In this document: positions 1 to 64,000 of the stretch, piece after piece | Layout of the letters: each line of letters opens with the position of its first letter | Position numbering within the stretch: the stretch's first letter is position 1 | DNA from: Curtobacterium pusillum | Lineage (GTDB): Bacteria; Actinomycetota; Actinomycetes; Actinomycetales; Microbacteriaceae | Assembly (NCBI GenBank): GCA_002025645.1 | Contig: CP018783.1 | Location: 3,596,001-3,660,000, forward strand | DNA: 64,000 nucleotides | Reading direction: 5' to 3' | Program-made: the position numbers and the translations under genes | The notes under the pieces: generated by a model | Database searches by the model: none | The model's input: only the letters and a program-made list of their open reading frames with translations | Told to the model about the DNA's origin: nothing

Positions 1-701
1 GGACCCGGGCGCAGTGGCTCGGGGCGATCGGCCTCGGGCTGGCCCTCGGCGGCATGAACGTCTTCATCTACATCGCGTTCGCGAGCATCCCGATCGGGGT
101 CGCCGTCACCATCGAGTTCCTCGGCCCCCTCGCGCTCTCCCTCGTGCACACCCGACGCTGGCGTGACGTCCTCTGGGCGGTCCTCGCGCTCGCCGGGGTC
201 GTGCTCCTCGGCGTCGGGCCGGCAGCGGTCACCGCGGTCGGGGGCGTCGTCTTCGCCGTGCTCGCCGCGGCGTGCTGGGCCGGCTACATCGTGATGAACC
301 GGCACGTCGGCGCCGCGATCCCCGGGGTGGACGGCCTCGCGGTGTCGATGCTCGTGGCGATGGTCGTGTCGCTGCCGTTCGGACTCCGGTCCGCCGTCGA
401 CGGGGTCGTCCGCGAGCCGTGGCTCCTCGTCGTGTTCGGCGCGGTGGCCGTGCTGTCGAGCGTGCTGCCCTACGCCCTCGAGATGCTCGCGCTCCGGCGG
501 ATGCCGACCCGCGTGTTCGGGGTGCTGCAGAGCCTGGGGCCGGCGATCGCGGCCCTCGCGGGCCTGCTGATCCTGCACGAGGGACTCGCGCCGCTCGAGA
601 TCGTCGCACTCGCGTGCGTCACCGCGGCGAGCGTGGGCGTGACGCTGTCCGCCCGTCGCGAGCGGGGCAGTCGAAAAGGAGGCACGGATCCCGTTCCGTG
701 A
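1..701 (+). CDS. EamA/RhtA-like amino-acid or metabolite exporter, 3' part
   Basis: The reading frame is open from the window edge, so the N-terminus is missing; the ATG at 54 is probably internal. The visible part is a string of hydrophobic helices ending in a basic tail, with the IPIGVAVTIEFLGPLALSL stretch typical of RhtA-type members of the EamA (drug/metabolite transporter) family, which export small amino acids or metabolites across the inner membrane. The substrate cannot be read from sequence. The stop codon (699-701) lies in the loop of a long inverted repeat whose left arm is still coding. Confidence 0.85.
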   Translation, partial: TRAQWLGAIGLGLALGGMNVFIYIAFASIPIGVAVTIEFLGPLALSLVHTRRWRDVLWAVLALAGVVLLGVGPAAVTAVGGVVFAVLAAACWAGYIVMNRHVGAAIPGVDGLAVSMLVAMVVSLPFGLRSAVDGVVREPWLLVVFGAVAVLSSVLPYALEMLALRRMPTRVFGVLQSLGPAIAALAGLLILHEGLAPLEIVALACVTAASVGVTLSARRERGSRKGGTDPVP

Positions 702-725
702 ATCCGGAACGTGATCCGTGCCTCC
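678..725. repeat. Long hairpin made from the CTGGAGGC-type element
   Basis: Two perfect 13-base arms (678-690 and 713-725, GGAGGCACGGATC and its complement) enclose a second inverted repeat (CGTTCC at 692-697, GGAACG at 706-711). No T-run follows, so if it terminates transcription it is not a classical intrinsic terminator. It separates the convergent EamA gene and the 50-aa minus-strand gene, and its arms carry the dispersed GGAGGCACGG core found all over the window. Confidence 0.7.
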
Positions 726-736
726 AGTAAGACCGC

Positions 737-889
737 CTATTCGTCGCGGAGGAAGTCCGCGTACGTGGGCTCCGTGTGTTCACCCGTCAGCAAAGCCGGA
801 TCGTTGACCCGTCGTTCGACGTAGGCCGCGATGACCTCGGGTGGGGTGAGCACGTGGGCGACCCAGGACGGCACCTCGCTCTTCTTCAT
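737..889 (-). CDS. Small hypothetical protein (50 aa)
   Basis: An ATG at 889 is preceded by a very strong Shine-Dalgarno sequence (GGGAGGAGG on the minus strand, within about 891-901), which supports a real short gene. The 50-residue product starts MKKSEVPSWVAHVLTPPEVI and ends in acidic residues. It has no signal peptide, membrane segment or cysteine. I do not recognise a family. It lies 100 bases downstream of the LexA-box-controlled 107-aa gene on the same strand and could be co-transcribed, though it has its own ribosome site. Confidence 0.6.
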   Translation of the reverse strand: MKKSEVPSWVAHVLTPPEVIAAYVERRVNDPALLTGEHTEPTYADFLRDE

Positions 890-990
890 GGTGCCTCCTC
901 CCAGTCCCAGCACTCGGATCGAATGCCTCGATCGTTGAGTTACTTGCTGTACCGGTGTTCCGTAAACGATCCTCGTGATGTCGGACGAAG

Positions 991-1314
991 TCAATGCGGT
1001 GCGTTCTCCGGACTGCGCCTGTCGATGTCGGCGCGGAGGGTGCGGTGCTTCACGGCCGACCGCCACACCCACGCGTTCGCCTGTTGCCCGAACTGCGCCC
1101 ACTCGACCATGACGGCGTCGCGGGTCCAGCTCTTCGCGAATGCCTTCACCCGGACGTGGAAGGTGGGGAACTGGATCCACGCCCACACCGGCACGGGGGT
1201 GACGGCGTGGCAGACGTCCGGCCCGCGGGCGTCCTCCGACAGGGAGTAGGCGCGCGGGCGTTCGACCTCCGGGTGTTCCGGGGGCTGCCACCGGTTCTCG
1301 CGACGCCGTCCCAC
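991..1314 (-). CDS. Hypothetical protein (107 aa) with LexA-box promoter
   Basis: I chose the GTG at 1314 because it sits directly downstream of a good promoter (TTGACG, 17-bp spacer, TCGAAT, then six bases). There is no Shine-Dalgarno sequence, so the transcript is probably leaderless. The product is soluble and rich in Trp and Arg, with a central block around PVWAWIQFPTFHVRVKAFAK followed by a second Trp-rich stretch (NAWVWRSAVKHR). No catalytic motif is obvious. A perfect LexA-type palindrome covers the promoter, so I infer DNA-damage induction. The function is unknown; the biased composition could suit nucleic-acid or protein contact, but that is a guess. Confidence 0.7.
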   Translation of the reverse strand: MGRRRENRWQPPEHPEVERPRAYSLSEDARGPDVCHAVTPVPVWAWIQFPTFHVRVKAFAKSWTRDAVMVEWAQFGQQANAWVWRSAVKHRTLRADIDRRSPENAPH

Positions 1315-1320
1315 GAGAGT

Positions 1321-1349
1321 ATTCGAACGTGTGTTCGAATCGGCGTCAA
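1321..1349 (-). promoter_or_regulatory. SOS promoter: LexA box over -35/-10
   Basis: Reading the minus strand, TTGACG (1344-1349) and TCGAAT (1321-1326) are 17 bp apart. TCGAACACACGTTCGA (1323-1338) fills the spacer and enters the -10. The 20-base segment 1321-1340 is an inverted repeat with 8-bp arms and four central bases. It matches the actinobacterial LexA consensus TCGAAC-N4-GTTCGA exactly, so LexA binding would occlude the promoter. Confidence 0.8.
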
Positions 1350-1430
1350 GTCGGCCGCACCGTTGGTGCGCCCACGTGACCGACGATCGGCGTGTCGCCG
1401 CGGGTCGCGCGTCGCGGCGGTTGCTGGGGC

Positions 1431-1527
1431 AGTGTGCGAGGTTCCGCGCTCGGTGCGAGGCCCGCGGCGTCCCACGGTGCACGGAACCTCGCACCGTGTG
1501 GGTGGCTCCGCGCACCGTGCGAGGGGC
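1431..1527. repeat. Intergenic palindromic repeat, TGCGAGGTTCCGC family, copy 1
   Basis: This segment alternates TGCGAGGTTCCGC, CGGTGCGAGG and the complementary GGAACCTCGCACCG, so several stem-loops are possible. Related copies are at 11278-11400, 28083-28157 and 48287-48384. It lies between lacI and the 107-aa gene. Apart from this repeat and the SOS promoter I see nothing else in 1315-1535. Confidence 0.7.
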
Positions 1528-1535
1528 CCGCCGCG

Positions 1536-2567
1536 TCAGAGGGCGGCGCGCCCCGTCGACTCGCGGACGCTGAGCGTCAGGGACGGCCCCGGGCGCGACG
1601 GCAGCGGGGTCCCGGCGTCGATCTGCTCGCGGAGCAGCGTCGCGGCACGCTGCCCGAGCTCGACCGTGTCGCGGGTCAGCGAGGTGATCGACGGGCGCAC
1701 GAGCCGGACCATCGCCGAGTCGTCGAACGACACGATCGAGACGTCTCCCGGAACGGCGACACCCATCTCGCTCGCCACGCCGAGTCCGGCGACCGCGAGC
1801 ACGTCGTTGTCGTACACGATCGCGGTGGGGCGGACGCTCCGAGAGAGCAGGGTCCGGGTCGCGTTCGCGCCGGCTTCGGCGGAGTAGTCGGTCGGGATCG
1901 ACCCGGAGCCCTCGTGCCCCTCGGTGGTGGTGAACGCCCGGACGCGGTCGATCCGCATGGCCGTGTGCTCGAACTCCGGCCGTCCGGCCACGTGGGCGAT
2001 CCGTCGGTGCCCGAGCGCGTGCAGGTACCGCAGGACGGTGTCCGTCGCGTCGGAGTCGTCGATCCAGACGCTCGGCGCCGCGCCCTCGGCCGACGGGTGC
2101 GACCCGACGACCACGGTCGGCATGCCGAGTTCGGCGAGGAGGGCGAGCCGCTCGTCGTCGCGCCGCGGGTCGATCACGATCACGCCGTCGACCCGGTGCC
2201 CGCGCCACCAGTCCCGGTAGGTGTCGAGCTCCTCGGTGGCGTCGCGCGCGACGAGGAGGTTCATGCCGACGTGGGTGCCGGCGAGCCCGAGCTGGATGCC
2301 GGAGATGAGGTCACCGAAGAACGACTCGGTGCCCAGGGTTCGCGCCGGCCGGTTGAGCACGAAGCCGATCGACCCGGCCTTCGCACCGCCGAGGGCGCGC
2401 GCGGCGGTGTGCGGCTGCCAGTCGAGTTCGTGGGCGACGGCACGCACCCGGGCGCGTGTCTCGTCGGAGACCCCGGGGCGGTCGTTGAGCGCGAACGAGA
2501 CCGCGCTGATGGACACGCCTGCACGCGCGGCGATGTCGGCGATCGTCGTGCGACGGTTCTTGGCCAC
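1536..2567 (-). CDS. LacI-family transcriptional repressor of the N-glycan locus
   Basis: The 343-aa protein has the LacI layout: a helix-turn-helix at the N-terminus (TIADIAARAGVSISAVSFAL, residues about 8-27), a hinge helix (QPHTAARAL), then a periplasmic-binding-protein-like sensor domain with FGDLISGIQ and VSFDDSAM motifs. The GTG at 2567 follows TATAGT (2575-2580) by seven bases with no Shine-Dalgarno, so translation is probably leaderless. It is divergent from the sugar ABC operon, and the palindromes between them are its likely operators. The inducer is inferred to be a mannose-containing oligosaccharide. Confidence 0.9.
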   Translation of the reverse strand: MAKNRRTTIADIAARAGVSISAVSFALNDRPGVSDETRARVRAVAHELDWQPHTAARALGGAKAGSIGFVLNRPARTLGTESFFGDLISGIQLGLAGTHVGMNLLVARDATEELDTYRDWWRGHRVDGVIVIDPRRDDERLALLAELGMPTVVVGSHPSAEGAAPSVWIDDSDATDTVLRYLHALGHRRIAHVAGRPEFEHTAMRIDRVRAFTTTEGHEGSGSIPTDYSAEAGANATRTLLSRSVRPTAIVYDNDVLAVAGLGVASEMGVAVPGDVSIVSFDDSAMVRLVRPSITSLTRDTVELGQRAATLLREQIDAGTPLPSRPGPSLTLSVRESTGRAAL

Positions 2568-2610
2568 GGGCTTGACTATAGCGCTTTAGTTCGCAAACAT
2601 CGCTGCATTC

Positions 2611-2644
2611 GACCGGTTCGGTCAAGGGAACTGAACCGGTTCAG
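2611..2644. promoter_or_regulatory. Probable LacI-family operators
   Basis: CTGAACCGGTTCAG (2631-2644) is a perfect 14-bp palindrome with the central CG typical of LacI/GalR sites. Twenty bases upstream, GACCGGTTCGGTC (2611-2623) is a weaker related inverted repeat (GACCG and CGGTC arms). They lie between lacI and the lipoprotein gene, 57-90 bases before the latter's start, where a bound repressor could control both directions. Confidence 0.75.
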
Positions 2645-2700
2645 CAGCATCCGCAGCGCGACGAAGCAGCAGTCGCAGCACGACGAAGGAGTCACGAGCG

Positions 2701-3999
2701 ATGAAGAACACCACACGCAGGACGACGGGACGCGCCGTGGCGCTCCTCGCAGGAGCGGCCGTCACGGCCCTCGCACTGACGGCCTGCTCGAGCGGCGGCA
2801 ACGCCTCGGGCAGCGACGGCGGGAGCGGGAAGGTCGAGGGGTCGATCACCCTGCAGACGTGGGCGCTGACCCCGACCTACACGGACTACCTCAACGGCGT
2901 GATCAAGGACTTCGAGGCGAAGTACCCGGACGCGAAGGTGAAGCTCGTCGACCAGCCGGGTGACGGGTACGCCGACAAGGTCCTCAGCCAGGCGTCCTCG
3001 AACTCCCTGCCCGACGTGGTCAACCTGCCGCCGGACATCGCCCTGCCCCTCGCGAAGCGCGGCTTCCTGCAGGACGTCGCGAAGGACGACTCGAAGCTGT
3101 CGAGCACCTACGTCAAGGGCGCCCTCGCTGCTTACAACTACAAGGGCGTCGACGGCACGTTCGGGTACCCCTGGTACCTCAACACCGACGTCGACTACTG
3201 GAACAAGACGATGTTCCAGAAGTGCGGCCTCGACCCCGCGAACCCGCCGAAGACCACCGACGAGCTGTTCACGCAGGCCGAGACCATGCACCAGAAGTGC
3301 CCGGACGACTACCTGATGAGCCGCAAGCCCGGCCTGTCGGACTTCTCGCTCGCCGGCGTCAAGATCATCAACGACCAGGGCACGAAGTTCACGTTCGCGA
3401 ACTCGTCGAAGGCCGCGGACCTCATCGCGAAGTACGCCAAGGCCTACAAGGAGGGCCTCATGCCGTCCTCGGTCCTGAACACCGACTACCTCGGCAACTC
3501 CACCCTGTTCACGCAGGGCAAGGTCGCCTGGACCACCGGTGGTGCCACCGCGATCAGCGACTTCGAGAAGAACAACCCGTCGCTCAAGGGCAACATCGTG
3601 GTGTCGTCGGCACTCGACAACCCGCCGCTGTACGTGCAGGGCCTCAGCGTCAGCGCGAAGAGCAAGCACATCGCCACGGCCGAGGCACTCGCCGCATTCA
3701 TGACGAACGCCAAGAACCAGGAGGCCTTCGCGCACCTGGTCAACATCTTCCCGTCGACCACCTCGTCGCAGTCCGACCCGTACTTCTCGAAGGACGACGG
3801 CACCGTCGAGGCGAAGGCCCGCGTGCTCGCCAACGACGCCCTGAAGACGGCGAAGAACCTCAACCCGGTCGAGGCGAACTCGGCCATGACGGACTTCCTC
3901 GACCAGCAGATCGCGCTGGCGATGAAGGGCGGCACCACGCCCGAGAAGGCGCTGCAGACCGCCCAGACCAAGATGAACAGCCTGCTGGCCAACAGCTGA
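2701..3999 (+). CDS. Carbohydrate ABC transporter substrate-binding lipoprotein
   Basis: The 432-aa protein starts with a lipoprotein signal (basic N-terminus, hydrophobic core, lipobox LTAC with Cys29), then a Ser/Gly-rich linker and a family 1 extracellular solute-binding domain (ITLQTWALTPTYTDYLNGVI; later SKAADLIAKYAKAYKEG and KVAWTTGGATAISDFEKN). It should be anchored outside the membrane and deliver an oligosaccharide to the two permeases that follow with overlapping starts. Its position with Endo H and mannosidase genes suggests a high-mannose glycan ligand. No ATPase is encoded in the cluster, so a shared MsmK/MalK-type ATPase elsewhere is implied. Confidence 0.92.
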   Translation: MKNTTRRTTGRAVALLAGAAVTALALTACSSGGNASGSDGGSGKVEGSITLQTWALTPTYTDYLNGVIKDFEAKYPDAKVKLVDQPGDGYADKVLSQASSNSLPDVVNLPPDIALPLAKRGFLQDVAKDDSKLSSTYVKGALAAYNYKGVDGTFGYPWYLNTDVDYWNKTMFQKCGLDPANPPKTTDELFTQAETMHQKCPDDYLMSRKPGLSDFSLAGVKIINDQGTKFTFANSSKAADLIAKYAKAYKEGLMPSSVLNTDYLGNSTLFTQGKVAWTTGGATAISDFEKNNPSLKGNIVVSSALDNPPLYVQGLSVSAKSKHIATAEALAAFMTNAKNQEAFAHLVNIFPSTTSSQSDPYFSKDDGTVEAKARVLANDALKTAKNLNPVEANSAMTDFLDQQIALAMKGGTTPEKALQTAQTKMNSLLANS

Positions 4000-4877
4000 T
4001 GCGCGCCAACCGCTGGTTCACGCCCTGGCTGCTCGTCCTGCCGGCACTCGTCTGGCTCCTCGCGTTCAGCCTCTGGCCGTCGATCAACACCGTCCGGCTG
4101 TCATTCACGAACGCCAGCCCCCTCGGGGGCGTGAGCCAGTGGGTGGGCCTGCAGAACTTCGAGACGCTGCTGGCCGACCCGCAGGTGTGGGAGGCGCTCC
4201 TCAACAGCGTCATCTACATGGCGGTCTGCTTGCCGCTCCTGACGGTCCTGCCGCTCCTGATGGCGGTGCTCGTCGAGCGGAAGCTCCCTGGCATCGCGTT
4301 CTTCCGGACCGCGTACTACACGCCCGTGATCGCCAGCGCCGTGGTCGTCGGGCTCATCTGGAACTGGATCCTCGACGACCGCGGGGTCATCAACGAGATG
4401 GCGCAGCACCTCGGGATCGTCCAGAGCTCGATCCCGTTCCTCACCGACCGGTGGCTGCTCGTGTTCAGCGCTATCAGCCTCACGGTGTGGAAGGGCCTCG
4501 GGTACTACATGATCATCTTCCTGGCGGCCCTCGGGAACGTCGGGAAGGACCTGCACGAGGCCGCGGCGCTCGACGGCGCCGGCTCGGTCCGCCGGTTCTG
4601 GTCGGTCACCATGCCGGGCGTCCGGGGGACGATGACGCTCGTCGGCATCCTCGTCTGCGTCAGCGCGCTCCGGGTGTTCAGCGAGCTCTACATCCTCACC
4701 AACGGCACGGGCGGACCGGGCGGGCAGGACAACTCGCTCGTCATGCTCATCCAGCAGTACGCCCGCGGCTTCACCGGCAACCTCGGCTACGCGTCCGCCC
4801 TGAGCCTCCTGCTCTTCGTCGTGACGCTCATCCCGATGCTCGCCCTCGCCCGGATGAACAGCAAGGCGGACAAGTGA
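3999..4877 (+). CDS. Sugar ABC transporter permease (MalF/UgpA type)
   Basis: The 292-aa integral membrane protein has six hydrophobic segments and the binding-protein-dependent permease loop EAAALDGAGSVRRFWSVTMP (about residues 186-205), which docks the ATPase. The ATG overlaps the lipoprotein stop by one base (TGATG), so translation is coupled. The short N-terminus before the first helix is typical of UgpA-like permeases. Confidence 0.93.
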   Translation: MRANRWFTPWLLVLPALVWLLAFSLWPSINTVRLSFTNASPLGGVSQWVGLQNFETLLADPQVWEALLNSVIYMAVCLPLLTVLPLLMAVLVERKLPGIAFFRTAYYTPVIASAVVVGLIWNWILDDRGVINEMAQHLGIVQSSIPFLTDRWLLVFSAISLTVWKGLGYYMIIFLAALGNVGKDLHEAAALDGAGSVRRFWSVTMPGVRGTMTLVGILVCVSALRVFSELYILTNGTGGPGGQDNSLVMLIQQYARGFTGNLGYASALSLLLFVVTLIPMLALARMNSKADK

Positions 4878-5839
4878 CCAACACGACCACCACCAGCGAA
4901 CCCGCCCTGGGCGGGGCGCGCGGTGCAGCCAGCCCCACGCCGGACGTGACCGGCACGACGGAGGGGGGCCGCGCCTCCAGGCAGAACGGACGCAAGCGCC
5001 GCGCGTCCTGGGGTGTCATGTCCACCCGCGAGAAGGTCCTCCGCTACGTCCTGCTCGTCGTGGTGCTCTTCATCACGATCGGTCCGTTCCTGTGGCAGTT
5101 GTCCACCTCGCTCAAGGGCACGGGGGAGGACATCTACACCGCGAACCCGTCCTTCATCCCGACCCAGCCGACGTTCGGCAACTACCTGCGCGTCGGCGAG
5201 GCCATCCCGGTCTTCGGCTACATCGGCAACTCGCTCGTCGTCGCCGCGATCGACGTCCTCGGGAACATCGTGTTCGCGACCCTCGCGGGCTTCGCGCTCG
5301 CGCGGCTGCAGTGGCGCTTCCGGAAGGCCGTGCTCGGGCTCTTCCTGGCGACCCTGGTGCTGCCGGGCGAGGCGACGATCATCTCCCAGTTCGTCACCGT
5401 GAAGGACCTCGGCCTCGCCGACTCCCTCGTCGGTGTCGCGCTCCCCGGGATGATTGCGGCGCTCAACGTCCTGCTGATGTTCAACGCGTTCCGGCAGATC
5501 CCCGAGGAGATCGACCAGGCGGCCGTGATGGACGGCGCGAACGCCCTGCAGCGGCTCAGGTACATCTCGCTGCCCGCCGTGCAGGGGACCATCGCGGTGA
5601 TCGCGATCTTCTCGTTCATCGGCGCGTGGGACGACTTCCTCTGGCCGCTCATCGTGCTGCAGTCGCCGGACAAGCTGACCCTGACGGTGGGGCTGCAGTA
5701 CCTGCAGGGCACGTTCGCGACCGACCAGCGCATGATCGCCGCCGGCACGATGATCGCGTTCATCCCGATCGCCGTGATCTTCGCGATCCTGCAGCGCTTC
5801 TTCTTCAAGGGCGTCGAAGAGGGCGGGGTGAAGGGCTGA
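4874..5839 (+). CDS. Sugar ABC transporter permease (MalG/UgpE type)
   Basis: The GTG at 4874 overlaps the previous stop (GTGA). The 321-aa protein has an unusually long hydrophilic N-terminal tail of about 55 residues before the first helix, and a permease loop EIDQAAVMDGANALQRLRYI. The tail contains one copy of the dispersed element (CCGCGCCTCCAGGC, 4969-4982, read as GRASRQ), so part of the extension may derive from that repeat. A shorter start at the ATG near 5018 (MSTREKVLRY) is possible. It pairs with the preceding permease. Confidence 0.92.
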   Translation: MTNTTTTSEPALGGARGAASPTPDVTGTTEGGRASRQNGRKRRASWGVMSTREKVLRYVLLVVVLFITIGPFLWQLSTSLKGTGEDIYTANPSFIPTQPTFGNYLRVGEAIPVFGYIGNSLVVAAIDVLGNIVFATLAGFALARLQWRFRKAVLGLFLATLVLPGEATIISQFVTVKDLGLADSLVGVALPGMIAALNVLLMFNAFRQIPEEIDQAAVMDGANALQRLRYISLPAVQGTIAVIAIFSFIGAWDDFLWPLIVLQSPDKLTLTVGLQYLQGTFATDQRMIAAGTMIAFIPIAVIFAILQRFFFKGVEEGGVKG

Positions 5840-7182
5840 TGCGCTTCGGCGTCAACCACACTCCGTCGGTCGGCTGGTTCCACTCGTGGCTCGACTTCTC
5901 GCCGTCGGACACGGCGCGGGACATGGAGCAGATCGCCTCGCTCGGCGCCGACCACGTGCGGATCTTCCCGCTGTGGCCGGTGGTCCAGCCGAACCGGACC
6001 CTCATCCGGCAGTCGGCGCTGCGGGACGTCGCGACGGTCGTCGACATCGCCGGATCCTTCGGGCTCGACGTCAACGTCGACGCGCTGCAGGGGCACCTGT
6101 CGAGCTTCGACTTCGTCCCGTCGTGGCTGGAGAGCTGGCACCGGCGGAACATGTTCACCGACCCGGACGTCGTCGCGTCGACCGCGGCGTACGTCGAGGC
6201 GCTCGCGGCGGCGGTGGCGGACAAGCCGAACCTGCTCGGGATCACCATCGGCAACGAGGTGAACCAGTTCGCGCACGCGCCGCACCCGGCACCGCACGAC
6301 ACCACCGCGGAGCAGGGACACGCGTGGGCGGCGGCGATGGTCGCGGCCGCCCGGCGCGGCCTGTCCGTCGCCTCCGGCGTTTCCGGCCTGGAGGCGCGGC
6401 GCGGCTCCGCCCCGCTGGTCACCGTCGCGCAGTACGACGCGGCCTGGTACGACGACGCGCAGCCCTTCGGCCCGGAGCACGCGGCGGACCACGGTGACGC
6501 GACGGTCACGCACTCGTGGGTGTTCAACGGCTCGGCGGCGCTGCACGGCGCGCTCGGTCCCGGATCGGTCCGGCACGGCGAGTACCTGCTCCAACTCGCC
6601 GCCGCGTGGAACCGTGACCCCGAGCGGCCGAACTGGCTGCAGGAGGTCGGCGCCCCGACGAACGTGGTCGACCCCGCCGATGCCGCTTCGTTCACCGAGC
6701 AGACGATCCGCCACGTGCTCGACGCGCAGCACGTGCTCGGGGTCACCTGGTGGTGCTCGCACGACGTCTCCCGGTCCCTCGCCGACTTCCCGGAGCTCGA
6801 GTACGACCTCGGCCTGTTCACGAACGACGGCCGACTCAAGCCCGCGGGGGAGGCCTTCGCCGCACTCGCCCGGTCGGCGCGCGACGGCGCCACCACTTCG
6901 GCGGCACCGCCGTCGACCGCCCTCGTCCTCGACGACGACGGCCCGGACGGCGCACCCCGGCACGGAATCCGAGCCGACAGCGCACCCGGAGGCCGGTTCG
7001 CCGCCGCCTGGCTCGAGCTCGCCGAGAGTGCCCTGGACGGCCGCGGGCCACAGGTCGTCCTGCGCTCCCGCATCGACGACGACACCCTGCTCGCCGCACG
7101 GGGCATCACCCGGTGCGTCGAGGTCCCCGACGACGCCCCCACAGCACTGCTGTCGGTCGCCCACCCGGCGACGATGGCCTGA
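5839..7182 (+). CDS. GH5-like glycosidase, probable beta-mannosidase for the N-glycan core
   Basis: The ATG overlaps the permease stop. The 447-aa protein has no signal peptide, so it is cytosolic. It shows a TIM-barrel glycosidase pattern of the GH5/GH-A clan: FGVNHTPS near the N-terminus, DVNVDALQGHLSSFDFVPSW, acid/base Glu in GITIGNEVNQF (about residue 138), and probable nucleophile Glu in NWLQEVGAP (about 271). GH5_18 enzymes of bifidobacterial N-glycan loci cleave Man-beta-1,4-GlcNAc, and this context suggests the same role; subfamily assignment is inference. A dispersed-element copy (6386-6399) inserts an in-frame SGLEARRGS segment. Confidence 0.8.
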   Translation: MRFGVNHTPSVGWFHSWLDFSPSDTARDMEQIASLGADHVRIFPLWPVVQPNRTLIRQSALRDVATVVDIAGSFGLDVNVDALQGHLSSFDFVPSWLESWHRRNMFTDPDVVASTAAYVEALAAAVADKPNLLGITIGNEVNQFAHAPHPAPHDTTAEQGHAWAAAMVAAARRGLSVASGVSGLEARRGSAPLVTVAQYDAAWYDDAQPFGPEHAADHGDATVTHSWVFNGSAALHGALGPGSVRHGEYLLQLAAAWNRDPERPNWLQEVGAPTNVVDPADAASFTEQTIRHVLDAQHVLGVTWWCSHDVSRSLADFPELEYDLGLFTNDGRLKPAGEAFAALARSARDGATTSAAPPSTALVLDDDGPDGAPRHGIRADSAPGGRFAAAWLELAESALDGRGPQVVLRSRIDDDTLLAARGITRCVEVPDDAPTALLSVAHPATMA

Positions 7183-7242
7183 CCGCACCACCCGCCCGTC
7201 CCGCCGGCACCGACGCCGGCCCTCCCATCCAGGAAGGTCCCC

Positions 7243-10242
7243 ATGCACGACGACATCCCCCTCACCACCGGCCGGGCGCGACGCGTCCTCGACGAACGGG
7301 TCCTGCCGGCCGTGCACGCGACGGCGACGCCCCTCGACACCGCCTGGCACGAGTTGCCGGGGGAGCCGATCGCGCCCGCCGAAGGCCTGGCTCTCGAGTT
7401 CACGCCGTACGAGGTGGGCACGACGTGGGGTGCTGCGTGGGGCACGACCTGGTTCCGCCTGTCCGGGACCGTGCCGACCGAGTGGGCCGGTCGTCGGGTG
7501 GAGGCCGTGATCGACCTCGGGTTCGACAAGAACATGCCCGGGTTCCAGTGCGAAGGACTCGTGTACCTCGCCGACGGCACCCCGGTGAAGTCGATCAACC
7601 CCCGGAACCAGTGGGTCCTCGTCGCGGAAGAAGCGGTCGGCGGCGAGACCGTCGAGCTCTTCGTCGAGGCTGCGTCGAACCCCGTGCTGCTCGACTACCA
7701 CCCCTTCCTCGTCACGCACGAGGGCGACATCCAGACCTCGTCCTCCAAGCGGCTCTACACGTCGCGCCGGATGGACCTGGCGGTGTTCGAGTCCGAGGTG
7801 CACGAGCTCGCCCTCGACATCGACGTCCTGCTCGAACTCCAGGCCGAGCTCCCGGAGGGTCCGCGTCGGATGCGGATCCTGCAGGCGCTCGACGACGCAC
7901 TCGACCGCCTCGACCTGCAGCACATCGCCGAGACCGCCGGGGACGCCCGAGCGGCGCTCGCCGACGTGCTCGCCGCGCCCGCCGAGGCCTCGGCGCACAC
8001 GATCTCCGCCGTCGGGCACGCCCACATCGACTCGGCCTGGCTCTGGCCGGTCCGCGAGACGATCCGGAAGGTCGCCCGCACCACCTCGACGATGACCGAG
8101 CTCATCGACCAGACCGACGACTTCCTGTACGGCATGTCGAGCGCGCAGCAGTACGCGTGGATCAAGGAGCACCGGCCAGAGGTCTACGCCCGCGTGAAGG
8201 CAGCCGTGGACGCCGGCCGCTTCCTGCCGATCGGTGGCATGTGGGTCGAGTCGGACACCGTGATGCCGACGGGCGAGAGCATCGTGCGGCAGTTCTCGCA
8301 GGGGCAGCGGTTCTTCGAGCGGGAGTTCGGGATCCGGCCGCAGGGCGTCTGGCTGCCGGACAGCTTCGGGTACTCGCCGGCCCTGCCGCAGCTCATGCGC
8401 CGTGCGGGCTTCGAGTGGTTCTTCACGCAGAAGATCTCGTGGAACCAGGTGAACAAGTTCCCGCACCACACCTTCCTCTGGGAGGGCATCGACGGCTCGC
8501 GGGTGTTCTCGCACTTCCCGTCGATGGACACCTACAACTCGCGGCTGTCGGGCAGCGAGGTCGCGAAGGCCTCCCGGCAGTTCCGCGAGAACCGGCTCGC
8601 GACGGGGTCGATCGCACCCGTCGGCTGGGGTGACGGCGGTGGCGGCACCACCCGCGAGATGACCGGTACGGCGAAGCGTCTGGCCGACCTCGAGGGCAGT
8701 GCCAAGGTCCGCTGGGAGCACCCCGACGCGTTCTTCGACCGGGCCAAGGCCGAGCTGTCGGACCCGCCGGTGTGGGTCGGCGAGCTGAACCTCGAGCTGC
8801 ACCGTGCGACCCTGACGTCGCAGCACGGGACGAAGCAGGGCAACCGCCGGTGCGAGCAGCTCCTCCTCGAGGCCGAGCTCTGGGCGGCGACCGCCGCTGC
8901 ACGCACCGACTTCGCCTACCCGTACGACGAGCTCGACGCACTCTGGCAGCAGGTCCTGCTGCAGCAGTTCCACGACATCCTGCCCGGCACCTCGATCGCC
9001 TGGGTGCACCGCGAAGCGGTCGCGAAGTACGCCGAGACGGCCGCTGCGCTCACTGCGATCATCGAGTCGGCGCTGTCGGCACTGGCTGGCCCCGGCGACG
9101 CGACGGTCGTCGTCAACCCGGCCCCGTTCCTCCAGGCCGGGGCACCCGCGCAGGGCGCGGTCGTGACGACGGACGTGCCGGAGGCGACCGCCGTCACCCT
9201 CACCGAGCAGGACGGCGGGTACGTGCTGGCGAACGACCTCGTCCGCGTCGTCGTCGACGGTCGTGGACTCGTGACGAGCGCCGTCGACCTGGCCACCGGA
9301 CGCGAGGCGATCGCTCCGGGGAAGCCCGCGAACCTGCTGCAGCTGCACCAGGACTTCCCGAACATGTGGGACGCGTGGGACGTCGACCGGTACTACCGGA
9401 ACCGGGTCGAGGACCTCGTGTCCGTCACGGGGCTGCACGCTTCGGTCGACGCGGACGGTGTCGCGCGCATCGTCGTGGAGCGGGCGTTCGGCGACTCGAC
9501 CGTGCGGCAGGAGATCACGCTCGCGCCGGACTCCCGCACCCTCGAGTTCGACCAGACCACCGACTGGCACGAGACCGAGAAGTTCCTCAAGGTCGCGTTC
9601 CCGCTCGACGTCCGCGCCGAGCACACCGTTGCCGAGACGCAGTTCGGGGCGCAGAAGCGGGTCACGCACACGAACACCTCGTGGGAGGCCGCGAAGTTCG
9701 AGACGTCGATGCACCGCTACGTGCTCGTCGCCGAGCCCGGGTTCGGGGTGGCCCTGGTGAACGACTCCATCCACGGGTTCGACACCACCCGCGACGCCGT
9801 CGACGGACACGTGACCACGACCGTGCGGCTCTCGCTGCTCCGGGCACCGCGGTTCCCCGACCCCGAGACCGACCAGGGCGTGCAGACCCACCGGTACGGC
9901 ATCGTCATCGGCACCGACCAGCTCGGAGCGACGGCGGCCGGTGTGGTCATGAACGCCGGTCCGCGCACCGTGACGGGTGGCCACGGGTTCGACCCGCTCG
10001 TGCAGGTGTCCGGCGACGTCGTGCTGTCGAGCGTGAAGCTGGCGGACGACCGGTCCGGCGACCTGATCGTGCGGGTCTACGAGCCGAGCGGGCGCCGGGG
10101 GACCGGTCGGATCTCGGTCGAGGGGCCGTTCGGTCCCGCTGCCGAGGTCACCTTGCTCGAGGAGCCGTTGTCCGACACGGATCCGTCCACCTTCTCCGTC
10201 GACGCGTACGAGGTGCGCACCTTCCGCTTCCCACACAACTGA
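7243..10242 (+). CDS. Alpha-mannosidase, glycoside hydrolase family 38
   Basis: The 999-aa cytosolic protein has a good Shine-Dalgarno sequence (AGGAAGG, 7231-7237). The GH38 catalytic domain shows the zinc motif HAHIDSAWLWP (H261 and D263), the nucleophile region GGMWVESDTVMPTGES (probable nucleophile D338), LPDSFGYSPALPQLM, and QFHDILPGTS. The C-terminal half is the beta-sandwich domain of the family. It should trim alpha-linked mannose from imported oligomannose, leaving Man-beta-GlcNAc for the upstream GH5-like enzyme. Bacterial GH38 enzymes of this length are usual. Confidence 0.95.
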   Translation: MHDDIPLTTGRARRVLDERVLPAVHATATPLDTAWHELPGEPIAPAEGLALEFTPYEVGTTWGAAWGTTWFRLSGTVPTEWAGRRVEAVIDLGFDKNMPGFQCEGLVYLADGTPVKSINPRNQWVLVAEEAVGGETVELFVEAASNPVLLDYHPFLVTHEGDIQTSSSKRLYTSRRMDLAVFESEVHELALDIDVLLELQAELPEGPRRMRILQALDDALDRLDLQHIAETAGDARAALADVLAAPAEASAHTISAVGHAHIDSAWLWPVRETIRKVARTTSTMTELIDQTDDFLYGMSSAQQYAWIKEHRPEVYARVKAAVDAGRFLPIGGMWVESDTVMPTGESIVRQFSQGQRFFEREFGIRPQGVWLPDSFGYSPALPQLMRRAGFEWFFTQKISWNQVNKFPHHTFLWEGIDGSRVFSHFPSMDTYNSRLSGSEVAKASRQFRENRLATGSIAPVGWGDGGGGTTREMTGTAKRLADLEGSAKVRWEHPDAFFDRAKAELSDPPVWVGELNLELHRATLTSQHGTKQGNRRCEQLLLEAELWAATAAARTDFAYPYDELDALWQQVLLQQFHDILPGTSIAWVHREAVAKYAETAAALTAIIESALSALAGPGDATVVVNPAPFLQAGAPAQGAVVTTDVPEATAVTLTEQDGGYVLANDLVRVVVDGRGLVTSAVDLATGREAIAPGKPANLLQLHQDFPNMWDAWDVDRYYRNRVEDLVSVTGLHASVDADGVARIVVERAFGDSTVRQEITLAPDSRTLEFDQTTDWHETEKFLKVAFPLDVRAEHTVAETQFGAQKRVTHTNTSWEAAKFETSMHRYVLVAEPGFGVALVNDSIHGFDTTRDAVDGHVTTTVRLSLLRAPRFPDPETDQGVQTHRYGIVIGTDQLGATAAGVVMNAGPRTVTGGHGFDPLVQVSGDVVLSSVKLADDRSGDLIVRVYEPSGRRGTGRISVEGPFGPAAEVTLLEEPLSDTDPSTFSVDAYEVRTFRFPHN

Positions 10243-10270
10243 TCGACCAACCCATTCAAGGAGGAATGCG

Positions 10271-11170
10271 ATGAAGAAGTCCATGAAGTTCGGGATCGTG
10301 GCGGCCATCGCCGCGATGGTGGCGGCGCCGCTCGTGCCGTCCGCAGCGACCGCAGCTCCGGCAGCGACGGCTGCCACCAAGTCCGGTCCGACGAGCATCG
10401 CGTACGTCGAGGTCAACAACGACCAGCTCGCCAACGTCGGCCGCTACCAGCTGGCGAACGGTGCGAACGCGTTCGACGTGGCGATCATCTTCGCCGCCAA
10501 CATCAACTGGAACGGGTCGAAGGCCGTCCTCTACAACAACGACAAGGTGCAGGCGACGCTCGACGCCGCAGCCACCCAGATCAAGCCCCTGCAGGCGAAG
10601 GGGATCAAGGTGTCGCTGTCGATCCTCGGCAACCACCAGGGCGCCGGCATCGCCAACTTCCCGACCCAGGCCGCCGCGCAGGACTTCGCGTCGCAGGTCA
10701 CCGCGACCGTCACGAAGTACGGGCTCGACGGGGTGGACCTCGACGACGAGTACTCCGACTACGGCACGAACGGCACGCCGCAGCCGAACTCGCAGTCGAT
10801 CGGCTGGCTCATCACGGCGCTGCGGGCCCAGATGCCCTCGAAGCTGCTGTCGTTCTACGACATCGGGCCGGCGGCGTCCGCGCTGTCGTCGTCGAGCTCG
10901 ACGATCGGCTCGAAGCTCAACTACGCGTGGAACCCGTACTACGGCTCGTACTCGGCGCCGTCGATCCCGGGGCTCGGGAAGAGCGCGCTGTCCCCGGCCG
11001 CGGTCGACATCCAGAACACGGCGCAGTCCACAGCGGTGTCGCTCGCCCAGCGCACCGTGCAGGACGGCTACGGCGTGTTCATGACGTACAACCTGCCCGG
11101 AGGCGACAAGTCCGCCTACGTCTCCGCCATGACGCAGAAGCTCTACGGGCAGGCCGCGACGTACCACTGA
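10271..11170 (+). CDS. Secreted Endo H-type endo-beta-N-acetylglucosaminidase (GH18)
   Basis: A Sec signal peptide (cleavage near residues 29-30) precedes a single GH18 domain. The catalytic motif DGVDLDDE (residues 153-160, E160 the proton donor) and the following DYGTNGTPQPNSQS, DIGPAAS, LNYAWNPYYGSY and YNLPGGDKSAY closely resemble Streptomyces Endo H. Endo H hydrolyses the chitobiose core of high-mannose N-glycans, freeing the glycan outside the cell. The start has a near-perfect ribosome site (AAGGAGG, 10258-10264) and the gene closes the operon, consistent with a co-induced extracellular first step. Confidence 0.94.
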   Translation: MKKSMKFGIVAAIAAMVAAPLVPSAATAAPAATAATKSGPTSIAYVEVNNDQLANVGRYQLANGANAFDVAIIFAANINWNGSKAVLYNNDKVQATLDAAATQIKPLQAKGIKVSLSILGNHQGAGIANFPTQAAAQDFASQVTATVTKYGLDGVDLDDEYSDYGTNGTPQPNSQSIGWLITALRAQMPSKLLSFYDIGPAASALSSSSSTIGSKLNYAWNPYYGSYSAPSIPGLGKSALSPAAVDIQNTAQSTAVSLAQRTVQDGYGVFMTYNLPGGDKSAYVSAMTQKLYGQAATYH

Positions 11171-11192
11171 CGTCGCGTCCGCAGCGGCGGCT

Positions 11193-11236
11193 CGCGCCCC
11201 GCGTCTCCTCGGCTTCGGCCTGGAGGCGCGGGGCGC
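11193..11236. terminator. Hairpin after the Endo H gene containing the dispersed element
   Basis: GCGCCCCGCG followed by CTCC is mirrored by GGAG and CGCGGGGCGC, a long GC-rich stem about 20 bases after the stop codon. The right arm contains CCTGGAGGCGCGG (11219-11231). There is no T-run; it could end the operon or stabilise the 3' end. Confidence 0.5.
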
Positions 11237-11277
11237 GTCCGTCTCGCGGCTCGCTCCTCGTGGTCGCTCGGCAGGGC

Positions 11278-11400
11278 ATCAGTGTGCGAGGGCATCACTG
11301 TGCGAGGTTCCGCGCATCGTGCGGGGGGCGCGGGGTCGCACGCTGGGCGGGACCTCGCACATTGTCCGTGGCCCCTCACACCGTGCGAGGGGCACGGGTC
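11278..11400. repeat. Palindromic repeat, TGCGAGGTTCCGC family, copy 2
   Basis: It has two tandem starts (CAGTGTGCGAGGG, CACTGTGCGAGGTTCCGC) followed by complementary GGGACCTCGCACATTG and CACCGTGCGAGGGGC. This matches copies 1, 3 and 4 in order and spacing, and directly precedes the promoter of the DUF1905 gene. Confidence 0.65.
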
Positions 11401-11401
11401 G

Positions 11402-11416
11402 TACGATCGCGGCGTG
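11402..11416 (+). promoter_or_regulatory. Leaderless-type -10 element
   Basis: TACGAT (11402-11407) is followed by six bases and then the GTG start at 11414, with no Shine-Dalgarno. The same TACGAT-N6-GTG spacing is seen before the DUF4031 gene. No convincing -35 is visible. Confidence 0.5.
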
Positions 11417-11704
11417 GAACTCGAGTTCAGCGGCGAGGTCATCGAGTGGCGCGGGCCGGCGCCGTTCTTCTACGCGGTCGTGCCGCCGGACGCCGCCGAG
11501 GTCATCCACGAGCTCGCGCCCATGCTGACGTACGGATGGGGCGTGATCCCGGCGCGGGTGACGATCGGCCGGGTGACGTGGACGACGTCGCTCTTCCCGA
11601 AGGACGGGGGATACCTCGTGCCGTTGCGGGCCGCCGAACGCAAGCGTGCGGGAGTCGAGCTCGGTGACGCACCGACGATCAGCCTCGAACTCGGCGGTCC
11701 CTGA
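11414..11704 (+). CDS. DUF1905 domain protein
   Basis: The 96-aa protein begins MELEFSGEVIEWRGPAPFFY and contains the DUF1905 pattern: a short beta-barrel-like fold with VTIGRVTWTTSLFPKDGGYLVPLRAAERKRAGVELGD. The family is widespread in actinobacteria and the function is not established. The GTG start was chosen for the leaderless promoter spacing and because upstream sequence is repeat. The gene ends 15 bases before the tRNA-Gly on the opposite strand. Confidence 0.85.
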   Translation: MELEFSGEVIEWRGPAPFFYAVVPPDAAEVIHELAPMLTYGWGVIPARVTIGRVTWTTSLFPKDGGYLVPLRAAERKRAGVELGDAPTISLELGGP

Positions 11705-11718
11705 TCGCACCGGGTATG

Positions 11719-11792
11719 TGGAGGGGATGACGGGAATCGAACCCGCGTGGCCAGTTTGGAAGACTGGGGCTCTACCATTGAGCTACATCCCC
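11719..11792 (-). tRNA. tRNA-Gly (anticodon TCC)
   Basis: The minus strand folds into a full cloverleaf: 7-bp acceptor (GGGGATG with CATCCCC), D-arm AGCTCAATGGTAGAGC, anticodon stem CCAGT/ACTGG around CTTCCAA (anticodon TCC), T-arm with GGTTCGATTCC, and encoded CCA. It decodes GGA/GGG glycine codons. Confidence 0.95.
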
Positions 11793-11845
11793 GCGCTGCG
11801 CACATGTCGCAGCCCGACCATCGTAGCGGACGAACGAGCACCGAC

Positions 11846-12181
11846 ATGCCAGGCCGTGTGATCCCGAAGCCGGACGCCACGGACGAGCGCACGATCCGGT
11901 GGTCGCGGGTGGTCTCGTACGTGCTGGTGGTCCTCGCCGCCGTCGTGTTCTCGCTGCGCCCCGCGCTGTTCGGGGATCCCCAGGGTCAGCCCGCGCACGC
12001 CCTCCTGCACGTCTGGCGGATCGTCGTCGGGGTGCTCCTCGTGGTGGCCGCGCTCGGCGTCCAGGTGGTCGTCGGCGTCCGGTGGCGGACGGGCCTGCGA
12101 CGACGTGCACACGACGACGCCGGAGTCGGCTCCGCAGACGGCTCCGAACCTGCCGGGAACCGCGCGCCGGGGGACCGCTAG
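11846..12181 (+). CDS. Small membrane protein with two TM helices (111 aa)
   Basis: A basic/polar N-terminus is followed by two hydrophobic segments (VVSYVLVVLAAVVFSL and IVVGVLLVVAALGVQVVVGV) and an Arg-rich then acidic hydrophilic tail. An upstream in-frame ATG at 11804 would add 14 residues but overlaps the 5' side of the tRNA region; neither start has a clear ribosome site. No family recognised. It lies between tRNA-Gly and tRNA-Pro. Confidence 0.65.
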   Translation: MPGRVIPKPDATDERTIRWSRVVSYVLVVLAAVVFSLRPALFGDPQGQPAHALLHVWRIVVGVLLVVAALGVQVVVGVRWRTGLRRRAHDDAGVGSADGSEPAGNRAPGDR

Positions 12182-12236
12182 ACTCATCGGCGTCCCGTGC
12201 GCTTCCGGCGCGCGCGGACACCCTGGCTCAGTCAAA

Positions 12237-12313
12237 CGGGGCGTAGCTCAGCTTGGTAGAGCGCCCGCTTTGGGAGCGGGAGGTCGCAGGTTCAAATCCT
12301 GTCGCCCCGACCA
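12237..12313 (+). tRNA. tRNA-Pro (anticodon TGG)
   Basis: The acceptor CGGGGCG pairs with CGCCCCG. The anticodon stem CCCGC/GCGGG encloses TTTGGGA (anticodon TGG), the T-loop is TTCAAAT, and CCA is encoded. It sits 36 bases before tig, an order common in actinobacteria. Confidence 0.96.
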
Positions 12314-12349
12314 GGACCACACGAACGTCAACCAACAGGAGAACATCCC

Positions 12350-13657
12350 TTGGCCACCAGCACCGTCGACAAGGTGAGCGACACCCGCGTCAAGCTCACC
12401 GTGAACGTGACGCCGGAAGATCTCAAGCCGAGCATCGACCACGCGTACAAGCACATCGCCGAGCAGATCAACATCCCCGGCTTCCGCAAGGGCAAGGTCC
12501 CGCCGGCGATCGTCGACCAGCGTGTCGGCCGCGGCGAGGTCCTGAACCACGCCGTCGGCGACGCGATCGACAACTTCTACCGCCAGGCGGTGGAGGAGCA
12601 GGAGCTGCGCATCCTCGGCCGTGCCGAGGCGGACGTCTCCGAGCTCCCGAACGTCAAGGACTTCACGGGCGACCTCGTCCTCACCTTCGAGGTGGACGTC
12701 CGTCCGGAGTTCGACCTGCCGGAGTACGACAAGTACGAGCTCACCGTCGACGCCGTCGAGGTGTCGGACGACGAGATCGAAGAGGAGCTGCAGAACCTCC
12801 GCACCCGCTTCGGCACGCTCGTGACGGTCGACCGTCCGGCGACCACGGGTGACTTCGCGCAGATCGACCTCACCGCGACCATCGGCGACGACGAGGTCGA
12901 CTCGGCCACCGGCGTCTCCTACGAGATCGGTTCGGGCGACCTGCTCGAGGGTGTCGACGAGGCACTCGAGTCCCTCACGGCCGGCGAGTCCACCACCTTC
13001 GAGTCGAAGCTCGTCGGCGGCGACCGCGAGGGCGAGATCGCCCAGATCGCCGTGACCGTCACCGCCGTCAAGGAGCGCGAGCTCCCCGAGGCCGACGACG
13101 AGTTCGCGCAGATCGCCAGCCAGTTCGACACGATCGACGAGCTCAAGGCAGACCTCAAGGAGCAGATCGCGAAGTCCAAGACCTTCGGTCAGGGCGCCGC
13201 GGCTCGCGACAAGCTCGTCGAGAAGCTCATCGAGGACGTCAACATCCCGATCTCGGAGAAGCTCATCGAGGACGAGGTGCACCGTCACCTCGAGCAGGAG
13301 AACCGTCTGGAGGACGACGAGCACCGCAAGGAGGTCTCCGAGTCCAGCGAGAAGGCCTTCCGCTCGCAGATCCTCCTCGACTCGATCGCCGAGAAGGAAG
13401 AGATCCAGGTCTCGCAGGAGGAGCTCACGCAGTACCTCATCCAGGCCGCTGCGCAGTACGGCATGGAGCCGGGCGAGTTCATCAAGGTGATCGACCAGAA
13501 CGGGCAGATCCCGGGCATGGTCGGCGAGGTGGCCCGTTCCAAGGCCGTCGCGACCGTCCTCTCCAAGGTGACCGTCAAGGACTCCAACGGTGACGACGTC
13601 GACCTCTCCGCCTTCACGGCGGGCGTCGCGCAGACCCCCGCGGAGGCCGCGGAGTAG
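12350..13657 (+). CDS. tig: Trigger factor, ribosome-associated chaperone
   Basis: The 435-aa protein starts at a TTG preceded by AGGAGA; no ATG fits. It has the N-terminal ribosome-docking domain with the signature GFRKGKVP (residues about 44-51), a central FKBP-type prolyl isomerase domain ([13 protein letters not shown]), and a long helical C-terminal domain. It binds nascent chains at the exit tunnel. The location directly upstream of clpP genes is conserved in many bacteria and links folding to proteolysis. The C-terminus lacks an extended tail. Confidence 0.97.
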
Positions 13658-13674
13658 TCCGCGACCACCTCTCT

Positions 13675-13714
13675 GACTGGAGGCGCGGTGCCAGCTGGCA
13701 CCGCGCCTCCAGTC
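13675..13714. terminator. Perfect 40-base palindrome after tig (two inverted dispersed elements)
   Basis: Every base of 13675-13714 pairs with its mirror around the central CCAGCTGG. Each half is one GACTGGAGGCGCGG element followed by TGCCAG, so two copies meet head to head with no loop. It follows the tig stop by 17 bases and precedes CGTTTGTG, a weak T-run. It probably forms a strong transcript hairpin that partly insulates tig from clpP. Confidence 0.75.
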
Positions 13715-13815
13715 CGTTTGTGGGCCACCCGCATTGCCGACAGCGAACACACGCGAAGTGGTGCGTTGCAACCGATAAGTTCGACAACAAGCGACAACTG
13801 AACGGGAGCTTTTCC

Positions 13816-14445
13816 ATGGCCGAAGCAACACTGAACCCCAGTGTTTTTGACCGCCTTCTGAGAGACCGGATCGTGTGGCTCGGCTCCGAGGTCCGCGACG
13901 ACAACTCGAACGAGATCGCAGCCAAGCTGCTGCTGCTCGCCGCCGAGGACCCTGAGAAGGACATCTACCTCTACATCAACTCGCCCGGTGGCTCGATCAC
14001 CGCCGGCATGGCGATCTACGACACGATGCAGTTCGTGCCGAATGACATCGTCACGGTGGGCATCGGCCTCGCCGCCTCGATGGGGCAGTTCCTGCTCTCG
14101 TCCGGCACCCCGGGCAAGCGCTACATCACGCCGAACGCGCGCGTGCTCCTGCACCAGCCGTCCGGTGGCTTCGGCGGTACGGCTGCCGACATCCAGACGC
14201 AGGCGAAGGTCATCCTCGACATGAAGCAGCGGATGGCCGAGCTCACGGCGGAGCAGACCGGCAAGTCGATCGAGCAGATCCTCAAGGACAACGACCGCGA
14301 CAACTGGTTCACGGCGCAGGAAGCCCTCGAGTACGGCTTCGTCGACCACCTCCGCGCGTCGAGCGCCGAGGTCATCGGCGGCGGTGGCACGGTCGCCGAC
14401 GGCGAGACCCCCACCGCAGCGGCCGAGCCCGACGCCCAGTCCTGA
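13816..14445 (+). CDS. clpP1: ATP-dependent Clp protease proteolytic subunit 1
   Basis: The 209-aa serine protease has the strand [18 protein letters not shown], the nucleophile in GLAASMGQ (Ser88), the catalytic His in LLHQPSGG (His113) and the EYGFVDHL C-terminal block with the Asp earlier. The ATG at 13816 follows GGGAGC. The segment 13715-13815 holds the promoter/leader. Actinobacteria carry two ClpP subunits that form a mixed tetradecamer; this is the first. The C-terminal tail after GFVDHL is Gly/Thr/Ala-rich and likely flexible. Confidence 0.96.
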
Positions 14446-14474
14446 CCCGACCCACCGAAGAAAAGGAAACGAGA

Positions 14475-15134
14475 ATGCATCTCCCCATGCTCGGTGGCGC
14501 GCAGAACGTCCCGGCCCCCACTGATCGGTACATCCTGCCGAGCTTCGAAGAGCGCACGGCCTACGGCTACAAGCGGCAGGACCCGTACGCGAAGCTGTTC
14601 GAGGACCGCATCGTGTTCCTCGGCGTCCAGGTCGACGACGCCTCGGCGGACGACGTCATGGCGCAGCTCCTCGTGCTCGAGTCGATGGACCCGGACCGCG
14701 ACATCGTGATGTACATCAACTCGCCCGGTGGCTCGTTCACCGCGATGACTGCGATCTACGACACGATGCAGTACATCCGTCCGCAGATCCAGACGGTCTG
14801 CCTCGGTCAGGCTGCCTCGGCCGCGTCGGTGCTCCTCGCTGCCGGTACTCCCGGCAAGCGTCTGGCGCTGCCGAACGCCCGGGTGCTCATCCACCAGCCC
14901 GCGACCCAGCAGGGTGGCGGTCAGGCGTCCGACATCGAGATCCAGGCGGCGGAGATCCTCCGCATGCGCACCTGGCTCGAGGAGACCCTGTCGAAGCACT
15001 CGAACCGCACGCCGGAGCAGGTCAACAACGACATCGAGCGCGACAAGATCATGTCCGCAGCGGAAGCGCTCGACTACGGCCTGATCGACCAGGTCCTCAC
15101 GAGCCGCAAGAACCTGCCGGCGCTCGTCAAGTAA
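14475..15134 (+). CDS. clpP2: ATP-dependent Clp protease proteolytic subunit 2
   Basis: The 219-aa ClpP has a longer N-terminus (residues 1-40 including [15 protein letters not shown]). The nucleophile lies in GQAASAAS (Ser115), where SMG of the first subunit is replaced by SAA as usual for the second actinobacterial ClpP, and the catalytic His in VLIHQPA (His140). It starts 29 bases after clpP1 with the ribosome site AAAGGAAA. The two subunits form one machine with ClpX encoded 1.7 kb downstream. Confidence 0.96.
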
Positions 15135-15147
15135 GACCGACGGCCCG

Positions 15148-15191
15148 CACGACGAAGGCCCCGCACCGATCGGTGCGGGGCCTTCGTCGTG
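15148..15191. terminator. Bidirectional terminator between clpP2 and copC
   Basis: A perfect 44-base palindrome (arms CACGACGAAGGCCCCGCACCGAT and its complement) follows clpP2 by 13 bases and precedes the convergent copC stop. Similar CGAAGG...CCTTCG hairpins follow clpX (18092-18128) and the first DsbA-like gene (42491-42538), so this is the strain's common terminator style. Confidence 0.85.
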
Positions 15192-15209
15192 TGTGGAGTT
15201 CTCGGTGCG

Positions 15210-15875
15210 TCAGTCCTCGTCGGTGTCGTCCGCCGCGAGGGTCGGACGACGGCGGAGGAGCAGCAGGACGGCGACGACCACGCCGACCAGGACGACCCCG
15301 CCGGCTCCGATCCAGAGTGCGTCGGACGCGGCCGAGTCGCCGTTCCCCGAGGCGGTGCCCGTGGTGTCGGCGCTCGCGCTCGCGTCGCTGCCCGCGGTGG
15401 CGCACACCGGGGGCTTCGCCGCACCCGTCGCGGGTGTGAACCCGGCGGGGGCGGCCCACGTGAACGCGTACTCGTCGGACACGGTGTGGCCGTCCGCGGA
15501 GACGATCTGCCACTCGACGGTGTACTTGCCCGAGTCGCCGAGGGCTGCCTTCGTGGTCATCGACGGACCGTCGACGTCGAGGCAGCCGTCCTCGTAGTAC
15601 TTCCCGTCCGGCCCGACGATCCGGTACGCGAACCCGGCGTCCGAGCCGCCGATGTCGAGCAGCTTGTCGTTCGTGGTGATCTCGAACGCGTCGGGCAGCG
15701 ACGTCAGCGTGCCGTCCACCTTCGGCGTCGAGGCGACCATGTAGTTGTGCGCACTGGCCGGGCCGGCGAGTCCGAGGACGGAACCGCCCGCGATGGCGAC
15801 GGCCGTGGCGGTCCCGGCCACGAGCCTCCAGGCCCGCGACCGGCCACGCGCACGACGCTCGACGCGCTGGGTCAC
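15210..15875 (-). CDS. CopC-domain copper-binding protein, secreted and membrane-anchored
   Basis: The 221-aa protein has a signal peptide ending ASA, immediately followed by HNYMVASTPKVDG, the CopC copper-ligand histidine at the mature N-terminus. The CopC fold continues to SADGHTVSDEYAFTW, where a second His is conserved. A Ser/Ala/Thr linker leads to one C-terminal helix (GAGGVVLVGVVVAVLLLL) and an acidic tail. The GTG start overlaps the ycnI stop by four bases (GTGA), so the pair is translationally coupled. The role is extracytoplasmic copper binding; whether for uptake or tolerance is unclear. A dispersed-element variant lies in the signal-peptide coding region (15822-15833). Confidence 0.88.
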   Translation of the reverse strand: MTQRVERRARGRSRAWRLVAGTATAVAIAGGSVLGLAGPASAHNYMVASTPKVDGTLTSLPDAFEITTNDKLLDIGGSDAGFAYRIVGPDGKYYEDGCLDVDGPSMTTKAALGDSGKYTVEWQIVSADGHTVSDEYAFTWAAPAGFTPATGAAKPPVCATAGSDASASADTTGTASGNGDSAASDALWIGAGGVVLVGVVVAVLLLLRRRPTLAADDTDED

Positions 15876-16606
15876 TTGGAGGCGCTCCGGCGACGCGTGT
15901 TCGCGACGGCGACGACCAGCGCGACCGCGCCGAGCACCAGGCCGCCGAGGCCGAGGAAGCGGCCGACCAGGTCGGGGTCTGCGGGCGTGGTCGACGCCGG
16001 GGAGGCGGCCTCGGTCGCTTCGGCGCCGTGGGAGCCGTGACCGTCCTCGTCGCCCGCGGTCTCGGCCGCGGTGAGGGTGATCGAGGGGGCCGGGTGCTCG
16101 GGCTCGGCTTCGCCGGCCTTCTGCTCCTGGTTCCACTCGACCGAGCCCTTCTCGCAGGTCTGCATCGCCGGGAACTCGACGAGGTCGCCCGCCTTGCCGT
16201 CCGGCAGCGAGAACGAGAGCGAGAAGGTGTCGCGCTCGTCGGCGGGGAGCGGGGTCTTCGCGGTGTAGACGACGCTCGTCACACGCTCGCCGGCATCCTC
16301 GGCGGACTCGTCGTCGGTGGCGGCCGAGGCGCTCGTGTAGGGCTCCGTCGTCTTCGTGATGGTCCAGTTCGGGTTCACCGTCGGCGTGACCTCGATGATC
16401 GACTCCGGCACCTCGAACGCGATCCGCGTGGTCGGGGAGCCGTCGCACCCGTGCGGCAGGGAGAACGTCGCGGTGGTGTACGAGTTCGCCGCGGTCGACG
16501 TGGCGGTGGCCGACACGTGCGCGCTGGCGACACCCGCGGTGCCGAGGACGATCAGAGCGGTGACGCCGAGGGTCGCGGTGCCGACGACGGCGAGACGCTT
16601 GGGCAT
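15872..16606 (-). CDS. YcnI-family copper-binding membrane protein (DUF1775)
   Basis: The 244-aa protein has a signal peptide ending ASA and then HVSATATST, the mature N-terminal His that binds Cu(II) in YcnI. The DUF1775 domain follows (TATFSLPHGCDGSPTTRIAFEVPE), then an acidic/His linker (EDGHGSHGAEATEA) and a C-terminal helix. YcnI and CopC next to each other are a recurring copper module. A palindrome upstream (16631-16643) is its probable operator. Confidence 0.9.
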   Translation of the reverse strand: MPKRLAVVGTATLGVTALIVLGTAGVASAHVSATATSTAANSYTTATFSLPHGCDGSPTTRIAFEVPESIIEVTPTVNPNWTITKTTEPYTSASAATDDESAEDAGERVTSVVYTAKTPLPADERDTFSLSFSLPDGKAGDLVEFPAMQTCEKGSVEWNQEQKAGEAEPEHPAPSITLTAAETAGDEDGHGSHGAEATEAASPASTTPADPDLVGRFLGLGGLVLGAVALVVAVANTRRRSASK

Positions 16607-16630
16607 GGGGTTCCTTCCGGAGCTGCAGTT

Positions 16631-16643
16631 CTACAAGTTGTAG
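16631..16643 (-). promoter_or_regulatory. Candidate operator of the ycnI-copC pair
   Basis: CTACAAGTTGTAG is an inverted repeat (CTACAA/TTGTAG, one central base) 25 bases upstream of the ycnI start. Its ACA...TGT core resembles sites of the BlaI/MecI/CopY winged-helix repressors, some of which control copper genes. No such regulator is in the window, so the assignment is inference. Confidence 0.45.
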
Positions 16644-16799
16644 AGAAGTCGTGGACACGGTAGCAGGATCGAACGCCCTGGGCGAACGCGCCTGGTGAAA
16701 CCGGCTCGGCGTCGCGGCCGGTGTCACCGGTTGCGATTAGGCTCGTCCACAGTCGGGCAGGTCATCGGCCTGCCTCGGTCAACCAGGGAGGGCACCGAC

Positions 16800-18080
<1,281 letters not shown>

Positions 18081-18091
18081 GCCACCCCACG

Positions 18092-18128
18092 CGAAGGGCC
18101 CGCACCGTCTGTCGGTGCGGGCCCTTCG
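18092..18128 (+). terminator. Terminator of clpX
   Basis: CGAAGGGCCCGCACCG (18092-18107) pairs with its complement ending at 18128 around a five-base loop, 11 bases after the stop. Confidence 0.85.
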
Positions 18129-18179
18129 TCGTCGGGGCGGTCGGTGCGGCCCGCGGTTCGACGCCTGGTTCTTCCCATG

Positions 18180-18261
18180 ACGGCTGCGATGGAAGGTGAG
18201 ATCGGGCGTACCTGGTCGGAACTTCCGACCAGGTACGCCCGATTCGACCAGGTACGCCCGG
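18180..18261. repeat. Palindromic repeat, GGGCGTACCTGGTCG family, copy 1
   Basis: Perfect 16-bp arms (18204-18219 and 18225-18240) around AACTT, followed by a third half-copy (CGACCAGGTACGCCCG). The flank TGCGATGGAAGGTGAG recurs, inverted, in copies 2 and 3, so the mobile or duplicated unit is larger than the hairpin. It lies between clpX and the convergent peptidase. Confidence 0.75.
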
Positions 18262-18295
18262 AAGCGCCCGCTCCCGCGCCGGCGCCGCCCCGGCG

Positions 18296-20323
18296 CTACT
18301 CCAGCCCGCGGCGGCGCAGCAGCGGCCCCACCTCGGCGTCACGCCCGCGGAAGTCGCGGTAGGCCTCGAGGGGGTCCTTCGCCCCGCCGACGCCGAGCAA
18401 CTTCTCCGCGAAGCGCGCCCCGGCTTCCCGCGACAACCCGCCGTTCTCACGGAACCACTCCACCGTGTCCGCGTCGAGCACCTCGGACCAGATGTACCCG
18501 TAGTACCCGGCGTCGTACCCGCCGGAGAACGTGTGGGCGAAGTACGTCGACGAGTAGCGCGGCGGGACGGCCTCGACGGCGATGCCGGCGTCCTGCAGCG
18601 CCTGACGTTCGAACGCCTCGACGTCCGTGACGTCTGCGGCGTCAGCGGCGGAGAGCAGGTGCCACGCCTGGTCGAGCAGCGCGGCGGCGAGGTACTCGGT
18701 GGTCGCGAAGCCCTCGTTGAACCCGGCCGAGTCGCTCAGCCCGAGCACGAGCTCCGGGGGCAGGGGAGCGCCGGTCTCGTGGTGCTTCGCGTAGTTCGCC
18801 AGCACGGACGGCCACGACACCCACATCTCGTTCACCTGGCTCGGGAACTCGACGAAGTCGCGCTCGACGTTCGTGCCGGAGAACCGCGGGTACGTCGTCC
18901 GCGCGATGAGGCCGTGCAGCGCGTGCCCGAACTCGTGGAAGAGCGTCTCGACCTCGTCCTGGATGAGGAGCGTGGGTGAGCCAGCCGCGGGCTTCGCCAC
19001 GTTGAGGTTGTTCACGACGACGGGCAGTGTGCCGAGCAACGCGGACTGCTCGACGACGGGGTTCATCCACGCGCCGCCGCGCTTGCCGTCCCGCGTGTAC
19101 AGGTCGAGCAGGTAGAGGCCGACCTCCTCGCCGGAAGCCCCGTGCACCTCGAAGACCCGGACCTCGTCGTTGTAGCCGTGCAGGTCCGGGCGCTCGGTGA
19201 AGGTCAGGCCGTAGAGCTCGCCGGCTGCGTGGAAGACGCCGTCCCGCAGGACCCGGTCCGCCTCGAAGTACGGACGGAGTGCCGAGCTGTCGGCGGCGAA
19301 CTGCTCGCCGCGCAGGATCTCGGTGGCGTACGCCCAGTCCCAGGCCTCGACGTCGAAGCCGACGGTGCGGGAGCGGACGGCTCGTTCGTCGTCCGCGTTC
19401 GCCGCCGCTGCCGGCACGAGCGAGGACAGCAGTCCCTCGACGGCTCCGGGCGTCTTCGCGGTCTCGTCCGCGGTGACCACGGCGGCGTGGTTCGGGAAGC
19501 CGAGGAGCTCGGCCCGCTCGGCGCGGAGCCGCACGATGCGGAGCAGGACCTCGCGGTTGTCGTGCTCGTTGCCGCGGCGGCCGCGGGACTGCGAGGCGCG
19601 CATGATCCGCTCGCGCAGGCCGCGGTTCGCCAGCGACGACAGCCACGGGTGCCCGGTGTAGAGGGGGAGCGTGATGAGCCACCCCTCGAGGCCACGATCG
19701 GCGGCGGCCCCGGCTGCGGCGGACTTCGCGCCGTCGTCGAGGCCCTCGAGCTCGGTCTCGTCGGTCACGTGCACCGCGAGGTCGTTCGTGTCCTCGAGCA
19801 GGTTCCGCTCGAACGTCGTCGTGAGGGTCGAGAGCTCCTGGTTGATCGCCGTCAGGCGCTCCTTGCCGGCGTCGTCGAGCCCGGCACCGGCCAACGTCAT
19901 CTCGGTGAGCGTCCGCTCGACCAGGCGGCGGTCCTCGTCGGTGAGGTCGGTCCGGTCGCCGAGTGCGTCGTGCACCGCGCGCACCCGGGCGTACAGCCGG
20001 CTGTCGAGGGTGATCGCGTCGCGGTGGGCAGCGAGGAGCGGCGAGACTTCGGCCTCGAGGTCGTGCAGCTCCGACGTGGAGTCCGCCGACGACAGCGTGA
20101 AGAACACGTGGCTGACGCGGGCGAGTCGCTGCCCGGTGCGCTCGAGTGCCACGAGGGTGTTCTCGAAGGTCGGGGTCTCGGTCGAGGCGGCGATCGCCTC
20201 GACCTCGGCGCGCTGCTCGGCCAGGCCCGCGTCGAAGGCGGGGCGGTAGTGCTCGAGCCGCACGTCGCGGAACGGGGGGAGGGCGTAGGGGAGGGTGCTC
20301 GGTTCATCGAACGGGGTTGCCAT
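18296..20323 (-). CDS. M3-family zinc oligopeptidase (Dcp/OpdA-like)
   Basis: The 675-aa cytosolic enzyme has a long helical N-terminal region, then the zinc motif HEFGH in ETLFHEFGHALHGLI followed by the downstream Glu region (EFPSQVNEMWVSWP), and a C-terminal GGYDAGYYGYIWSEVLDAD block that shapes the active site in M3 peptidases. It degrades short peptides released by proteases such as ClpP. I chose the ATG at 20323; a GTG three codons upstream is also in frame. The start codon sits in the palindrome GGTTGCCATGGCAACC. Confidence 0.93.
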   Translation of the reverse strand: MATPFDEPSTLPYALPPFRDVRLEHYRPAFDAGLAEQRAEVEAIAASTETPTFENTLVALERTGQRLARVSHVFFTLSSADSTSELHDLEAEVSPLLAAHRDAITLDSRLYARVRAVHDALGDRTDLTDEDRRLVERTLTEMTLAGAGLDDAGKERLTAINQELSTLTTTFERNLLEDTNDLAVHVTDETELEGLDDGAKSAAAGAAADRGLEGWLITLPLYTGHPWLSSLANRGLRERIMRASQSRGRRGNEHDNREVLLRIVRLRAERAELLGFPNHAAVVTADETAKTPGAVEGLLSSLVPAAAANADDERAVRSRTVGFDVEAWDWAYATEILRGEQFAADSSALRPYFEADRVLRDGVFHAAGELYGLTFTERPDLHGYNDEVRVFEVHGASGEEVGLYLLDLYTRDGKRGGAWMNPVVEQSALLGTLPVVVNNLNVAKPAAGSPTLLIQDEVETLFHEFGHALHGLIARTTYPRFSGTNVERDFVEFPSQVNEMWVSWPSVLANYAKHHETGAPLPPELVLGLSDSAGFNEGFATTEYLAAALLDQAWHLLSAADAADVTDVEAFERQALQDAGIAVEAVPPRYSSTYFAHTFSGGYDAGYYGYIWSEVLDADTVEWFRENGGLSREAGARFAEKLLGVGGAKDPLEAYRDFRGRDAEVGPLLRRRGLE

Positions 20324-20364
20324 GGCAACCACCCTACGGACGGGAGGCCCGTGGCGGCCCCGCC

Positions 20365-20376
20365 CCGCGCCTCCAG
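20365..20376. repeat. Dispersed element copy, tetR-peptidase spacer
   Basis: CCGCGCCTCCAG lies between inverted GTGGCGG (20351-20357) and CCGCCAC (20378-20384), forming a small stem-loop downstream of the tetR stop on the minus strand. Confidence 0.6.
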
Positions 20377-20395
20377 TCCGCCACCCGGTCGCGTC

Positions 20396-21948
<1,553 letters not shown>

Positions 21949-21975
21949 CGCGCGCAGGGTCGGAAACGGCCACAT

Positions 21976-22030
21976 CGTGAGCAGAAATGGTCGGGTTCCC
22001 CAGCGGGACCCGACCATGTCTGCTCACGAA
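21976..22030. terminator. Long inverted repeat between convergent genes
   Basis: TCGTGAGCAGA-A-ATGGTCGGGT is mirrored by ACCCGACCAT-G-TCTGCTCACGA with a ten-base loop and one mismatch. It sits 28 bases after the hydrolase and 24 before the convergent 83-aa gene's stop, so it can end both transcripts. It is unlike the CGAAGG-type terminators. Confidence 0.65.
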
Positions 22031-22053
22031 GCGACGCGCGACGGACCCGGCGC

Positions 22054-22305
22054 TCAGTCCTCTTCAGCCGCGTCGTCGGGGTTCGTGACCTGGGCGTGCC
22101 CGGCGTCGTCGAGGTGGATCGACGTGCCGTCGTCGAGCGCGACCATCGGCTTGCCCTCGAGGAAGGTCAGGGTCCAGCCCCACCCCGCCGTGTCGACGGA
22201 CTCCGACGCGAGCTCGTCCTCGACCCCGCGCACGGCGACGATCATCGCCTCGGGGAGTTGCCCGGGTGCCTCGGCACCCACGTTCCAGCGTCTGCCCAAC
22301 TGCAT
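22054..22305 (-). CDS. Hypothetical acidic protein (83 aa)
   Basis: The protein begins MQLGRRWNVGAEAPGQLPEA and ends in a run of acidic residues (NPDDAAEED). It reads as one small beta-rich domain (WTLTFLEGKPMVALDDGTSIHLDD). The ATG at 22305 has GGAGG eight bases upstream, and that ribosome site is entirely within a dispersed-element copy (CTGGAGGCACGG). It lies 41 bases downstream of the valS stop on the same strand. No family recognised; an acidic, actinobacteria-restricted protein near valS. Confidence 0.7.
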   Translation of the reverse strand: MQLGRRWNVGAEAPGQLPEAMIVAVRGVEDELASESVDTAGWGWTLTFLEGKPMVALDDGTSIHLDDAGHAQVTNPDDAAEED

Positions 22306-22318
22306 CCGTGCCTCCAGT
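22306..22318 (-). promoter_or_regulatory. Dispersed element acting as ribosome binding site
   Basis: On the minus strand GACTGGAGGCACGG runs directly into the ATG of the 83-aa gene. Its GGAGG core is at Shine-Dalgarno distance (six bases, CACGG plus C). Confidence 0.6.
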
Positions 22319-22346
22319 CCGTCTGCCGACCCGGTCGCGACCGCGA

Positions 22347-24941
22347 CTACGCCTGCTGCTCAGCCAACTCGATCTCGGTCACCGCGAGCTCCGCGCCGTC
22401 CGTGAACGACAGGTTCTCGATGCGGCCGACGGCCGCCAGGTCGACCGCCGCGCGCTCGATGAGCGCCCGCGTCTCGGCCGGGGCCGCGACGACGGCATGC
22501 GTCACGGGCGTCTTCTGGGACGCCTTCGCCGCAGTCTTCGCCCCGCGGATGCCGATGAGCGCCTGCCCGACGGCGGCCAGCAGCCCCGTCGGCTCGGCCT
22601 GGGCGGGCAGCTCGGCCACGGTCGGCCAGGAGGCGCGGTGCACGCTGGTCTCGTGGGTCCAGGCCCACACTTCCTCCGTCGCGAACGGGATGAACGGTGC
22701 GAGCAGGCGGAGCAGTGCGTCGATCGCGGCGCGCAGCGCGAGGACCGCGCTCGCCTGCGTCTCGTGCGTCGACTCGGTCGCGGTGCCGTACGCGCGCTCC
22801 TTGACGAGCTCGAGGTAGTCGTCGCAGAAGGTCCAGAAGAAGCGCTCGATGACCTCGAGTGCGCGGGCGTGGTCGAAGCCGTCGAACGCCGTGGTCGCCT
22901 GCTCGATGACCGAACCGAGCTCGGCGAGCATGTCGACGTCGAGCGGTTCGGTGACGCTCGTGGCGCCCTCGGGCAGCGGGAACCCGTAGACGAACTTCGC
23001 GGCGTTGAGCACCTTGATCGCCAGACGACGGCCGACCTTGATCTGCTTCGGGTTCTGCGGGTCGAACGCCGCGTCGGTGCCGAGCTTCGACGAGGCCGCC
23101 CAGTAGCGGACCGCGTCGGCGCCGTGCTGCTCGAGGATCGACAGCGGCGTGACGACGTTGCCCTTGGACTTCGACATCTTCTTGCGGTCCGGGTCCACGA
23201 TGAACCCGGAGATGCTCGCGTGCTTCCACGGCACCGTGTCGGCCTCGAGCTGGCTGCGGAGCACCGTCGTGAAGAGCCACGTGCGGATGATGTCCTGTGC
23301 CTGCGGACGGACGTCGTACGGGTACACGAGGTCGTATAGCGCCGGGTCGGTCTCCCACTTGCCCGCGAGCTGCGGGGTGAGGGACGAGGTGGCCCAGGTG
23401 TCCATCACGTCGAGCTCACCCTGGAACCCGCCGGCGACGCCGCGCTGGTCCTCGGTGTAGCCCGGGGCCGGCTCGGACGCCGGGTCGACGGGCAGCTGGG
23501 CCTCGGTCGGCACGATCGGCTGGTCGAACACCGGGTTGCCGTCGCCGTCGAGCGGGTACCAGACCGGCAGGGGCACGCCGAAGAAGCGCTGGCGCGAGAT
23601 GAGCCAGTCGCCGGACAGGCCACCGACCCAGTTGTCGTAGCGGACGCGCATGAAGTCCGGGTGGAAGGCGATCTCCTCGCCGCGCTGCCGGAGCGTCGCC
23701 TTGAGCTGCTCGTCGCGCGCACCGTTCACGATGTACCACTGACGGGTCGAGACGATCTCGAGCGGCTTGTCGCCCTTCTCGAAGAACTTCACCGGGTGCT
23801 GGATCGTCTTGACGTCGCCGACCAGGTCACCGGACTCGGTCAGGGCGTCCACGACGACCTTCTTCGCCGAGAACACGGTCTTGCCGGCCATCTCGGCGTA
23901 GAGCGCCTTGCCGCCGTCGGACTCGATCCAGGCCGGCTCGTCGGAACGGACGCGGCCGTCGAACCCGATGATCGCCCGGTTCGGCAGCTGCAGCTCGCGC
24001 CACCACACGACGTCGGTGGTGTCACCGAACGTGCAGACCATCGCGATGCCGGCGCCCTTGTCCTTCTGCGCGAGGTGGTGTGCGAGCACCGGGACCTCGA
24101 CGTCGAACAGGGGGGAGCGGACCGTGGTGCCGAAGAGGTCCTGGAAGCGCTCGTCGTCCGGGTGCGCGACGAGCGCCACGCACGCGGGGAGGAGCTCCGG
24201 GCGGGTGGTCTGGATGACGATGTCGCCCGTGCCGTCGGACTTGTGGAACGCGATGCCGTGGTACGCGCCCGGCATCTCCTTGTCCTCGAGCTCGGCCTGG
24301 GCCACCGCGGTGCGGAACGTGACGTCCCAGAGCGTCGGGGCGTCGGCCTGGTAGGCCTCGCCGCGCTCGAGGTTCCGGAGGAAGGCGCGCTGGGCGCTCG
24401 CGCGGGAGGTGTCGTCGATCGTGCGGTACGACTGCGTCCAGTCCACGGACAGGCCGAGCGTGCGGAAGAGGTGCTCGAACTGCTGCTCGTCCTGCACCGT
24501 CAGGCGCTCGCACAGCTCGATGAAGTTGCGGCGCGAGACCGGGATCTGGTCGGCGGCCTTGCTCGACTTGTTGTCGCCGCCCTCGAACGGCGGCACGAAG
24601 GTCGCGTCGTAGGGGAGCTGCGGGTCGCAACGGACGCCGTAGTAGTTCTGCACGCGTCGCTCGGTGGGGAGACCGTTGTCGTCCCAGCCCATCGGGTAGA
24701 AGACGTGCTTGCCACGCATGCGCTCGTACCGGGCCTTGAGGTCGGTGTGCGTGTACGAGAACACGTGCCCGATGTGCAGCGAACCGGAGGCGGTCGGCGG
24801 CGGGGTGTCGATCGAGTAGACGTTGCTGCGGTCACTGGCGCCGTCGCGGTCGAAGCGGTAGGTGCCGTCCTGCTCCCACACGGGGCCCCAGACGTCTTCG
24901 AGACCGTCCACCGTGGGCTTCTCGGGCATGGGCTTCGTCAT
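22347..24941 (-). CDS. valS: Valyl-tRNA synthetase
   Basis: The 864-aa class I synthetase has the HIGH signature in GSLHIGHVFSYTH, a CP1 editing domain (FGDTTDVVWWRE region), and KMSKS in RKKMSKSKGNVVTPLS. The anticodon-binding domain follows; the usual long C-terminal coiled coil is very short or absent here. The ATG at 24941 (MTKPMPEKPTVDGLEDVWGP) is chosen over farther upstream codons because the conserved N-terminus starts there. No T-box is visible upstream, unlike ileS in this window. Confidence 0.96.
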   Translation of the reverse strand: MTKPMPEKPTVDGLEDVWGPVWEQDGTYRFDRDGASDRSNVYSIDTPPPTASGSLHIGHVFSYTHTDLKARYERMRGKHVFYPMGWDDNGLPTERRVQNYYGVRCDPQLPYDATFVPPFEGGDNKSSKAADQIPVSRRNFIELCERLTVQDEQQFEHLFRTLGLSVDWTQSYRTIDDTSRASAQRAFLRNLERGEAYQADAPTLWDVTFRTAVAQAELEDKEMPGAYHGIAFHKSDGTGDIVIQTTRPELLPACVALVAHPDDERFQDLFGTTVRSPLFDVEVPVLAHHLAQKDKGAGIAMVCTFGDTTDVVWWRELQLPNRAIIGFDGRVRSDEPAWIESDGGKALYAEMAGKTVFSAKKVVVDALTESGDLVGDVKTIQHPVKFFEKGDKPLEIVSTRQWYIVNGARDEQLKATLRQRGEEIAFHPDFMRVRYDNWVGGLSGDWLISRQRFFGVPLPVWYPLDGDGNPVFDQPIVPTEAQLPVDPASEPAPGYTEDQRGVAGGFQGELDVMDTWATSSLTPQLAGKWETDPALYDLVYPYDVRPQAQDIIRTWLFTTVLRSQLEADTVPWKHASISGFIVDPDRKKMSKSKGNVVTPLSILEQHGADAVRYWAASSKLGTDAAFDPQNPKQIKVGRRLAIKVLNAAKFVYGFPLPEGATSVTEPLDVDMLAELGSVIEQATTAFDGFDHARALEVIERFFWTFCDDYLELVKERAYGTATESTHETQASAVLALRAAIDALLRLLAPFIPFATEEVWAWTHETSVHRASWPTVAELPAQAEPTGLLAAVGQALIGIRGAKTAAKASQKTPVTHAVVAAPAETRALIERAAVDLAAVGRIENLSFTDGAELAVTEIELAEQQA

Positions 24942-25229
24942 GGCGGCCTTCCGTTCCGTGCGGTGCTGCGACCGCTCTGTGCGGCACCGAGTCCGTGATG
25001 AGGTGCCTGAGTGTGCGCGCGTGCTGCGCGGTGTACCCCAGGCTACCCGCTCTTCTCCAGGTCCCCGGCGTTCACTCCGCTCCGGGCGCATCACACCTGA
25101 TATTCCGTTGCGCCCGCGCGTCTGATAGTCTCTCGGAGTTTGTTCGGCGGGCGGTCCTGGGCTCGCGAGCCGCAGTGTTGCCGTCCGTCGGATGCCCGAA
25201 GGAAAGACTCAGCACTACCGGAGGACGAT

Positions 25230-26819
25230 TTGCCGACGAACAACCCGACGGAGTCCCACAAGGGACACCCCGTCAAGCCCGTGCGGAGCAAGGCCCAGGC
25301 CAAGCGCGCCCGCCGCAAGCTGACCGAGGACGACGTCACCGTCGTCGAGGAGTCGCTGCTCAAGCGCGCGGTCGCCGCCGCTGCGCTCGGCAACGCCATG
25401 GAGTGGTTCGACTTCGGCATCTTCGCGTACCTGACGGTCACGATCTCGCAGGTGTTCCTGCCGCAGGGCGACCCCGCGGCGAACATCGTCGCGACGTTCG
25501 GCTTCTTCGCGGCCGCGTTCATCGTCCGCCCGATCGGCGGTGCCGTCTTCGGCCCGATCGGCGACAAGATCGGCCGGCAGAAGGTCCTCGCGCTGACGAT
25601 GATCCTGATGGCCGCCGGCACGCTCATGATCGGCCTGATCCCGTCGTACGACTCGATCGGCTTCTGGGCGCCCATCCTGCTGCTCGTCGCCCGCTTCGTG
25701 CAGGGCTTCTCGACCGGCGGTGAGTACGGCGGCGCCGCGACCTTCATCGCCGAGTACTCGCCGGACAAGCGCCGCGGGTTCATGGGCTCGTGGCTCGAGT
25801 TCGGCACCCTCGCCGGCTACGTGCTCGGTGCCTCGATCGTCACCGGCCTGCAGTTCGGTCTCTCCGAGGACGCCCTGCTCAGCTGGGGCTGGCGCATCCC
25901 GTTCATCATCGCCGGCCCGCTCGGGCTCATCGGCCTCTACCTGCGCCTCAAGCTGGAGGAGACCCCGGCGTTCCAGAAGCAGCAGGAGCAGGCGGCCGAG
26001 CGCGAGTCGCAGAAGACGCCGTTCCTCAAGCTCTTCGCCGAGAACTGGCGCTCGCTCATCATCTGCATCGGCCTGGTCCTCGTGTTCAACGTGACCGACT
26101 ACATGCTCCTGTCGTACATGCCGACCTACCTCGAGCAGAACCTCGGGCAGAACGCCACGTTCGGCCTCATCCTGATCGTCGTCGTGATGCTGCTCATGAT
26201 GGTGGTCATCACGTTCGGTGGGCGGCTCTCCGACCGGTTCGGTCGTCGACCCGTGCTCGCCGCGGGCTGCATCGGCTTCATCCTGCTGTCCTGGCCGGCG
26301 CTCAAGCTCGTCCAGACCGGCACCGGTCTCGGGGTGTTCGCTGGCCTGCTCATCCTCGGTGTCGTCCTCGTGACGTTCACCTCGACGATGCCCTCGACGC
26401 TCCCCGCGCTCTTCCCGACGATCATCCGGTACGGCGCCCTCGCGATCGCGTTCAACGTGTCGGTGTCGCTCTTCGGCGGCACGACCCCGCTCGCGACCTC
26501 GGCGCTCATCAACGCCGCGAAGGACCACGGGTTCGGCTGGGCCGAGGACATCCCGGCGTTCTACCTGATGCTCGCCGCCGTGATCGGCCTGGTCGCTGTG
26601 TACTTCACGAAGGAGACCGCCGCCACGCCGCTCATGGGCTCCGGCCCGACGGTCGGTTCGGAAGACGAGGTCGCCGAGGTCATCGCGGACTACAACGACG
26701 AGTCGTCCGAGTTCGCGCAGTCCGACTGGGCGAAGGAGTTCGCGACGAGTGAGATCCCGATCATCTCGGGTGACGCGCCGTCGTCGGGTGACGAGAAGAA
26801 GGAGCCCGCGGGCTCGTAG
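25230..26819 (+). CDS. MFS transporter, metabolite:H+ symporter (ProP-like)
   Basis: The TTG at 25230 follows GGAGG by five bases and fits better than upstream codons. The 529-aa protein has a 45-residue charged N-terminus, then about 12 helices with NAMEWFDFGIFAYL and GPIGDKIGRQK, the MHS-family signatures also seen in ProP, ShiA and KgtP, and GGEYGGAATFIAEYSPDKRRG. The C-terminal tail of about 60 residues is strongly acidic (EDEVAEVIADYNDE). It imports an osmolyte or organic acid; which one cannot be decided. Confidence 0.93.
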   Translation: MPTNNPTESHKGHPVKPVRSKAQAKRARRKLTEDDVTVVEESLLKRAVAAAALGNAMEWFDFGIFAYLTVTISQVFLPQGDPAANIVATFGFFAAAFIVRPIGGAVFGPIGDKIGRQKVLALTMILMAAGTLMIGLIPSYDSIGFWAPILLLVARFVQGFSTGGEYGGAATFIAEYSPDKRRGFMGSWLEFGTLAGYVLGASIVTGLQFGLSEDALLSWGWRIPFIIAGPLGLIGLYLRLKLEETPAFQKQQEQAAERESQKTPFLKLFAENWRSLIICIGLVLVFNVTDYMLLSYMPTYLEQNLGQNATFGLILIVVVMLLMMVVITFGGRLSDRFGRRPVLAAGCIGFILLSWPALKLVQTGTGLGVFAGLLILGVVLVTFTSTMPSTLPALFPTIIRYGALAIAFNVSVSLFGGTTPLATSALINAAKDHGFGWAEDIPAFYLMLAAVIGLVAVYFTKETAATPLMGSGPTVGSEDEVAEVIADYNDESSEFAQSDWAKEFATSEIPIISGDAPSSGDEKKEPAGS

Positions 26820-27318
26820 TCGCTGCGCTCCGCGCCCCCAGGCCGCCGTGTCCTTTCGGGCGTACCTGGTCGTTCCGGGCGTACCTGGTCGATCCTTTCG
26901 GCCAGGTACGCCCGGTTTCGCTTTCCATCGCATCCGTTCTGGGAAACACCGGGCACCACGCGCCCCGCGCCCGGGGCGACCTGGTGGCGGTCGCACGGTG
27001 TGTGCCGGACCGGCACCGCGCCTCCAGGCCCGCGTGTCCTTCCGGGCGTACCTGCCCATTTCGGGCGTACCCGGTCGTTCCTCCCGACCGGGTACGCCCG
27101 TTTCCGCTTGCCATCGCACCCGTTCTGGGAAGGAACGGGCGAGCCACGGCCTGGAGGCACGGTGCGCGTCCGCCACGCACCGCACGGCGGGCCGTGGTCG
27201 CGTCCGGGGCCGTGCGTGCGTCCCGAGACTCGGCCCGGCCACGCTATTGCTCGCGCTCGGCGACAGTTCTCGCGCGCTGCGGCGCGAGAACTCTCGCTCA
27301 GCGCGAGACTCGGGGCTG
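26820..27318. repeat. 500-base repeat-filled spacer between convergent genes
   Basis: No gene is apparent. It holds two long copies of the GGGCGTACCTGGTCG palindromic family (26855-26945 and 27040-27137), which share about 85 bases including TTTCGCTTTCCATCGCA and CCGTTCTGGGAA. It also has dispersed elements at 26830-26843 (one mismatch), 27016-27030 and 27148-27162, and a perfect hairpin with arms AGTTCTCGCGC (27265-27275) and GCGCGAGAACT (27282-27292). Confidence 0.75.
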
Positions 27319-28935
27319 CTACGCGACGCCGGTCGCCAGCCGCTCCGCCGCGTGCAGCAGCCGCGCGGTCACGGCGTGCGCCGGGCGGTCGAACACCGAC
27401 GCCGCGGGGCCGTGCTCGACGACACGGCCCTCGTGCACGACCAGCACGTCGTCGGCCATCCGCCGCACTGCCCGGAGGTCGTGCGACACGAACACCATCG
27501 CCACGCCGGTGGTGTCGCGCAGCCGTTCGAGCAGCGTGAGCACCGCGTCCTGCACCGTGGCGTCGAGCGCGGTGACGGGCTCGTCGAGGACGATCACCTC
27601 GGGCGACGTCGCCAGTGCCCGGGCGATCGCAAGCCGCTGCCGTTGCCCGCCGGACAGCGTCAGCGGGGGCCGTCGGCGGAGCGCGGGGTCGAGGCCGACC
27701 TGCTCGAGCGCGGCGTCGACCCGCGGCCCGAGCGACCCACGGGCCGATCGCTCGGCGCCGCCGGAGAACGCGTCGGCGAGGACCCGTTCGACGCTCCACC
27801 GCTCGTCGAACGTCGCACCAGGGTCCTGCACGACCGCGGCGAGCCGGTGCCGGTGCGGACGGCGGTCGCGTTCGTCGAGCGGGACCCAGGGTGCTCCGTC
27901 GAGCGTGACCGTTCCGGTGTCGGGGGTCTCGAGGCCGAGCAGGATCCGCGCGAGCGTCGTCTTGCCGGACCCCGAGGCGCCGATCACGCCGAGCACTCGC
28001 CCTCGTTCGAGCCCGAACGACACGTCGTCGAGCGCGCGGACCCCGTCGAACGCGCGCGAGATCCCGTCGGCGGCGAGCACCGGGCCCGCACCGTGCGGGG
28101 TTCCGCGCGACGTGCGAGCCTCGGGGCCTCGCACGGTGTCCGGAACCTCGCACACTGCGTCGCCACCGTCCGCGCCACCAGCAGCGCGCACCAGCGCCTG
28201 GGTCGCCTCGTGCTGCGGCGCCGCGAACACCGCGGCCACCGGTCCCTCCTCGACGACGCGTCCCTCGTGCATGACGACCACCCGGTCGGCCCAGCCCGCG
28301 ACGAGCCCGAGGTCGTGCGTGATCACGAGGAGCCCGGCCCCACGTGTCTGGGCGGCACGGAGCTGCTCCATCACCGTGACGGCGACCCCGGCGTCCAGCG
28401 CGGTGGTGGGTTCGTCCGCGACGACGAGGTCCGGCGACCCGACCGTCGCGGCGGCGATGAGCGCACGCTGCCGCATCCCGCCGGACAGCGTTCCCGCGAG
28501 CCGTCCGTCCGTCGCGATCGACGGGTCGAGTCCGACCGCGGTCAGGGCGTCCCGGACCGCGTCGACCCGTGCCGCCGCGGTCATGTCGGTGTGCAGCCGA
28601 AGTGCGTCGGCGACCTCGCGCCCGACCGGGCGCAGCGGGTCCAGGGCGCCCAGGGCCTCTTGGCCGACGTAGCCGACCCGTGCACCGCGCACCGCTCGCC
28701 ACCGCCGGTCGGAGAACGCACGGACGTCGAGGCCGGCCACGGTGAGCCGGTCGACCCGGACGGCGGAGCCCGCGGCGGACAGGCCGAGCGCAGCACGCGC
28801 GGTGACGGTCTTGCCCGAACCGGAGGCCCCGACGAGCGCCACGCACTCGCCTGCCCCGACCCGGAGTGCGACGTCGTGCACGACGGTCGTCCCGCCGATC
28901 GCGACGGTGAGGCCGTGCATGTCGAGGACGGTCAT
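27319..28935 (-). CDS. Double-ATPase ABC protein of an oligopeptide/nickel-type importer
   Basis: The 538-aa protein fuses DppD- and DppF-like ATPases. The first has Walker A GASGSGKT, signature LSGGMRQR and Walker B DLVVADEPTTALDAG; the second has Walker A GASGSGKT, signature LSGGQRQR and VIVLDEPVTALDATV. The linker between them (VCEVPDTVRGPEARTSRGTP) is encoded by a TGCGAGGTTCC-family repeat copy. The start ATG overlaps the preceding permease stop (ATGA). It should power import of peptides, nickel or another chelate by the upstream permeases and binding protein. Confidence 0.93.
   Translation of the reverse strand: MTVLDMHGLTVAIGGTTVVHDVALRVGAGECVALVGASGSGKTVTARAALGLSAAGSAVRVDRLTVAGLDVRAFSDRRWRAVRGARVGYVGQEALGALDPLRPVGREVADALRLHTDMTAAARVDAVRDALTAVGLDPSIATDGRLAGTLSGGMRQRALIAAATVGSPDLVVADEPTTALDAGVAVTVMEQLRAAQTRGAGLLVITHDLGLVAGWADRVVVMHEGRVVEEGPVAAVFAAPQHEATQALVRAAGGADGGDAVCEVPDTVRGPEARTSRGTPHGAGPVLAADGISRAFDGVRALDDVSFGLERGRVLGVIGASGSGKTTLARILLGLETPDTGTVTLDGAPWVPLDERDRRPHRHRLAAVVQDPGATFDERWSVERVLADAFSGGAERSARGSLGPRVDAALEQVGLDPALRRRPPLTLSGGQRQRLAIARALATSPEVIVLDEPVTALDATVQDAVLTLLERLRDTTGVAMVFVSHDLRAVRRMADDVLVVHEGRVVEHGPAASVFDRPAHAVTARLLHAAERLATGVA
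28083..28157. repeat. TGCGAGGTTCCGC-family repeat inside a coding sequence (copy 3)
   Basis: CGCACCGTGCGGGGTTCCGCGC, GTGCGAGCCTCGGGGCCTCGCAC and GGAACCTCGCACACTGCG repeat the order seen in intergenic copies. Read on the minus strand it is open and forms the interdomain linker of the double ATPase. Confidence 0.7.
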
Positions 28936-29813
28936 CGGAGGGCTCCCGTTCGTCGGATCGCCCGGCCGAGCACCGTCACCGCGGTCGCCAGCACGACGAT
29001 CGCGAGACCGGGGAAGGTGCTCATCCAGGGGGAGGTCTGCAGGTAGGTACGGCCGTCGGCGAGCATCGCGCCCCACTCCGGGGCCGGTGGTGGCGTGCCG
29101 ACGCCGAGGTAGCTGAGCGCCGAGGCCCACACGATCGCCTGTCCGATGCCGAGCGTCCCGACGGCGACCACGGGCCAGAGCGCGGCGGGCAGCACGTGCC
29201 GGAGGACGATCCGGCCGGGGGAGCGGCCCATCACGACGGCGGTCTCGACGACCTGCGAGGTGCGCGCACGGAGCACGAGTCCCCGCACGATGCGGGCGTA
29301 CCCGGGTGCGGTGGCGAACCCGACCGCGAGCATCGCCGGGACGGGCCCGGGCCCGGTCACCGCGATGACGACCAGCGCGACGAGCAGCAGCGGCAGGGCG
29401 AACGCGACTTCGGCGATGCGGCCCACGACCGCGTCGACGACCCGGCCGCCCAGCCCCGCGACGACGCCGAGCACGATGCCGACCCCGCCGCCGACGAGCG
29501 TCGCGACGACCCCGACGACGAGCGACGCGCGGGTCCCCGCGACGACGCGGGCGAGGACGTCCCGGCCGGACTCGTCGGTGCCGAACGGGTGGGCGCCGCT
29601 CGGTGCGAGCAGCGCGTCCGACGGGTGCACGGCGAGCGGGTCACCACCGCCCAGCAGCGCAGGCCAGACGGCGGCGACGACCGCGACCGCCACCACCGCT
29701 GCCGCGACCGTCCCGGCCGGGCCGAGCGTCCCCCCACGGAACCGCTCGGACCGTCCGTCGGACGGGTCACTGTGGGCACCGGCCTGGAGGCTCGGCTCGG
29801 CGATGCCGCTCAC
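28932..29813 (-). CDS. Peptide/nickel ABC transporter permease (DppC-like)
   Basis: The 293-aa membrane protein has HPFGTDESGRDVLARVVAGTR, the DppC/OppC signature, and the permease loop region ETAVVMGRSPGRIVLRHVLP. The GTG at 29813 overlaps the stop of the upstream permease (GTGA). Its N-terminal EPSLQAG is encoded by a dispersed-element copy (29781-29795). Confidence 0.93.
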   Translation of the reverse strand: MSGIAEPSLQAGAHSDPSDGRSERFRGGTLGPAGTVAAAVVAVAVVAAVWPALLGGGDPLAVHPSDALLAPSGAHPFGTDESGRDVLARVVAGTRASLVVGVVATLVGGGVGIVLGVVAGLGGRVVDAVVGRIAEVAFALPLLLVALVVIAVTGPGPVPAMLAVGFATAPGYARIVRGLVLRARTSQVVETAVVMGRSPGRIVLRHVLPAALWPVVAVGTLGIGQAIVWASALSYLGVGTPPPAPEWGAMLADGRTYLQTSPWMSTFPGLAIVVLATAVTVLGRAIRRTGALR

Positions 29814-30841
29814 CGTGCGCCCGCCTCGGGTCGGGTGACGCGCGGGGCGCGCCGCCGGGTGCGGACCCCGGGACGGGTCGCGTCGGCACGCGGGTCCACC
29901 AACCGCTCGACGAGGTCGGCGGCGGCGAGCACGACGACGTACGCCGCTGCCGACACGAGCGCGATGCCCGCGACGAGCGGCATGTCCCGCTGCGTGACCG
30001 CGGTCACGAGGGCGCGCCCGATGCCCGGGAGCGCGAACACCGACTCGACGACGACGGCACCGGAGACGAGCGACCCGAAGGCCCAGGCGGACAACGCGAT
30101 GCCCGGCAGTGCGGCGTGCCGGAGCAGGTGTCGGCCGAAGAGCCCGGCGCGGGTCTCGCCGCGACTCCGGGCGGCGAGGGCGAACGCCGATCGCTGCGCG
30201 TCCACCACGCCGTCGCGGACCGTCTCGGCCAGGTACCCGGCGACCGGCACGGCGACCGTGACCACCGGCAGCACCCAGCCTCGGGCGGTGCCGTCGCTCA
30301 CCGCGGGGACCCAGCCCAGTGCGCTCGCGAACACCACGATCAGGACGCTGCCGAGCCAGAAGTGCGGCGTGACGCTCGCGGTGACGCTCAGGGCGCTCGT
30401 CAGACCGGCCGCGAACCGGCCGCGCTGCGTCGACCACCACGCGGCGACGATCGCGAGCACCCAGGCGACGACGAGCCCGAGGACGGCGAGCGTCAGCGTC
30501 ACCGGGAGCTGCTGCCCGAGGAGCGTCGCGACCGGGGTCCGGAACGCGTACGAGTCACCGAGGTGCCCGGTCGCCAGCCGGCCCAGGAACACGACGTACT
30601 GCACGAGCACCGGCCGGTCGAGGCCGTACTCCTGTCGGACCTGCGCGACCGCCTCGGCCGAGGCCTGCGAACCGGGCCCGCCGAGGATCGCGAGCGCAGG
30701 GTCGCCGGGGATCAGCCGGATCGCGACGAACACGATCGTCGCGACGGCCCAGAGCACGCCGATGCCGCCGGCCAGGCGGCGGAGTCCCCACAGGGCCCAC
30801 GCCGACCACCCGGCGGGCGCGCTCCGACGTCCGCGACGCAA
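29810..30841 (-). CDS. Peptide/nickel ABC transporter permease (DppB-like)
   Basis: The 343-aa permease shows GLRRLAGGIGVLWAVATIVFVAIRLIPGDPA, the DppB N-terminus, and FALAARSRGETRAGLFGRHLLRHA in the ATPase-docking region. I chose the TTG at 30841 because GGAGG lies six bases upstream; that ribosome site is part of a dispersed element (30843-30857). A GTG at 30892, inside the end of the binding-protein gene, is the alternative and would add 17 residues. Confidence 0.9.
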   Translation of the reverse strand: MRRGRRSAPAGWSAWALWGLRRLAGGIGVLWAVATIVFVAIRLIPGDPALAILGGPGSQASAEAVAQVRQEYGLDRPVLVQYVVFLGRLATGHLGDSYAFRTPVATLLGQQLPVTLTLAVLGLVVAWVLAIVAAWWSTQRGRFAAGLTSALSVTASVTPHFWLGSVLIVVFASALGWVPAVSDGTARGWVLPVVTVAVPVAGYLAETVRDGVVDAQRSAFALAARSRGETRAGLFGRHLLRHAALPGIALSAWAFGSLVSGAVVVESVFALPGIGRALVTAVTQRDMPLVAGIALVSAAAYVVVLAAADLVERLVDPRADATRPGVRTRRRAPRVTRPEAGAR

Positions 30842-30842
30842 T

Positions 30843-30857
30843 CCGTGCCTCCAGGCC
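30843..30857 (-). promoter_or_regulatory. Dispersed element acting as ribosome binding site of the DppB-like gene
   Basis: On the minus strand GGCCTGGAGGCACGG ends one base before the TTG start at 30841. GGAGG is at ideal spacing, and the element fills most of the 20-base gap between the binding-protein and permease genes. Confidence 0.55.
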
Positions 30858-30861
30858 GGTG

Positions 30862-32490
30862 TCAGCGGTCGATCCAGGCCGTGCCGAACCACGGCGTCGA
30901 CACCGCGGTGGTCTGCACGCCGTGCACGCTGGAGCGCACCAGGAAGTGGTTCTGCTGGTCGTAGAGGGGGAGCACGGTGCCGCTGGCCAGGATGGTCTTC
31001 TGCGCCCGCTCGTACAGGTCGCCGCGCTCGGACGTGTCCGAGGTCTGCGCGGCACGCTGCAGCAGGTCGTCGAGCTCCGGGTCGTCGAGCTGGGCGAGGT
31101 TCGCGAAGTACCCCGACGGCGCGGGCGTGATGCTCGCGCTGTCGTAGAGGATGCGGAGGACGTCCGCGCCGACCTTCGTGTACGGGGCGCTGACGACGTC
31201 GTACTGGTTCGCCGCGAGGGCCGCGTACCAGCTGGACAGGTCGAGTTCCTGCAGCACGACCTTGAAGCCGACGGCCTTCTCGGACGCCTGGATCTGCTGG
31301 AACAGACTGCGCTCGGCGGGGACTGACTGGTTCGTCGACACCGGGAACGTGACGGTGAGCTGCTGGCCGTCCTTCTGCCGGATGCCGTCGCTGCCGACCT
31401 TCCAGCCGGCGTCGTCGAGGAGCTGCTTCGCCTTCGTCGGGGAGTACCCGAACAGGCTCTTGTCGGAGTACCCGTAGGGCTCGACGCTGGAGAGCACCGA
31501 GTACGAGCGCTTCGCCGTCCCGAGGAAGAGCGACCGGATGCCCGGGTCGATCTCGGCGCCGGCGATGAACGCCTTGCGCACGGCCTCGTCACGGAAGACG
31601 CCGTGGCCGGAGTTCAGCTCGAGGCGGTTCGACGCGCCGGGGCGCGGGGCGTCGAGGTCGCGGATCGAGCCCGTGGACGACGCGGCCTTGAGCTGGTCGG
31701 GCTGGGCGTTGTCGATGACGTCGACCTGGCCGGACTGCAGCGCCGCGTAGCGGGAGGTCGAGTCGGGCAGGAAGCGCCAGGTGATCCCGGACAGCCGCGG
31801 CTTCGTGCTGCCGGCGAGTGGCGTGTAGTCGGCGTTCTTCCGCAGGGTCACGCGGTCGCCGTGCTTCCAGGCGGTGACCTCGAACGGGCCGGTGCCGACG
31901 GGCGACTCGCAGTTCACCTCCTGCGAGCGCTGCAGGGCCTTCGGGGACTCCATGCCGACCCAGGGCTGCGAGAACGACTCGAGCAGGGCACTGTCCGGTC
32001 GGCTCAGCGTCAGCGTGACGGTGCGGTCGTCGGTGGCGGTCGCCTTCGTGATCGACTGCAGCGCGAGGTACCCCGTGCTCGACGCCGTCGCCGGGTCCTG
32101 CACGTGCTCGATGTTCGCCACGACCGCCGCGGCGTCGAAGGGCGTGCCGTCGGTGAAGGTCACGTCGTCGCGGAGCGTGAACGTCAGGGTCTTCCCGTCG
32201 TCGCTCGTGGTCCAGGACTTCGCGAGCGCGGGGACGGGCTTGCCGTCGTCGAGGGCCGTGAGCTCCTCGATGTACTGGCTGGACAGCAGCGCCTGCGGGT
32301 AGTTGCCGCCGACGTGCGGGTCGAGGCAGGTGGGTTCGGCGTCGCCCGAGGCGTACACGAGCGTGCCGCCGTTCACCGGGGTGCTGTCCGAGGTCGCGGT
32401 GCCGCCACCCGTGCACCCGGCGAGCACGAGGAGGAGCGCCGCGGCGCCGGCGACCGCCGCGGCGGTTTTCTGTACTGAGTCCAAGATCAT
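30862..32490 (-). CDS. Family 5 ABC substrate-binding lipoprotein (peptide/nickel)
   Basis: The 542-aa lipoprotein has a lipobox LAGC at residues about 23-26, a Thr/Ser/Gly linker, then the SBP family 5 domain (GGTLVYASGDAEPTCLDPHVGG; FTLRDDVTFTDGTPFDAAAVV; EVNCESPVGTGPFEVTAWKHGD). It heads the operon, followed by two permeases and the double ATPase. On the minus strand TAGACT (32500-32505) lies nine bases before the ATG. The ligand could be a peptide, nickel chelate or siderophore-like molecule. Confidence 0.92.
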   Translation of the reverse strand: MILDSVQKTAAAVAGAAALLLVLAGCTGGGTATSDSTPVNGGTLVYASGDAEPTCLDPHVGGNYPQALLSSQYIEELTALDDGKPVPALAKSWTTSDDGKTLTFTLRDDVTFTDGTPFDAAAVVANIEHVQDPATASSTGYLALQSITKATATDDRTVTLTLSRPDSALLESFSQPWVGMESPKALQRSQEVNCESPVGTGPFEVTAWKHGDRVTLRKNADYTPLAGSTKPRLSGITWRFLPDSTSRYAALQSGQVDVIDNAQPDQLKAASSTGSIRDLDAPRPGASNRLELNSGHGVFRDEAVRKAFIAGAEIDPGIRSLFLGTAKRSYSVLSSVEPYGYSDKSLFGYSPTKAKQLLDDAGWKVGSDGIRQKDGQQLTVTFPVSTNQSVPAERSLFQQIQASEKAVGFKVVLQELDLSSWYAALAANQYDVVSAPYTKVGADVLRILYDSASITPAPSGYFANLAQLDDPELDDLLQRAAQTSDTSERGDLYERAQKTILASGTVLPLYDQQNHFLVRSSVHGVQTTAVSTPWFGTAWIDR

Positions 32491-32499
32491 GGCTGGACG

Positions 32500-32522
32500 A
32501 GTCTAGCGGTTTACTGGGGCCC
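32500..32522. promoter_or_regulatory. Divergent overlapping promoter region (SBP / tetR)
   Basis: Minus-strand TAGACT (32500-32505) and plus-strand TTTACT (32510-32515) are back to back. The latter is seven bases before the tetR ATG, suggesting a leaderless regulator transcript. The 32-base gap leaves no room for independent control of the two genes. Confidence 0.45.
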
Positions 32523-33122
32523 ATGGACGAACCGATGCGCCGCGGTGGACGGCCCCGACGCTCGAGTGCCGAGGTGCTCGCCGACGCCGCCGCGGAGCTG
32601 TTCCTCGAGCAGGGGTACGCCCGCACCACGGTCGACCAGATCGCCGTCCGCGCCGGGGTGAGCCGGGCCACGTTCTTCAACTACTTCACGGCGAAGTCGG
32701 ACGTGCTCTGGCTCGACCTGGACGCCGCCGTCGCGTCGTTGCCCGGGCTGCTGGCGGCGTCGACCGAACCCTCCGCCGTCCGTGCCGTCGAGGAGGCACT
32801 GCTCGCCGCGGCCCGCGCCCACGATCCCGAGCGGGTCCCGTGGGCGATCGCCCAGGCCGAGGTGATGGGCATCGGTCCGGAACTCGTCGCGAGCGTCGCG
32901 ACCCGGGTGACCGCGCAGCACGCGACCGTCGCGGCGTTCGTGGCCGGCCGGACGGGGGACCACCCGGCCGCGCTGTGGCCGCAGACCGTGTCCGGCGCGA
33001 TGATCGGTGCCGCTGGGGCGGCCTTCGGCGTCTGGGTGGCGGACGGGGTGGCGCGCGACCCGCTCGTCCACTACGTGGCCGCGGCGCTCAGCCCCGTCGC
33101 GGCGGGGCTCGACGAGGTCTGA
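32523..33122 (+). CDS. TetR-family regulator, divergent from the peptide ABC operon
   Basis: The 199-aa protein has a TetR DNA-binding domain (AELFLEQGYARTTVDQIAVRAGVSRATFFNYFTAKSDVL, residues about 27-64) and a helical ligand domain. Because it is only 32 bases from the divergent binding-protein gene, it is the likely repressor of the ABC operon and of itself. No clear palindrome stands out in the short gap. Confidence 0.9.
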   Translation: MDEPMRRGGRPRRSSAEVLADAAAELFLEQGYARTTVDQIAVRAGVSRATFFNYFTAKSDVLWLDLDAAVASLPGLLAASTEPSAVRAVEEALLAAARAHDPERVPWAIAQAEVMGIGPELVASVATRVTAQHATVAAFVAGRTGDHPAALWPQTVSGAMIGAAGAAFGVWVADGVARDPLVHYVAAALSPVAAGLDEV

Positions 33123-33206
33123 GACCGCGCGCAGCCCTCCTCGGAAGCTGCGACACCGGCGCGGACGCAGTCGCAGGACTCGGCCCCTGTGCGAGGATCG
33201 TTCACC

Positions 33207-34742
33207 GTGACCAGCAGGAGACCGTCCCCACGTGCCCGCACGGTCGGGCGGTCCGCAGCACTCGTCGCGGTCGTCCTGGCGGGGCTGTTCGTGGCCTTCC
33301 GGCACATCGGGCAGCAGACGCTCTACCCGGACGAGCTCACCTACCTCTCCGCCGCGTGGGACTACGTCCACGGCACCTTCACCGCGAACCTCGAGCACCC
33401 ACCGACCGCGAAGTACCTGTACGGGATCGCCCAGCTCGTCCTCGGTCCCGGAGGCCTCGCCCCGCGCCTGGTCGCCACGTCCGCCGCCTTCGGGACAGGG
33501 GTCGTGCTGTTCCTCTGGCTCCGACGCCCCGTCGGCTTCTGGGCGGCGCTGGCGGCCGCCGGGCTCTGGTGGCTGACCCCCCGCGGCGACAAGCCGACCT
33601 GGGGGGACGTCGCGAGCGGCGCTGCCGCCCGAATCGACCGGCTCGCGCTCCTCGAACCCGTCATGGTCTTCTTCGCGGTGCTCGCACTCGCACTCACGTG
33701 GCGGTGGGCCGTCGGTCCGGCACGCAGCGGACGTCGGACGCTGGACCCCGGCAGCGGGGGCTCGACGGCCGCGCGGGCGTTCGCCGGGTGGCCCTGGATG
33801 ACCCTCGCCGGTGCCGCCTTCGCCCTCTCCGTGACGTCGAAGGTGTCGACCGCGGTCCTGCTGGTCGCGATCGCGGCGGTACCGGTGCTCTTCCGGCAGT
33901 GGTGGCGCCTCCTCGCCGGCGGCGTGGTCGCCGCAGTGGCCTTCGCCGTGGTCTTCGTCGTGGTGTACGTACCGGTCGGCGGGGTCCGGGCGATCCAGTA
34001 CATGCTCGACTTCCAGGACGAGCACAACCTCAAGGGCCACGTCACCCAGGTCCTCGGGAGGGACTACCAGCACTCGCCGTGGTGGGCGAACTTCGTCTAC
34101 CTGCAGCAGGGGATCGGTTGGACGATGCTCGTCGTCGTCCTCCTCGGGATCACCTGCGCCGTCGTCATCCGGCCGGACCGCCTCGTCGCGGTGCTCGGCA
34201 TCGCGCTCGGCTCGCTCATCGTCTTCTACTGCACCGTCGGTGTGGCGCTCCCGCACTACTACGACGCCTGGATGCCGTTCGCGCTCGCGCTCGCCGCGAT
34301 CGGGTACGTGCGGTTGGCCAGGGTGCGACCTCCCGTCACGGCGGTGCTCGCCGGCGTGCTCGTCGCTGCGACCGTCGTCCCGGCGGCGCAGCTCGCGGTG
34401 GCGGTCGAGCAGGCGCGTCCGGCCGGCCTCGCCGCGCTCCAGCCGGCGCTCGCTCGTCACGATGCGGCGGACGCGCGGGTGCTGTTCGCGAAGCTGAACC
34501 GTCCGGCCTTCGCGGTCTACTTCCTGAGCGATCGCGGCTTCATGCAGTACGTGGACAGCGGACAGTACCGCGTGGTGGTCGAGGGCACGGACGACCGGTT
34601 CCCGATGACCCCGGCGCTCCGGACGTTCCTGACCGAGCACCGGTCGGAGTTCGACTCCTTCCGCGTCGACGACCTGCGCGTGTGGGTGATGCGGGACGGC
34701 CGGTCGTTCACGATGACGAAGACGGGCCCGGTCGAGGGCTGA
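33207..34742 (+). CDS. GT-C-fold membrane glycosyltransferase (GT39/PMT-like)
   Basis: The 511-aa protein starts with a short basic N-terminus and a helix, then an extracytoplasmic loop with QTLYPDELTYLSAAWDYV; the Asp-Glu pair is the catalytic motif position in GT-C enzymes. EHPPTAKYLYGIAQLVLG follows, typical of ArnT/PMT-like proteins. About ten helices and a C-terminal soluble domain (from about residue 405) complete it. It transfers a polyprenyl-linked sugar to a protein or lipid outside the membrane. It is followed by a convergent CDF transporter, so no operon context helps. Confidence 0.85.
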   Translation: MTSRRPSPRARTVGRSAALVAVVLAGLFVAFRHIGQQTLYPDELTYLSAAWDYVHGTFTANLEHPPTAKYLYGIAQLVLGPGGLAPRLVATSAAFGTGVVLFLWLRRPVGFWAALAAAGLWWLTPRGDKPTWGDVASGAAARIDRLALLEPVMVFFAVLALALTWRWAVGPARSGRRTLDPGSGGSTAARAFAGWPWMTLAGAAFALSVTSKVSTAVLLVAIAAVPVLFRQWWRLLAGGVVAAVAFAVVFVVVYVPVGGVRAIQYMLDFQDEHNLKGHVTQVLGRDYQHSPWWANFVYLQQGIGWTMLVVVLLGITCAVVIRPDRLVAVLGIALGSLIVFYCTVGVALPHYYDAWMPFALALAAIGYVRLARVRPPVTAVLAGVLVAATVVPAAQLAVAVEQARPAGLAALQPALARHDAADARVLFAKLNRPAFAVYFLSDRGFMQYVDSGQYRVVVEGTDDRFPMTPALRTFLTEHRSEFDSFRVDDLRVWVMRDGRSFTMTKTGPVEG

Positions 34743-34769
34743 CCGCCCCGCAGTGCCCGGTGCGCCGCG

Positions 34770-35804
34770 TCACTCCGTGCGCAGCGTGCCCGCCCCGCCG
34801 GCTGCGACGTCCTCGACCGTGCCGTCCCGCACGACCTCGGGCACCTCGTCGCTCGTCGGCCGCAGCGAAGCGTCCCCGGGGTAGCTCAGCGTGAGGACCG
34901 CTTCCTCGATGTACTGGCTGTCCTCCAGCGACTGCTCGACCTCCCGGAGCCGCACCGCGACGTGCTCCTCGTTCTCGTTGCCGGTGAGGTCGACGGCGGC
35001 GACGAGGTACACCCGCGACGGTCCGACGAACTCCAGGTGCAGGTAGGTCACGCGTTCGATCTGCGAACGGCGGAGCAGCTCGACGAGCACGGCGTTCTCG
35101 AGCTCCGGGGACGTGCTCTCGCCGAGCAGGAACCGGCGGTTCCGGTCGATGAGGATGATCGCGACGACCCCGAGCAGGACGCCGATCGCGATCGAGCCGA
35201 CGGCGTCGAAGACCGCCAGGCCGGTGATCTGGTGCAGGAACACCCCGAGGAACGCGACGACGAGGCCGACCAGCGCGGCGGCGTCCTCGGCGAACACGGC
35301 GCGCAGGGTCGGGTTCGACGACTGCAGCACGTGGCGCAGCACCGGGACCCGACGCTTCGTCGCGGCACCGTGCGCCTGCCGGTACGCCTGCAGGAAGCTC
35401 GTGCCCTCGAGGCAGAACGACACCGCGAGCACGATGTAGTTCAGGACGACGTCCTCGGCCGGCCCGGTGTCCCCGAGCTCGGTGATGCCGTGGTAGATCG
35501 ACACGATCGCGCCCGCGGTGAACAGGCCGAACGCCGCGAACATCGACCAGATGTAGGTCTCGCGCCCGTACCCGAGCGGGTGCGCCGTGTCGCGCTTCCG
35601 GGCTCCTCGACGCTCCGCCACGAGGAGGAAGATCTCGTTCCCGGTGTCGGCCCACGAGTGCGCCGCCTCGGCGACCATGGACGCCGATCCGGTGATCAGC
35701 GAGGCGATCGTCTTGGCGATCGCGACGAGCAGGTTCGCGCCGAACGCGATGATGACGGTGAGCAGGGACTCAGGGCGGTCCTCCTGCTCAGGAGAGTCGG
35801 GCAT
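34770..35804 (-). CDS. Cation diffusion facilitator (CDF) family transporter
   Basis: The 344-aa protein has six helices with the metal site patterns [16 protein letters not shown] (HxxxD, helix 2) and [12 protein letters not shown] (helix 5), and a cytoplasmic C-terminal domain of about 90 residues. It exports a divalent metal such as Zn or Mn in exchange for protons. The ATG at 35804 is chosen; in-frame ATGs at 35861/35864 would add 19-20 residues and overlap the ileS leader on the other strand. Confidence 0.9.
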
Positions 35805-35827
35805 CGCTCCAGCATGCTCCCGTCCGC

Positions 35828-36038
35828 TAAACTCTTCTCGAACAGGCGTCGATCCGGCCATCACCGGGGAGCCTCCGGAAGAACGCGGGTCCGCCCGTCA
35901 GTAGAACCGGGCGGGCCGGGCTGCGCACGATCCCGAACACGAGCGGTCGTGGGCAGCTGTCCACGGCAAGCGAGGTGGTACCGCGGAGCACGCTCCGTCC
36001 TCGTGGAAAGTCACATCCGCGATCCTCAGGAGCCCCCG
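35828..36038 (+). promoter_or_regulatory. T-box riboswitch controlling ileS
   Basis: A -10 TAAACT (35828-35833) precedes a roughly 195-base leader. Stem I contains the isoleucine specifier ATC (35860-35862) in GCCATCACCGGGGAGCC. The conserved T-box AGGTGGTACCGCGG (35973-35986) contains TGGT, which pairs with the uncharged tRNA end. A following GGAGCACGCTCC stem can sequester the ribosome site GGAG (36029-36032). No U-run terminator is present, so control should be translational, as known for actinobacterial ileS T-boxes. Confidence 0.9.
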
Positions 36039-39000
36039 GTGCCGTACCCGCTCAACTCCAGCAACGACGGAGTCACCCCGTCGCCGTCCTTCCCCGCCGT
36101 CGAGCAGGGCATCCTCGCCTTCTGGAAGGGCGACGGGACGTTCCAGGCGTCGATCGACCAGCGCGAGGGCTGCGACGAGTGGACCTTCTACGACGGCCCG
36201 CCGTTCGCCAACGGCCTGCCGCACTACGGTCACCTGCTGACGGGCTACGCGAAGGACGTGTTCCCGCGCTACCAGACCATGCGCGGCAAGCAGGTGCACC
36301 GCCGCTTCGGCTGGGACACGCACGGCCTGCCCGCCGAGCTCGAGGCGATGCGGCAGCTCGGCATCACCGAGAAGCACGAGATCGACGAGATGGGCGTCGA
36401 CGTCTTCAACGCGGCTGCCAGGAAGAGCGTCCTGCAGTACACCGACGAGTGGCAGCAGTACGTCACCCGCCAGGCGCGCTGGGTCGACTTCGAGAACGAC
36501 TACAAGACCCTCGACGTGACGTTCATGGAGAGCGTGCTGTGGGCGTGGAAGCAGCTCTGGGACAAGGGGCTGGCGTACGAGGGCTTCCGGGTCCTGCCGT
36601 ACTGCTGGAACGACCAGACGCCGCTGTCGAACCACGAACTGCGCATGGACGACGACGTCTACAAGATGCGTCAGGACCAGTCAGTCACGGTGTCGTTCCC
36701 ACTGCAGGGTGCGCGCGCCGCGGAGCTCGGGCTCGACGGCGTGCGGGCGCTCGCCTGGACGACGACCCCCTGGACGCTGCCGACGAACGCCGCCTTGGCA
36801 GTCGGGCCTGCGGTCTCGTACGTGGTGCTCCCTGCGGGGCCTGGAGGCGCGGCTGACGGTGGTGCCGCCGGTTCCGCCCAGTACATGCTGGCTTCGGACA
36901 CCGTGGCCGCCTACGCGAAGGACCTCGGCTACGAGAGCGCGGAGGACGCCGCTGCCGCGGTCGTCCGCACCCTGGCGGGTGCCGAGCTCGACGGCGTCCG
37001 GTACGAGCGACTGTTCGACGACCTCGCCGACGCCGAGGGCATGGAGCACGCCTGGCAGATCCTGGTCGCCGACTACGTCGAGACGGGCGAGGGCACCGGC
37101 ATCGTGCACCAGGCCCCGGCGTACGGCGCCGACGACCAGGTGGTCTGCGCCGCCGCGGGCATCCCCGTGGTGCTCTCCCTCGACGAGGGCGGTGTGTTCA
37201 CCTCGCAGTTCCCGCTCGTCGCCGGCCAGCTCTGGTCGGACGCGAACAAGCCCCTCACGAAGGCCGTCCGCGAGGCCGGCCGTCTGCTCCGCCAGGCGTC
37301 CTACGAGCACAGCTACCCGCACTGCTGGCGCTGCCGGAAGCCCCTCATCTACAAGGCCGTCTCGAGCTGGTTCGTCCGCGTGACCGAGTTCCGCGACCGC
37401 ATGGGCGAGCTGAACCAGGACATCAACTGGGTGCCCGACAACGTCAAGGACGGCCAGTTCGGCAAGTGGGTCGGGAACGCCATCGACTGGTCGGTGTCCC
37501 GCAACCGGTACTTCGGCACGCCGATCCCGGTGTGGCAGTCCGACGACCCGTCGTACCCGCGGCAGGACGTCTACGGCTCGCTCGAGGAGATCGAGCGCGA
37601 CTTCGGGCGCCTGCCCCGGAACGCCGACGGCGAGGTCGACCTGCACCGTCCGTTCATCGACGACCTGACCCGGCCGAACCCCGACGACCCCACCGGGCAG
37701 TCGACCATGCGCCGGATCACCGACGTGTTCGACGTCTGGTTCGACTCCGGATCGATGCCGTACGCCCAGGTGCACTACCCGTTCGAGAACCGCGAGTGGT
37801 TCGAGTCGCACAACCCGGCCGACTTCATCGTCGAGTACATCGGGCAGACCCGCGGCTGGTTCTACGTCATGCACGTGCTCTCCACCGCGCTGTTCGACCG
37901 CCCGGCCTTCCAGAACGTCATCAGCCACGGCATCGTCCTGGGCTCGGACGGCCAGAAGATGTCGAAGTCGCTGCGGAACTACCCGGACGTCTCCGAGGTG
38001 TTCGACCGTGACGGCGCCGACGCGATGCGCTGGTTCCTGATGTCGTCGTCGGTGATCCGCGGCGGCAACCTCGTCGTCACTGAGGAAGGGATCCGCCAGG
38101 GCGTGCGCGAGTTCCTCCTGCCGCTGTGGTCGACGTACTACTTCTTCACCCTCTACGCGAACGCCTCCGGGCCGGACGGCTACCAGGCGTCCCGTCGAAC
38201 GGACAGCACCGACGTGCTCGACCGGTACCTGCTCGCCAAGACCCGCGTGCTCGTCGAGGACGTCACGACGCACCTCGACGCGCTCGACACGCCCCTCGCC
38301 GCGCAGGCCGTCCGTGACTTCGCCGACGTGCTGACGAACTGGTACGTCCGTCGGTCGCGCGACAAGTTCTGGCTCGGCGCGGCGTCCTCTCCCGAGGCGA
38401 AGGCTGCGTTCGACACGCTGTACACCGTGCTCGAGACGCTCACCCGCGTCGCCGCGCCGCTCGCACCGCTCGTCACCGAGGAGATCTGGAAGGGGCTCAC
38501 CGGCGGCCGGTCGGTGCACCTCGAGGACTTCCCGTCGGCCGACGAGTTCCCCGCCGACGATGCCCTGGTCGCCGCGATGGACCGGGTGCGCGACGTCGCC
38601 TCGAAGGGCCTCGCGCTCCGCAAGTCGACCGGCAAGCGCGTCCGGCTGCCGCTCGCGACGCTCACGCTCGTCGTGCCCGACCCGGCTGCGGTCGAGCCGT
38701 TCGCGGACATCCTCCGCGACGAGCTCAACGTGAAGCGGGTCGTGCTCGAGCAGCAGGAGGAGTCCTCCCTCGGCCGCTACGGCATCGAGCGGAAGCTCAC
38801 GGTGAACGCCCGTGCCGCCGGGCCCCGCATCGGCAAGCAGGTCCAGCAGGTCATCCCGGCCGCCAAGAAGGGCGACTGGACCGCGACCGAGACCGGCGTC
38901 ACCGTCGGCGGCATCGACCTCGTCGAGGGCGAGTACACGCTCGACCTCACCGTCGCGGACGACTCCGTGGCGGTGGCCTTCCTCGACGGCGGCGGGTTCG

Positions 39001-39290
39001 TGGTGCTCGACACCGTGACCACGCCCGAGCTCGAGGCCGAGGGACTCGCCCGCGACGTCGTCCGCGCCGTACAGCAGGCCCGCCGTGACGCCGACCTCGA
39101 CGTCAGCGACCGCATCGTCCTCACCCTCGGTGCCGACGACGTCGCCGACGCGGCGGTCCGCACCCACCAGCAGCTCATCGCGGGGGAGACCCTGTCGACG
39201 AGCGTCGAGATCGTGCCCCTCGGGGCAGACGCCACCACCACCGACGTCGGTGACGGTGCGAAGGTGACCGTGGAGGTGTCACGCGCATGA
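36039..39290 (+). CDS. ileS: Isoleucyl-tRNA synthetase
   Basis: The 1083-aa class I enzyme has a HIGH-type motif as HYGH in [17 protein letters not shown], a full CP1 editing domain, KMSKS in [13 protein letters not shown], and a long C-terminal anticodon region. The GTG start has GGAG seven bases upstream. This long HYGH form is the eukaryotic-like, mupirocin-tolerant type common in actinobacteria. A dispersed element (36838-36852) encodes a [12 protein letters not shown] insert at the edge of the editing domain. Confidence 0.96.
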
Positions 39291-40732
39291 GCGAGTACCC
39301 CGAAGACCCGTCCGAGGACGGCATCGAGATCCCCGTCGGCCCCGCCGGTGAGACGGACCCCGCCTCGGCCGTGCCGTTCGGCGCGGACGACGACGAGGTC
39401 AAGCGCGTCGAGGCGGCCCTGTACGCCCGGATCGGCGAGCAGTCGCCCGAACACCGGCTGTCCGCGACCCGGCGTGCCGTCGAGCTGCTCGGCGACCCGC
39501 ACCTCGCGTACCCGGTCATCCACCTGACCGGCACGAACGGCAAGACCTCGACCGCGCGCATCACCGAGAGCATCGTCCGGGCCCACGGGCTGCGCACCGG
39601 CCTGATGACCAGCCCGCACCTCGTGTCGATCCGGGAGCGCATCGTCGTCGACGGCGCCCCCATCGCCGCCGACCGCTTCGTCGAGAACTGGGACGACATC
39701 GCCCCCGTCCTCGAGATGACCGACAAGGAGCTCACCGACAGGGGCGAACTCCCGCTGACGTTCTTCGAGGCCCTGACCGTCCTCGCCCTGGCGTGCTTCG
39801 CCGAGGCGCCGGTCGACGTCGCGGTCATCGAGGTCGGCATGGGCGGCGAGTGGGACTCCACCAACGTCGTGCAGAGCCAGGTGTCGGTGTTCACCCCGAT
39901 CGCCATCGACCACGCCAAGCAGCTCGGCAACACCGTCGCCGAGATCGCCCGCACCAAGTCGGGGATCATCAAGCCGTCGTCGTCCGTCGTGTCGAGCGTG
40001 CAGACGCCCGAGGCGCTCGCCGAACTGCAGCGTGCCGCCGAACTCACCGAGTCGACGCTCGCGGTCGAGGGCGACGCCTTCCGGGTCGTCGACGTGACGC
40101 CGGCCGTCGGCGGGCAGCTCATCACCGTGCAGGGCGTCGCCGGTCGCTACGACGACCTGTTCCTGCCGCTGTTCGGCCGGCACCAGGCCGACAACGCGGC
40201 CGTCGCGATCGCCGCCGTGGAGTCCTTCCTCGGCCGCGGGTCGCAGGCCCTCGACGAGGACGTCCTGTCCGAGGGCCTCGCGGGGGCGACCAGTCCCGGC
40301 CGGCTCCAGCCGATCGCCACGGGCCCCACCGTCGTGGTCGACGCGGCGCACAACCCGCACGGGGCCCGCGCCCTCGCCGAGGCACTGCCGGTGGCGTTCC
40401 CGTCCGAGCACGTGGTCGGCGTCGTCGGCATCCTCGCCGACAAGGACGCCCGGGGCTTCGTGCGCGCGCTCAAGGACACCGTCGCGACCTTCGTCGTCAC
40501 CCAGCCGCCGGGGGAGCGCGCGCTCGACGCGGACGAGTTCGCCCGCATCGTCGTCGACGAGGTCGGTGAGGACCGCGTGGTCGTCGAGCCCACGCTCGCC
40601 GCTGCGCTGCAGGAAGCGCGCGACCTCGCGGACGAGGCGGACGCCGAGGACGCCCTCGTGCTCGTCGCGGGCTCGATCGTGATGGTGGGCGCGGTCATGG
40701 ACCTGGTCCACGCGGAAGGCGAGACGAAGTGA
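39287..40732 (+). CDS. folC: Bifunctional folylpolyglutamate/dihydrofolate synthase
   Basis: The 481-aa Mur-ligase-type enzyme has the P-loop [14 protein letters not shown] (about residues 82-95), [12 protein letters not shown], the ATP/Mg motif [13 protein letters not shown] and [12 protein letters not shown]. The N-terminal 45 residues are an acidic extension. It adds glutamate to dihydropteroate and folates. The ATG overlaps the ileS stop (ATGA), so folate and tRNA synthetase genes are coupled under the T-box leader. Confidence 0.96.
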
Positions 40733-41154
40733 CGGACGCACCACGCGCCTCCAGGCCGACGGGACCGGGTCGGGCACCGCGCGTGCGCAAGCCGCGACCC
40801 GAACGCGGGGCGCAGGAGAGCCTGCTCTCGATCACGCTGATCCTGGAAGCGATCATGTTCTTCTTCCCGATGCTCGTCGTGTTCGGGAAGGGCACGTTGC
40901 CGCCGGCCGCGGCCTTCGGCGGTGGCATCGGCGCGATGGTCGTGCTGGCGCTGGCCTCGCGGCTGACGGGCAAGCCCGCCGGTGTATGGTTCGGGTGGCT
41001 GCTGCAGGCGGCCATCCTCGCCACGGGGTTCATCGAGCCGTTCATGTTCGCGGTCGCCGTGGTGTTCCTGGCGCTGTGGGTCTTCTGCTTCGTCAAGGGC
41101 GGTCAGCTCGACCGTCAGAACGCTGCGCGACGTGCCGCACTGGGCGAGGACTGA
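40729..41154 (+). CDS. DUF4233 membrane protein
   Basis: The 141-aa protein has a basic N-terminus (its first residues RASRPTGPG come from a dispersed-element copy at 40745-40757) and four helices with LILEAIMFFFPMLVVFGKG, the DUF4233 signature. The GTG overlaps the folC stop (GTGA). The folC-DUF4233-ndk order is conserved in actinobacteria; the function is unknown. Confidence 0.9.
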   Translation: MTDAPRASRPTGPGRAPRVRKPRPERGAQESLLSITLILEAIMFFFPMLVVFGKGTLPPAAAFGGGIGAMVVLALASRLTGKPAGVWFGWLLQAAILATGFIEPFMFAVAVVFLALWVFCFVKGGQLDRQNAARRAALGED

Positions 41155-41157
41155 CCA

Positions 41158-41166
41158 CCCCCCCCC
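41158..41166. other. Nine-C homopolymer tract
   Basis: CCCCCCCCC lies between the DUF4233 stop and the ndk ribosome site. It is the longest homopolymer I noticed and would be prone to slippage or sequencing error, but it is not within a reading frame. Confidence 0.8.
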
Positions 41167-41194
41167 ATTCGACCCCGAACACTAGGAGTTCTGC

Positions 41195-41614
41195 GTGTCC
41201 GACCTCGAAGAGACCCTCGTCCTCGTCAAGCCCGACGGCGTCGCCCGCCAGCTCACCGGTGAGATCCTCCGCCGGATCGAGGCCAAGGGCTACGAGATCG
41301 TCGACCTGAAGATGCTGACGGCCCCTCGCGACCTGCTCGACGCCCACTACGAGGAGCACCAGGGCAAGCCGTTCTTCGAGCCGCTCGTCGAGTTCATGCA
41401 GTCCGGCCCCGTCGTCGCCGTGCGCGTCGCCGGCAACGGCGTCATCGCCGGCTTCCGGTCGCTCGCCGGCACCACTGACCCGACCTCGGCCGCGCCGGGC
41501 ACCATCCGTGGCGACCTCGGTCGCGACTGGGGCCTCAAGGTGCAGCAGAACCTGGTGCACGGCTCCGACAGCACCGAGTCGTCGGCGCGCGAGCTCGCGC
41601 TCTGGTTCGCCTGA
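41195..41614 (+). CDS. ndk: Nucleoside diphosphate kinase
   Basis: The 139-aa enzyme has the NDK pattern TLVLVKPDGVARQLTGEI, the RGDLG turn, and the phospho-acceptor His in NLVHGSDS (about residue 121). The GTG follows AGGAG (41184-41188). It balances NTP pools and ends the ileS-folC-DUF4233-ndk group. Confidence 0.97.
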   Translation: MSDLEETLVLVKPDGVARQLTGEILRRIEAKGYEIVDLKMLTAPRDLLDAHYEEHQGKPFFEPLVEFMQSGPVVAVRVAGNGVIAGFRSLAGTTDPTSAAPGTIRGDLGRDWGLKVQQNLVHGSDSTESSARELALWFA

Positions 41615-41632
41615 GACGGCAGGGAGTCGGAC

Positions 41633-42481
41633 ATGACGAACACCCCCCGTCCCACCAAGAACGAGCGCCGCGCCCACGCGCGTGACCTCGCCCGCGAGCG
41701 TGCCGCCGCCGAGAAGCGTCGGAAGCGCCGCAACAAGTGGTTCCTCCAGGGCGGCATCGGCCTGGGCATCGTCGCGATCGCGGCCATCGTCGCGATCGTC
41801 GTCGTGAACGTGAACAACGCGAACACCGTGTCGGCCACCGGCCCGAAGAACATGGCCACCGGTGCCATCCAGTTCACGGGCGGCGACGGCAAGGTCACCC
41901 CGGTGACCACGAAGGCCGTCACCGCGAAGGGCACCCCCTCGGCGGTCCCGACGTCGAACAGTGACGGCGCCGTCGCGGTGACCGAGTACGTCGACTGGGC
42001 CTGCCCGGTCTGCAAGCAGTTCGAGGCCGCCTACGCCGACCAGATCCTCGACAAGGTGAAGTCCGGCGACGCGACGCTGGCGATCCAGCCGGTGTCGATC
42101 CTCGACCGCAGCTACCAGAGCTCGCGCTACGCCAGCCGTGCCGCGAACGCCGCGATGTGCGTCGCGAACTACGCCCCGGACAAGTTCCTCGACGTGCAGA
42201 CGCAGTTCTTCGACAACCAGCCCGAAGAGGGCACCAAGGGCCTGACGAACGCCGAGATCGCGAAGCTCGTGAAGGCGGGCGGCGCGACCGGTTCGAACGT
42301 CTCGGAGTGCCTGTCGAGCGAGCAGTTCAAGGGCTGGGTGACCCGGTCGACCAGCCTCGTGACGAGCAACCCGGATCTGCAGGGCACGCAGGGCTTCGGC
42401 ACGCCGACGATCCTCGTCAACGGCAAGAAGGTCGACACCCTGACGGACGTCATCACCGAGATCGACGCCGCCGCGAAGTAG
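41633..42481 (+). CDS. Membrane-anchored DsbA-like thioredoxin protein (CPVC)
   Basis: The 282-aa protein has a highly charged cytoplasmic N-terminus (about 37 residues), one helix (IGLGIVAIAAIVAIVVV), and an extracytoplasmic DsbA-fold domain with the active site WACPVCKQFE and cis-Pro in FGTPTILVNG. It follows ndk by 18 bases with AGGGAG upstream. It should form or shuffle disulfides in exported proteins, reoxidised by the VKOR protein encoded nearby. Confidence 0.92.
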   Translation: MTNTPRPTKNERRAHARDLARERAAAEKRRKRRNKWFLQGGIGLGIVAIAAIVAIVVVNVNNANTVSATGPKNMATGAIQFTGGDGKVTPVTTKAVTAKGTPSAVPTSNSDGAVAVTEYVDWACPVCKQFEAAYADQILDKVKSGDATLAIQPVSILDRSYQSSRYASRAANAAMCVANYAPDKFLDVQTQFFDNQPEEGTKGLTNAEIAKLVKAGGATGSNVSECLSSEQFKGWVTRSTSLVTSNPDLQGTQGFGTPTILVNGKKVDTLTDVITEIDAAAK

Positions 42482-42490
42482 CGTCCGATC

Positions 42491-42538
42491 CACGACGAAG
42501 GCCGCCGCATCCGATCGGATGCGGGGGCCTTCGTCGTG
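42491..42538. terminator. Terminator between the two convergent DsbA-like genes
   Basis: CACGACGAAGGCC and GGCCTTCGTCGTG arms enclose an inner CGCATCCGAT/ATCGGATGCG stem with a small internal loop, 10 bases after the first gene. Beyond it, 42545-42680 is a spacer with scattered inverted repeats (CCGACATG/CATGTCGG; TGCACCCG/CGGGTGCA) that I cannot assign. Confidence 0.85.
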
Positions 42539-42727
42539 CGGTCTGCGGCCGGGTCGCGCGCGTTGTCCGACATGCCACCAGTCCATCGACGCGCGTCATG
42601 TCGGAACTTGCACGTGCACCCGATGCGGGTGCATCGTTCGACATCACGCCCGTCGATCGACTCGCGCGGTGTCGTGTTCGGCGTGCGAACCCGTGCCCGT
42701 GCCCGTGCCCGCGTGGGGCGCGGTGCG

Positions 42728-43579
42728 CTACGCGGCGCCGCCGTTCTGCTCGACGAACGCGGCGAAGGCGTCGGTGTCGGTGAGCGAGCCGTTGTACTGC
42801 TTGCCGTTCACGATGACCGTGGGGGTACCGGTGACCTTCGCGAGCGACGAGTTCGGGATCGCCTCGTTCAGCACCCGGTTCGTGGCGTCGGCCACCCACC
42901 CGGCGAAGTGCTGCCCGGTGATGCAGGACGCGACCTTGCTGTTCGTGGCCCCGGCGGACTTCGCCAGGGAGGCGAGCTCGTCGTTCGTGAGGCCGCGGGT
43001 GCTCTCCGACGGCTGGTTCTCGTACAACGACGTGTTGTACGCCAGGAACGCGTCCGGGTCGTAGTTCGCGACGCAGGCGGCCGCGGCGGCGGAGCGGGTG
43101 GAGTACTTCGACCCGAGGGACACCCGGTCGAGCAGGTTGAACGGGTGCAGCTCGAGCGTCGCCGAGCCGTCCTGCACCCACTGCTGGATCTGGGACATCT
43201 GGCTGGTCTCGAACTGGTTGCAGTACGGGCACATGTAGTCCGAGTAGACCGTGATGTTCGCGACGGAGTCGTCCTGCTTCGTGGCCGTGGGCTTCCCGCC
43301 CTCCGGTGTGGCCGCCGTCTCGACGGGGACGATCTTCCCGTTCACCCCGTGCAGCAGGACGCCGTCGCTCGCCATGTTCCTCGGCCCGGGGCCTGCGGGT
43401 TGCACGGAGTTCGCGATCACCACGACGACGATCGCGATGACCGCGAGACCGCCGACGATGATCCCGCTGATGCCCAGTGTCCGGTTGCGGCGGCGTCGCG
43501 CCTGCTCCTGTACGCGGGCGAGTCGTGCACGTTCCCGTGCAGCCTCCCGACGTGCCTTCTTGCTCTCGTTCTCGCTCAT
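42728..43579 (-). CDS. Membrane-anchored DsbA-like thioredoxin protein (CPYC)
   Basis: The 283-aa paralogue of the gene at 41633 has the same plan: charged N-terminus, one helix (GISGIIVGGLAVIAIVVVVI), active site DYMCPYCNQFE and cis-Pro in VTGTPTVIVNG. The spacing of shared blocks (GPRNMAS, ILDR/LLDR, GLTNDELASLAK) shows an old duplication. A start 19 codons upstream is possible. It points toward the first copy across the shared terminator and is followed on its own 5' side by VKOR. Confidence 0.92.
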   Translation of the reverse strand: MSENESKKARREAARERARLARVQEQARRRRNRTLGISGIIVGGLAVIAIVVVVIANSVQPAGPGPRNMASDGVLLHGVNGKIVPVETAATPEGGKPTATKQDDSVANITVYSDYMCPYCNQFETSQMSQIQQWVQDGSATLELHPFNLLDRVSLGSKYSTRSAAAAACVANYDPDAFLAYNTSLYENQPSESTRGLTNDELASLAKSAGATNSKVASCITGQHFAGWVADATNRVLNEAIPNSSLAKVTGTPTVIVNGKQYNGSLTDTDAFAAFVEQNGGAA

Positions 43580-43690
43580 CGAGTTCGAGCGTAGGTCGCG
43601 CGGGGACGCGGATCGGCCCTGCTGGCTGGGAAGCACCCAGGAATTCGGTGACGCGTCATCGATGAGTCATCGACAACCCTCAGCCGAGGC

Positions 43691-44293
43691 TCAGAAGGAC
43701 TGCAGGATCGTCGGGAACTTGATGAGGATCGTGACGACGATGAACAGGTAGTTCGCCAGCGGGAACGCCCAGCAGAAGGGGAGCAGGACACGCCCGAGTC
43801 GCTGGGTCCCGGCGCCGAACCGGCCCTGCGCGGCGTTCCAGATCGTGAACACCCAGAACATCGGGATCGTCATCGACCAGACGAGCATGCACCACGGGCA
43901 GAGGGCGCCGATGAACCACACGGTCTGGGTGAACAGCCACGTGACGAACACCCAGGCCAGGAAGACCCCCGCGTTGAACGCGATCCAGAACCAGCGCGAA
44001 CCGTTCCGGAAGCCGGCGAGCAGCATCACCGCGACGGCGATCGGTGCGACGAAGCCCATCACGCCGAGCAGCGGGTTCGGGAAGCCGAACAGGTGCCCCT
44101 GCCAGCTGGCCATCACGTCCGAACAGCTGATGAACGGGTTGACGTCGCAGGACAGCACCTTCTTCGGGTCCGCGTACTTCGCGAACTCGTCGAGGATGAG
44201 CGAGAAGGACCCGTAGAGACCGACCACGCCGGTGATCAACAGGAACACCGCGATGGCGATCGGACGGCGGGCGGCAGGTGCTGGCGAGCTCAC
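43691..44293 (-). CDS. Vitamin K epoxide reductase (VKOR) family, quinone-linked disulfide generator
   Basis: The 200-aa protein has four to five helices, an external cysteine pair in LSCDVNPFISCSDV and the redox motif CPWC in GALCPWCMLVWS. In actinobacteria VKOR replaces DsbB and reoxidises DsbA-like proteins using menaquinone. The GTG at 44293 is preceded by GATGAT and six bases, a leaderless arrangement; an ATG 17 codons upstream is an alternative. It is transcribed toward the CPYC DsbA-like gene. Confidence 0.92.
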   Translation of the reverse strand: MSSPAPAARRPIAIAVFLLITGVVGLYGSFSLILDEFAKYADPKKVLSCDVNPFISCSDVMASWQGHLFGFPNPLLGVMGFVAPIAVAVMLLAGFRNGSRWFWIAFNAGVFLAWVFVTWLFTQTVWFIGALCPWCMLVWSMTIPMFWVFTIWNAAQGRFGAGTQRLGRVLLPFCWAFPLANYLFIVVTILIKFPTILQSF

Positions 44294-44345
44294 GGCGTCA
44301 TCATCGCATGTCCGTTCCGGTCCTTTCCGGGTGCGGCATGCGATA

Positions 44346-44461
44346 CTCATCGGAGGTCGTGCGGCCATCCGCACGACGATGAGAGCTTTCCGGGCGCCGC
44401 CCGGACGATCAGGTGCGGTGAGAGCGCACCGTGACCGGGATGCGCGTGACGCACCGGTCAC
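44346..44461 (+). promoter_or_regulatory. Structured leader of rne (three strong hairpins)
   Basis: Three stems stand in series: CTCATC..GTCGTGCGG with CCGCACGAC-GATGAG (44346-44383), CCGGGCG/CGCCCGG (44390-44404), and GTGACCGG..TGCG with CGCA..CCGGTCAC (44431-44461). They occupy the 215 bases before the rne start. RNase E controls its own mRNA through 5' hairpins in Escherichia coli; a similar role here is inference. Confidence 0.55.
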
Positions 44462-44560
44462 AAGACAGCGAACGCGGGGGCGTGGTCGCCACCCGCTACA
44501 ACTACAGAGTTCCCGCCGCCCGACTCGGGCGCGAGCGGGGTCAAGGAGTGCACCAGGTCC

Positions 44561-47347
44561 ATGGTGGAGCAGAACAACGACAACACGAACAACGAAGAAG
44601 TCGCGCCGAAGCGTCGCGGTCGCCTGTTCGGCGGCCGTCGCGCCCGGTCGGCGGGCAGCCTGGAGGCACGGGGTGACGCCGCGCAGGCGGCTCCCGTCGA
44701 CGAGACGGTCGCGCTGACGGACGAGGCGGTCGCCACGCCGGAGCCGGTCCCGGCTGCCGAACCGGCACCGGTCTCGGTCGAGGTCGACGCGGTCGCCAGC
44801 CCGAGCGACGAGCCGCACGACGTGAGCACCCTGACCGGCGACCTGCCGGTGGTGGACGCGGCCACGGCACCGACTGTCAGCGACGAGGCGGAGGCAGACC
44901 GTGCCTCCAGTCCGGACGCTGCAGCGGCAGCCGAGCCCGAGGCGCCCGCCGCCGAGGAACCGTTCGTCCCGAAGGCGACGAGCACCCTCAGCCTGATCTT
45001 CCACGCGCCGGTCCTGCCGGAGCTGCCGTACCGCGCGCCGCGTGACGAGCGCGACGAGGACGACGACGACGAGCAGGGCGGCGGACGTCGTCGCTCGCGT
45101 CGCCGCGGCACGAGCGCCGACCGTGAGCCGCGCGAGCACCGTGAGCCGCGCGACCACCAGGAGCCGCGCCGCCGCGAGGTCGAGTACATCACCGAGCCGC
45201 AGAAGGTGAAGGGCTCGACGCGACTCGAGGCGAAGAAGCAGCGTCGTCGCGACGGCCGTGACGCCGGTCGTCGTCGCCAGGTCGTCACCGAGGACGAGTT
45301 CCTCGCGCGCCGCGAGAGCGTCGACCGGCAGATGATCGTCCGGTCGAGCGCCTCCAAGATCGAGATCGGCGTGCTCGAGGACGGCATCCTCGCCGAGCAC
45401 TACGTCACGAAGTCGCACAACGTGTCGCTCATCGGCAACGTGTACCTCGGCAAGGTCCAGAACGTCCTGCCCTCGATGGAGGCGGCGTTCGTCGACATCG
45501 GTCGCGGTCGCAACGCCGTGCTGTACGCGGGCGAGGTCGACTGGAACTCGGTCGACACCGGCAACCACGGTCGTCGCATCGAGGCCGCGCTCAAGCCCGG
45601 CGACAAGGTGCTCGTGCAGGTCACGAAGGACCCCGTCGGCCACAAGGGCGCCCGTCTGACCAGCCAGGTCTCGCTGCCCGGCCGCTACCTCGTGTACGTG
45701 CCGAACGGCTCGATGAACGGCATCTCGCGCAAGCTCCCGGACACCGAGCGCGCACGCCTCAAGAAGATCCTCAAGGAGGTCCTCCCCGAGCACGCCGGCG
45801 TCATCGTCCGCACCGCTGCCGAGGGCGCGACCGAGGAACAGCTCACCCGCGACGTCCAGCGCCTCACCAGCCAGTGGGAGGCCATCCAGAAGAAGGTCGC
45901 GAACGGCCAGGCGCCGGTCATGCTCCACTCGGAGCCCGACCTGCTCGTGAAGATCGTCCGCGACGTCTTCAACGAGGACTTCACGAAGCTCATCATCGAC
46001 GGTTCCGCCGCGCGCGAGACCATCGACGAGTACCTCACCGCGGTCGCGCCCGACCTCAAGGACCGCGTCGAGATCTACGACGGACCGGACTCCTTCGAGG
46101 AGCACCGCCTCAACGAGCAGATCGAGAAGGCCCTCGACCGCAAGGTCTGGCTGCCCTCCGGCGGCTCGCTCGTGATCGACCGCACCGAGGCCATGACGGT
46201 CGTCGACGTCAACACGGGGAAGTTCGTCGGGTCCGGCGGCAACCTCGAGGAGACGGTCACGAAGAACAACCTCGAGGCCGCCGAGGAGATCGTCCGGCAG
46301 CTCCGCCTGCGCGACATCGGCGGCATCATCGTCGTCGACTTCATCGACATGGTCCTCGAGTCGAACCGCGACCTCGTGCTGCGCCGACTCGTCGAGTGCC
46401 TGAGCCGTGACCGCACGAAGCACCAGGTCGCCGAGGTCACCTCGCTCGGCCTCGTGCAGATGACCCGCAAGAAGATCGGCGTGGGGCTCCGTGAGTCCCT
46501 CGACGAGGTCAACGCGAAGGTCAACGACAACAACGCGGACCCCGGCCCCTCGAAGGGTCGCCGCAAGGGTCGTGGCAACGGGAACGGCTCGACCGGCAAC
46601 GGTGGGAACACCGGCGGCAACGGGTCGAACGGCAACGGCGGGGGCGGCTCCGGTGCATCGCACGGCTCGTCCACGCAGGCGCACCAGATCACGGACGACG
46701 TGAAGAACGCCCTGTCGCGCATCGCGGCGTCGACCATCCCGCACGAGGAGCACGAAGGCGCAGCGACGCCGGCGTCGGCCTCGTCCGCGGTGTCGGCCGC
46801 GTCGGTTCCGTCGGCGCCCTCGGCTCCGGAGGCGGGCGAGTCGTCGTCCGCGCAGGAGCACGGCGAGCAGGCCCCCGGGTCGAAGCGTCGCCGTCGCCGT
46901 GGTGGCCGTGGTGCGGGCGCGCCCGACACGAATCCCACCACCGAGGTCACAGCCCAGCCCGCCGACGAGCCCACCGCGCCGTCGTCCGCGTCGGAGCCGG
47001 CTGCTGCCGCCGCAGCTCCGGAGGTCGTGCCGGCCGCCGCTGCCGAGTCCGCGGAGCCCGCCAAGGCACCGACCCGTCGCCGGGTCAGCTCGAGCGCACC
47101 GGTGACCCCGACGGAGACCTCCGTCGCGATCCTCGACATCCCGATCGCCGCCACGAAGCGCGAGCCGCGCAAGGTCAGCGGAGACGCCGAGTCCCTGCTC
47201 GACTCCGTCCTGCAGGCGCTCCCGGAGCCGAAGCAGCCGGGGCAGGGCCGTTCGCGGTCGCGCCGTGTCTCGTCGCCGAGCATCAGCGCGCCGGCGACCG
47301 CCGAGGGTGACACCACCGACGACGGCGCAGTGATCCTGGGGAACTGA
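44561..47347 (+). CDS. rne: Rne/Rng-family ribonuclease (RNase E/G)
   Basis: The 928-aa protein has a disordered acidic/basic N-terminus (about residues 1-270), an S1 RNA-binding segment (NVYLGKVQNVLPSMEAAFVDIGRGRNAVLY), the 5'-sensor/RNase H-like region, and the DNase I-like catalytic part with TVVDVNTGKFVG and IIVVDFIDM carrying the Mg-binding aspartates. The tail is Gly/Asn-rich, then Ala/Pro/Ser-rich with a KRRRRRGGRG patch. The two Cys of the usual zinc link after the catalytic domain are absent. Two dispersed elements (44657-44671, 44899-44912) lie in the N-terminal coding region. Confidence 0.94.
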   Translation: MVEQNNDNTNNEEVAPKRRGRLFGGRRARSAGSLEARGDAAQAAPVDETVALTDEAVATPEPVPAAEPAPVSVEVDAVASPSDEPHDVSTLTGDLPVVDAATAPTVSDEAEADRASSPDAAAAAEPEAPAAEEPFVPKATSTLSLIFHAPVLPELPYRAPRDERDEDDDDEQGGGRRRSRRRGTSADREPREHREPRDHQEPRRREVEYITEPQKVKGSTRLEAKKQRRRDGRDAGRRRQVVTEDEFLARRESVDRQMIVRSSASKIEIGVLEDGILAEHYVTKSHNVSLIGNVYLGKVQNVLPSMEAAFVDIGRGRNAVLYAGEVDWNSVDTGNHGRRIEAALKPGDKVLVQVTKDPVGHKGARLTSQVSLPGRYLVYVPNGSMNGISRKLPDTERARLKKILKEVLPEHAGVIVRTAAEGATEEQLTRDVQRLTSQWEAIQKKVANGQAPVMLHSEPDLLVKIVRDVFNEDFTKLIIDGSAARETIDEYLTAVAPDLKDRVEIYDGPDSFEEHRLNEQIEKALDRKVWLPSGGSLVIDRTEAMTVVDVNTGKFVGSGGNLEETVTKNNLEAAEEIVRQLRLRDIGGIIVVDFIDMVLESNRDLVLRRLVECLSRDRTKHQVAEVTSLGLVQMTRKKIGVGLRESLDEVNAKVNDNNADPGPSKGRRKGRGNGNGSTGNGGNTGGNGSNGNGGGGSGASHGSSTQAHQITDDVKNALSRIAASTIPHEEHEGAATPASASSAVSAASVPSAPSAPEAGESSSAQEHGEQAPGSKRRRRRGGRGAGAPDTNPTTEVTAQPADEPTAPSSASEPAAAAAAPEVVPAAAAESAEPAKAPTRRRVSSSAPVTPTETSVAILDIPIAATKREPRKVSGDAESLLDSVLQALPEPKQPGQGRSRSRRVSSPSISAPATAEGDTTDDGAVILGN

Positions 47348-47349
47348 CG

Positions 47350-48207
47350 ATGTCGAACCCGGGCGACCCGCAGCGGTCGCAGCAGGACCGCGGGTACTAC
47401 GGTGCGGGCTGGTCGCAGCCCGCACCGTCCCAGCCGGCACCGCCGTCGCAGCCCGGCGGGCCGTACGCGGCCGGGTCGTACGCTCCCGGGCCGTACGCGC
47501 CGCCGCGGCCTCCCCGGCAGCAGGGCGACCCGCGGAGGGCCTGGGCGCCGGGCGCCTCGGTCACGAACACCGCCGGGGCGCTCATCGCCGTCGTGTCACT
47601 CGTGCTCGTCGAGTTCGTCTCCGGCATGATCGGGCTGATCGGGACCTCGCTCGTGGTGCACCCGTTCTCGACCTACGGCACCGGGGGCAGCCTGGTGAGC
47701 GGGTTCGTCACCGGGGTCTTCCTCGCGCCGTTCCCGTTCTACGCCGGGGCCTTCCTGGCACTCGCGTTCCTGACGCCGATCGCCCGCCGGAGCCCGCTGC
47801 CCACCGTGCTGCTCCGCGCCGTCCTCGCCGGGGCCGCCGGCACCATCGCGCTCGCCCTCGTCGGGGTGTTCACGGGGTCCGTCGGTGCGATCCGGTCCGG
47901 GGGAGCGCGCCTGGTGATCGACGTCTTCACGACCCCGCTGCAGAACGGTGTCCCGTTCACCGTGATGCTGCTCGCGACGTCGACCGCGGCGTGGCTGTGG
48001 CTCGGGCGTCCCCGTGGTGGTCGTCGTGCGCCGGGAGCCCCAGGGACGCCGGGCACCGTGCGACCAGCCGACGCAGTGCCGCCCGCGACCGTGCAGCCCG
48101 CGGCCTCGCAGCACGGCGTGCCGCAGCAGCCGACTGTGCCGCCTGTGCCGCCGTACGGCGGCCAGCAGCCCCCGACGAACCCCTGGGGCGGTCCGGCGCC
48201 GCGCTGA
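47350..48207 (+). CDS. Membrane protein with Pro/Gln-rich ends (285 aa)
   Basis: The N-terminal 70 residues are Pro/Gly/Gln/Tyr-rich repeats (PYAAGSYAPGPYAPP), then four helices (ALIAVVSLVLVEFVSGMIGLIG onward), then another Pro/Gln-rich cytoplasmic tail ending in NPWGGPAPR. Such ends are common in actinobacterial envelope proteins and are low-complexity. The ATG is two bases after the rne stop, so it is co-transcribed with rne. No family assigned. Confidence 0.8.
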   Translation: MSNPGDPQRSQQDRGYYGAGWSQPAPSQPAPPSQPGGPYAAGSYAPGPYAPPRPPRQQGDPRRAWAPGASVTNTAGALIAVVSLVLVEFVSGMIGLIGTSLVVHPFSTYGTGGSLVSGFVTGVFLAPFPFYAGAFLALAFLTPIARRSPLPTVLLRAVLAGAAGTIALALVGVFTGSVGAIRSGGARLVIDVFTTPLQNGVPFTVMLLATSTAAWLWLGRPRGGRRAPGAPGTPGTVRPADAVPPATVQPAASQHGVPQQPTVPPVPPYGGQQPPTNPWGGPAPR

Positions 48208-48286
48208 GCCGTCAGCGGCGCGTCAGCGCGCGCAGTGTGCTTGCGCGTGCCGTGCTCGCGCGTGCCGTGCTCGCGCGTGTGATGCT

Positions 48287-48384
48287 CACTGTGCGAGGTT
48301 CCGCCTACGGTGCGAGGCTCCGACCCTCGCACCGTGGTCGGGACCTCGCTCCATGTGCAGCCGGCCCCGCACCGTGCGAGGTGC
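48287..48384. repeat. TGCGAGGTTCCGC-family repeat, copy 4, with adjacent dispersed element
   Basis: CACTGTGCGAGGTTCCGC, CGGTGCGAGGCTCCG, CCTCGCACCGTGGTCGGGACC and CACCGTGCGAGG follow in the same order as copies 1-3. A CCGCGCCTCCAGGC element lies 20 bases further (48404-48417). Directly upstream, 48230-48280 is a run of GTGCTCGCGCGTGCC-like short direct repeats. Confidence 0.65.
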
Positions 48385-48434
48385 GTGGCGAGGCGGGGGT
48401 GCGCCGCGCCTCCAGGCTGGGCCTCGTGCGCGCG

Positions 48435-48707
48435 TCAGAGCGCGCGCTTGTCGCGCTGCGCGACCCGCAGCCCGCTCGCGATGAGCCGCAGGACCAGCTC
48501 GCGACCGGTGACCGCCGAGGCGCCAGCGGCGACGAGTTCGTCGTACCGGGCGAGGGGCACGTCGTAGTGGTCGTGGTCGAACGCCCGGCGCGGGATCCCG
48601 GCCAGTTCGGCGAACGCGTGCAGCTCGTCGTAGGATGAGTCACTGACGAGGTGCGACCACAGAGTGTCGTGAGCGGGCCACGTCGGCGGGTCGATCAACA
48701 CGGTCAC
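48435..48707 (-). CDS. DUF4031 domain protein
   Basis: The 90-aa protein begins [20 protein letters not shown] and contains the DUF4031 block with [25 protein letters not shown]. The His/Asp-rich motif suggests metal or nucleotide binding, but the function is not known. The GTG at 48707 follows TACGAT (48714-48719) by six bases, a leaderless arrangement. It is convergent with the rne-membrane protein pair. Confidence 0.88.
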
Positions 48708-48732
48708 ACGGCAATCGTACGTGTGTCGCCGT

Positions 48733-48762
48733 TTGACCGGACCTGGGGGCATCGAGTATTCT
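48733..48762 (+). promoter_or_regulatory. Promoter of rplU-rpmA
   Basis: TTGACC (48733-48738) and TATTCT (48757-48762) are 18 bp apart. A leader of about 115 bases with a GGGCCCGGCCTCCGGGAGCC hairpin runs to the rplU start and may carry L21-type feedback control. Confidence 0.6.
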
Positions 48763-48885
48763 CGATCCCTGGTGTCAGCGGGCCGTTCTGCCTGCGTCGC
48801 CGATCGGGCCCGGCCTCCGGGAGCCGCTCGTGCAGAAGTGGGCACCCGAGACTTCCCTCAAGCAGAAATACGTAAGGATTTCCAC

Positions 48886-49194
48886 GTGGTTTACGCAGTA
48901 GTGCGCGCCGGCGGCCGTCAGGAAAAGGTCGAGGTCGGGACGATCATCACCCTCGACCGCGCCAAGGCAGACGACAAGGGCAACATCGACCTCGCCCCGG
49001 TGCTCCTCGTGGACGGTGACAAGATCACGTCGGCGGCTTCCGAGCTCGCCAAGGTGACCGTCACCGCCGAGGTGCTCGAGGACCTCCGTGGTCCGAAGGT
49101 CGTCATCCAGAAGTTCAAGAACAAGACCGGGTACAAGAAGCGCCAGGGTTTCCGCGCTGAGCTCACCCGTGTCAAGATCACCTCGATCGCGTAA
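48886..49194 (+). CDS. rplU: 50S ribosomal protein L21
   Basis: The 102-aa protein starts [19 protein letters not shown] and has the L21 C-terminal signature [23 protein letters not shown], which binds 23S rRNA. The GTG follows AAGGA by eight bases. It is the first gene of the rplU-rpmA-obg order typical of bacteria. Confidence 0.97.
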
Positions 49195-49208
49195 GGCGGG
49201 AGTAGAAG

Positions 49209-49460
49209 ATGGCACACAAGAAGGGTGCGAGCTCCACTCGCAACGGTCGTGACTCGAACGCACAGCGCCTCGGCGTGAAGCGCTTCGGTGGCGAAGTCGT
49301 CAACGCCGGCGAGATCATCCTCCGCCAGCGTGGCACCCACTTCCACCCGGGCGCCAACGTCGGCCGCGGTGGCGACGACACGCTGTTCGCCCTCTCGGCC
49401 GGTTCGGTCGAGTTCGGCACCAAGGGCGGCCGCAAGGTCGTCAACATCGTCAACGCGTAA
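49209..49460 (+). CDS. rpmA: 50S ribosomal protein L27
   Basis: The 83-aa protein starts [28 protein letters not shown], the basic N-terminal arm that reaches the peptidyl transferase centre, followed by the L27 barrel ([19 protein letters not shown]). There is no N-terminal extension needing protease removal. It starts 14 bases after rplU. Confidence 0.97.
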
Positions 49461-49483
49461 CACCACCGACGATCTGACTCTGC

Positions 49484-49523
49484 GGGAGGGGCGGGCCACG
49501 TGCCCGCCCCTCCCGTTCTCTTT
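49484..49523 (+). terminator. Intrinsic terminator after rpmA
   Basis: GGGAGGGGCGGGC pairs with GCCCGCCCCTCCC around CACGT, followed by TTCTCTTTT. This is the best classical terminator in the window. Confidence 0.92.
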
Positions 49524-49558
49524 TCTGCACAGCTCGTGCAACACCTAGGAGTGGACCC

Positions 49559-51100
49559 ATGGCGACCTTCGTCGACCGCGTGACCCTGCACCTCACCGCG
49601 GGGAACGGCGGCAACGGCTGCGTGTCGGTCCGCCGTGAGAAGTTCAAGCCCCTCGCGGGCCCGGACGGCGGCAACGGCGGTGACGGTGGCGACATCGTCC
49701 TCGTCGCCGACCCGCAGGTGACGACCCTGCTCGGGTACCACCGCTCGCCGCACCGTTCCTCGAAGAACGGGCAGCCCGGCATGGGCGACATGCGCAGCGG
49801 CATCAGCGGGGAGACCCTCGAGCTGCCCCTGCCGATCGGCACCGTGGTGCACGACGAGAACGGCGAGGTCATCGCCGACATGACCGAACCGGGCATGCGC
49901 GTCGTCATCGCCCCCGGTGGTCAGGGTGGTCTCGGCAACGCCGCACTCTCGACGACGAAGCGCAAGGCCCCCGGGTTCGCGCTCCTCGGGACCGAGGGCT
50001 GGTCGGGCGACGTCAGCCTCGAGCTGAAGACGATCGCCGACGTCGCACTCGTCGGGTTCCCCAGCGCCGGCAAGTCCTCGCTCATCGCCGCGATCTCCGC
50101 CGCGAAGCCGAAGATCGCGGACTACCCGTTCACGACCCTCACGCCGAACCTCGGTGTCGTCGAGTCCGGTTCCACCCGCTTCACCGTCGCCGACGTCCCC
50201 GGCCTGATCGAGGGCGCATCGGAGGGCAAGGGCCTCGGCCTCGAGTTCCTGCGCCACGTCGAGCGCTGCGAGGCGCTCCTGCACGTCATCGACTGCGCCA
50301 CGCTCGACCCGGGTCGCGACCCGATCACCGACCTCGACGTCATCCTCGGCGAGCTCGAGCGCTACCCGGTCCCGGAGGGCCAGGTGCCGCTGCTCGAGCG
50401 TCCGCAGATGATCGCGCTCAACAAGGTGGACGTGCCCGAGGCCGCCGAGCTGGCGGAGTTCGTCACGGCCGAGTTCAAGGGCCGCGGCTACCGCGTCTTC
50501 CCGATCTCCACCGCATCCCGCAAGGGCCTGCGCGAGCTGACGTTCGCGCTGGCCGACGTCGTCTCCGCCGCGCGTGCGACCAAGGCCGCCGAGCCGGCGC
50601 CGGAGCGGATCGTCCTCCGTCCCAAGGCCGTCGACGACAAGCCGTACACGATCCGTGCCGAGGGCGGCGAGGAGCACCGCTTCTACCGCATCCGCGGCGC
50701 GAAGCCGGAGCGCTGGGTCCAGCAGACCGACTTCACCAACGAGGAGGCGATCGGGTACCTCGCCGACCGCCTGGCGAAGCTCGGCGTCGAGGACGGCCTG
50801 TTCAAGGCCGGCGCCGTCGCCGGGTCGACCGTCGTCATCGGTGGTGACGGCGGCACGGTCTTCGACTGGGAACCGACGCTCACCTCGACCGCCGAACTCA
50901 TCACGAGTGCCCGTGGTACCGACGCGCGCATCGGGGCGACCTCGCGGCCGACCCGCAACGAGCGTCGCGAGGAGTACTTCGAGCGCATGGACGCCAAGGC
51001 GGCCGCGCGTGCCGAGCTCGAGCAGGAGCGCATCGCCGGGCTCTGGGCGGAGGACGGGGACCTGTCTCCCGCCGCATCCGACAAGGACGACGAGGACTGA
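49559..51100 (+). CDS. obg: Obg/CgtA GTPase, ribosome assembly and stress control
   Basis: The 513-aa protein has the Gly-rich Obg fold ([25 protein letters not shown]), the G domain with Walker [12 protein letters not shown], switch [21 protein letters not shown] and the OCT C-terminal domain (residues about 340-440) with a further tail of about 70 charged residues. It binds the 50S subunit. A separate start region is found after the rpmA terminator. Confidence 0.97.
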
Positions 51101-51107
51101 CCGCAGC

Positions 51108-51926
51108 ATGACCGACACGACCGCACGCACCGACCTCGGACCCGTCACCCGGCGCGAGGACATCCCGCGTGCCAGGCGGATCGTGGTCAAGGTCGGGTCA
51201 TCGTCGGTCAGCGGTGACAACACCGGGCAGATCGCTCCGCTGGTGGATGCCCTCGCGGCTGCGCACGCTCGGGGGACCGAGGTCGTGCTCGTGTCGTCCG
51301 GCGCCATCGCGACGGGGTTCCCGTTCCTCGGCCTCGAGGGGCGCCCGGACGACCTCGCAACCCAGCAGGCGGCCGCGGCGACCGGGCAGAACGTCCTGAT
51401 GTTCCGGTACCAGAAGGAACTCGACCGGCACGGGGTGGTCGCGGCGCAGATCCTCCTGACCGCCGGTGACCTGCAGAACCCGACGCACCGGGTGAACGCG
51501 CAGCGGGCGATCGACCGGCTCCTCGCGCTGCGGGTGCTGCCGATCGTCAACGAGAACGACACCGTGGCGACCCACGAGATCCGTTTCGGCGACAACGACC
51601 GGCTGGCGGCGCTGGTGGCACGGCTGCTCGGAGCCGATGCGCTCGTGCTGCTCTCCGACGTCGAGTCGCTCTACACGCGGCCACCGGAGCAGCCCGGTGC
51701 TGCGCCGATCACGCACGTGCCGTTCGGGGACGAGCTCGCCGGGGTCACGTTCGGCTCGATCGGTGCCGCCGGCGTGGGGACCGGGGGAGCGGGGACGAAG
51801 GTCGCTGCCGCCCGGCTCGCTGCCGAGGCGGGGTCGTCGGTGCTCGTGACGGCGACGGCGCTCGTCGAGCAGGCGCTCGCGGGCGAGCAGCTGGGCACCT
51901 GGTTCGAGGCGGCGCCCCGCCCCTGA
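51108..51926 (+). CDS. proB: Glutamate 5-kinase (short form without PUA domain)
   Basis: The 272-aa amino-acid kinase has VVKVGSSSVSG (about residues 26-36), VSSGAIATGFPFLG, VNENDTVATHEIRFGDNDRLAALVA and the GTGGAGTKVAAARLA motif. The C-terminal PUA domain of longer ProB proteins is absent. It starts seven bases after obg. It makes glutamyl-5-phosphate for proline; proA follows after a repeat-rich gap. Confidence 0.96.
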   Translation: MTDTTARTDLGPVTRREDIPRARRIVVKVGSSSVSGDNTGQIAPLVDALAAAHARGTEVVLVSSGAIATGFPFLGLEGRPDDLATQQAAAATGQNVLMFRYQKELDRHGVVAAQILLTAGDLQNPTHRVNAQRAIDRLLALRVLPIVNENDTVATHEIRFGDNDRLAALVARLLGADALVLLSDVESLYTRPPEQPGAAPITHVPFGDELAGVTFGSIGAAGVGTGGAGTKVAAARLAAEAGSSVLVTATALVEQALAGEQLGTWFEAAPRP

Positions 51927-52336
51927 CCGGGTCGCGTCGCCGCGCTGGTCGGCGAGGTCGCTCGATGTGTCGCCACACGCGACTGCTCGCGACGTGTCGT
52001 GCGACCTCGGCGATCAGCAGGCGGCGTGTCGTGCGACTTCGTCGCGTCTCCGGACTGGAGGCGCGGCTCGGCCCCGGCGTTCGGCGCGCCCGGGCGCGGT
52101 CGGCGAGCGGGCACGATTCGTCCCGCTCGTCGCAGACAGGCGAACGTTCGCGCCCGCTCGGCGGACGTGAGCGGCACGTCGTGACCGCTCGACGGCGGAC
52201 GTGACCACCGGTTCCGGGGCGCCGGCCACTCGAGAACGGGCGGCCGATCCCTCCACAGGAGGCGTGCCTCCAGGCCGAGTCCACAGGCGGACCCGACCGC
52301 CGTCATGCGGGCAGGGCCCGCGCCTAGAATCGAGCC
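51927..52336. repeat. 410-base repeat-rich gap between proB and proA
   Basis: No gene is visible. It contains near-inverted TCGGCGAGGTCGC/GCGACCTCGGCGA, direct repeats of GTGTCGTGCGAC, two dispersed elements (GACTGGAGGCGCGG at 52053-52066; GCGTGCCTCCAGGCC near 52261-52275), a hairpin GAGCGGG/CCCGCTC, and the palindrome GCGAACGTTCGC. The proA promoter ends it. Confidence 0.65.
52325..52336 (+). promoter_or_regulatory. Leaderless promoter of proA
   Basis: TAGAAT (52325-52330) is followed by six bases and the ATG at 52337, with no Shine-Dalgarno. Confidence 0.6.
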
Positions 52337-53602
52337 ATGTCGCTGACCGCACCCGCACCGACCCTGACCGACAAGCTCGTCGCGGCTCGCGACGCGTCGT
52401 CGGCACTCGCCACGGCCACCACCGCGGTGAAGGACGCGGCGCTCCTCGCGATCGCCGCCGGCGTCCGCGCGGCCGCGGACGAGATCGTCGCCGCGAACCA
52501 CGGCGACCTCGTCGCCGGTGAAGAGGACGGCCTGTCCGGGGGACTCCTCGACCGGCTGCGGCTCGACCCGGCTCGGATCGAGTCGCTCGCGGCCGCGGTG
52601 GAGCACGTCGTCGGCCTGACCGACCCGGTCGGGGAGCACGTCCGCGGGTCGCGCCTGGCGAACGGCCTGCAGCTCACGCAGGTCCGGGTGCCGTTCGGGG
52701 TCGTCGGCGCCATCTACGAGGCACGCCCGAACGTCACCGTCGACATCGCCAGCCTCGCGTTGAAGAGCGGCAACGCCGTCGTCCTGCGCGGGGGATCGGC
52801 TGCGCAGCGGACGAACGCCGTGCTCGTCGCTCGCCTCCAGGACGCCGTCGCCTCGGTGGGGCTGCCGCGGGAACTCGTGCAGACCATCGACGAGTTCGGG
52901 CGCGCCGGGGCGACCGAGCTGATGCGGGCTCGCGGGCTGGTCGACGTGCTCATCCCTCGTGGCAGTGCCTCCCTGATCCAGACGGTCGTCACCGAGTCCC
53001 AGGTGCCCGTGATCGAGACGGGCGCCGGCGTGGTGCACGTGTTCCTCGACGAATCCGCACCGCTCCAGCGGTCGGTCGACATCGTGCTCAACAGCAAGGT
53101 CCAGCGGCCGAGTGTGTGCAACGCCCTCGAGACACTCCTGGTGCACGAGCGCGCCGCCGAGCGCCTCCTGCCGGCCCTCGCCGACCGGCTCCGAGCCGCC
53201 GGGGTCACGCTGCGGGGCGACGACGCCACACGTGTGATCGTGCCCGGGGTACTCCGCGCGACGGATGCCGACTGGGCGACGGAGTCGATGGACCTCGACC
53301 TCTCCATCCGTGTCGTGGCGGACGTCGACGCGGCGATGGCGCACATCGCCCGGTGGTCGACGCACCACACCGAGTCGATCGTGACGAACGACGTCGACAC
53401 GGCAGAGCGCTTCATCGCAGAGGTCGACTCCGCCGTCGTGATGGCGAACGCGTCGACTCGGTTCACCGACGGCGGCGAGTTCGGGTTCGGCGCCGAGGTC
53501 GGGATCTCCACGCAGAAGTTGCACGCCCGTGGGCCGATGGGACTGCCCGAGCTGACGAGCACCAAGTGGATCGTGCGCGGGCAGGGCCAGATCCGCGGCT
53601 AG
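52337..53602 (+). CDS. proA: Gamma-glutamyl phosphate reductase
   Basis: The 421-aa enzyme has the ALDH-like fold with YEARPNVTVDIASLALKSGNAVVLRGG, the catalytic Cys in QRPSVCNALETLL (about residue 260) and EFGFGAEVGISTQKLHARGPMG. It performs the second step of proline synthesis after ProB. It is transcribed with its own leaderless promoter. Confidence 0.96.
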   Translation: MSLTAPAPTLTDKLVAARDASSALATATTAVKDAALLAIAAGVRAAADEIVAANHGDLVAGEEDGLSGGLLDRLRLDPARIESLAAAVEHVVGLTDPVGEHVRGSRLANGLQLTQVRVPFGVVGAIYEARPNVTVDIASLALKSGNAVVLRGGSAAQRTNAVLVARLQDAVASVGLPRELVQTIDEFGRAGATELMRARGLVDVLIPRGSASLIQTVVTESQVPVIETGAGVVHVFLDESAPLQRSVDIVLNSKVQRPSVCNALETLLVHERAAERLLPALADRLRAAGVTLRGDDATRVIVPGVLRATDADWATESMDLDLSIRVVADVDAAMAHIARWSTHHTESIVTNDVDTAERFIAEVDSAVVMANASTRFTDGGEFGFGAEVGISTQKLHARGPMGLPELTSTKWIVRGQGQIRG

Positions 53603-53644
53603 ACTGATTGCCGACTTCCCCCGACCGAACGGAGCATCGGACAC

Positions 53645-53845
53645 ATGACCTTCCTCGCAGAAGCCGCTGAGCACGCCTCGGGCGTCCCCGCGTACGTCTT
53701 CCCGCTCGTCGGTGCGCTGTTCTTCGCGTTCCTCGGATTCGTGACCTGGAGCTTCCGCGACGTGGCCTACCGTCACTCGCAGAAGTTCGAGGCCACCCGC
53801 CACCACGAGACGGGTGTCGACGAGTTCGGTCACACCAAGATCTGA
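53645..53845 (+). CDS. Small single-pass membrane protein (66 aa)
   Basis: The N-terminal region leads into one helix ([20 protein letters not shown]), then a basic segment and a His-rich tail ([15 protein letters not shown]). It sits between proA and nadD, a position where actinobacteria commonly encode such a protein. The ATG follows a GGAGCA stretch at about ten bases. Function unknown. Confidence 0.8.
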
Positions 53846-53856
53846 CCCGCCACTCC

Positions 53857-54456
53857 ATGCTCGAGAGCACGGGCCGCCCTCGCATCGGTGTGATGGGTGG
53901 CACCTTCGACCCGATCCACCACGGTCACCTCGTGGCTGCGTCGGAGGTCGCCCGTGCCTTCGACCTCGACGAAGTGGTCTTCGTCCCCACCGGTCAGCCG
54001 TACATGAAGTCCGGCGTGACCGACGCCGAGCACCGGTACCTCATGACGGTCATCGCGACCGCGTCCAACCCGATGTTCACGGTGAGCCGGGTCGACATCG
54101 ACCGTCCGGGGCCGACCTACACGGTCGACACGCTCCGTGACCTGCACGACCAGCGGCCGGATGCGCAGCTCGTCTTCATCTCCGGCGCAGACGCCGTCCA
54201 GCAGATTGTCGACTGGAAAGACCATGATGGTCTCTGGGACCTCGCGCACTTCGTCGCCGTGACGCGTCCGGGACACGCCTTGAGCATCACCGGATTGCCC
54301 GAACGAGACGTAAGCTTGCTCGAAGTTCCCGCGCTGGCCATATCGTCGACCGATTGCCGCGACCGGGTGAGACGCGGTTTCCCCGTGTGGTACTTGGTCC
54401 CCGACGGTGTCGTCCAGTACATCTCCAAGCACCATCTGTATCGGAGCGTTGCATGA
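53857..54456 (+). CDS. nadD: Nicotinate-nucleotide adenylyltransferase
   Basis: The 199-aa enzyme has the [11 protein letters not shown] nucleotidyltransferase signature (residues about 14-24), VPTGQPYMK, and the [29 protein letters not shown]-terminal block (ISSTxIR-like). It makes nicotinate adenine dinucleotide in NAD synthesis. The nadD-(membrane protein)-rsfS order is typical. Confidence 0.96.
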
Positions 54457-55853
54457 GTTCGTCCGACGCGCAGCCGCCACTGTCGCGGCGCCAGGCGCGC
54501 GAGCGTGAGCGTGCCGCCGCGGCCGGCGCGCAGCCCGTGACGCCGCCACCGACCGTCGCGGCCCCGGCGGAACAGGCGGAGACCCGCCACCGTCCCGGAT
54601 CACACGTCGCACCCGCACCGGGTGCGCCCGCGCAGTCCGCCGCACCGTCGGCTGCTGCGCCGTCATCGGCCAGTGCGCCGACGTCGGCGTCCGCGGCACC
54701 CACGGGTGTCCCGGCGATGCCCCCGGCGTCCGCGACCGAGATCGTCCCCGGCTCCGGCGGCCTGACCCGTCGGCAGATCCGCCTGATGCGCGAGGCCGAC
54801 GGCGGAGCAGTCCAGCCTGTCCCGCTGCAGAACCCGACGCCGCAGTCGTCCGACCGCACCGTGCAGGACGTGCTCGGCTCCGTCGACGCGCTGCAGGAGC
54901 CGCCCCGGTCGGCTACGTCGGACCAGTCCGAGCCGGCGTCCCCCGTGGCGGACGACTCCGCGCAGGAGCCCGCCGCCGAGACGGTCGTTCTGGACCAGGC
55001 CGCTGTCGCCCAGGCCACCGAGGCCGACGGTTCGCCCGACGCCATCGAACCGCTCGAGACCGCCGTCGCCAACAGCGAGGAACCACGTCGGCACCGCTCG
55101 ACGTGGGCGCCGCACGACGCTCCAGAGGACCCGACCGAGGCCGGTGTCCCCGACGTCACCCCGTCCTCGCCGGCACGTGTCCCCGCGGTCGAGCCCTCCA
55201 CGCCGGCGGTCTTCCCGCTGTCGCTTGACGACGACGACACGAACGAGGTCCCCGTCCAGGCGGTCCCCACGTCCGCGCCGCGTTCCGCCGGGAACGACGA
55301 CGAGGTCACGGACTCGGCACCCCGCGTGCCCGCCTCGTTCCAGCGACCGTCCGAGCCGAAGCCCCTGACGACCGCGTTCGAGCCGCCCGTCGGCCACTGG
55401 TCGCAGCAGGCGCACGACTCGAACGACACCGAGATCCACGACGAGGAGACCGGCACCCGTCGCGTCGCCGTGACGAACACGAACGCGATCATCCTGCCGA
55501 ACTCGGCCCTCGCCGACCCGACCGGGGCGCTGAACGCCACGGGCGAGGTCATCCTCACCGGCTCGATCGACCTGCCGGCGTCGCTGTCCTCGACGGGTTC
55601 GCACCGGCCGATCGACGGCGCCGAGGTGGACCGCCTCCTCGAGCAGCACGACGAGCAGCCCGAAACGGACGCCAGCCCGGTCCGAGCAAGCCGCGCGGTG
55701 TCGAGCCACACCTCGACGCGTCAGGTCGTCCTCGCCGCCGCCAAGCCGAAGGAGTCGCGCACGCCGCTCATCCTCGGCGTGACGGTCGGGGCCGTCGGTG
55801 TGGCCGCAGCCGCGGTGATCATCGTCGCCCTCGTCACCACCCACACGTTCTGA
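54453..55853 (+). CDS. Disordered protein with one C-terminal TM helix (466 aa)
   Basis: The ATG overlaps the nadD stop (ATGA). The first 20 residues carry a basic [12 protein letters not shown] helix. Residues about 25-430 are Pro/Ala/Ser/Glu/Thr-rich and probably disordered, with a second [13 protein letters not shown] copy near residue 105. A single helix ([23 protein letters not shown]) ends the protein. It is coupled between nadD and rsfS, so it may be a membrane tether or regulator, but no function is known. Confidence 0.8.
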
Positions 55854-55971
55854 CACACGGGTTCGATCTGCGCCCCGTCGGCCGCGGCCTGGCCGCCGTC
55901 GGCGGGGTGGCTTATGATCGGGACCCATCAAGCGATCCGGACACTCCCGGGTCGACGACCGGAAGGAATCC

Positions 55972-56346
55972 GTGACCGCCTCCTCACGCGCACTGGAACT
56001 CGTGCAGACAGCCGCCCTCGCGGCCGACGCCAAGCAGGCCGAAGACCTCGTCGCCCTCGACGTGACCGGGCCGCTGCAGCTCACTGACGTGTTCCTGCTC
56101 GCGACCGGCCGGAACGAGCGCAACGTGCTCGCCATCGCGGACGAGATCGAAGAGCGCCTCCTCGAAGCCGGGGCCAAGCCGCTCCGCCGCGAAGGCCGGA
56201 GCGAGGGCCGCTGGGTCCTCATCGACTTCGGTGACATCGTCGTGCACGTCTTCCACGAAGAAGACCGCCAGTACTACTCGCTCGAGCGTCTCTGGTCGGA
56301 CTGCCCGACCATCCCGCTCGAGCTGCCGGTGGACCACACCGCCTGA
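55972..56346 (+). CDS. rsfS: Ribosome silencing factor RsfS
   Basis: The 124-aa protein has the DUF143 fold: EDLVALDVTGPLQLTDVFLLATGRNERNVLAIADEIEE and GRWVLIDFGDIVVHVFHEEDRQYYSLERLW. It binds L14 on the 50S subunit and blocks subunit joining in starvation. The GTG follows GGAAGGA. It ends the nadD group. Confidence 0.96.
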   Translation: MTASSRALELVQTAALAADAKQAEDLVALDVTGPLQLTDVFLLATGRNERNVLAIADEIEERLLEAGAKPLRREGRSEGRWVLIDFGDIVVHVFHEEDRQYYSLERLWSDCPTIPLELPVDHTA

Positions 56347-56453
56347 TCGCGACGCGCCCGGGTGGCGGCGGCGATTTCGTCACCCGGCGTTCGCATGGTG
56401 TACGCTTCTATGGTGCCTCCGGGGAGCTGGTCGGCACGAAAGCAACACGATCT

Positions 56454-56529
56454 GGGTCTGTGGCGCAGCTGGTAGCGCACCTGCATGGCATGCAGGGGGT
56501 CAGGGGTTCGAGTCCCCTCAGATCCACCA
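56454..56529 (+). tRNA. tRNA-Ala (anticodon GGC)
   Basis: The acceptor GGGTCTG pairs with CAGATCC (one G-T wobble). The anticodon stem CCTGC/GCAGG encloses ATGGCAT (anticodon GGC), the T-arm is GGGGTTCGAGTCCCC, and CCA is encoded. Confidence 0.96.
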
Positions 56530-56532
56530 ACA

Positions 56533-56564
56533 CCCCCGTCGTTCTCCGGAACGGCGGGGGTTTT
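56533..56564 (+). terminator. Intrinsic terminator after tRNA-Ala
   Basis: CCCCCGTCGTT pairs with AACGGCGGGGG (one bulge) and is followed by TTTTCTGTTG. Confidence 0.9.
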
Positions 56565-56616
56565 CTGTTGCTTCGACGCATCACGACGTCTGCCGCGGTG
56601 CCGATACGCTGAGCGC

Positions 56617-57540
56617 ATGAGCAGCGACGCCCCTCTCTCCGGTTCCGCCCTGACGATCACGGCAGGCGGCTACACGGCCGAACTCGCCTCGGTGGGGGCG
56701 ACGCTGCGGACGCTCCGGTACCAGGGCCGCGACCTCGTCGTGCCGTTCGACGCCGACGAGGTCCGTCCCGCCTTCCGCGGAGCCGTCCTCGCGCCGTGGC
56801 CGAACCGGGTCGTCGACGGCACCTACTCCTTCGGTGGCTCGGATCACGAACTCGCGCTGACCGAACCCACCCGCCACCACGCCCTGCACGGCCTGGTCGC
56901 CTGGACCGACTTCCGGACCGTCGCGCACGAACCCGACCGCGCCGTCCTCGCCACGACGATCCCCGCGCAGTCCGGGTACCCGTTCCGGGTGGAGGTCCTG
57001 GTCGAGTACCGCCTCGACGCCGAGGGACTCCACACGACGATCACGGGCACGAACACCGGGCCGGACGCCGCGCCGTGGGGGACCGGCCCGCACCCGTACC
57101 TCGTCGGCGGCGAGGGACGTGTCGACGACTGGACCCTGACGCTCCCGGCCGCCGAGGTTCTCGAGGTCACCGAGGACCGCCTCATCCCGACCGGCCTCGC
57201 GCCGGTGCACGACGAGTTCGACCTGCGGAGCGCGACGCTGATCGGGGGGCGGTTCATCGACCACGCGTACACGGGGTTCGACCGCAACGCCGACGGCACC
57301 GCGACGATCGTCCTCACCGCGGCCGACGGGCACGGTGTCCGGGCGTCGTTCGGTCCGGAGTGCCCGTGGGTGCAGGTCCACACCGCTGACCACGTCGTCC
57401 CCGAGTACCACCGTGCCGGCCTCGCGGTGGAGCCGATGACCTGTGCGCCGAACGCGTTCAACGCCGGTGCCGACGCCGGGCTCGTCGTGCTCGAACCGGG
57501 CGCCTCGCACGCCGCGTCGTGGACGATCGCCGCGGTCTGA
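56617..57540 (+). CDS. Aldose 1-epimerase family protein
   Basis: The 307-aa galactose-mutarotase-like protein has VLAPWPNRVVDGTYSFGG (NR pair for sugar binding), the conserved His in HHALHGLVAWTD and HPYLVGG, and the catalytic Glu in VEPMTCAPNAFN. It interconverts alpha and beta sugar anomers. TACGCT (56605-56610) and six bases precede the ATG, a leaderless pattern. Its end overlaps pabB by 22 bases, which may be incidental. Confidence 0.92.
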   Translation: MSSDAPLSGSALTITAGGYTAELASVGATLRTLRYQGRDLVVPFDADEVRPAFRGAVLAPWPNRVVDGTYSFGGSDHELALTEPTRHHALHGLVAWTDFRTVAHEPDRAVLATTIPAQSGYPFRVEVLVEYRLDAEGLHTTITGTNTGPDAAPWGTGPHPYLVGGEGRVDDWTLTLPAAEVLEVTEDRLIPTGLAPVHDEFDLRSATLIGGRFIDHAYTGFDRNADGTATIVLTAADGHGVRASFGPECPWVQVHTADHVVPEYHRAGLAVEPMTCAPNAFNAGADAGLVVLEPGASHAASWTIAAV

Positions 57541-59039
57541 CGGCGGACCCTGCCGTCCGCGTCGCGGTCCGCGCGTTCCCGACCGTCCCGGACCTCGGGG
57601 CGCTGGCGGCGGCGGACGGCGACGTGGTCTGGCTCGACTCCTCGCTGCCGCCGGACGCTCCGGCGACGGCGCACGCCCGAGCGCGCTGGTCGGTCCTCGC
57701 GCTGACAGACGGTCCGTTCGGCGCCCGGTTCCGGCACGAGGCGCACCGCGCCGACGTCGAGGTGTCCCCGGCATCGCGCCGGTGGTTCGGCCCGTCCCGG
57801 CACGACGACACCCCGGCGTTCGCGGCCCTCGATGTCCTGCTCGGGCGCACCCCGGCACTGCCGGAACCGATCGCCGGGTGCGGCTTCGCGCTCGGCTGGG
57901 TCGGGTTCCTCGGCTACGAGCTCGGTCGCGAGTCGGGTGGCGCCGACCGCACGGCCGACGGGCACGCGGACGCCGACCTGCGCTTCACTGATCGCGCGGT
58001 GGTCGTCGACGCGGGCGGAGCAGCGTGGGCGCTCGCCCTGGTGGCCGACGCGGAACCGGAGGCCAGCGCGGCGAACCGCGCATGGCTCGAGACGGTGACC
58101 GGCGGCCGGATGTGGGCCGACGTCGACGACGTCCCCCCGCGCCTCCCGGCCGGTGCAGTGGCGACCGGACGCGTCACGCGGACCGCCTACGAGACGGCGG
58201 TCGACGCGTGCCGCGCGGAGATCCGCGACGGCAACGCGTTCCAGGTCTGCCTCACCACCGCCTTCGGGCTGGTTCCGGCACCCGGTCTGGAGGCGCGGTG
58301 CGAGTCCGGTACGGACGCGCACCTGTCCGAGTACCTGCGGCTGCGTGCGCTCGACCCCGTCCCGTTCGGTGCGTACCTGCGGCTCGGCCCGCTGCGCGTG
58401 GCGAGTCGGTCGCCGGAGCGGTTCCTGCGGATCGAGGCGTCCGGAGCGGTGGCCGCGGAACCGATCAAGGGGACGCGGCGGCGGCGCGTCGACCCGGAGG
58501 AGGACGCGGCAGCACGTGCGGAACTCGCGGCGAGCGTGAAGGACCGCGCGGAGAACGTGATGATCGTCGACCTGCTGCGGAACGACCTGCTCCGGACGGC
58601 CGTGCCGGGGTCGGTGCACGTCGACCGGCTCTGCGACGTCGAGACGTACGCGAGCGTGCACCAGATGGTGTCGACGATCGGTGCGGTGCTGCCGGACGGC
58701 GCCTCACGGGCGGCGGTCGTGCGCGCGGCGTTCCCGCCTGGATCGATGACCGGCGCCCCGAAGATCAGTGCGATGGCGATCGCGGACCGGCTCGAGGGGG
58801 CACCCCGGGGCGTGTACTCGGGCGTGATCGGGTACTTCTCCGCCAGCGGCGCGGTCGATCTGTCGGTGGCGATCCGCACACTGGTGACGGTGGTCGACGA
58901 CGTCGGCACGGTGCGGTCGCGGACGTTCGGGGCCGGCGGCGCGGTGACGTGGTCGTCGGTGGCGGCGGACGAGGCGGACGAGGTCGAGACGAAGACCCGG
59001 TCGGTGTTGTCCGGATTGGGGGCCGTCGCGCGCTGGTAG
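57519..59039 (+). CDS. pabB: Aminodeoxychorismate synthase component I (PabB)
   Basis: The 506-aa chorismate-binding enzyme has GDVVWLDSS at the N-terminal lobe and, in the catalytic domain, AEPIKGTRRR (the Lys found in PabB where TrpE has Ala), RAENVMIVDLLRNDL, and FPPGSMTGAPKISAM. It aminates chorismate for p-aminobenzoate and folate. A dispersed element (58284-58298) gives the in-frame GLEARCESGTDAHL segment in the middle of the fold. The GTG at 57519 is the best upstream start, overlapping the epimerase end. Confidence 0.92.
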   Translation: MDDRRGLTADPAVRVAVRAFPTVPDLGALAAADGDVVWLDSSLPPDAPATAHARARWSVLALTDGPFGARFRHEAHRADVEVSPASRRWFGPSRHDDTPAFAALDVLLGRTPALPEPIAGCGFALGWVGFLGYELGRESGGADRTADGHADADLRFTDRAVVVDAGGAAWALALVADAEPEASAANRAWLETVTGGRMWADVDDVPPRLPAGAVATGRVTRTAYETAVDACRAEIRDGNAFQVCLTTAFGLVPAPGLEARCESGTDAHLSEYLRLRALDPVPFGAYLRLGPLRVASRSPERFLRIEASGAVAAEPIKGTRRRRVDPEEDAAARAELAASVKDRAENVMIVDLLRNDLLRTAVPGSVHVDRLCDVETYASVHQMVSTIGAVLPDGASRAAVVRAAFPPGSMTGAPKISAMAIADRLEGAPRGVYSGVIGYFSASGAVDLSVAIRTLVTVVDDVGTVRSRTFGAGGAVTWSSVAADEADEVETKTRSVLSGLGAVARW

Positions 59040-59081
59040 GGATTCCGCGGTCTCGCGTGGGATCCTGCCTCAATCGGCGTG

Positions 59082-59155
59082 TCGAACGTGTGTTCGGTCT
59101 GGTTGTCCACAGGATGTCGGTGCTCGTTGACATCATCGAACACATGTTCGAATAT
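59082..59155 (+). promoter_or_regulatory. SOS promoter of the mutasome: two LexA boxes
   Basis: Box 1 TCGAACGTGTGTTCGG (59082-59097) has one mismatch to the consensus. Box 2 TCGAACACATGTTCGA (59136-59151) is perfect. TTGACA (59127-59132) and GAATAT (59150-59155) are 17 bp apart and straddle box 2, and six bases later comes the imuA' ATG, again a leaderless layout. Two boxes imply tight repression and strong damage response. Confidence 0.88.
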
Positions 59156-59161
59156 GAGGGC

Positions 59162-59968
59162 ATGCAGACGGCGGCGGCACTCCAGTCGTCCGGGGCTCCA
59201 CGGGAGTCGACCGGACGGTCCGGTGCTGCCCGGCCGGTGCGTCGCGTCGACCACCTCGGGGATGCCCGGGCGGCGCTCGAGCGCATCACCTCGTTGCGCT
59301 CGCGGGTCGCCGAGATGGAGTCCACGCGCGTCGACACCGAGGGGCTGCCGACCGCCGAGGCACTCGCGCCCCTGCTGCCGGGCGGGTCGATCCGGGTCGG
59401 GGGTGCCTACGCGGTGCACGAGTCGGTGCTCCTCGCGATGACGATGCTCCAGGCCGCCTCGGCCGCCGGCGCCTGGTGCGCGGTGGTGGGTGTGCCGTCC
59501 TTCGGGGTCGAAGCGGCAGCGGCCGCGGGGATCGACCTCGAACGGCTCGTGCTCGTGCCGGACCCGGGCGACCAGTGGCTCACCGTCACCGCCGCCCTGG
59601 CGGACGTGGCGCAGATCGTCCTCACCCGTCCGCTCGGTCGGGTCGTGCCGGGCGACGTCTCCCGGTTGTCGGCACGGCTGCGGCAGCGTGGCGGAGCACT
59701 GGTGGCGCTCGGGTCCTGGCCGGGGGCGGACGTCACGCTGCGGGTGACCCGGTCCGAGTGGAGCGGCATCGGGGACGGCCACGGCTTCCTGACCGAGCGA
59801 CGGGTCACGGTGTCGGCGTCCGGGCGCGCGGGGGCGGTCCGGCCGGTCGACGTCGACCTCCTCCTGCCCGCGGCGGACGGCACGGTGCGGGCAGCGGTCC
59901 CCGCCGCTGCTGCGGGCGCCGGCTCGGACGCCGGGCACGTGCTCCGTCCCGTGGCGGTGGCGTCGTGA
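59162..59968 (+). CDS. imuA: ImuA' (SOS mutasome RecA-like accessory protein)
   Basis: The 268-aa protein has an RecA-like but incomplete ATPase layout: LLPGGSIRVGGAYAVHESVLLAMTMLQAASAAGAWCAVVGVPSFG resembles a degenerate Walker region (no GKT), with LERLVLVPDPGDQWL and GDVSRLSARLRQRGGALVALG following. This is the actinobacterial ImuA' pattern. It is the first gene of the damage-induced imuA'-imuB-dnaE2 operon. ATG 59162 is favoured over an earlier ATG (59144) that lies within the LexA box. Confidence 0.88.
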   Translation: MQTAAALQSSGAPRESTGRSGAARPVRRVDHLGDARAALERITSLRSRVAEMESTRVDTEGLPTAEALAPLLPGGSIRVGGAYAVHESVLLAMTMLQAASAAGAWCAVVGVPSFGVEAAAAAGIDLERLVLVPDPGDQWLTVTAALADVAQIVLTRPLGRVVPGDVSRLSARLRQRGGALVALGSWPGADVTLRVTRSEWSGIGDGHGFLTERRVTVSASGRAGAVRPVDVDLLLPAADGTVRAAVPAAAAGAGSDAGHVLRPVAVAS

Positions 59969-61617
59969 GCCCCCGTCGGGGTGGTGCGGTGCCCGATGCG
60001 CGGGCGATCCGTGCCGACGCGCTCGCCCGCGGGGGAGCCCTGCCCGAGCCGCCCCCGACCCGGACGATCGTGCTGTGGTGCCCGGACTGGCCGGTGATCG
60101 CCGCCGCCCGTGCCGCCGGGTCGCCGCCGGACCACCCGTTCGCGCTCGTGGTGAAGGGGCAGGTGTACGCCAGCTCCGCGAGTGCCCGGGAGCACGGGGT
60201 CGTGCGGGGCCTCCGCGTGCGAGAGGCCCAGGCGCGCTGCCCGGACCTCGTCGTGCAGCCCTACGACGACGCCCTCGACCACCGGGCGTTCGAACCGGTC
60301 ATCCGTGCGGTCGAGGCTGCCGTCCCCGGTGTCGAGGTCGTGCGCCCCGGCACCCTCGCTCTGCGCTCCCGGGGGCCCGCGCGCTACTACGGCGGTGAGC
60401 GTGCCGCGGCGGCGACCCTCGCGGGCATCGCGGCGGACCACGGCGCTCCCGGGGTCCGGGCCGGGATCGCCGACACCCCGTTCGCCGCCGAACAGGCCGC
60501 ACGCGCCCGACCCGTCCGACCCGGGGAGCGCGTCCGGATCGTGCCCGTGGACGGCTCGGCACCGTTCCTGGCCGGGCTGCAGCTCGGGGTGCTCGGCGAC
60601 CCCGACCTCGCGATGCTGCTCGGGCGGCTCGGCATCACGACCCTCGGGGAGTTCGCCGCGCTCGGTGACGAACAGGTGCGCGACCGGTTCGGCGTGGCGG
60701 GGGCGTTCCTGCACCGGCTCGCGGGCGGGCGTGACCCGCGTGCGGTCGCGGCGCGGGACGTCCCGCCGGAGCTCCGGGTCGAGGCCGCCTTCGAACCCCC
60801 GCTCGACCGGGCCGACCAGATCGCGTTCGCGTTCCGGCGCTCGGCCGACGACTTCGCTGCCCGGCTGCAGGACGCCGGGCTCGTCGCCACGACGATCCGG
60901 GTCGGCATCGTCGACGAGCGGGACATCCTGCTCGAACGCACCTGGGTGCACCCGCGGTGGTTCGACGCCGCCGACGTGGTCGACCGGGTCCGCTGGCAGC
61001 TCGCCGGCGGGGTCGACCCGACCGGGCTCGAGGCGCCCGTCGTCTCGGTGGTCCTCGAACCCGTCGCCGTGGACGACGTGGCGAACCACGAGCGCGGACT
61101 CTGGGGGACCGGCCCGGACGAACGGGTCCACCACGGGCTCGCCCGCGTGCAGGGGCTCGTCGGGCACGACGGGGTCGTCACACCGCGCATCGGGGGCGGA
61201 CGCACCCTGGCGGAACGTGTCGTGCTCGTGCCGTGGGGAGACGCCCCCGTCGGCGGTGAGCGCGCCCTGGCGACCGTGCGGGACCGTCCGTGGCCCGGCA
61301 AGCTGCCCGGACCCCCGCCGGCGACCGTGCTCGACCGACCCCGACCGGTCGACGTGGTGGCTGCCGACGGCGGCACCGTCGACGTCGACGACCGCGGTGC
61401 CCTGACCGGGACCCCCGAGCGCTTCCGCGCCGAGGGGGAGCGCGGCGGTCGGTTCGACCCCGTGACGGCGTGGGCCGGGCCCTGGCCGCTCGTCGTCCGC
61501 TGGTGGGAGTCCGGCGGCCGACGCCTGCACCGGTTGCAGCTCGTCGACGCCGAGGGGCGTGCGTGGTACCTGGTGCTCGCCGACCACCGGTGGTGGGCCG
61601 AGGCGGTGGCGACGTGA
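59965..61617 (+). CDS. imuB: ImuB, inactive Y-family polymerase-like mutasome hub
   Basis: The 550-aa protein begins its Y-family domain at TRTIVLWCPDWPVIAAARAAG and continues with palm/finger motifs (VYASSASAREHGVVRGLRVREAQARCPDLVV). The usual catalytic acidic pairs are not seen, as in other ImuB proteins, which act as a hub linking ImuA', DnaE2 and the clamp. A C-terminal DUF6504-like segment (VRWWESGGRRLHRLQLVDAEGR) follows. GTG overlaps the imuA' stop (GTGA). Confidence 0.9.
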   Translation: MSPRRGGAVPDARAIRADALARGGALPEPPPTRTIVLWCPDWPVIAAARAAGSPPDHPFALVVKGQVYASSASAREHGVVRGLRVREAQARCPDLVVQPYDDALDHRAFEPVIRAVEAAVPGVEVVRPGTLALRSRGPARYYGGERAAAATLAGIAADHGAPGVRAGIADTPFAAEQAARARPVRPGERVRIVPVDGSAPFLAGLQLGVLGDPDLAMLLGRLGITTLGEFAALGDEQVRDRFGVAGAFLHRLAGGRDPRAVAARDVPPELRVEAAFEPPLDRADQIAFAFRRSADDFAARLQDAGLVATTIRVGIVDERDILLERTWVHPRWFDAADVVDRVRWQLAGGVDPTGLEAPVVSVVLEPVAVDDVANHERGLWGTGPDERVHHGLARVQGLVGHDGVVTPRIGGGRTLAERVVLVPWGDAPVGGERALATVRDRPWPGKLPGPPPATVLDRPRPVDVVAADGGTVDVDDRGALTGTPERFRAEGERGGRFDPVTAWAGPWPLVVRWWESGGRRLHRLQLVDAEGRAWYLVLADHRWWAEAVAT

Positions 61618-61640
61618 CGCGCGCGAGTGGGGAGCACTGA
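61614..61640 (+). other. Nine-codon mini-ORF bridging imuB and dnaE2
   Basis: GTG at 61614 opens an eight-residue frame that overlaps the imuB stop (GTGA) and ends with TGA at 61638-61640, overlapping the dnaE2 ATG. It could carry ribosomes across the gap, but a GGGGAG ribosome site serves dnaE2 anyway. Confidence 0.3.
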
Positions 61641-64000
61641 TGGGCTACAGCAACCCGCCGATCCCGTGGTCGCAGTTCGAACGCGCCCTGTCCGACAAGC
61701 GGAGTCCCGGCAACACGCACGACGGCGACGGCGGCGACAGTCCGGCGTGGTCGCGGAAGCGCTCGCGGTACGAGGCGCCGGGCGGTCTCGAGGACACGGG
61801 CAACGTGCCCGTCGTGCCGTACGCCGAGCTGCACGCGCACTCCACCTTCAGCTTCCTCGACGGCGCGAGCGGACCGGAGCACCTCTTCGAAGAAGCCGCG
61901 CGGCTGCACCTGCACGGCCTCGCGCTCACCGACCACGACGGCTTCTACGGCGCTGCCCGGATGGCTGAGGTCGCCGAGGCGTACCCGACCGTGGCGACCG
62001 TGTACGGCACCGAGCTGTCCCTCGGGCTGACCGAACCGCAGAACGGCGTGCCCGACCCCGAGGGCACGCACCTGCTGCTGCTCGCGGACGGCCAGGACGG
62101 CTACCACCGGCTCGCCGGTGCCGTGACGAGCGCCCACCTGGCAGCCGGGGCCGAGAAGGGGCGGCCGCGGTACGACCTCGACGACCTCGCTGCCCGGTCC
62201 GACGGACACTGGCGGGTCCTCACCGGCTGCCGGAAGGGCGCCGTCCGGCAGGCGCTCGAGCGCGGCGGCGAGACCGCTGCCGAGGCCGCCCTGCGCGCGC
62301 TGCTCGACCGGTTCGGGACGGCCGGCGTCGTGGTCGAGCTCATCGACCACGGCGACCCGATGGACACCGCCCGGAACGACGCCCTCGCCGCGCTCGCCAC
62401 GAAGCACGGCCTGCCGACCGTCGCCACGGGGAACGTGCACTACGCCACCCCCGACCGGTTCCCCGTGGCGACGGCGCTCGCCGCGGTCCGGGCGCGGCGC
62501 AGCCTCGACGAGATCGACGGCTGGTTGCCGGCCGCCCCCACGGCGTACCTGCGTTCCGGGGCCGAGATGGCCAGTCGGTTCGCGCGCTACCCGGGGGCCG
62601 TCCAGCACAGCGTGGAGCTCGCCGACGAGCTGGGGTTCCGGTTGAAGACGGTCAAACCCGGGCTGCCGGACATCGACGTCCCCGAGGGCCACACCACGAT
62701 GTCCTGGCTGCGGGAGCTCACGTGGCGCGGGGCCCGCCGGTTCTACCCGGGCAGCGCGGACGGGGTCGACCCGCAGAAACGGGAGCGCATCGAACGCGAG
62801 CTCTCGGTGATCCAGGACAAGGACTTCCCGGGGTACTTCCTCATCGTGCGGGACATGGTGCAGTACGCCCGCGACCGCGGGATCCTCTGCCAGGGGCGGG
62901 GCTCCGCGGCGAACTCGGCGGTCTGCTACCTGCTCGAGATCACCGCGGTGGACTCGATCCGGTACGGGCTGCCGTTCGAGCGGTTCCTGTCGGCGATGCG
63001 CGACGAGGAACCCGACATCGACGTCGACTTCGACTCCGACCGGCGCGAAGAGGTCATCCAGTACGTGTACGAGAAGTACGGCCGGTTCAACGCCGCCCAG
63101 GTCGCGAACGTCATCACCTACCGGCCCAAGGGCGCCGTGCGGGACATGGCGAAGGCGCTCGGGCACAGCCCCGGGCAGCAGGACGCCTGGTCGAAGCAGG
63201 TCGAGCGCTGGGGATCGGTGACCGAGAGCCAGGACCACGACATCCCCGACACCGTGGTGGACATGGCGCAGCAGGTGCTCGGGTTCCCGCGGCACCTCGG
63301 CATCCACTCCGGCGGCATGGTGCTCACCGACCGGCCCGTGGGCGAGGTCGTGCCGATCGAGCACGCCCGGATGGACGGCCGCACCGTGCTGCAGTGGGAC
63401 AAGGACGACTGCGCGTACATGGGGCTCGTGAAGTTCGACATGCTCGGGCTCGGCATGCTCGCGGCGTTGCAGTACTCGTTCGACCTCGCCGACGAGCACT
63501 GCGGGGAACGCTGGGACATGCACTCGATCCCGAAGGAGGAACAGGGCGTTTACGACCAGCTCTGCCGCGCGGACACCATCGGGGTGTTCCAGGTGGAGTC
63601 CCGCGCACAGATGGGCACGCTGCCCCGCCTGCTGCCCCGGCGGTTCTACGACCTCGTGATCGAGGTCGCCCTGGTGCGTCCCGGGCCGATCCAGGGCGGC
63701 GCGGTGCACCCCTACATCCGCCGGCGCACCGGCGAGGAACCGATCACCTACATCCACCCGTCGCTCGAACCCGTGCTCGAGCGGACCCTCGGGGTGCCGC
63801 TGTTCCAGGAGCAGCTCATGCAGATGGCGATCGCGGTGGGCGGGTGCTCGGGGGACGACGCCGACCTGCTCCGACGGGCGATGGGGTCGAAGCGCGGGCA
63901 CGAGAAGATCGACCGGTTGCGCGAGAAGCTCTACGCGGGGATGGCGGCGAACGACATCCACGGCGAGGACGCCGACGCCATCTACGCGAAGATCCAGGCG
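61640..64000 (+). CDS. dnaE2: Error-prone DNA polymerase III alpha subunit DnaE2, 5' part
   Basis: The frame is open to the window end (787 codons, about 70 % of a typical DnaE2). It has the PHP domain (YAELHAHSTFSFLDGAS, LTDHDG), CQGRGSAANSAVCYLL, and the catalytic PDIDVDFD. The N-terminus has a 50-residue charged extension before the PHP domain. GGGGAG is seven bases upstream of the ATG. With ImuA' and ImuB it performs damage-induced mutagenic translesion synthesis. Confidence 0.95.
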   Translation, partial: MGYSNPPIPWSQFERALSDKRSPGNTHDGDGGDSPAWSRKRSRYEAPGGLEDTGNVPVVPYAELHAHSTFSFLDGASGPEHLFEEAARLHLHGLALTDHDGFYGAARMAEVAEAYPTVATVYGTELSLGLTEPQNGVPDPEGTHLLLLADGQDGYHRLAGAVTSAHLAAGAEKGRPRYDLDDLAARSDGHWRVLTGCRKGAVRQALERGGETAAEAALRALLDRFGTAGVVVELIDHGDPMDTARNDALAALATKHGLPTVATGNVHYATPDRFPVATALAAVRARRSLDEIDGWLPAAPTAYLRSGAEMASRFARYPGAVQHSVELADELGFRLKTVKPGLPDIDVPEGHTTMSWLRELTWRGARRFYPGSADGVDPQKRERIERELSVIQDKDFPGYFLIVRDMVQYARDRGILCQGRGSAANSAVCYLLEITAVDSIRYGLPFERFLSAMRDEEPDIDVDFDSDRREEVIQYVYEKYGRFNAAQVANVITYRPKGAVRDMAKALGHSPGQQDAWSKQVERWGSVTESQDHDIPDTVVDMAQQVLGFPRHLGIHSGGMVLTDRPVGEVVPIEHARMDGRTVLQWDKDDCAYMGLVKFDMLGLGMLAALQYSFDLADEHCGERWDMHSIPKEEQGVYDQLCRADTIGVFQVESRAQMGTLPRLLPRRFYDLVIEVALVRPGPIQGGAVHPYIRRRTGEEPITYIHPSLEPVLERTLGVPLFQEQLMQMAIAVGGCSGDDADLLRRAMGSKRGHEKIDRLREKLYAGMAANDIHGEDADAIYAKIQA

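Follow-up and report, generated by a model that had tools for sequence, protein, structure and literature searches.

Does a perfect LexA box in front of a short gene without a recognisable product mark a new member of the SOS response, and what kind of protein would such a gene supply? The question is raised by a 107-aa coding sequence in the window, i.e., the whole stretch of 64,000 nucleotides that was analysed. The first-pass annotation had called this gene an orphan and a probable new SOS gene. The relevant features are as follows:

991..1314, minus strand: coding sequence with GTG start, 107 aa, stop at 991-993
1312..1314, minus strand: GTG start codon, six bases past the -10 element
1321..1326, minus strand: -10 element TCGAAT, from base reading and orthologue conservation
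1323..1338, minus strand: LexA-type box TCGAACACACGTTCGA with perfect palindromic arms, inside the -35/-10 interval and overlapping the -10 element
1344..1349, minus strand: -35 element TTGACG, from base reading and orthologue conservation
1389..1397, minus strand: conserved stretch CGACACGCC, 51-59 bases upstream of the LexA box
737..889, minus strand: 50-aa open reading frame downstream of the 107-aa gene on the same strand, from the orthologue loci of the genus
59127..59164, plus strand: comparison site, the imuA' promoter with LexA box at 59136-59151 and ATG at 59162

Base-level reading bore out the architecture first ascribed to the locus, namely a perfect LexA box, a 17-bp spacer between TTGACG and TCGAAT, and a product of 107 aa. 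The box TCGAACACACGTTCGA (0 mismatches, 1338-1323 on the minus strand) lies in the spacer and the -10 element, and the GTG begins eight bases past it. A generic sigma-70 scan of positions 650-1600 returned no promoter; TCGAAT is without the A required at position 2. The promoter is called here because the spacing of its -35 and -10 elements is conserved across the orthologue loci, with 17 bases between TTGAC and TCGAAT in 24/30 of them and 18 in 6/30. As the GTG sits six bases after the -10 element, the mRNA of the gene is probably leaderless. In the whole window, six box matches with up to three mismatches were found against 0.95 expected, and none of 100 shuffles reached six.

The box is rare in the genome, and the genes behind it are informative. 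Perfect TCGAACNNNNGTTCGA occurs at five sites in 4.54 Mb, whereas the reversed control pattern occurs at none. The other four sites precede recA (identified by Pfam RecA, with about 200 bases between the box and its ATG), imuA' (identified by NF058630), a radical-SAM gene and a gene whose product has 86 aa. The genome also encodes LexA. Directly before the first ATG of lexA stands CGAACATAGTTTCG, which is one arm base off; it gives weak support because the 330 bases read contain three further sites with one mismatch. The actinomycete LexA regulon genes recA and imuA'-imuB-dnaE2 have the same type of box in the same genome, but they are known repair genes, and the 107-aa product does not belong to any known repair protein. 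The likeness to the imuA' promoter noted in the first-pass annotation holds for TTGAC, the 17-base spacer and the six bases to the start, as imuA' has TTGACA at 59127-59132, 17 bases, GAATAT at 59150-59155, six bases, and ATG at 59162. It does not hold for the position of the box, which at imuA' stands two bases nearer to the -35 element. At the radical-SAM gene (L051, G000:C1:1113596-1113611), a candidate ATG lies eight bases past the perfect LexA box.

Orthologues aligning over at least 96 of the 107 residues, with 85-100% identity, were found in 32/36 genomes of the genus. Conservation of the box above orthologues had been put forward as a check, and it was observed throughout: the 16-base box is exact at all 30 orthologue loci returned, with GTG 8 or 9 bases on, and eight further orthologues (two from the genus and six from a family-wide profile search) all have perfect arms, so that both arms are kept in 38/38 orthologues read. 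Two of the six found by profile are 70-77% identical. Four genus genomes are without an orthologue; three of these have a relative of ~30% identity under a box, and at the two of five matches read in the fourth (G031) there was no exact box. The genus is probably Curtobacterium, since a 9.9-kb segment of the second contig of the genome had a Curtobacterium plasmid as its sole match (42% covered, 78% identity). The upstream flanks vary more than the box, except for a CGACACGCC-like stretch in which each base is kept in 23-27 of the 30 loci. This stretch is a possible second regulatory site. The first ten codons (1285-1314) are nearly frozen at synonymous positions, with a major-codon share of 1.00 compared to 0.71-0.87 downstream in 30 orthologues, as if selection acted on the DNA or on the mRNA start itself.

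Boxes are also enriched across more distant relatives of the protein. Among 248 distinct loci, the 200 bases upstream of the profile match or chosen start (these starts are not proven) contain exact GAACNNNNGTTC in 97, a one-mismatch version in 64 and neither in 87. Because near-copies, 28-30 genus orthologues among them, make up part of the 248 loci, representatives less than 70% identical were counted separately: of 129, exact GAACNNNNGTTC precedes 31, a one-mismatch version 35 and neither 63. Background windows of the same loci gave 3 exact (0.17%) and 111 one-mismatch sites (6.2%) in 1777, an inverted palindrome gave 2 and 37, respectively, in the 248 loci, and the box arms set at a spacing of 3, 5 or 6 were exact in 0/143. 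Three loci cut by contig ends (L143, L152, L159) were left out of the counts. The 13 plasmid copies read closely, out of 46 matching plasmid records, all have a box with 0-1 mismatch, five of them exact; 12 of these boxes precede the annotated start by 19-46 bases, and the remaining one falls 38 bases within the annotated gene, an indication that the annotated start of that gene is wrong. Any family-wide claim of LexA control meets a real limit here, since roughly half of the representatives lack a visible box. When the presence of the box was mapped on a tree of 128 rows, built from few columns and with many open forks, at least 34 changes were required, compared to 41.7 (sd 2.7) for shuffled labels, with 3-8 of 500 shuffles as low. 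LexA control therefore appears widespread, with mild clustering and frequent gain or loss.

The description of the locus as a probable new SOS gene is well supported by how rarely the box occurs, by which other genes carry it, by its conservation in all 38 orthologues and by the family-wide boxes. Judged from these sequence data, control of the 107-aa gene by LexA is very likely. In the SOS response, LexA cleavage driven by RecA relieves repression. By this logic, LexA seated on the box between the -35 and -10 elements would block polymerase, RecA-driven cleavage of LexA would free the promoter, and the freed promoter would yield a probably leaderless transcript of the 107-aa gene. It is highly probable that the gene is both LexA-repressed, hence inducible by DNA damage, and a member of an undescribed protein family.

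The word orphan, in contrast, must be withdrawn, since the gene has paralogues in its own genome and relatives in several actinomycete families. Five more relatives with 36-53% identity, two of them adjacent to each other, are encoded in the same genome; no exact box was found within 400 bases of any of the five. Profile searches found members in at least 70/299 genomes (34/85 genera) of the taxonomic family, at least 59/396 genomes (23/110 genera) of the order and at least 10/296 genomes of the class, of which nine belong to the same order and one is a weak match outside it. These genome counts are lower bounds because no search scored more than 12-17 candidates in any one genome. Named relatives, from 76 loci, belong to Herbiconiux, Agromyces, Leifsonia, Naasia, Microbacterium, Cryobacterium, Mycetocola, Oerskovia, Isoptericola, Cellulomonas and Arthrobacter.

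The product had been remarked to have no known motif; the protein (P0001) matched no family in Pfam, NCBIfam, PHROGs or PADLOC. For 46 members, the same four libraries returned scattered matches, with no model hit by more than two members, and the best of these was DUF7064 with E 0.0004 for a single member; PDB sequences gave no match to any of the 46. Among the literature matches listed, no title or opening of an abstract names the family; an earlier mention in a comparative actinobacterial LexA-regulon study is possible. By sequence comparison, the small-barrel family, as we call it after its predicted fold, is undescribed in the curated libraries searched. Its members have roughly 80-125 aa, and their N-terminus begins basic, with MGRRRxxRW or MGxN(R/K)RY. 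Net charge is near neutral (+5 for P0001, +1 for its first 32 residues, and a median of +1 for 65 members) and thus makes no charge-based case for nucleic-acid binding.

AlphaFold2, run on 46 aligned rows, gave a model with a mean pLDDT of 84.4 and a pTM of 0.68; an alignment-free model (mean pLDDT 53.8) was poor and was set aside. Blocks within residues 21-90 reach a pLDDT of 94-98, and both ends are unsure. Strands are predicted at 35-48, 53-63, 67-74, 77-84 and 88-90, and the predicted barrel covers about residues 35-90. The product is thus predicted, with confidence for the barrel itself, to be a single small Tudor/SH3-like beta barrel with a low-confidence N-terminal arm, although its matches to known folds are weak. 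Foldseek returned nothing at E 0.001 from the PDB. The top rows of VIA-align are Tudor domains, i.e., SGF29 (Z 6.4, rmsd 2.4 over 58 residues), TDRD3 (Z 6.3, rmsd 1.7 over 50 residues) and 53BP1 (Z 6.3, with rmsd as high as 6.2), and a Z under 8 may mean merely a common strand arrangement. Myosin SH3-like rows score similarly and stand, with PWWP and integrase C-terminal domains, among the lower rows. SGF29 and TDRD3 resemble the predicted strand arrangement of the model, but identity in these rows is 12-14%, no Foldseek E is significant for the Tudor/SH3-like barrels (SGF29, TDRD3, 53BP1, PWWP and the retroviral integrase C-terminal domain), and a fold in common would carry no functional information. 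Among viral models, the best match is a protein of Arthrobacter phage Seahorse (A0A3G3M4X2; E 1.3e-3, probability 1.00, 23% identity), which differs in that its alignment of 122 columns has an rmsd of 13.3. A protein of Arthrobacter phage ArV2 (V5RBD9) matches with E 0.065, probability 1.00, 20% identity and rmsd 1.3 over 64 columns. Both phage proteins are uncharacterised.

As to function, we tentatively favour a soluble protein with an accessory or adaptor role, one that would bind nucleic acid or a partner protein in damage tolerance or repair, ahead of a modulator from mobile elements, a checkpoint protein and a mutasome partner. Plasmids and prophage-like elements may, with similar reserve, keep LexA-boxed copies of their own because such an accessory function is of use to them. 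Taken as a whole, the explanation of a LexA-controlled gene from an undescribed barrel family with an accessory function seems to us on balance a probable one.

The first alternative, which we regard as possible and somewhat less so than the accessory role, is that this is an SOS gene of mobile elements, through which plasmids and prophages exploit or tune the damage response of the host, for instance by modulating LexA/RecA or host defence; the chromosomal copy of the genus would then be domesticated. The 46 plasmid records, with Arthrobacter foremost (15), speak for it, and at the sites of the 40 plasmid matches listed the annotation is hypothetical protein or absent. Plasmid backbone genes are recurrent neighbours: in 176 loci, which include near-copies and whose neighbour clusters were named by eye and from plasmid annotations, ParA was counted 23 times, glutaredoxin 10, an ArdC-like protein 8, SSB 7 and an SRAP-type protein 7. 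The distribution among genomes is patchy, and five of the seven matching viral contigs, with identifiers that we take to be those of isolate genomes, carry the family gene near the contig end, where by eye it stands after apparent lysis genes. On the other hand, the genus copy is kept in the 32 genomes at the high identity given above and has a conserved neighbour, and two family queries run by tblastn against 50,697 phage records gave no match. An operon partner common to the whole family was also sought and was absent among the 176 loci.

That the product is a checkpoint protein which, as a soluble barrel, would delay division or replication, by analogy with SulA, YneA, SosA and DivS, is a rather unlikely reading. 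These four are SOS checkpoint proteins, and inhibitors of this type are typically small, fast-varying and under LexA control. The product is likewise small and LexA-boxed, and the top Foldseek row from the PDB is ZapC, a partner of FtsZ. However, this match has an E of 0.34 and is not significant, so the link to cell division through ZapC was rejected; nor did P0001 match a Pfam or NCBIfam family.

It is less probable again that the product is a dedicated partner of the ImuA'-ImuB-DnaE2 mutasome, a possibility raised in the first-pass annotation. Apart from the promoter layout common to the 107-aa gene and imuA', it draws on co-occurrence. ImuA' scores above the cut-off in 212/299 genomes of the taxonomic family, including 69 of the 70 carriers of the small-barrel family compared to 143 of the 229 non-carriers. 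When the comparison is restricted to genomes of 2.5 Mb or more, 69/193 ImuA'-positive and 1/34 ImuA'-negative genomes carry the family (classes of ImuA' and rounded genome sizes were used); the Fisher P of 3e-5 ignores kinship and is too small because the genomes are related. Against this stand the 143 ImuA' genomes without a detected family member, with at most 17 candidates scored in each, the carrier G251, which is without ImuA', and the position of the 107-aa gene (991-1314) about 58 kb from imuA' (59162 onward), outside the mutasome operon and not beside its genes. The co-occurrence, confounded by phylogeny and incomplete search, is a lead only. A chance box, or the site of another regulator, is very improbable given the five perfect sites against none for the control, the shuffles, the spacing controls, the background windows, the nature of the other genes with a box, the conservation and the family-wide enrichment.

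The accessory binding protein is the reading we tentatively prefer, within a regulon of known type; what would be new here, as judged from sequence, is the product family and not a LexA regulon gene as such. Outside the model species, known repair genes are the main guide to SOS regulons. In the present case, the signature of the regulator itself points to a family that is absent from the curated libraries searched, and it yields a short list of testable genes in the damage response of actinomycetes, their plasmids and prophages. To begin with perfect boxes and then to seek common features is a route to more such genes.

A second candidate on this list is the gene for the 86-aa Trp-rich protein under a perfect LexA box (own copy G000:C1:2239480-2239737; loci L346-L375). 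It is present in 33/36 genus genomes and in 0/23 others, and its box is exact in 28/30 loci, with one mismatch in one further locus. The protein had no Pfam match. It is doubtful, about as much as the mutasome partnership, that Tudor-like SOS effectors moving among actinomycete chromosomes, plasmids and prophages act with this second boxed small protein to aid DnaE2-mutasome damage tolerance. Kinship of the 86-aa protein to the small-barrel family was not supported, at a profile probability of 1.8%. Its identification as DUF6504 was dropped, as Pfam gave nothing and the genome of the window has no match to PF20114; a literature search for the candidate name 'Rv2578c-like' found no paper.

DUF6504 (PF20114) resembles instead a neighbour of some family members. 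Directly downstream of the family gene, and overlapping it in some cases, a DUF6504-like gene below the Pfam cut-off follows in 8 of the 12 Arthrobacter-type loci read, some of them from one genome (L133, L134, L138, L162, L171, L225, L337, L338). Three of four such neighbours tested against PF20114 gave E 0.0023, 0.008 and 0.055, and one of these three scores better against SsgA. The neighbour was not supported as a distant family member, at a profile probability of 0.2% from an alignment that also included the 86-aa protein, nor were the two supported as mutual relatives, at 4.7%.

The 50-aa open reading frame downstream of the 107-aa gene (737-889) had no family match in the profile-library searches; it is present in all 16 genus loci inspected out of the 30, and at one of these it is divided between two frames. 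Cryobacterium copies of the small-barrel family (L173, L281, L288-L290, L303) lie within longer frames, of 150-250 aa, with a C-terminal extension; the one scanned (L173) had no Pfam match. At L033, L041-L045, L342 and L324, two diverged family members, paired by eye from shared motifs, stand in tandem or overlap, and these pairs suggest a possible two-subunit form.
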